IMG/VR virus record: IMGVR_UViG_3300015245_000084
Location: 1-21,115 of that record
Strand: one strand, 5' to 3'
DNA from: a virus
DNA: 21,115 nucleotides
Shown here piece after piece: positions 1 through 21,115 of the stretch; position 1 is the stretch's first letter; every line of letters starts with the position of its first letter. A program made the position numbers and the translations under genes. The notes under the pieces are model-generated. The model did not search any database, was not told the origin of the DNA, and saw only the letters and a program-made list of their open reading frames with translations.

Positions 1-455
1 TGCGTCCCATCGTCCTCGATATTCGTCGTGTCGCCGACCCCAGATATCCCGCACTGGTACGGCGAGAACTCCTGTATGTTGAGCGTCTGCCCAACCTTCG
101 CGGCCTGCTGAATGAAGAATTGACGAGACTGCGAGCCAAGAAAAGTCATCTTGGCGACGAGGTTCACCTCTCTCGTCGGAACATCCGTTGGTGAGGAGGG
201 GATGCAGGTGTCGGGAAGTCCCCAGGCTCTCTCCCACTCCGGAAGAAGAATGCTCGTGCTTCTCGGATCAGACTCCGTCTTCAGAAATAAACCGGCGAGC
301 GCCTCGACCTCTGTCCCCCAGATAGTGGACATGCCGTTGACGACCAGCTGCAGCACGGACCCAGGATCACGCGGCCACGCCGGACCAGTCGGCAGCAGAT
401 CGTTCCATCCATCGACGTAGTCCACGGCCGTACGCTGATGCCACTTCTCAGGCAT
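1..455 (-). CDS. Mu gp48-like baseplate/tail protein (YmfQ/DUF2313 type), 3' end cut by window
   Basis: The first 151 codons are visible; the rest lies beyond the left edge. The ATG at 455-453 overlaps the end of the gp47-like gene by 8 bases, and GGGAG sits 8 bases upstream, which fixes the start. The N-terminus (MPEKWHQRTAVDYVDGWNDL, then LLPTGPAWPRD) is the pattern I associate with the Mu gp48/YmfQ (DUF2313) family: a 'LLPxGxAW' element followed by a helical stretch, then a section on the protein's own track angle with conserved prolines (PSSPTDVPTR). In Mu-type phages this protein follows gp47 and joins the baseplate wedge, linking it to the tail fibres. Family assignment rests on this pattern and on gene order; the tail-fibre gene expected next is outside the window. 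Confidence 0.8.
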   Translation of the reverse strand, partial: MPEKWHQRTAVDYVDGWNDLLPTGPAWPRDPGSVLQLVVNGMSTIWGTEVEALAGLFLKTESDPRSTSILLPEWERAWGLPDTCIPSSPTDVPTREVNLVAKMTFLGSQSRQFFIQQAAKVGQTLNIQEFSPYQCGISGVGDTTNIEDDGT

Positions 456-1557
456 AGATGATGCTCCCTAGAACTCCCAGCGATCCAGGGAACGGCATCA
501 TGTGGTCGGTCATCCCAAGCGTAAACGTCTTGATCCCGCTCACGTTTGCGATCGCCTCACTGACCCATCCAGCATAGATGGTCTGCGCCGGCTGCTCGAT
601 GCCATTGACGGCGTGCGCTGGCGCCGCGCGCTCGAACAGCATCTTGTTGACCGACGCATTGATCGCGTTCCGCATGGCCACGCTGTCTGGGGAGAGATTC
701 GAGATAGTGAAGTCGATCGGCTCGGGAACACACGTCACGATGAAGCGATCCCTCACCGCCACCGGCCGCACGGTGTCGATGTACGCCGTGACGGTCGCGA
801 GATCAGCCGTTGACGCGAACCCAACGATCTCGTTGATGAGATCATCGGTCATTATCCTCACGGTCACCGTTCCCGGACCCAACTCAAGAGGAGACGTCCA
901 CGCGCGCGTGACATTGACCCCAGGCGTCGCCAGTGCCCACGCGATGTAGTCGTTCGCGTCTCCTCCAACCGGAGGCTGTCGAATGCGATCGAGAACACGC
1001 ACCCTCAGCTCGTCGTCCGTCTCAGCGTCAATGCCGTCCGTGATCGACGAGATGGTACCACTGCCGTTGATGCCAGAGATGCCAGTGGCAAGCGCCAGCT
1101 GCGAGCCAACGACGAGACCAGTGGCTCCTGGAGTCGTGGCCTTTATCGGAACGTTCGTGTTGATGGTCCCGATGAGAACCGCCGACTGAGTCGTGAACGT
1201 GATCTGAGTTCCAGTCGCAAGATCACTGGCACCCTGAAGAATCGTTCCCGCCGGCATGGTCACGCCACCGATGCCGGCAAACTGAATGACGCCACTGCCG
1301 AACGTCGCCGTCTTCCTGCCCTGCGTCAACCAGATGTCGGCAAACCTGTCGAGCCACTCGTCCTCTGCCGTATCAGGAAACAGCTGGAGCGCGAGCCAGT
1401 TGATGTAGAGCAGCGTCAGATACGCAAGACCAGCGTTGCTGTCCGACATGACGCGCAGAACACTGTTCGGTATCATCGGCGCCGAGTGCAGCTGCGACTG
1501 AACATTGCTCTTGTTCAGCGCCCGGAGAGCATCAAGTGTTGGCGTGACCCAAGGCAT
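448..1557 (-). CDS. Baseplate J-like protein (Mu gp47 / P2 gpJ family)
   Basis: A 369-aa wedge component of the contractile-tail baseplate. The family pattern is clear along its length: an N-terminal 'VTPTLDALRA' start, 'DSNAGLAYL' and 'NWLALQLFPDTAEDEWLDR' helices, a small beta domain around residues 85-170 ('AGIGGVTMPAGTILQ', 'TTPGATGLVVGSQL'), then the hallmark 'GIDAETDDELRVRVLDRIRQ' and 'PPVGGDANDYIAWAL' segment near residues 178-210, followed by 'ELGPGTVTVRIM'. Length is normal for the family. ATG start with GGGAG 8 bases upstream inside the end of the gp46-like gene, 4 bases after that gene's stop. Its own end overlaps the gp48-like start by 8 bases, so the two are probably translationally coupled. 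Nothing suggests truncation. Confidence 0.95.
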   Translation of the reverse strand: MPWVTPTLDALRALNKSNVQSQLHSAPMIPNSVLRVMSDSNAGLAYLTLLYINWLALQLFPDTAEDEWLDRFADIWLTQGRKTATFGSGVIQFAGIGGVTMPAGTILQGASDLATGTQITFTTQSAVLIGTINTNVPIKATTPGATGLVVGSQLALATGISGINGSGTISSITDGIDAETDDELRVRVLDRIRQPPVGGDANDYIAWALATPGVNVTRAWTSPLELGPGTVTVRIMTDDLINEIVGFASTADLATVTAYIDTVRPVAVRDRFIVTCVPEPIDFTISNLSPDSVAMRNAINASVNKMLFERAAPAHAVNGIEQPAQTIYAGWVSEAIANVSGIKTFTLGMTDHMMPFPGSLGVLGSIIYA

Positions 1558-1561
1558 CTAG

Positions 1562-2065
1562 TCAACTCCCAGGAAAGATCTCTGCCCAGAGAGCCTGATA
1601 ATCAAGCTGAATGGCAGACTTTGGACCGCGATAAATGATGACGCGAACAGAGAACCCATCCTGATCCTTGTTCCCGGTCAACTCAACAGTGACCTGCGAT
1701 GCCAGTCGATTATCGATGAACGGCTGCAGCGCCTGCATGATGTACGTCTTGATCCTGACGACAGTCGCGCCCTCCCTCGCCCCCGAGTCCAGTATCTTGG
1801 CGCGAGAGAGCAGCCATCCCTTCCATCCTATCGGCCAGCCCTTCCAGATAACATCAGCATTGAGATCTCCCCACCATCCCCGACGATCAGAGCTCCTGGG
1901 ATCAGGTAGCACCTCATTGATGCTGGCCAAGGCATCAGTATTCAATGCCACCAATACCGCAGTCGCCAGCTCCTGAGTCTCGTCGAGAAGACCAGTCGGC
2001 GTCTGCAGCCAGTCCATGGTGACCGCCTGCACGCTCGCAACGCTGAATATCCTGACGTCTGGCAT
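1562..2065 (-). CDS. Mu gp46-like baseplate protein (P2 gpW / T4 gp25 type)
   Basis: This 167-aa protein shows the family hallmark 'DRRGWWGD' at residues 60-67, followed by a tryptophan-rich stretch (WKGWPIGWKGWLLSR). In Mu-type tails gp46 is a small baseplate protein, with gp25-like proteins connecting the wedge to the inner baseplate and first sheath ring. The ATG at 2065 directly follows the TAG stop of the spike gene with no gap, and no convincing ribosome site precedes it, so translation probably depends on coupling to the spike gene. Order gp45-gp46-gp47 matches Mu exactly. Length is slightly above Mu gp46 and nothing looks broken. Confidence 0.9.
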   Translation of the reverse strand: MPDVRIFSVASVQAVTMDWLQTPTGLLDETQELATAVLVALNTDALASINEVLPDPRSSDRRGWWGDLNADVIWKGWPIGWKGWLLSRAKILDSGAREGATVVRIKTYIMQALQPFIDNRLASQVTVELTGNKDQDGFSVRVIIYRGPKSAIQLDYQALWAEIFPGS

Positions 2066-2809
2066 CTACGCCAACTTCGTGAATGTCTGCTTCGACGGAG
2101 CCAATGTGACATCAGGAACGATGCCAGACGCCGACTCTCCAAGACCATCGACGCCAAGATTAGTCTTGCCCACCGTAAAGATCGCACTTCCCTTCAAGTT
2201 CACTGCGCCAGATGCAATGAGCGGAATAGCTGCCGCATTCACCGCAAACGTTCCTCCAACATTGAAGGTCACGTTGCCAGGATGATTGATCACCAGCGAG
2301 TCCTTCGTCATCACGATATTACGAACTGACGCACGACCAGCTTGCTTCACCTGACCCATCTTCTGGCCCTGCGCCTGCGGCATCTTGTCATCGTCCATGA
2401 TCTGCATGACAATCTTCTTCGACTGCGGAACCGAGGCCCAGATGCCGTCTCGCTGAAAGTGCACCTGCTGACCCTGGTCGTCGTGCATGGCAGCCTCACC
2501 ATCCTTCAGCTGATACAGGCGATAGCGACGATCTCCAGCAACGAACACCACGCCGTGACTTCGCCCGCCTCCCATGAACCCCATGAAGCCCTCGGCTCCA
2601 TTGCGCTGCTGTCCACTGCCCGTCGGCTTCTGAACAACGGACGTGAAGCCATACGGATGCACGTGCTCGATGTCCTGCTGCTTCTCGTTGGAGAATCCAC
2701 CTAACGTGTGAGCCTGCATGAGCTTCGAATCGTCCACCTGCTCAACAATCGTCCTCGAGATGCCGTTGCCAACGCGCTCAGCGGTGTACCGCGACGCGAG
2801 ATGTCTCAC
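2066..2809 (-). CDS. Baseplate spike / puncturing protein (Mu gp45 family)
   Basis: A 247-aa homologue of Mu gp45, the trimeric spike under the hub that punctures the outer membrane. Family features include 'GRSHGVVFVAGDRRYRLYQL' (residues 82-101) and 'GEAAMHDDQGQQVHF', the OB-fold/early beta-helix region, followed by hydrophobic beta-repeat sequence to the end (residues 165-235). The start is GTG at 2809-2807, inside a GTGA overlap with the hub gene's TGA, with GGAG 10 bases upstream. Unlike spikes such as P2 gpV, I see no HxH iron-site motif near the C-terminus; the only HVH (49-51) is N-terminal. A hydrophilic Gln/Lys-rich stretch at about residues 141-160 separates the two halves. Confidence 0.88.
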   Translation of the reverse strand: MRHLASRYTAERVGNGISRTIVEQVDDSKLMQAHTLGGFSNEKQQDIEHVHPYGFTSVVQKPTGSGQQRNGAEGFMGFMGGGRSHGVVFVAGDRRYRLYQLKDGEAAMHDDQGQQVHFQRDGIWASVPQSKKIVMQIMDDDKMPQAQGQKMGQVKQAGRASVRNIVMTKDSLVINHPGNVTFNVGGTFAVNAAAIPLIASGAVNLKGSAIFTVGKTNLGVDGLGESASGIVPDVTLAPSKQTFTKLA

Positions 2810-3870
2810 AGCGTCCTGCCTCCAGTAACAACGACCTCACCGGTACCAGAGCCGAACCCATCGGCACGACACAGGAGAACATCGGAGATGGTTCCTGCCT
2901 CCGAGGACTGACGATGAATGATACCCTTTATCATAAACTCCAGGCTGTCCTCCGGCAGCAGCAGCGGCGAGTTGATCGTGATCAGCTCCATGACGTGATC
3001 CCACCAGAGAGTCCCATCAGGACAGAGCCAACCATTGACGGTAACGTCACCATCAACAAACATGTACTTCGTCCAGTCGCCCTGGTGATTGGCTCGCAGC
3101 TGCATGGCCGCAGAGTTTCCCATCTCCTCCGCCAGGATGTGCATCGAGCGACCAATCGGGGGGTCGGCCTTGGTGTTCGCCTCCGGGGAGCGATTCTGGT
3201 CGGCGCTGTCCTGCCCCGCGTCCTGCCCCTTGACGGTGATGTCGTCAACATGCTCATTGTTCTTCAGGAGTATGCGACCTCGCTTTATGTTCTTTCCCTC
3301 CGAGAGAGTTAGGCCGCCCGCCGCTGCTCCTCGAAATGCCAGCAGTCCACCCTGTCCGTCGTCTATCATGTGCATGTTGCGCATGCGGCAGAGGCGCTCG
3401 ATGAAGGAGTATCTCGACTCGCCGATGTGCTCCGAGACGCGAGGGAACGGCATGTCTCCTGACGCAGTCACGGTGAAGTTGACGCCGATCTCACCGAACA
3501 CCGCGCTCCCTATCTGCTGCAGAGTCTGATTGACGTACTGCCCAGGCTCGCCGGTGACGGTGGACGCCATCACGGCCTGTGATATCGAGCAGATGCCGAT
3601 CTGTATCTCGTGCGTCCCACCATCAGCAACGCCCTGACGAAGATAGACCTGCCCGTTCATTATCTGCTTGCCGGCAAGAGACACGGTCGCCTTATCACCC
3701 GGCTGCAGCTTCAGTGTCGCGAGCGTCGATGCCCCGCTGCTCACCTCCGAGGCGGTCAGCAGCACGTGATCGATGATGTCCTCGGCGCTACGCGTCGCCT
3801 CGATCGTGGTCCAGGAGTTGTACTTCTGTCCCTTCGCCGTGACCTCGGCTATCTGATCAGAACGCGGCAT
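2806..3870 (-). CDS. Baseplate hub protein (Mu gp44/P, P2 gpD / T4 gp27 type)
   Basis: A 354-aa hub protein that caps the tail tube and holds the spike. The N-terminal beta domain ('GQKYNSWTTIEATRSAEDII', then 'LKLQPGDKATVSLAGKQIMN' and 'GQVYLRQ') is the standard gp44 opening. The middle carries 'SRYSFIERLCRMRNMHMIDD', typical of late-control D/gp44 hubs. The frame stays open 38 codons further upstream, but I take the ATG at 3870-3868 because it forms an ATGA overlap with the stop of the preceding gpN C-terminal gene and the upstream codons look non-native. No clear ribosome site is present, consistent with coupling. A charged stretch at about residues 215-240 (DAGQDSADQNRSPEAN) is probably a loop. 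Confidence 0.9.
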   Translation of the reverse strand: MPRSDQIAEVTAKGQKYNSWTTIEATRSAEDIIDHVLLTASEVSSGASTLATLKLQPGDKATVSLAGKQIMNGQVYLRQGVADGGTHEIQIGICSISQAVMASTVTGEPGQYVNQTLQQIGSAVFGEIGVNFTVTASGDMPFPRVSEHIGESRYSFIERLCRMRNMHMIDDGQGGLLAFRGAAAGGLTLSEGKNIKRGRILLKNNEHVDDITVKGQDAGQDSADQNRSPEANTKADPPIGRSMHILAEEMGNSAAMQLRANHQGDWTKYMFVDGDVTVNGWLCPDGTLWWDHVMELITINSPLLLPEDSLEFMIKGIIHRQSSEAGTISDVLLCRADGFGSGTGEVVVTGGRTL

Positions 3871-4559
3871 CAAAAGGACAGAGCCCGGCCGGTGTGTGGC
3901 ATGAACAATGGATGTATCGGCTTGTTCTCCGCGATCAGCTCGGCGCTGCGAGACGGATCCTGGTACAGATTCTGCGCGATCCACAGAGACGACCGCTGCA
4001 TGGGGTACTTGTAGGTCACCATCTTAGGCAGTGGACGCGCGCGCGTCTCCAGGTCGTCTGACACAGCAGCAAAGAGACTGATGAGCGCCACATACGCGAC
4101 GTTGTCAAGATTGCCGGCGGCGACCTCGATCGCCTCGTTGAACGACGCGGTGATGATGTTGAAGTACCTGTCGATATCCTGCCGACTCGTAAAGTCAGTC
4201 GCGGCGAGAACCCGCGCCTGCTCGACCAGACACATTCTCATCGAGTAGTTCTTGACGGCGATTGCCGGCAGACCAGTCGGCGTCAGTGCATCAGTGCTGA
4301 CCCGCACTGCCTCTATGACCTGGAACGACGCATTATTGAGAAACACGGCGTCGAAGCAGCTAGTCAGGTCGATCCAGAACTGCAGGTTCCCCTCTGGCAC
4401 CGTATTGAGCTCGTCTGCTGCATTAGTCTGCAGTTCTCCGCACAACTGCGACAACGTCACCGTGGTCGGCGTCGTCGATGTCCCACCGATGGTGCCGAGC
4501 AGCGCCAGCAGCACAGACTGCGTGACGCTGGTGGCCTCTACGAGATCTACTTGGTTCAA
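3870..4559 (-). CDS. DNA circularisation / tail protein gpN, C-terminal part as a separate gene
   Basis: This 229-aa protein matches the C-terminal half of Mu gpN (gp43): 'DLETRARPLPKMVTYKYP', then 'LYQDPSRSAELIAENK' and 'IHPLFMP' at residues 172-222 is the conserved end of that family. The N-terminal half is encoded by the next gene upstream. The start is TTG at 4559-4557, inside a TTGA overlap with the upstream stop and 6 bases after a short GAG. An in-frame TGA at 4577-4575 rules out a longer N-terminus and no ATG occurs for many codons, so TTG is the only reasonable start. In Mu the single protein is part of the hub/tail tip. Whether the two halves form a complex here is inference. Confidence 0.82.
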   Translation of the reverse strand: MNQVDLVEATSVTQSVLLALLGTIGGTSTTPTTVTLSQLCGELQTNAADELNTVPEGNLQFWIDLTSCFDAVFLNNASFQVIEAVRVSTDALTPTGLPAIAVKNYSMRMCLVEQARVLAATDFTSRQDIDRYFNIITASFNEAIEVAAGNLDNVAYVALISLFAAVSDDLETRARPLPKMVTYKYPMQRSSLWIAQNLYQDPSRSAELIAENKPIHPLFMPHTGRALSF

Positions 4560-5065
4560 TGGATGCTCGTAATGTCACTAGAGTTCATGAACGTCGTCGC
4601 CGTGCTGGTGAACGACGGCCCCCCGGTCACGGCGTTGGCCGTGGTCCTCACCGTGCTAGCAGTGTTGGAAATCGTCTCCAGCGAGGGATCCTTCCCTGCC
4701 TCAAAGAAGACCATGTCGAACTCGGCGTAGCCACCACGCTCTCTTCGCTCCGTGATGCTGTATCTGTCGCAGCACACGATCTTCTGATCCGTGGAAGTTG
4801 GCAGTATTAGCGGCCCATTCACCTCCAGGTCCAGCTGCGCCATGAGAGCATCGCGTCGGGTCTCGTAGTCGGGACCAATCACATAACCGACGACCACAAA
4901 CTGCTTCTGCCTTCGCCCCATGTCCTCGGCGAACGGCGTCTCCCTCTTTGGATACTCGTGATTAGCTAGCCGACGACCACCAGAGCGCACGCCTGCCTCA
5001 ACGTGGAAGAGCACGCCGTTGAACGAGGCCGGCTGCAGCGTGAGTTTCCAGATGGGAATGGCCAT
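4556..5065 (-). CDS. DNA circularisation protein gpN, N-terminal domain as a separate gene
   Basis: This 169-aa protein is the DNA_circ_N domain of Mu gpN/gp43 and little else. Signature elements are 'LQPASFNGVLFHVE' (10-23), 'GGRRLANHEYPKRETPFAED' (29-48), 'GYVIGPDYETRRDALMAQL' (60-78) and 'FDMVFFEAG' (116-124). After that comes a Ser/Thr-rich tail that stops at residue 169. In Mu the same chain continues to about 490 aa. The ATG shares one base with the tape-measure stop (TGATG), so it is coupled to that gene. The chain ends in a normal-looking TGA shared with the TTG start of the C-terminal gene. The domain is intact, so I read this as a functional split rather than decay, without proof. 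Confidence 0.85.
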   Translation of the reverse strand: MAIPIWKLTLQPASFNGVLFHVEAGVRSGGRRLANHEYPKRETPFAEDMGRRQKQFVVVGYVIGPDYETRRDALMAQLDLEVNGPLILPTSTDQKIVCCDRYSITERRERGGYAEFDMVFFEAGKDPSLETISNTASTVRTTANAVTGGPSFTSTATTFMNSSDITSIH

Positions 5066-7164
5066 CAGGACGTCTCGCTCGAGACAACCATCGGGCGACC
5101 ACGATTCAGCGTCACCTGCTTGAACCCGTCGGACTTCAGGCCCGTCTTGGTTCCCTTCGGAAAGCCATTCAGGTCAACCGTCAGGTGCGCATTGCTGTTG
5201 AGATCTCCGCCCGAGTCAACGGCCCTCATGCCGCGCCTGAGAAGATCAGCATCAGCCGGGGGGCGACGTCCTCGCGTTGCCATGTCGCGAAGCTTCGCGC
5301 CGTGGGCCTCCTTCGCCTGCATCATGTCGCGCCACTGACCATATTTCTTCTCCAGTCCTGGCTCCCCCCATCCTGGAGAAAAGAAGCTCTCGCCGTGGTA
5401 CTCGCTCTTGAACCTAAACTTGCCACTTGCCTTCTCTCGCGCGGCAAGGCCCTGCGATGAGTTGTCAGTCGCATAATTTGAGACGTTCCCGCCAGAGAGC
5501 ACGCGAGCGAGGTTCTCCTCGGACATCTTTCTCTCGTGCTCGCTGAGATGCGATGGCTTGCCGGCATAGTAGCCACCGGCCTCGCGACCGTACCACTTGG
5601 CCTGCTTCTCGAGCGTCGTGCCGCGCACGATGGCGCGGTTCATCATGCTCTCCATCACGGCCTGATTGGCCTGCAGGGACTGGCCCTTGGATGGGCGATC
5701 CTCGCCTGCAGACAGCTGAAACACCTTCTCCTTCAGCGCAGGATTCTGCTGAAGCTCCTGCGCAAAGCGCTCGCGCTGCTTGGCCAGTGAGTCACTGGAC
5801 ATTCCAAAGGAGCCGCCACCACTATTGATGGACGCGTCGCTGCCGCTGCCTCCAGGAACACTGGCACCACTCGACGACTTGCCCATGGATTTCGGAATCG
5901 AGCCGCCGCCTCCGGTCCCTGCCGCGCCTCCACCACCGAGGTTTGGAAACTCCTTACTGCCAAAGCGCGGAGTCGATCTCCCGCCTCCCTCGCCACCAGG
6001 ATGAAACGCCATCGGCGTGTATCCACCCTGCTTGTTCGTGTCCTGTAGCGAGTGATAGAAGTCCTCGAGACCCTCCTTCACTCCCTCCTTCACGCTCTCC
6101 TTCGCCTTCTTGTCGTCGGCGCCACCGAACACCGGCTTGCCCCACCACGACATCCAGTTCGGCTTCTTGTCGTCGGTGCGAGGCTCCTTCTTCGAGAGCT
6201 GATCGGCAAGACTATCCTTGTCCCCGAACAGCGGCTTGTTCCACCACTTGTCAGCACCTCCCGGCGTCATGATGGTCTTGAAGATCTTGGCAATGTCCTC
6301 CGCCATGTTCTTCATGTCGTCGATGTTGTGCTTCAGCGCCGGCCCCACGAGATTTCCGAGATCACTGGTCAGGCCCCGAAACGTGGCTCGCACTTCCTCC
6401 CACGCAGCCTTCGTCTCCGCCGCCTTCTTGGCATCGAACGGATGCTCCTGCTGCCACTGCTTGGAGATGCGCTCCATCTCCTGCATCTCCTGCGTCGTCA
6501 GGTCGCGCCAGTTCTCCGGCAGGCCAAAGAACTCAAGAACGCGAGCGCGCTGGTCAGAGCTCTTGATGGTGGGAATGTACTCCATCACGCGCCGGAGCTG
6601 CTCCTCGCGCGTCTTGAAGCCGTCGAGTGACTTACCGAGCTGGTTCCACAGCGTAGGGAACTGCTTGTACGCGTTCATCCAGGAGTAGGAGCGACGAGCC
6701 TGCTGATCCATGTGCTGGCCAAACGTCTCCAGCGACTGAATCGTCTCCTCCTGCGAGGCACCCCATCGCGCGTTGGCCTCGGCCAGTCCCCGCAGCGTGT
6801 CGATCTGCAGGCCAGACGCGCGATGCGCCAGGGTCAGGGTCCTTCCCCAGCTCGCCCAGTCCAGTCCAGACTTCACCACGATCGCGCCGGCAGCGGCGAC
6901 GGCCCCGGCGAGAGATGTCATGCCGATCCCCATCTCTGCGATGGCAGGAGTCGCCACGTCGATGCCCTGCGTCTTGAGCCTCACGATCTGCTCGCGCAGC
7001 ACGTTGTACGCGCGGCCGTGCTCGGTCGCCTGCTTGGCACCAGCCTCGTTCGACTTCTTTCCGAAGTCAGCAAGCGCCTTCATGTCCCTCTGCATATCCT
7101 TCAGAGGACCACTGTACTTGTTGACGACCTCAGCGACGAGTCGCATGGTCTCCTGCTCAGACAA
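5065..7164 (-). CDS. Tail tape measure protein with muralytic-type C-terminal domain (Mu gp42 position)
   Basis: At 699 aa this is the longest chain in the tail module and sits where Mu encodes its tape measure. Residues 1-65 are helical; 78-98 is a hydrophobic, Ala/Gly-rich segment; 100-300 is helical and charged; 385-460 is a Gly/Ser-rich linker. Residues about 470-620 resemble peptidoglycan-hydrolase-like domains I know from tape measures of rhizobial phages ('QAVMESMMNRAIVRG', 'VSNYATDNSS', 'GESFFSPG'), with E488 or E505 as possible acids. A motif WWxKPxFG occurs twice (307-314, 340-347). The end (LNRGRPMVV) resembles Mu-type tape measures. The start is TTG at 7164 with GAGGGAG 6 bases upstream; an in-frame ATG at codon 7 is the alternative. 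Confidence 0.88.
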   Translation of the reverse strand: MSEQETMRLVAEVVNKYSGPLKDMQRDMKALADFGKKSNEAGAKQATEHGRAYNVLREQIVRLKTQGIDVATPAIAEMGIGMTSLAGAVAAAGAIVVKSGLDWASWGRTLTLAHRASGLQIDTLRGLAEANARWGASQEETIQSLETFGQHMDQQARRSYSWMNAYKQFPTLWNQLGKSLDGFKTREEQLRRVMEYIPTIKSSDQRARVLEFFGLPENWRDLTTQEMQEMERISKQWQQEHPFDAKKAAETKAAWEEVRATFRGLTSDLGNLVGPALKHNIDDMKNMAEDIAKIFKTIMTPGGADKWWNKPLFGDKDSLADQLSKKEPRTDDKKPNWMSWWGKPVFGGADDKKAKESVKEGVKEGLEDFYHSLQDTNKQGGYTPMAFHPGGEGGGRSTPRFGSKEFPNLGGGGAAGTGGGGSIPKSMGKSSSGASVPGGSGSDASINSGGGSFGMSSDSLAKQRERFAQELQQNPALKEKVFQLSAGEDRPSKGQSLQANQAVMESMMNRAIVRGTTLEKQAKWYGREAGGYYAGKPSHLSEHERKMSEENLARVLSGGNVSNYATDNSSQGLAAREKASGKFRFKSEYHGESFFSPGWGEPGLEKKYGQWRDMMQAKEAHGAKLRDMATRGRRPPADADLLRRGMRAVDSGGDLNSNAHLTVDLNGFPKGTKTGLKSDGFKQVTLNRGRPMVVSSETS

Positions 7165-7167
7165 TGA

Positions 7168-7634
7168 CTACTCCCTCGCTAGCCGCAGGCGCACGATGGC
7201 GCGCCTCATCAGGTCGTCGATGACCCACTGTGGCTTTCCAAAGAACTGAAAGGGACTGCACTTGAAGGTCAAGGCGAGGTCGATGCACTTATCGACGTGA
7301 TCATCTACCTCGCCGGAGTAAAAAACGGCGAAATCGCCCAGGCTATGCCCGTCAGATCATTGGGATCCAACTCGGCGAGCGAGGACGATGGGATAGCGGG
7401 GTCCGACAGACGAGCCACCATGGCCACGACTCTGGAGTAGTCGTGCTCGATCCGCAGCGGATCAGCATACGGAAAGAAGATGACGGGATTGCCGACGGTC
7501 ATCAGGTCCGCGCCAAGCGGCCGACGCATCTTGATGACGGCGATCTTCTCCCCGTACGCCATGATCGGCGTCTTCAGCGGATAGGTCACGAAGTCCGGAA
7601 CCTTGGTGGCGTCTTCCTTTTTTTCTTCAGTCAC
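7168..7634 (-). CDS. Frameshifted long form of the tail assembly chaperone (gp41/gp41'-type fusion)
   Basis: A -1 slip in the TTTTTT run (7325-7320) would join the first 105 residues of the chaperone to a 50-residue extension read from 7320 to a TAG at 7170-7168, giving about 155 aa. The extension (YSGEVDDHVDKC, then FQFFGKPQWVIDDLMRRAIV) is an open, protein-like frame that fills the gap before the tape measure. It has no start of its own: its frame has a TGA about 30 bases before the slip run and no ATG/GTG near it. Mu and many other tailed phages make such a pair, the long form binding the tape measure during tube assembly. The frameshift itself is inferred from sequence. Confidence 0.8.
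7273..7325 (-). promoter_or_regulatory. Programmed -1 frameshift signal: slip run plus stem-loop
   Basis: On the minus strand the chaperone reads CCG TTT TTT ACT, giving a run of six T (7325-7320). Five bases (ACTCC) separate it from GGCGAGGT (7314-7307), which pairs perfectly with ACCTCGCC (7280-7273). Inside that stem, past one A/G mismatch, GATG (7305-7302) pairs with CATC (7285-7282); then, after a 2-base bulge, CAC (7299-7297) pairs with GTG (7288-7286), leaving an 8-base loop. The zero-frame TAG (7307-7305) lies in the stem. The slip run is not the ideal X XXY YYZ heptamer (it is G TTT TTT), so slippage with the second TTT in the P site is likely. Confidence 0.78.
7305..7634 (-). CDS. 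Tail assembly chaperone, short form (Mu gp41 type)
   Basis: This 109-aa protein sits between the tail tube and tape measure, the usual place for the chaperone that coats the tape measure before the tube polymerises. 'YPLKTPIMAYGEKIAVIKMR' and 'RPLGADLMTV' near residues 18-48 match the opening of Mu gp41-like (TAC_7-type) chaperones, where a short beta pair precedes 'RxPxxxDL'. The start is GTG at 7634-7632, 9 bases after GAGGAG; the run MTEEKKED makes a charged N-terminus. It ends at TAG 7307-7305, which lies inside the stem-loop of the frameshift signal, so termination and frameshifting compete at the same place. Confidence 0.85.
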   Translation of the reverse strand: MTEEKKEDATKVPDFVTYPLKTPIMAYGEKIAVIKMRRPLGADLMTVGNPVIFFPYADPLRIEHDYSRVVAMVARLSDPAIPSSSLAELDPNDLTGIAWAISPFFTPAR

Positions 7635-7687
7635 TGCTCTATTCTCCTCTACGCTTTTGCGCTTCTTTCTAGAGCGATTGGTTCAGA

Positions 7688-8053
7688 TCAGATCTCCTGG
7701 CAGGTGAGTCCCTCGAACGTGACCTCCACCTTGCCGTCGTGCGCGTCGATGACGAACGCCGACGTGGTCCACGCCTCCGTGAGAACGTACGTCGCGCCAT
7801 TGGCAAGCGCGACCTGGACCGTCGCCTCGGTGATCTGCTCCAGCAGTGTTATCGAGAGCTTGTTGCCGATTGAGAAGTCACCCTTGATCGAGGGCACGAT
7901 CGGCTCCTCGATGTAGCCGTGCACGAAGTCCTGACCGGCGACACCGGTCCTCTTGACGGTGCTCGGCGTCACCTGAAAGTTTCCCCGAGCCTCGTACTGC
8001 TGGCCATCCACGCGAATGCTGAGGATGCCGCCGATCCTGTTAGTCGTCGCCAT
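7688..8053 (-). CDS. Tail tube protein (Mu gpM/gp40 family)
   Basis: This 121-aa protein opens with 'NRIGGILSIRVDGQQYEARG', continues with 'FQVTPSTVKRTGVAGQDFVHG' split across a loop and 'VPSIKGDFSI', and ends in 'VEVTFEGLTCQEI'. That is the compact beta-sandwich pattern of Mu-type tail tube proteins, which stack as hexameric rings around the DNA channel inside the sheath. Length is as expected. ATG start, 9 bases after GAGGAG, in a 14-base gap after the sheath gene. The strong ribosome site fits a high-copy product. The gene is followed by 53 bases without a gene, then the chaperone. Confidence 0.92.
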   Translation of the reverse strand: MATTNRIGGILSIRVDGQQYEARGNFQVTPSTVKRTGVAGQDFVHGYIEEPIVPSIKGDFSIGNKLSITLLEQITEATVQVALANGATYVLTEAWTTSAFVIDAHDGKVEVTFEGLTCQEI

Positions 8054-8067
8054 CTATAAGGTCTCCT

Positions 8068-10041
8068 CTATGCCAGCGGCGTCTGATTGGGATACTGCAG
8101 TCTGAACTGCGCCAGCACGTCAAACTGACGCAGCTGCCCGGCAAGTTGCGGAGCCCAGAGAACCTGAACCTTGTTCGGATTGTTATTGTCGATCTGAACA
8201 AGGAGATTATTTGAGAACGCCTGGAGGTTGCTGACGAGCCCATCGAACTCTGCGTTCACGTACTCGGCTATCAGCTCGCCCTTGATGTCCGTCGGCGTAA
8301 CGGCCGCCTGACCTGGTCCGATCCTAGTGCCATCAGGAATCAGCTTCACGCGTGGATACTTGTTGGTGATCGACGTCCGCATGCGATCGAGGAGCGTCTG
8401 GAGAGTCGCCAGCACGGTCAGCTTCCCGTAGGCCGTGTCCGACTGCCCAAAGGAATTGAACTGATACTGCGACTGCTCAACCAGAATCATCAGGTTGCCG
8501 GCAGCGTCAACGCCCTGCACGGCCAAGCCGCTGTTGACGAGGTTGTTCCGCTGCGTCTGCAGGAAACGATCCTGAACGAGAGGCGGCAACAGCGTCCCGG
8601 CTCCGAGCTCGAGCGTCTGCAGTGGACGCGCGGGATCGTCCGTGAAGCCAAGCGCCGCATTGGCCGCGTATGCCGCCGCCATCTCCCACGGAGGTGAGGG
8701 AAGCTTGGGCTCCATCTCCATGGTCGAGATGACCGGGACATTCTGCGTCAGGCCCCACGTCAACAAATTGGCATAGGAGTCCCGCCGCGCATTGCAGACC
8801 ATGCCATACTGCTGCCGCGTGTAGCTCCATCTGCCATTCTGTCCGAAGCCATACTCAGCCGCCCACGCCGCGAGCGAGCCGCCGTCGGAGTATGGCATAC
8901 CGACATAGAGAAACGAGAGGAGCTGAATGTTCGCGATGGCCGTGGCCATGTTCGGGCTGCCCGTGCCACCGGTCAGCTGACCAAAGTTGGTCGAATAGAA
9001 CGCGATGTTGTCGCCCGAACCGACAGCATTCAAGAGGTTCGCGGTCAACGTGACCGTGGTCGCAGTCGTCGAGAGCACGGTTCCCAGCAACGTGGTCGTA
9101 CTGACCGTATTGTCGTACGCCACCATGCCGGCAACGACATTGACGTCGGCACCAGAGGCAAACGTCAATGCTGCCTGTCCCGTCGAACCGGTCGCAGATG
9201 TGGGAATCAGCAGCTGACTGAACAGGATCGACATGCCCGTGGGATAGAACTCCCCTCCGGCCACGCCGCGATAGTTCGACATGATGATGACGTCGTTGCC
9301 GGTGAGCCCGGCCCACTGGCACGTGAGACTCACCATCGGCGACGCGAACACAATCGAGTCTGCACTGGCAACGGCACCCTTCGAGTTCGCCGTGAGCGTG
9401 ACCGTGGTGGCAGTCGACGAGAGCACGAGACCGAGATACACGCCAGTCGTGGCGTCAAACGCCGTCATCCCAGGCTTCGCGGCCGCGCCTCCCGACGCGA
9501 AGGTAAGCGTCGGGCTGGAGGTCGTGGTCGGCGCACTCGCGGCGATGGTCGTGCCTGCCGGCTGCGTCGCCACCACCGGCAGCGAGGTGAGCGCATTGAT
9601 CGCGGCCACGAGGTTCGCGGCAATCGTCGACGCCGAGTCGGTCGAGCCAACCGCGCACTGCACCAGCTGACCAGCGATGTACAGATTGACGACGCCGGAG
9701 TTGAAGCCAGAAGTCACGATCAAGGCGCCAGTGGCGGCGGTCCCAGCACCATCCGGCACTGGCAGACACCACAGCTGCTGAGTAGAGTTGTCCGCGAAGA
9801 ACGCGACGCACATGCGATACAGCATGGAGCCAACGCCGAACGACTGACCAGCCTGCGCCACCGAGCCGATGGGAATCGGCACGTTCATCACCGCGTTGCC
9901 GGCATTGAGACCGGAGGTAAACATCTGCCCCGTGAGCAGCGCTCGCTGAGCAGTCGACACGTTTCCAGCGAAGCTGCCGTCAACGGTCGCCCAGAAGAGC
10001 GGCAAGTTCCAGCTCTCAGGGATACCAGTGCTGATCGTCAT
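8068..10041 (-). CDS. Contractile tail sheath protein (Mu gpL/gp39 family), enlarged
   Basis: At 657 aa this is about 160 residues longer than Mu gpL (495 aa). The core pattern is present: N-terminal 'IPESWNLPLFWATVDGS', 'VNVPIPIGSVAQAGQSFGVG' split by a residue, 'LYRMCVAFFADN', the small domain 'GVVNLYIAGQLVQ' (116-128), 'GLTGNDVIIMSNYRG' (245-259), 'LTGGTGSPNM', and the C-terminal 'KLIPDGTRIGPGQAAVTPTD' and 'ELIAEYV' region that makes the contractile core. The extra length comes mainly from two copies of one module, residues about 176-235 and 288-350, inserted in surface loops. ATG start, GGAG 8 bases upstream. Abundant late structural product. Confidence 0.93.
   Translation of the reverse strand: MTISTGIPESWNLPLFWATVDGSFAGNVSTAQRALLTGQMFTSGLNAGNAVMNVPIPIGSVAQAGQSFGVGSMLYRMCVAFFADNSTQQLWCLPVPDGAGTAATGALIVTSGFNSGVVNLYIAGQLVQCAVGSTDSASTIAANLVAAINALTSLPVVATQPAGTTIAASAPTTTSSPTLTFASGGAAAKPGMTAFDATTGVYLGLVLSSTATTVTLTANSKGAVASADSIVFASPMVSLTCQWAGLTGNDVIIMSNYRGVAGGEFYPTGMSILFSQLLIPTSATGSTGQAALTFASGADVNVVAGMVAYDNTVSTTTLLGTVLSTTATTVTLTANLLNAVGSGDNIAFYSTNFGQLTGGTGSPNMATAIANIQLLSFLYVGMPYSDGGSLAAWAAEYGFGQNGRWSYTRQQYGMVCNARRDSYANLLTWGLTQNVPVISTMEMEPKLPSPPWEMAAAYAANAALGFTDDPARPLQTLELGAGTLLPPLVQDRFLQTQRNNLVNSGLAVQGVDAAGNLMILVEQSQYQFNSFGQSDTAYGKLTVLATLQTLLDRMRTSITNKYPRVKLIPDGTRIGPGQAAVTPTDIKGELIAEYVNAEFDGLVSNLQAFSNNLLVQIDNNNPNKVQVLWAPQLAGQLRQFDVLAQFRLQYPNQTPLA
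8992..9177 (-). repeat. Sheath insertion module, copy B
   Basis: Codes for about residues 289-350 of the sheath ('ALTFASGADVNVVAGMVAYD', 'TVLSTTATTVTLTAN', 'SGDNIAF'). It matches copy A in order and spacing. At DNA level 9050-9079 repeats 9398-9427 with only 2 mismatches in 30, so the two copies probably arose by duplication or share a recent source. It lies just before the conserved 'LTGGTGSPNM' of the sheath core. Confidence 0.8.
9337..9513 (-). repeat. Sheath insertion module, copy A
   Basis: Codes for about residues 177-235 of the sheath ('LTFASGGAAAKPGMTAFD', 'LVLSSTATTVTLTAN', 'SADSIVF'). It interrupts the small gpL beta domain between 'ASAPTTTSS' and 'MVSLTCQWAGLTGND'. The beta-strand-rich, Thr-rich composition is typical of small Ig-like or adhesion modules on phage surface proteins; fold is inferred, not shown. 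Confidence 0.8.
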
Positions 10042-10053
10042 TCTCTGATCTCC

Positions 10054-10374
10054 TTACTTGTTCTTCTTCGGCGATGAAGCGTTGTCGTACTCTTCCACCA
10101 GCGCCATGACGGCAGGATCAGACTTAAGAACGCCCTCGCTCTCCACCACGACACCAGAACCGGTCGCATGAGCGGGGGGCTTGGAGGCGTCCTGCTTGAC
10201 GGCGGCGAACTTGTGGCCGGCGGACTTCTCGAGAGTGACGGCGTTGTCGGCGAGCATCTTCGCGGTGAATGCGTCGTACTCCCACGAGCTCCCCTCGTCG
10301 CTGACGGGACCGCTGTCTGGATGAACGACGGCGGCAGAGTTCTCGTGCGTTGGATACACAGTGACCTTCGGCAT
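10054..10374 (-). CDS. Small protein in the Mu gp38 position (DUF2635-like, tentative)
   Basis: A 106-aa hydrophilic protein between the tail terminator and the sheath. ATG at 10374-10372 with GGAG 9 bases upstream; an open frame continues upstream but lacks any comparable site. The N-terminus ('VTVYPTHENSAAVVHPDSG', then 'SWEYDAFTAKMLADNAV') resembles the small gp38/DUF2635 proteins that sit next to the sheath gene in Mu-like phages, which have a short beta opening, then 'W/Y…L…G/N-x-V'. The Lys- and Ser-rich C-terminus (KKNK at the end) extends beyond that. It has no recognisable enzyme motif. The family link rests mostly on position. Confidence 0.55.
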   Translation of the reverse strand: MPKVTVYPTHENSAAVVHPDSGPVSDEGSSWEYDAFTAKMLADNAVTLEKSAGHKFAAVKQDASKPPAHATGSGVVVESEGVLKSDPAVMALVEEYDNASSPKKNK

Positions 10375-10387
10375 CAGCTTGATCTCC

Positions 10388-10951
10388 TTATTGCGGCAGC
10401 GGAATGATGATGTTGGGAACGACTGCGCCAGTGGGAACGGGCGTGGACGTGACGTCGACACTGGTGAGCGCGGTCGGCGTCGGCGGCGCGAAGTAGCAGC
10501 GGTATCGAACCGTGAGCTGGAGACGACACTCCACGAAGTACTTCTCGCCCTGACTGGGAAAGTGATATCGTCGCGAGAGACGAGGGAACGACTCTATGAG
10601 AGGTGCACCAGTCGAGTCCTTCAGGGACACGAACGATATGTCCGTGAGCAGCGTCTCCTCGATGAGATCCGCGAGAACGTCGACGTTGCCGTCGATCACC
10701 TCTGGATCGGTCGTCTCGTCGAAGATCGAGAGACCAAGTATCGCATCGGCGATGTACCTCGGAACGGAGACGTTGTCGTCTCCGTCAGGATTGAGGTCCT
10801 CCTGCATCAAGTAAACACTGAGACACGGCAGCAGATCACTCTGCAGCGTCGGAACAGGGAACTTGCGCGACGAGCGCCAGTTGTCCTTGATGCTCCCCAC
10901 CGTCAGGCGATTGTACGCCTGATCGCGAATGTAGGTCGAGAGCGTGGTCAC
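10388..10951 (-). CDS. Probable tail terminator / tail completion protein
   Basis: A 187-aa protein placed between the FII-like joining protein and the Mu-type tail genes, where lambda has Z/U and Mu has gp37. It has an N-terminal helix ('LSTYIRDQAYNRLT'), then 'LPCLSVYLMQEDL' (42-54), which resembles the 'LPAxxVYxxxE' beta strand of tail terminators, and a central helix ('DVLADLIEETLLTD'). A Thr/Pro-rich tail follows residue 155. Start is GTG at 10951-10949 in a GTGA overlap with the upstream gene, with no clear ribosome site, so it is probably coupled. The role as the ring that stops tube growth and joins the head is inferred from position and this pattern. Confidence 0.6.
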   Translation of the reverse strand: MTTLSTYIRDQAYNRLTVGSIKDNWRSSRKFPVPTLQSDLLPCLSVYLMQEDLNPDGDDNVSVPRYIADAILGLSIFDETTDPEVIDGNVDVLADLIEETLLTDISFVSLKDSTGAPLIESFPRLSRRYHFPSQGEKYFVECRLQLTVRYRCYFAPPTPTALTSVDVTSTPVPTGAVVPNIIIPLPQ

Positions 10952-11334
10952 AGTCTAGCGGTGCTGCGCTTCATGATGTACGTGCACCCGCCCTGCCCGT
11001 CCGGCTGGTCGTTGTCGATGATGAAGTCCACCATCGCGCTGGGAGAGATCTTCTCGACCAGATATCCAAGAGGAAGATCACCGGCCTTCGAGGAGATAAA
11101 GTCGCCCTGCATCGGCACGAACTTGAAGTCAGCGTACTTGATGCCGAGCTTCACGACTCTCGTCGACATGGGAGCGTCATTCTCCATTATGACGGAGATG
11201 TTGTCGATGGTCCACACGCCGCGCGCGGGAAACTGCGCGGCGGTCGGCTGCGACTTCTTCGGCGTCACGACGACCGGCTTGGAGAACGTCGCCATGCACG
11301 GCTCCAGCACTAGTGCCGCGAAGTCAATGGCCAA
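10948..11334 (-). CDS. Head-tail joining protein (lambda FII-like)
   Basis: This 128-aa protein opens with 'IDFAALVLEPCMATFSKPVV', then 'TPKKSQPTAAQFPARGVWTI', the outline of FII-type attachment proteins: an N-terminal helix, 'F..PV.YTP', then an insertion and 'GVFD'-like strand. It lies after the capsid genes as FII does in lambda and would form the lower neck ring contacting the tail. The start is TTG at 11334-11332, 9 bases after AGGGAG, overlapping the previous gene by 11 bases; an in-frame ATG 13 codons later would cut the first helix. It ends in the GTGA overlap with the terminator gene. Confidence 0.65.
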   Translation of the reverse strand: MAIDFAALVLEPCMATFSKPVVVTPKKSQPTAAQFPARGVWTIDNISVIMENDAPMSTRVVKLGIKYADFKFVPMQGDFISSKAGDLPLGYLVEKISPSAMVDFIIDNDQPDGQGGCTYIMKRSTARL

Positions 11335-11782
11335 CTGGAGGCTCTCCCTTCACCCATCGTGCGAACAGAATCGTGAGTATCCCCGCCACCGCTCCGATCA
11401 AAATGTGCATGCCCTTGCCGAGTAGCACCGCAAGGTTGGCCGCTCCCTTGGACATCGTGGCTCGCTCCTCGAGACTCTGAACCTTCGGCTTCATGTCCAG
11501 GACATCCTTCGACGTGTCCCTGGAGATGTTTTCGACGTTGTTCAGCTTCGTCTCGAGACCACGAACGTCCGGCAGCATCTCCAGGACGTCCTTCGCCGTC
11601 TCCTTGGAAATGCTCTCGACGTTGCTCAGCTTGGTCTCGAGACCCCTGATCTCGGCACGAATCTCGGTGCGATACGAGGCAGCCGCCGAGCGATCCTCCC
11701 CCAGGGTCCGGAGCACCGACTCAAGCTGCGTCTTGATGCCGCCCAGCTCGTACGAGAGGTCGTCGATCTCGCGCTCAGCCAT
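11324..11782 (-). CDS. Coiled-coil protein with tandem 28-residue repeat and C-terminal membrane segment (DUF1515-like, tentative)
   Basis: A 152-aa protein from the ATG at 11782, with GAGGGG 10 bases upstream; a TTG start 12 codons earlier lacks such a site. Residues 1-110 are predicted coiled coil ('IDDLSYELGGIKTQLESVLR'). Residues 46-73 and 74-101 are two copies of one 28-residue unit (RGLETKLSNVESISKETAKD and RGLETKLNNVENISRDTSKD at their starts). Residues about 122-141 (GKGMHILIGAVAGILTILFA) form a membrane segment, followed by a short basic tail. It recalls DUF1515 proteins of rhizobia. Its place between capsid and neck genes is unusual for a membrane protein. Function unknown. Confidence 0.75.
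   Translation of the reverse strand: MAEREIDDLSYELGGIKTQLESVLRTLGEDRSAAASYRTEIRAEIRGLETKLSNVESISKETAKDVLEMLPDVRGLETKLNNVENISRDTSKDVLDMKPKVQSLEERATMSKGAANLAVLLGKGMHILIGAVAGILTILFARWVKGEPPVGH
11480..11647 (-). repeat. 84-bp direct tandem repeat, two copies
   Basis: 11480-11563 and 11564-11647 align without gaps; by hand count 68 of 84 bases agree. The unit is a multiple of 3 and encodes the 28-residue repeat of the coiled-coil protein. Many differences are at third codon positions, so the repeat is selected as protein rather than being a fresh duplication. Confidence 0.85.
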
Positions 11783-11830
11783 CGTCGCCGTGCCCCTCTT
11801 CTTTCTGTACGAGTCCAAACATTCACCGCG

Positions 11831-12124
11831 TCAGGACATCGTCTCCTTGTAGTGCGACCCCTCGGCAAGGTTGTTGTCGGGAATGATCTTGCCGGGATCC
11901 ACGAGAAATCCCTGAGCTCGGAGATTGACGATCTCCTTCTCCTGAAGCGTGACCTCCTCACCGGGACCAAACTCCCTCATCGTCGGTCCCATGATGGCCT
12001 GACCAGTGACGGGGTTCTGTCCCACGACCTTCTTCTCCGTAGGATGCGGAACCTGAACGGTGCGTCCGCGCGCGACGACGCCACGCGCGAAACGCTCAAC
12101 ACGCTGCTTCTTTTCCTCAGTCAT
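11831..12124 (-). CDS. Small head-region protein in the lambda FI position
   Basis: A 97-aa charged protein directly after the major capsid gene. ATG at 12124 with GGAG 8 bases upstream, just beyond the hairpin that follows the capsid stop. I do not recognise the family with confidence. Residues about 53-76 ('FGPGEEVTLQEKEIVNLRAQ' then 'GFLV') share the layout of the C-terminal end of lambda FI (a PG turn, two strands, a helix with acidic residues, then a 'RGL' end). FI occupies the same position, between E and FII, and helps dock the terminase complex on the prohead. The similarity is weak and by eye; a plain hypothetical protein is the safe label. It lacks the N-terminal FI domain. Confidence 0.6.
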   Translation of the reverse strand: MTEEKKQRVERFARGVVARGRTVQVPHPTEKKVVGQNPVTGQAIMGPTMREFGPGEEVTLQEKEIVNLRAQGFLVDPGKIIPDNNLAEGSHYKETMS

Positions 12125-12149
12125 TTTTGCTTCTCCTTAGTGTTTAAGT

Positions 12150-12172
12150 GATAGAGGACTCTGTCCTCTATC
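12150..12172 (-). other. Perfect 10-bp hairpin after the major capsid gene
   Basis: GATAGAGGAC and GTCCTCTATC form a perfect 10-bp stem around a 3-base loop, starting at the capsid gene's TGA. No T-run follows on the minus strand (ACTTAAACAC instead), so it is not a standard intrinsic terminator. The next gene's ribosome site begins about a dozen bases further on. A role in mRNA end protection, processing or partial attenuation is inferred. Confidence 0.8.
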
Positions 12173-13271
12173 AGTTGAAGACGGCCGTGGCGACCTGTGC
12201 CGCGAACGAGGCGTTCACGCGCGAGGGGATCACGATCGGCGAGGACTGCATCAGCAGATAGCGCTGAGCAGGATCCTCGGAGACCCACGTCTTCGGAGCA
12301 AACGGAAGCGACGCGTAGTTGAACGCCGGATCCAGGATCTGCCCGAATGCGCGAGTGCCCATCATGTCGGGACCGCTCATGATGAGCGAGCCGTCCGGCA
12401 TCATCGGATACTCCTTGTCGACGATGGCCTGCCCCTCGGTGCCTGACTCAACGAACCACTCGTTGTAGATCCAGAGCGAGTACTGGCCCCACTGACCCTT
12501 GTACACGGCGCCACGCTGGATCGCCGCTCCGGGATCGATCACGTTGCCGGACTCACCGAGTCGCGGATAGTAGATCGCTCCCTTCAGCAGCGGGTCGGCG
12601 ATGAAGCCCTCCCAGGCCGTGGTCGTGAAGATGATGTCCGTGACGGTGGCGCCAGACTTCTTCAGAATGCGCCGCTGCCAGTCCTCGATGTTGAGGGTCG
12701 GCGTCGCCGTGCCATTGATGACGTTGGTCGGAGTCCACTGCGCCGTGCTCGTGAGAGCAACGGTAAGAGAGGAGTCGCGACCGAAGTCGACGACGACGGT
12801 CGGGAAGCCGTCCCCGGCGATGGTCACCGCGCCGGCAATCAGCACCTGCGCCGCCATCCACTCCAGTCGACGCGTGAGAATATCGATCTGGTCGCTCATC
12901 TCGAACTCAAGATTCGCCATCTCGCGCTCAGCGCCGGTCATGTCGCCACCGATGCGCTCGCCGATCATGCGGCGAACCGGCTTGCGCAGATCAGGAGCAC
13001 GCTTGTCCTTGATGTACGCGGGCTTGAAGGTGTTGGTCTGAATGCGACGCTGCTCGACCAGCTTGCCCTCAACGAGAGGAGAGACGAACGGCGCGATGCG
13101 CCGCTTGCCGATGTCAACGTCGATCGAGACGAACTCCGAGTCCGCGATGACGATGTTAGGGAAGAACTTGTCGAGCAGAAACGTGACTGCTCGCTTCAAG
13201 TTGGGAACGACCTGCACGAGCGTATTCGTGTCGTACATCAGGTTCGTTCCAGCCGGGCCAACTGCGACCAT
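12171..13271 (-). CDS. Major capsid protein (lambda gpE family)
   Basis: This 366-aa protein has the gpE-family pattern: 'NTLVQVVPNLKRAVTFLLDK' then 'FFP' (residues 16-38), 'EFVSIDVDIGKRRIAPFVSP', the long E-loop segment 'RRIQTNTFKPAYIKDKRAPD', spine helix region 'ANLEFEMSDQIDILTRRLEW' and the C-terminal 'PAQRYLLMQSSPIVIPSRVN'. It forms the icosahedral shell, here with a gpD-like decoration protein and an S49 protease from neighbouring genes. ATG start with AGGAG 9 bases upstream, as expected for the most abundant product. Length is close to lambda gpE (341 aa). A perfect hairpin follows the stop codon. Confidence 0.95.
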   Translation of the reverse strand: MVAVGPAGTNLMYDTNTLVQVVPNLKRAVTFLLDKFFPNIVIADSEFVSIDVDIGKRRIAPFVSPLVEGKLVEQRRIQTNTFKPAYIKDKRAPDLRKPVRRMIGERIGGDMTGAEREMANLEFEMSDQIDILTRRLEWMAAQVLIAGAVTIAGDGFPTVVVDFGRDSSLTVALTSTAQWTPTNVINGTATPTLNIEDWQRRILKKSGATVTDIIFTTTAWEGFIADPLLKGAIYYPRLGESGNVIDPGAAIQRGAVYKGQWGQYSLWIYNEWFVESGTEGQAIVDKEYPMMPDGSLIMSGPDMMGTRAFGQILDPAFNYASLPFAPKTWVSEDPAQRYLLMQSSPIVIPSRVNASFAAQVATAVFN

Positions 13272-13300
13272 TTTCTAATTCTCCTTTAAGAACTGGTTGA

Positions 13301-13317
13301 AGTAGTCGACGACTACT
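13301..13317. repeat. 17-base palindrome at the end of the decoration gene
   Basis: AGTAGTCG, a central A, then CGACTACT: an 8+1+8 perfect odd palindrome that includes the decoration protein's stop codon (a tandem TAG TAG). As RNA only about six pairs with a 5-base loop can form and no T-run follows, so a terminator is unlikely. It could be chance or a protein-binding site. Confidence 0.4.
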
Positions 13318-14362
13318 AGGTGGGGTCGAACGCCGAGACAGAGGACTTGATGAAGATGCCCTTGCCCCGGAAAGCATCCTTGATGTACGCGGGCGTGATC
13401 GACGAGTCGAACACGATGGCGTTGCCATTGAACTCGCCCATCAGGTACACGCCCGCCGCCACGTTGCCGGCAGACGGATCCGAGAAGTCAACGAGGATGC
13501 CGCCCGGGATCTCGCTGCCGTCCACCGCGCCGTTCGTGCAGAGCTTCCAGATGCCGGACGCCCCGACGTTGGCCACGTTGATGTAGAACGCGTCGCCGGC
13601 CGCCGGAGAGCCGCCGGTCGTGATCGTGAAGTTGATCTGTGAGTTCACGAACGCGGTGCCCATGGTCGTGACGCCGAGCATCTCGCCGAGCGGATCGATG
13701 ACGTTGCCCTGCGTCGCGCTGGTCAGCGTGATCACGTAGTTGCCGGGCTGCACGTTGCGGCCCGCCGAGATGGTGCCGATGGTCGCGGTGCCAGTGTTGG
13801 CCGTGCCACCTGAGAGCGTGCCACCGGACACCGTGACGGCGCCAGACGAGCTCGCCAGCGTGAGCGCATTGCCACCCGTGCCGACCTGCACGGCAGTCGC
13901 CGTGATGACCGAGCCCGAGAGCGAGTACGTCATCTTCGTCGTATTCGCATCCGTCGCGGCCGCGAGAGCCTCGACAAGTGCCTGCGCAACCTGCGCAGTG
14001 GTCATGCCTGGAGTGATCAGGATCTGATTCGGCGCCGGATTCTGGCTGACATTGCCCGGCAGCTGCGTGTTGAACGTGAACACCGTGCCCTGAACGGTGA
14101 CCGTGGCGCCGTCGAGAGGAACAGACGCAACGGTGAGGGTGCCAGTGGCCTGCGTCTTGCCGGTCGAGCTGGTGAGAGCACCAGTGCCGAACCGCGCGAA
14201 GCCGACCACCGTGCCGCGCGGCAGCGCCACCGCGCCAGAGAGCGTGATGTTGTCAGTGACCAGCTTGAGGTTCCCTGCGATGAGCTGATCCGGGATGTAC
14301 GTCTCGGCGACGATCGAGGGCTGCTGGGGATTGTCGCCGATGATTCCAACGGAAAGTACCAT
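13316..14362 (-). CDS. Head decoration protein (lambda gpD family) with two inserted domains
   Basis: At 348 aa this is about three times lambda gpD (110 aa). Residues 1-60 ('VAETYIPDQLIAGNLKLVTD', 'ALPRGTVVGFARFG') and about 272-348 ('EIPGGILVDFSDPSAG', 'GVYLMGEFNGNAIVF') together make a recognisable gpD core, which trimerises on the capsid and stabilises it against DNA pressure. Between them are two Thr/Gly-rich beta domains: about 72-190 ('DGATVTVQGTVFTF', 'TTAQVAQALVEALAAATD', 'GTGGNALTLASSSGAVTVSG') and about 191-268 ('GNYVITLTSATQGN', 'GTAFVNSQINFTI'). These should face outward. ATG start with AAGGAG 9 bases upstream. The second insert is common in phage decoration proteins; the first resembles the small beta domain of the sheath. 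Confidence 0.88.
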   Translation of the reverse strand: MVLSVGIIGDNPQQPSIVAETYIPDQLIAGNLKLVTDNITLSGAVALPRGTVVGFARFGTGALTSSTGKTQATGTLTVASVPLDGATVTVQGTVFTFNTQLPGNVSQNPAPNQILITPGMTTAQVAQALVEALAAATDANTTKMTYSLSGSVITATAVQVGTGGNALTLASSSGAVTVSGGTLSGGTANTGTATIGTISAGRNVQPGNYVITLTSATQGNVIDPLGEMLGVTTMGTAFVNSQINFTITTGGSPAAGDAFYINVANVGASGIWKLCTNGAVDGSEIPGGILVDFSDPSAGNVAAGVYLMGEFNGNAIVFDSSITPAYIKDAFRGKGIFIKSSVSAFDPT

Positions 14363-14403
14363 GTCCTTTTTCTCCTTGTTATCTCTTCAGTTGTCGAGTG
14401 AGA

Positions 14404-15060
14404 TCAGTCCTTCTCGCCCCGGCGCTTCTTGCCGGCCGCGATGATCTGAGCGGCGAGAGAGGGACCACCACCAATCGCGCTCGGGTTGTCGGCACCGACC
14501 TCTGGATTGGGCTGGTGCTCCATGCGACTGCGAAGCTCGTCGCGCCTCACGGCCGGCGCGGCCGTCGCGGCGGGAACAGAGGCCACGGGCATGCCGCCGA
14601 GAACCGCGATCGACTCGCCCCGCGTCATGCTCGTCCTCAGCGCGAGCTGCAGCGCCATGGCGTAGTGCTGCTCGCTCCTCGACGCGGCCTTCGAGGTCAG
14701 GATGGCTGCGATGCGCCCGCGCTCGCGCATGCGCACGGTCCGCTTTGCCTTGTCGGCCTTGTCGTCCTCGTCAGAGTCATCGTCACCGGCCTTGGTGTCC
14801 TCCTCCTTCGGCTTCTCGTCCTCGGCATCCTCGTCGTCCTTCTTGTCCTCGGCCTCCTCGCCGTCATCCTTCGGCTTCTCGGCGTCCTCGTCGTCCTTCT
14901 TGTCCTCCGAGTCGGTGCCATTGTCCTTCTTCTCCGCCTCATCCTCCTCGACCTTCTTCTTTGAGCCGCCGACAGCGAGCGCGGCAAGACGAGCAAGAGA
15001 TCCAGTCGTAGTTGGAGCAGACGACTGAGCACCGATACCTGCAGACACGTGCGTATTCAT
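14404..15060 (-). CDS. Acidic scaffold-like capsid assembly protein
   Basis: A 218-aa protein placed after the capsid protease, where lambda encodes scaffold Nu3. The ATG at 15060 lies 8 bases after the AAGGAG at the end of the protease gene; a GTG two codons upstream is too close to that site. Residues 35-105 are extremely acidic with lysines and contain two copies of DKKDDEDAE plus KPK (53-64, 72-85). Residues 108-160 are a helical basic block (RERGRIAAILTSKAASRSEQ, then 'ALQLALRTSMTRGESIAVLG'), which resembles the scaffold-like tail of S49 peptidases in other phages. Two basic clusters close the chain (GKKRRGEKD). Role in prohead assembly is inferred from position and composition. Confidence 0.75.
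   Translation of the reverse strand: MNTHVSAGIGAQSSAPTTTGSLARLAALAVGGSKKKVEEDEAEKKDNGTDSEDKKDDEDAEKPKDDGEEAEDKKDDEDAEDEKPKEEDTKAGDDDSDEDDKADKAKRTVRMRERGRIAAILTSKAASRSEQHYAMALQLALRTSMTRGESIAVLGGMPVASVPAATAAPAVRRDELRSRMEHQPNPEVGADNPSAIGGGPSLAAQIIAAGKKRRGEKD
14820..14916 (-). repeat. Acidic coding repeat in the scaffold-like gene
   Basis: Two near-identical stretches on the plus strand, CTCGGCATCCTCGTCGTCCT and CTCGGCGTCCTCGTCGTCCT, each continuing TCTTGTCCTC, about 60 bases apart. They encode the duplicated DKKDDEDAE units. Low-complexity sequence of this kind expands and contracts easily. Confidence 0.7.
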
Positions 15061-15062
15061 AT

Positions 15063-15929
15063 TCACTTCTCCTTGTTGACGTAGGTGATAAACTCCATGA
15101 GTGCCTGATCAACCGGCATCACGGCGTCAGCGAACCCGATCCCAACTCCAGCCTCTCCAAGAAAGCATCCAGCCTCCGTCTTGCGCACCGCAGATGCATC
15201 GATGCCCCTGTTCCTGGCGACCATCTCCACGAACATCTCTCCAAGAACATCGACGTCCGCCTGCATGCGACCACGCGCATCGTCAGTCAGCGGCGTCGTC
15301 GGGTATCCCTCCGACTTGTATGCGCCATACTGCACGGTCGTCACCTTGACGCCGAACTCCTCCAGCATCTTGGTGATGTCCACGTGCATGCAGATGACGC
15401 CGACGCTGCCGACGCCTCCGGTCCTCGGAACGATGATGCGCTCGGCGCTCGACGCCAGCGCATAGGCCGCGCTGTATGCCGCCTCGTCCACGATCGCCCA
15501 GATCGGCTTCTCGCCGCGCAGTCCATAAACCGCGTCGGCAAGATCAAAGCACCCGCTCACCACGCCACCGGGCGAGTTGATGTGCAGTGCTATGCCCAGT
15601 ACATCACTATCCACCACGGCCGCGCCAATCTTCCCCGCGATGCTGGAGTACGTCGTCTCGTCCCACCACCACGTGTCCTCGTGCATCAGCGCACCAGAGA
15701 TCGGAATGAGTGCGACTCCCTCGACGAGGTCATACGGCTTGAACTCCTGCACCATGACGGCACCATCCCCGAGCGCCTGAGCGGGGGGATGCCCCTCAAG
15801 CCGACGCTCGAGGAGATGGCTCTCGTGTATGTTGTGGACGAGACGTCCGTGGTACGACTCGATCATCGACGTCGCGTACTGCGGCAGCAGCGCCACCGGC
15901 TGGCTTAGGATCTGTGGAACCGTCAGCAT
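15063..15929 (-). CDS. S49-family capsid maturation protease (lambda gpC / SppA type)
   Basis: A 288-aa Ser/Lys protease that processes proheads. The fold signature is plain: 'GVALIPISGALMH' (71-83), 'INSPGG' (117-122), the nucleophile region 'DEAAYSAAYALASSAERIIV' with Ser153, 'GGVGSVGV' (171-178) and the lysine segment 'YGAYKSEGYPTTPLTDDAR' with Lys205. The frame stays open 100 codons upstream, but that part is Arg-rich antisense-like sequence under the portal gene; the ATG at 15929, 10 bases after the portal stop with GGTGAG just before it, gives the normal family N-terminus. Unlike lambda C, the protein ends right after the protease domain and the scaffold is a separate coupled gene. Confidence 0.92.
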   Translation of the reverse strand: MLTVPQILSQPVALLPQYATSMIESYHGRLVHNIHESHLLERRLEGHPPAQALGDGAVMVQEFKPYDLVEGVALIPISGALMHEDTWWWDETTYSSIAGKIGAAVVDSDVLGIALHINSPGGVVSGCFDLADAVYGLRGEKPIWAIVDEAAYSAAYALASSAERIIVPRTGGVGSVGVICMHVDITKMLEEFGVKVTTVQYGAYKSEGYPTTPLTDDARGRMQADVDVLGEMFVEMVARNRGIDASAVRKTEAGCFLGEAGVGIGFADAVMPVDQALMEFITYVNKEK

Positions 15930-15939
15930 TCTCTCACCA

Positions 15940-17586
15940 TCACTTCGGGGTCCTCTGCTGACTTGCTGGCACGTTGTCCTTGCCGGACCACTCCGGCAGC
16001 GGAATGCCGTACTCCTTGAACAGTCCAATCTCATATCTGCGCTGCTCCAGGACCTCCTCGTAGTCCAGGCCCTGCGCCGCGCACTCATCCTCCAGCGTGC
16101 TGAGCGCGCCGTCCATTCGGAGAATCGCCGCCTGCGCCTCGCTCGTGGGGTCGATCCATCCGCGCGCCGGCCCCAGCCATCTCGCCTGCGAGTACGCCTC
16201 GCGGCACTCCACGTACTCAGGAGCACCATTCGGCAGCGGCAGGTCGTCGACCGCGTGCGACTCCTCCATCCACGCCGACCTGATGGGAGAGACGTAGTCG
16301 CTGGTGAAGTCGTCGCGTCGCCTGTCGATCGTCTTCCACGCCTCCAGCAGTGCCCCGCGCGCGCTGCTGTAGTTCACGTCGCTCCAGTCGTTGCTAAGCT
16401 GCTGAGCCGAGAGGCCGAGACCTGAGGCCACGTTACGCAGCACCGAGGACTCGAACGGCTTGAAGTTGGTTGATGGCCGCTCCGCCCTCACCGCGTTGAT
16501 CTTCTCGCCAGGAAACAATACCGGGATGCGCGCGTTGCCCAGCACGAGCGCCTGATCGTCGTGAAACTGCCTGCGCTGCTGCTGATACCAGTTGAGATGC
16601 TCGCCGTCGTCGAGCGCCTCGGTGACCAGCTGCTGATCAAAGGGAGACTCCACGTACGCGCCGAAGATCGCGTTGATGATCGCCGAGTCCAGCTCCGCGC
16701 CGTCGTACTTGATCAGCATCTTCAGGCGCTGCAGCACGGGCGCGAAGATGCCGGCTCCTCCTCGATGCTGCGTTGCTCTGTCGCCGTCGTAGTCGTGCAC
16801 GACCACCGGCCTCCCCCACGGCGTCTCGCGCGGCACGCGCTCCCACGTCATGGACTCGGCCGCATTGAACCAGTCGCCCGCGTGCGCCTTCCTGATGTGG
16901 TACGCCGTGGTGGCGCCCAGCTCGTCCACCTCCACGCCACCTCGCAGAGTCATGCTGTCGAACCGCAGCTGCGGATTGGAGAGCCTGTCCGGGTCCACCA
17001 GCTGTACGGCCGTCGCGTACCTCGCCCTGCCGTAGCCGATGCGCCTGGGCAGCCACATCATGACAGCGATGCAGTCCCCGTCGATCAGCTTGTGCCTGAA
17101 CGACGTGTGCATCTGCTGCCCGAACGACTGATTGCGCGCGGCATCGCACCACTTGCCGGCGGAAAGAGACCACGTGCGCCAGTTGGCGTCGATGGCCCGC
17201 GCGTACTCCTTCGCCCACTCGTGGTCGAACGCCTTGATGCCGGTGTACTGCGCCAGCCACCGATAGTTCGGCTTCGGTATCGGCCTGAGATTGGCCCCGA
17301 TGGCGTTGTCGAGAATGCGCGTGACCGCGCCGCTGGCCCATCCGTCGTTGCGAACCGCGTCCCGCACCCGCGAGACGATGCGGTCGCGGTACATGTTGAG
17401 CTCGCCGTCCGGGCTCCACAGGTACGGCTGCCACGCCTGCATGTGCTGACCAAATAGATCAGCCGCGTCGTAGGCCGGCCCGCTGAGGCGTCCGCTTCCA
17501 CCCGCGAGCGACGTGTACCTGCGCCTCTGCTGTCGCGGAGCCGGCAGCCCGTCGGGCCCAAGGATCTGCACTGGATTGCCGCTCAT
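15940..17586 (-). CDS. Portal protein (lambda gpB family)
   Basis: A 548-aa portal, the dodecameric ring at the capsid vertex through which DNA enters and leaves. The family pattern runs throughout: 'MYRDRIVSRVRDAVRNDGWA' then 'SGAVTRILDNAIGANLRPIP' (65-104), 'DGDCIAVMMW', 'QLVDPDRLSNP', 'AYHIRKAHAGDW', 'IFAPVLQRLKMLIKYDGAEL', 'PSTNFKPFESSVLRNVASGL' and 'LSNDWSDVNYSSARGALLEA' with the conserved 'WKTIDRRRDDF'. Length is as expected for gpB (533 aa). The ATG overlaps the gpW-like gene's stop (ATGA), a coupling typical of this pair. No sign of damage. Confidence 0.95.
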   Translation of the reverse strand: MSGNPVQILGPDGLPAPRQQRRRYTSLAGGSGRLSGPAYDAADLFGQHMQAWQPYLWSPDGELNMYRDRIVSRVRDAVRNDGWASGAVTRILDNAIGANLRPIPKPNYRWLAQYTGIKAFDHEWAKEYARAIDANWRTWSLSAGKWCDAARNQSFGQQMHTSFRHKLIDGDCIAVMMWLPRRIGYGRARYATAVQLVDPDRLSNPQLRFDSMTLRGGVEVDELGATTAYHIRKAHAGDWFNAAESMTWERVPRETPWGRPVVVHDYDGDRATQHRGGAGIFAPVLQRLKMLIKYDGAELDSAIINAIFGAYVESPFDQQLVTEALDDGEHLNWYQQQRRQFHDDQALVLGNARIPVLFPGEKINAVRAERPSTNFKPFESSVLRNVASGLGLSAQQLSNDWSDVNYSSARGALLEAWKTIDRRRDDFTSDYVSPIRSAWMEESHAVDDLPLPNGAPEYVECREAYSQARWLGPARGWIDPTSEAQAAILRMDGALSTLEDECAAQGLDYEEVLEQRRYEIGLFKEYGIPLPEWSGKDNVPASQQRTPK

Positions 17587-17891
17587 CGGAAGATCGGCCT
17601 CATCGCGCGGCGCTGCCGACCATAGCCGAGAAGCTGCGCGGCCTCCTGCATCACGTTCTTCAGCAGAGAGGCGTCGGCCGGAGTGTACGTCACCGACTTG
17701 CCCTCGTAGCTGACCACCACCGGCCGACCGCCGCTGGTGAGCTGCAGATACGCGGTCTGCAGCTGCGTGTAGTAGGTCCGCACCTGATCGAGAGTCATTC
17801 CCGCGAACGTGGTCTTGTTGATGTCGAACACGGGATCACAGGAGCTGCTGGTCCCGAGAGGACTGCTGTTGGTACCGACGACGAGAACCAT
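17583..17891 (-). CDS. gpW-like head-tail connector / head completion protein
   Basis: A 102-aa protein in the lambda W position between terminase and portal. Residues 32-90 carry the gpW outline: a helix ('LDQVRTYYTQLQTAYLQLTS' ending in a Gly-rich turn), two strands ('RPVVVSYEGKSVTYTPA') and a second helix ('DASLLKNVMQEAAQLLG'). The first 30 residues (a Ser/Thr-rich stretch) are extra compared with lambda W (68 aa). gpW plugs the portal after packaging and gives the site for FII. ATG start with GGAAGGAG 7 bases upstream, immediately after the previous gene's TAG. The stop overlaps the portal start. Confidence 0.82.
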   Translation of the reverse strand: MVLVVGTNSSPLGTSSSCDPVFDINKTTFAGMTLDQVRTYYTQLQTAYLQLTSGGRPVVVSYEGKSVTYTPADASLLKNVMQEAAQLLGYGRQRRAMRPIFR

Positions 17892-18323
17892 CTACTCACT
17901 CCTTCCCTTGTAGTAGTGCGACCCGCGTCTCGAGCGAGGATCCTGAGCACGCACGCCCGTCACCGGCCGCGCCGGCTGCTGCGCCATCACCGGAGCCTGC
18001 CTGAGCTGTGCGACGCTGCCATCCACCTCGCGCGAGTGCTCCTCCAACCTTCTGACGCGATTGGTGAGGTCCTGCAGCATGACGCTCATCTCGCGAAGGT
18101 CCTCGGAGGAGCGAGAGCGAACCACGTCAAGGTCCCCCTGCGTCGCCATCATGTCCCGCTCATCAACCTTCTTCACCTCGAGCTGCTTCTGCGTCTGCGT
18201 CTGAGCCTGCTCCGTCCTCGGGGGCTCCGGCTTGGGTCCGTCGTGAAACAGCGCTCCCATGGAGGCCATGATCGCCAGGAGCGCGGGCCCGATGAGATCC
18301 CTCTTCCTCACGTTCGTCTGCAT
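17892..18323 (-). CDS. Unknown protein with N-terminal membrane segment and coiled coil
   Basis: A 143-aa protein I do not recognise. A basic start (NVRKR) precedes a short hydrophobic segment at residues 10-27 (LIGPALLAIMASMGALFH), so an N-in anchor or an uncleaved signal is likely. Residues 35-55 are Gln/Thr/Lys-rich; about 60-105 look like a coiled coil ('DVVRSRSSEDLREMSVMLQD', 'LTNRVRRLEEH'); the tail is Pro/Arg-rich. ATG with GAGG 6 bases upstream. It follows the 58-aa membrane protein and precedes gpW, a place where lambda has no gene. The layout (anchor plus coiled coil) resembles an inner-membrane spanin, but I found no partner lipoprotein, so this is not claimed. Confidence 0.7.
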   Translation of the reverse strand: MQTNVRKRDLIGPALLAIMASMGALFHDGPKPEPPRTEQAQTQTQKQLEVKKVDERDMMATQGDLDVVRSRSSEDLREMSVMLQDLTNRVRRLEEHSREVDGSVAQLRQAPVMAQQPARPVTGVRAQDPRSRRGSHYYKGRSE

Positions 18324-18338
18324 GATCTTCCTCTGTCT

Positions 18339-18515
18339 TTACGACAATGCATTGAGACCATAGCCCAGCGCGTACAGAACAACTCCAACGCCCAGGAATA
18401 TGATCGGAGTGTAGGATCTCCTGTTCCACAGCATGCAGAACCATCCCAGAACCAGGAAAACGAAGGAGAGCGCCATGACGGCATACGCCACCACCTCCAG
18501 GTAGGTTCCCGTCAC
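18339..18515 (-). CDS. Small membrane protein, 58 aa, two predicted transmembrane segments
   Basis: Reading from the GTG at 18515-18513 to the TAA at 18341-18339 gives 58 residues. Residues about 6-29 (EVVAYAVMALSFVFLVLGWF) and 36-55 (TPIIFLGVGVVLYALGYGLN) are long hydrophobic segments, separated by a basic loop WNRRS, which would place the loop in the cytoplasm. The GTG overlaps the TerL TGA (GTGA), the same arrangement as several neighbouring genes, which supports expression. A 15-base gap separates it from the next ATG. Small size and hairpin topology resemble holins, but no lysozyme gene is in the window and no family is recognised; function is open. Confidence 0.72.
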   Translation of the reverse strand: MTGTYLEVVAYAVMALSFVFLVLGWFCMLWNRRSYTPIIFLGVGVVLYALGYGLNALS

Positions 18516-20536
18516 TTCGGCAGCATGCTCGATATGTTCGGTCTCCTCTTGGGACCCTGGTTCTTGCCCTGAGTGGCCGTGGTCACCAGCTCCGTCTTCG
18601 TCGTTCCCTCACTCGGCGGCGGAGGAGACGGCGCACTGCTTCTCTCCGCAGGATCACGCTCCCTCATGCGCTGCATGTTGAGCATGTGACTCGCGGCCCC
18701 CTGCATCGCCTCGCAGTCGAGAAAGTGATTCTCCTTGTTTCGGCGGGTCCACTCGACCTTCCCCGAGTCCAGCTCAACGCGCGACTCCGACACGATCTGC
18801 CGGCAGTAGTCGTCCGCCACGCCGTCGAACAGATGCCAGCCCCCCTTGCTCTCGTCCGGCCAGCGAACCTTCTCGTGCACGTAGGACTTCCACCTGTCGG
18901 TATCGAGACGAATGAGCTCGAGACCGTACTTGGCGCCAACTCCCTTCTTGTTCAACTCGATCCTGGACTTGATGATCGGCGTGCGCATCACGTGCGAGCT
19001 GCCCTTCGTCGGGCGCACGAACGACTGATGCACGCGGCAGAACTCATTGATCCGGTTGATGGGCATCTCGGTCTTCTTGCCGGGCCGGAATCCAGAGTCA
19101 ATCAGCACCAGCTTGAAGTCCATGCCGTCGATCGGCTCCTTGATGAAGTCCGCGAGATCCTCCCACACTCCCTCGTGCATGGTCTCACCCCAGAACTCAC
19201 CGTGATCGATCAGCCACGACTCGCCCCGCGCTCCCCATCCACGGGCCAGCCACACGAGGCGGTTCTTCTGCACGTCGACGGTGAGCACGAGATGGATGAC
19301 GCTGTCCGGCACGGTGCCGCGCTCATAGATGCCCTGGTGAGACTTGACCTCCGCCCAGTCCGGCGCGTCTCCACCACGATTGAGATAGCACTCGCCAAAG
19401 CGCGAGTTGACGATGGTCTGTATCGTGTCTCCGTCTCCACCGTTCAGCGCGGTCACGAGGTCCTCCGCGCGCTGGCCAAAGGTACGGAACGGGCTGCACA
19501 GGCCAGAGACCCAGAAGCTTGCGGTCGAGGAGTCGGGGGGAGCGCCAGAGATCTCACCGGTCTGGCTTATGCTCTGACCAGGAGCCACCATGAGGCCGGT
19601 GGCGTTCATGTCCGCCTTGTGGCTGTCGCGGATGTGCTGGTGACATCGCGGGCACTCGACGTACGCGGTGCGACCTGCCTCGGCGGGAGAGATCACCTCT
19701 CTCTCGCTCTTGGGCTGGCGCCAGGAGAGGAGGTTCATGCGCGGGATGAAGTACCCCTCGCAGTGCGGACACTGCCACGCCCAGTGATGACGCGTGCCCT
19801 CCTGAAAGAGACGCCATATCGGAGACTTGATGTCGTCTGGGTGAGACTGTCTCCAGAAGATGAGACCCGACGCGTGGTCCGGCTCGTCGCACTCCACCGC
19901 GCCTATGGTCGGCGTCGAGGAGATGCCGGTGACGAAGTCCGCGAACGTGAAGCCGCGCGCCTCCACCAGTCCCAGGGGATCCCCCTGACCGGCGATGTTC
20001 TTCATCATGCCGTCGTACTCGTCCACCAGCGCGAGAGCAGCCGGGTCTGACTTGAGCGCGGTGGAGGAGCCTGCGTGCGCGAGGCGGACGGGCACACCGG
20101 ACACGAGCTTCCGCGTCTTCTTCATCCGTTTACCGAAGAGAACCTTGGCCCCCAGCGTTCTCGACTCCTCGAAGAGCCCCATGAGACGAGGCTCGAACTG
20201 ATCGATGCAGAACTCCTTCGTGGGTCCCACGTATATGATCGGCGCGGCCTTGCAGTCCATGCGCTCTCCGATGACGTCGAGCATGCCGTCCGTCTTGCCC
20301 ATCTGCGCGCCGCAGGCAATCACGGCTCTCACGTATGAGCCGCATCCCAGCACGCGGGTCCACGGAATCATGTACGGAGTGAGCTCCGGATTGCGTGGAC
20401 CCGGGACACCCGTGTGCGCGGGATACACGCGGTTCGCGGCTCCCCAGGCGTCTGGAGTCATACGGTCCAAGATCTGCCACATATTGTAATATCGCATGAG
20501 ATCTGAGATGCATTGCTGTACACGAGAGAGACTCAC
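18512..20536 (-). CDS. terL: Terminase large subunit (lambda GpA family)
   Basis: A 674-aa packaging motor and nuclease. The ATPase domain has Walker A GAQMGKT (76-82) and Walker B LALVDE (168-173, D172/E173). A zinc-ribbon-like pair follows, CPHC (256-259) and CPRC with nearby H (295-301), as in many GpA proteins. The nuclease domain has 'LTVDVQKNRL' (D421) and 'LVLIDSGFRPG' (D480), plus 'HFLDCEAMQGAA' near the end, which could supply the third acidic residue. The C-terminal 60 residues are Pro/Ser/Thr-rich. GTG start at 20536-20534 in a GTGA overlap with terS, GAGG 7 bases upstream. Length is close to lambda A (641 aa). Confidence 0.95.
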   Translation of the reverse strand: MSLSRVQQCISDLMRYYNMWQILDRMTPDAWGAANRVYPAHTGVPGPRNPELTPYMIPWTRVLGCGSYVRAVIACGAQMGKTDGMLDVIGERMDCKAAPIIYVGPTKEFCIDQFEPRLMGLFEESRTLGAKVLFGKRMKKTRKLVSGVPVRLAHAGSSTALKSDPAALALVDEYDGMMKNIAGQGDPLGLVEARGFTFADFVTGISSTPTIGAVECDEPDHASGLIFWRQSHPDDIKSPIWRLFQEGTRHHWAWQCPHCEGYFIPRMNLLSWRQPKSEREVISPAEAGRTAYVECPRCHQHIRDSHKADMNATGLMVAPGQSISQTGEISGAPPDSSTASFWVSGLCSPFRTFGQRAEDLVTALNGGDGDTIQTIVNSRFGECYLNRGGDAPDWAEVKSHQGIYERGTVPDSVIHLVLTVDVQKNRLVWLARGWGARGESWLIDHGEFWGETMHEGVWEDLADFIKEPIDGMDFKLVLIDSGFRPGKKTEMPINRINEFCRVHQSFVRPTKGSSHVMRTPIIKSRIELNKKGVGAKYGLELIRLDTDRWKSYVHEKVRWPDESKGGWHLFDGVADDYCRQIVSESRVELDSGKVEWTRRNKENHFLDCEAMQGAASHMLNMQRMRERDPAERSSAPSPPPPSEGTTKTELVTTATQGKNQGPKRRPNISSMLPK

Positions 20537-21054
20537 GTATCATCCTCATCAGCATCTGTACCCTCTTCAATGCTCAGCGCCTTCTTCTTCCAACGCTCAG
20601 AAACTCGACGCATCATGTCGTTGAACTTAGTCTCATACTCCACACGAAGAGTTCGATCACGCGTGAGCTGAGCCGGCATACCAGAGAGTTCAGCCTTAAG
20701 CCCGCCCATCAACATGTCATATAGCGCGAGGTGATCAGAGATCGGAATAAGTTCCTTTGCCTCCAGCGCCGTGGCCTGCTCAATTTGCTTGGCACGCGCA
20801 TCCTGCACACGTTGGGCGGATGCTTCCTTCGTCGAATCACTTTTTGATCCACCGGGACCAGGATGATCCTTCGTCCACCTCGCATGAGCAGGAGAAATTT
20901 TCACAAGCCGGAAAGTCCCCGGCCCGTCCTTCTCCAAATACCCACCGTTCACCATCTTGTTAATCGTGACTACGCTGAGATTCGTCAGCTGGACAACTTG
21001 CTGAAGAGTCACAGAGACATCCGTATCGGCCAATGGCTTAGAAGTCTTTCTCAA
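20533..21054 (-). CDS. terS: Terminase small subunit (Nu1-like)
   Basis: A 173-aa DNA-recognition subunit directly before terL. Residues 15-60 form a winged-helix type N-terminus ('VTLQQVVQLTNLSVVTINKM', then 'VNGGYLEKDGPGTFRLVKIS'), as in Nu1-like proteins that bind the packaging site. Residues 75-105 are an Ala/Gln/Glu helix, and 108-160 ('ALYDMLMGGLKAELSGMPAQ' then 'LTRDRTLRVEYETKF') match the oligomerisation helices of this family. The tail is acidic (DADEDDT). The TTG at 21054-21052 lies 9 bases after AAGGG and overlaps the previous stop as TTGA. A later TTG at codon 8 is possible. The DNA here is visibly less GC-rich than in the head genes. Confidence 0.85.
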   Translation of the reverse strand: MRKTSKPLADTDVSVTLQQVVQLTNLSVVTINKMVNGGYLEKDGPGTFRLVKISPAHARWTKDHPGPGGSKSDSTKEASAQRVQDARAKQIEQATALEAKELIPISDHLALYDMLMGGLKAELSGMPAQLTRDRTLRVEYETKFNDMMRRVSERWKKKALSIEEGTDADEDDT

Positions 21055-21115
21055 CTCTTTAAACCCTTAATCTCAGTTTCCTGAAAATACTCACGTGATG
21101 CGATGGCGCGAGCCT
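21051..21115 (-). CDS. 3' end of an unidentified upstream gene
   Basis: The last 20 codons of an open frame enter from the right edge and end at a TGA (21053-21051) that overlaps the terS TTG as TTGA, matching the coupled overlaps seen elsewhere in this cluster. The visible residues (ARAIASREYFQETEIKGLKS) are too few for a family call. The frame could also be open by chance. Confidence 0.45.
   Translation of the reverse strand, partial: ARAIASREYFQETEIKGLKS

Follow-up and report, generated by a model that had tools for sequence, protein, structure and literature searches.

A probable −1 programmed ribosomal frameshift signal with a lineage-specific hairpin in a viral tail assembly chaperone gene

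Does the tail assembly chaperone gene of this soil phage encode a single protein, or does a −1 programmed ribosomal frameshift add a second, longer product? The locus lies in the window, i.e., the whole stretch of DNA analysed here, which is a virus record of 21,115 bases. The genes of a contractile tail follow one another on its minus strand in the order sheath (10041-8068), tube (8053-7688), chaperone ORF (7634-7305) and tape measure (7164-5065). The sheath protein was recognised by PF17482 (5.4e-12) and phrog_165 tail sheath (9.8e-118), the tube protein, which is of the Mu M type, by PF10618 Tail_tube (3.7e-32), and the tape measure protein, the gene of which starts with TTG, by phrog_2276 tail length tape measure (5.1e-13). 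The ORF between the last two begins with GTG, ends with a TAG at 7307-7305 and encodes 109 amino acids. In Pfam, this product matched PF10109 Phage_TAC_7 over residues 17-105 with an E value of 3e-8 (34 bits against a gathering cut-off of 25), and among the PHROG families it matched phrog_166 tail protein (1.1e-13). The ORF encodes a tail assembly chaperone of the Phage_TAC_7 family, with the tube gene on one side and the tape measure gene on the other. Elsewhere in the window, the ORFs 2806-3984 and 3870-4559 share 115 bases at positions 3870-3984, which probably means that 2806-3984, the downstream gene, is listed with too early a start.

The end of the chaperone gene reads CCG TTT TTT ACT CCG GCG AGG TAG in frame 0 of the minus strand. 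One base back after TTT TTT, the reading continues as TAC TCC GGC GAG GTA and stays open for 50 codons (YSGEVDDH...RLARE) until a TAG at 7170-7168. This −1 extension occupies positions 7168-7319 of the minus strand, and its first codon, TAC (7320-7318), begins on the last T of the run. The TAG is followed by TCA and then by the TTG of the tape measure gene at 7164. The junction product is SPFFYSGEV, and it is the same wherever in the T-run the step happens; the prophage locus L023 (see below) has an identical junction. In the window, the −1 frame is last closed by a stop 12 codons ahead of the slip, and no ATG, GTG or TTG occurs between the two.

The slip site, G_TTT_TTT, is found at 7320-7326 (minus strand) and contains the T6 of 7325-7320; the coding strand has no other T6 anywhere in the window. 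The canonical heptamer X_XXY_YYZ has three identical bases at its beginning, whereas here the first base is G and the heptamer is imperfect. It does contain the tetramer U_UUU, which belongs to the Z_ZZN class of slippery motifs (PMC4066793), as an in-frame T_TTT with TTT at 7322-7320 as the A-site codon. The spacer ACTCC (7315-7319, minus strand) has 5 nt and leads to a candidate stimulatory hairpin at 7273-7314 of the same strand that holds the 0-frame stop. The earlier note had described the T6, the 5-nt spacer and the hairpin at these positions, the zero-frame TAG within the stem, a −1 frame of 50 codons without a start of its own that ends with a TAG 3 nt before the tape-measure TTG, and a slip site that is not a perfect heptamer. 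The re-check confirmed this anatomy, with the positions of the run, spacer and hairpin exact to the base.

Relatives were fetched by searches with the tube protein, which gave about 50 loci, one of them a prophage (L023) of Bradyrhizobium japonicum in8p8. The chaperone end was complete in 45 sequences, counting the window, and the 33 distinct ones among them are the basis of the counts presented below. A scan of genome contigs returned only one relative, and in a sample of 392 genomes from the family of that relative, the tube was matched in 4 genomes. A perfect in-frame A_AAA_AAG heptamer is present near the chaperone start of the window (7618-7624, minus strand); it is absent from the ORF of the other 32 distinct relatives and is therefore probably due to chance. 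In the relatives L007, L017 and L027, the chaperone ORF downstream of the tube gene is about twice as long. In L007 and L017, it appears by eye to consist of two tandem chaperone-like halves, and Pfam gives two Phage_TAC_7 stretches for L007. The first copy in L007 ends with GAG TTT TTT ATC CCG, possibly a leftover slip site, and its −1 frame closes after four codons.

The stem of the hairpin is composed of 8 bp (7314-7307 with 7280-7273), an A-G mismatch (7306/7281), 4 bp, a 2-nt bulge and 3 bp, and is closed by a loop of 8 nt (7296-7289). The hairpin starts 5 nt downstream of the slip, within the range of 5-8 nt published for stimulatory hairpins (PMC4066793). Its energy is −23.2 kcal/mol, compared with a mean of −12.3 for dinucleotide shuffles, none of which was as low (0/200, z −4.1). 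As the stretch codes in one or two frames, synonymous recoding using the codon usage of the window was added, and none of the 300 recodings that keep the proteins of both frames reached the hairpin energy of the window (mean −15.5). The stem had been called 'unusually clear' in the earlier note; both analyses indicate that it is real, but it is limited to a subclade of four members.

The strong hairpin is lineage-specific: its only carriers, the window, L005, L006 and L008, make up the starred four-row clade (98/96). The outer 8-bp stem is intact in all four members, and the gap between slip and stem is likewise 5 nt in L005, L006 and L008. An exact search with the slip-plus-stem sequence of the window gave matches only in the contigs of these three relatives. 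The stem is not kept outside the four-member subclade, and most members of the wider family have no structure beyond codon constraint. Within the subclade, L005 has A-U in place of one G-C pair of the stem, and an insertion of 15 nt lies within the hairpin of L008, the stem of which is intact. The search for covarying stem pairs, proposed as a check, was only partly successful: the outer pairs are kept in 4/4 sequences with one compensatory pair, but among only four sequences a single such pair was equalled by 118 of the 500 shuffles, and most of the family lacks the stem.

These results bear on the possibility that the frameshifting is real while the hairpin merely results from coding constraint and has no stimulatory role. 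Most family members manage without a clear hairpin, and so do P2-like phages as published (PMC3091744). Moreover, only the window (p = 0.003) and L008 (p = 0.03 at 50 nt, 0.19 at 60 nt) surpass synonymous recoding in stability within the subclade, in contrast to L005 (p = 0.07) and to L006 (p = 0.26), although the outer stem of L006 is the same. Against this stand the stability of the window hairpin, matched by no recoding, its spacing of 5 nt, and the outer 8 bp, which are intact in every member of the subclade despite the insertion in L008 and include the compensatory G-C/A-U exchange. We consider a by-product hairpin unlikely and prefer to regard the hairpin of the window as a probable stimulator of the frameshift.

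Other structures were noted at or near the site. The Rfam search gave no match within the window. An upstream hairpin, GGCGATTTCGCC, located just before the T-run and terminator-like, was taken as chance because the corresponding sequence of L005 and L008 does not form it (by eye). In a 176-nt fold, the spacer formed a long-range pairing with GGGAGTA, located ahead of the start of the tape measure gene; this was likewise rejected, as the end of the extension in L008 is without that sequence (by eye). In L007, a different hairpin is found at the same place. The sequences of the more distant clade B (L039 and related) have a hairpin of their own about 13-45 nt past the slip, GGCGATGCAGTT-CTR-AACTGC-T-ATCGCC, with the 0-frame stop near its tip, and one of its pairs shows a G-C/A-U exchange in 5 of the 14 sequences.

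The analysis of the relatives showed that the T-run is strongly conserved. At least six T's in frame as NNN TTT TTY, in runs of T6-T8, are present at the homologous place in all 33 distinct sequences, and each run is followed by a −1 ORF of 50-60 codons; further loci found by other routes (L061-L064, L078 and L082) are concordant with this pattern. The heptamer is T TTT TTC in 21 sequences, T TTT TTT in nine and G TTT TTT in three (the window, L005 and L008). The first Phe codon is TTT in 33/33 sequences, compared with a TTT:TTC ratio of 61:91 elsewhere in the same genes, and the base before the run, which is a third codon position, is T in 30/33, although CCT accounts for only 37 of the 472 Pro codons in those genes; these codon counts are not independent across the 33 sequences, owing to shared ancestry. 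Both biases indicate that the run is maintained as a nucleotide sequence and not merely to encode Phe-Phe. The G in the group of the window is a synonymous CCT/CCG difference, CCG being the commonest Pro codon. The conservation of the T6 and of the extension, which the earlier note had named as a check, is thus borne out by the 33 distinct sequences, but it has one exception beyond them. Locus L083 (1000-1114), found through its extension, reads CAT TTT CTC with only four T's. As the extension is kept there, a long T-run is usual but not obligatory, and L083 represents a candidate tetramer-only (U_UUU) slip site.

A conserved T-run could also be a site of slippage by RNA polymerase, which would produce mRNAs with one extra U and yield the long product by ordinary translation; runs of T7 and T8 in several relatives, e.g., L018 and L027, would suit this explanation. 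However, polymerase slippage usually needs longer runs, and the window has T6 only, while in many relatives the T6 is followed by C. Slippage of the ribosome accounts better for the selection of T at the first heptamer position and for the hairpin next to the run, and we regard slippage of the polymerase as very improbable and that of the ribosome as the preferred reading.

The extension evolves as a protein in the −1 frame and is under purifying selection. In the 14 sequences of clade B, the pN/pS past the 0-frame stop is 0.35 in the −1 frame, which equals the value of the chaperone itself, in contrast to 1.10 and 1.53 in the other frames. In clade A, to which the window belongs, the pN/pS of the extension is 0.56, with synonymous sites near saturation. 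The pattern C-[IV]-D-L-A-L-x-[YF]-K-C-[DS]-P-x-x-F-[LM] recurs in the extensions across the relatives. The extension of the window gave no match to Pfam PF06528 (P2 GpE'), and its comparison with P2 E' by hhalign resulted in a probability of 44% and an E value of 2e-4.

The extension might be expressed as a separate gene from its own or a coupled start codon, and one TTG, one ATG and one GTG are present inside the extension of the window. The conserved core IDLALxYKCDPxxFL, however, starts ahead of any of these internal starts, and the −1 frame upstream of the slip is free of start codons, as described above. A scan for starts in the window, covering 60 nt around the slip, revealed neither ATG nor GTG accompanied by an SD-like sequence. 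Over 60 nt to each side of the slip, ATG and GTG are both absent from the open −1 frame in 23 of the 33 sequences, and one of these codons together with an SD-like sequence occurs in only two. A separate gene is hardly credible on this evidence, and entry into the extension by −1 frameshifting is the reading that we retain. A sequencing error or a decayed gene would look identical in a single sequence, but the relatives refute this explanation: the same frame break recurs in 33 distinct sequences, in the Bradyrhizobium prophage (L023), in P2 and in five other phage isolates, and both chaperone and extension are under purifying selection.

The T-run and extension in every distinct sequence, together with the selection on the −1 frame, strongly support the −1 programmed frameshift proposed in the earlier note, and the signal is very probably of the P2 E/E+E' type. 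Judging from the sequence, slippage itself would proceed as follows. Most ribosomes would complete the 109-aa chaperone and terminate at the TAG within the hairpin. Some would be paused by the hairpin, 5 nt past the T-run, while the two Phe codons TTT TTT occupied the P and A sites; their tRNAs would re-pair one base back, and reading would go on through the hairpin for 50 codons, giving a chaperone-plus-extension of 155 aa. The A-site tRNA-Phe could re-pair perfectly on U_UUU, whereas the P-site tRNA would face G at its first position. Because the heptamer begins with G, we infer that re-pairing mainly involves a single tRNA, on the A-site UUU; with G TTT TTT instead of a perfect heptamer, slippage probably leans on the U_UUU tetramer, and its rate could be low. 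Measurements in E. coli placed U_UU.C and U_UU.U among the few tetramers prone to shifting when a stimulator is present (PMC4066793). A natural viral site with G in the first position is GUUAAAC of an animal arterivirus (PMC3835772). By analogy with lambda gpG/gpGT, the short form may act as a coat around the tape measure, and the long form, which would be rarer, may recruit tail-tube subunits.

A tentative and rather doubtful extension of this mechanism is that the hairpin arose in the subclade and let T TTT TTY relax to G TTT TTT, so that slippage would have changed from two tRNAs to mainly one with the ratio of the products kept. If this were true, one gene family would hold a natural series of perfect heptamer, G-heptamer and bare tetramer (L083). 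All G-type sites fall within one four-row clade, and the degraded slip site of L083 is accompanied only by a fold of modest stability (−13.9 kcal/mol over 60 nt). That weak slip sites are correlated with strong hairpins is therefore put forward as a conjecture. The gene family is a clean set of natural variants of one frameshift signal and could be used to ask how far bacterial ribosomes depend on the full heptamer if a hairpin is available. Gene callers easily overlook extensions of tail chaperones. These results leave the general view of phage tail assembly as it was.

The literature search found no paper on GTTTTTT or TTTTTTC as a tail frameshift sequence. The survey by Xu and colleagues from 2004 is said to be the usual citation for the conservation of such frameshifts in tailed phages. 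The U_UU.U and U_UU.C sites of bacterial insertion sequences resemble the window in that a single tRNA-Phe can re-pair from UUU to UUU; unlike in those sites, the tetramer of the window sits in a heptamer that is off consensus only at the first base. In lambda, a −1 shift ahead of the tape measure gene yields the two chaperone products G and GT (PMC5009743). The direction of the shift, the two chaperone products and their position agree with what is proposed for the window. The slip sequence of lambda differs from that of the window.

The tail module of Mu is homologous to that of the window (tube PF10618 and Phage_TAC_7 chaperone), and its chaperone gene has the same position, but the shift in Mu gp41 is −2 (PMC5009743). 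The open extension of Mu is in the −2/+1 frame and that of the window in the −1 frame, so the window does not fall into the Mu type, and P2 E/E+E' is the proper precedent. Mu had been cited in the earlier note for frameshifts at this chaperone position; P2 compares better with the window, and its layout is the same, as is that of the five isolates.

The five isolates, Pantoea AH07, Bordetella PBb002, Serratia BZS1, Citrobacter phiNP and Acetobacter phiAP1 (L085-L089), have sheath, tube, chaperone and tape measure in the same order as the window, and in each of them T TTT TTN leads into a −1 frame that stays open up to the tape-measure start. The extension is annotated in none of the five records. 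They differ from the window in their perfect heptamers and are distant from it in sequence, the tube proteins having 30-35% identity where measured.

P2 E/E+E' resembles the window in the position of the gene before the tape measure, the T6 core, the −1 direction and the Phage_TAC_7 chaperone, a Pfam family that covers P2 E, Mu 41 and 14. The procedure used here also recovered the documented P2 site T TTT TTG, which is a perfect heptamer in contrast to G TTT TTT. The two extensions are similarly long (57 codons for P2, 50 for the window). A downstream hairpin was reported to be absent in P2-like phages (PMC3091744), which makes the hairpin of the window mildly unusual. Comparison at the sequence level gives good support for the view that the locus would be unusual in two points only, the relaxed heptamer and the lineage-specific hairpin, and would otherwise belong to a known kind of phage frameshift.
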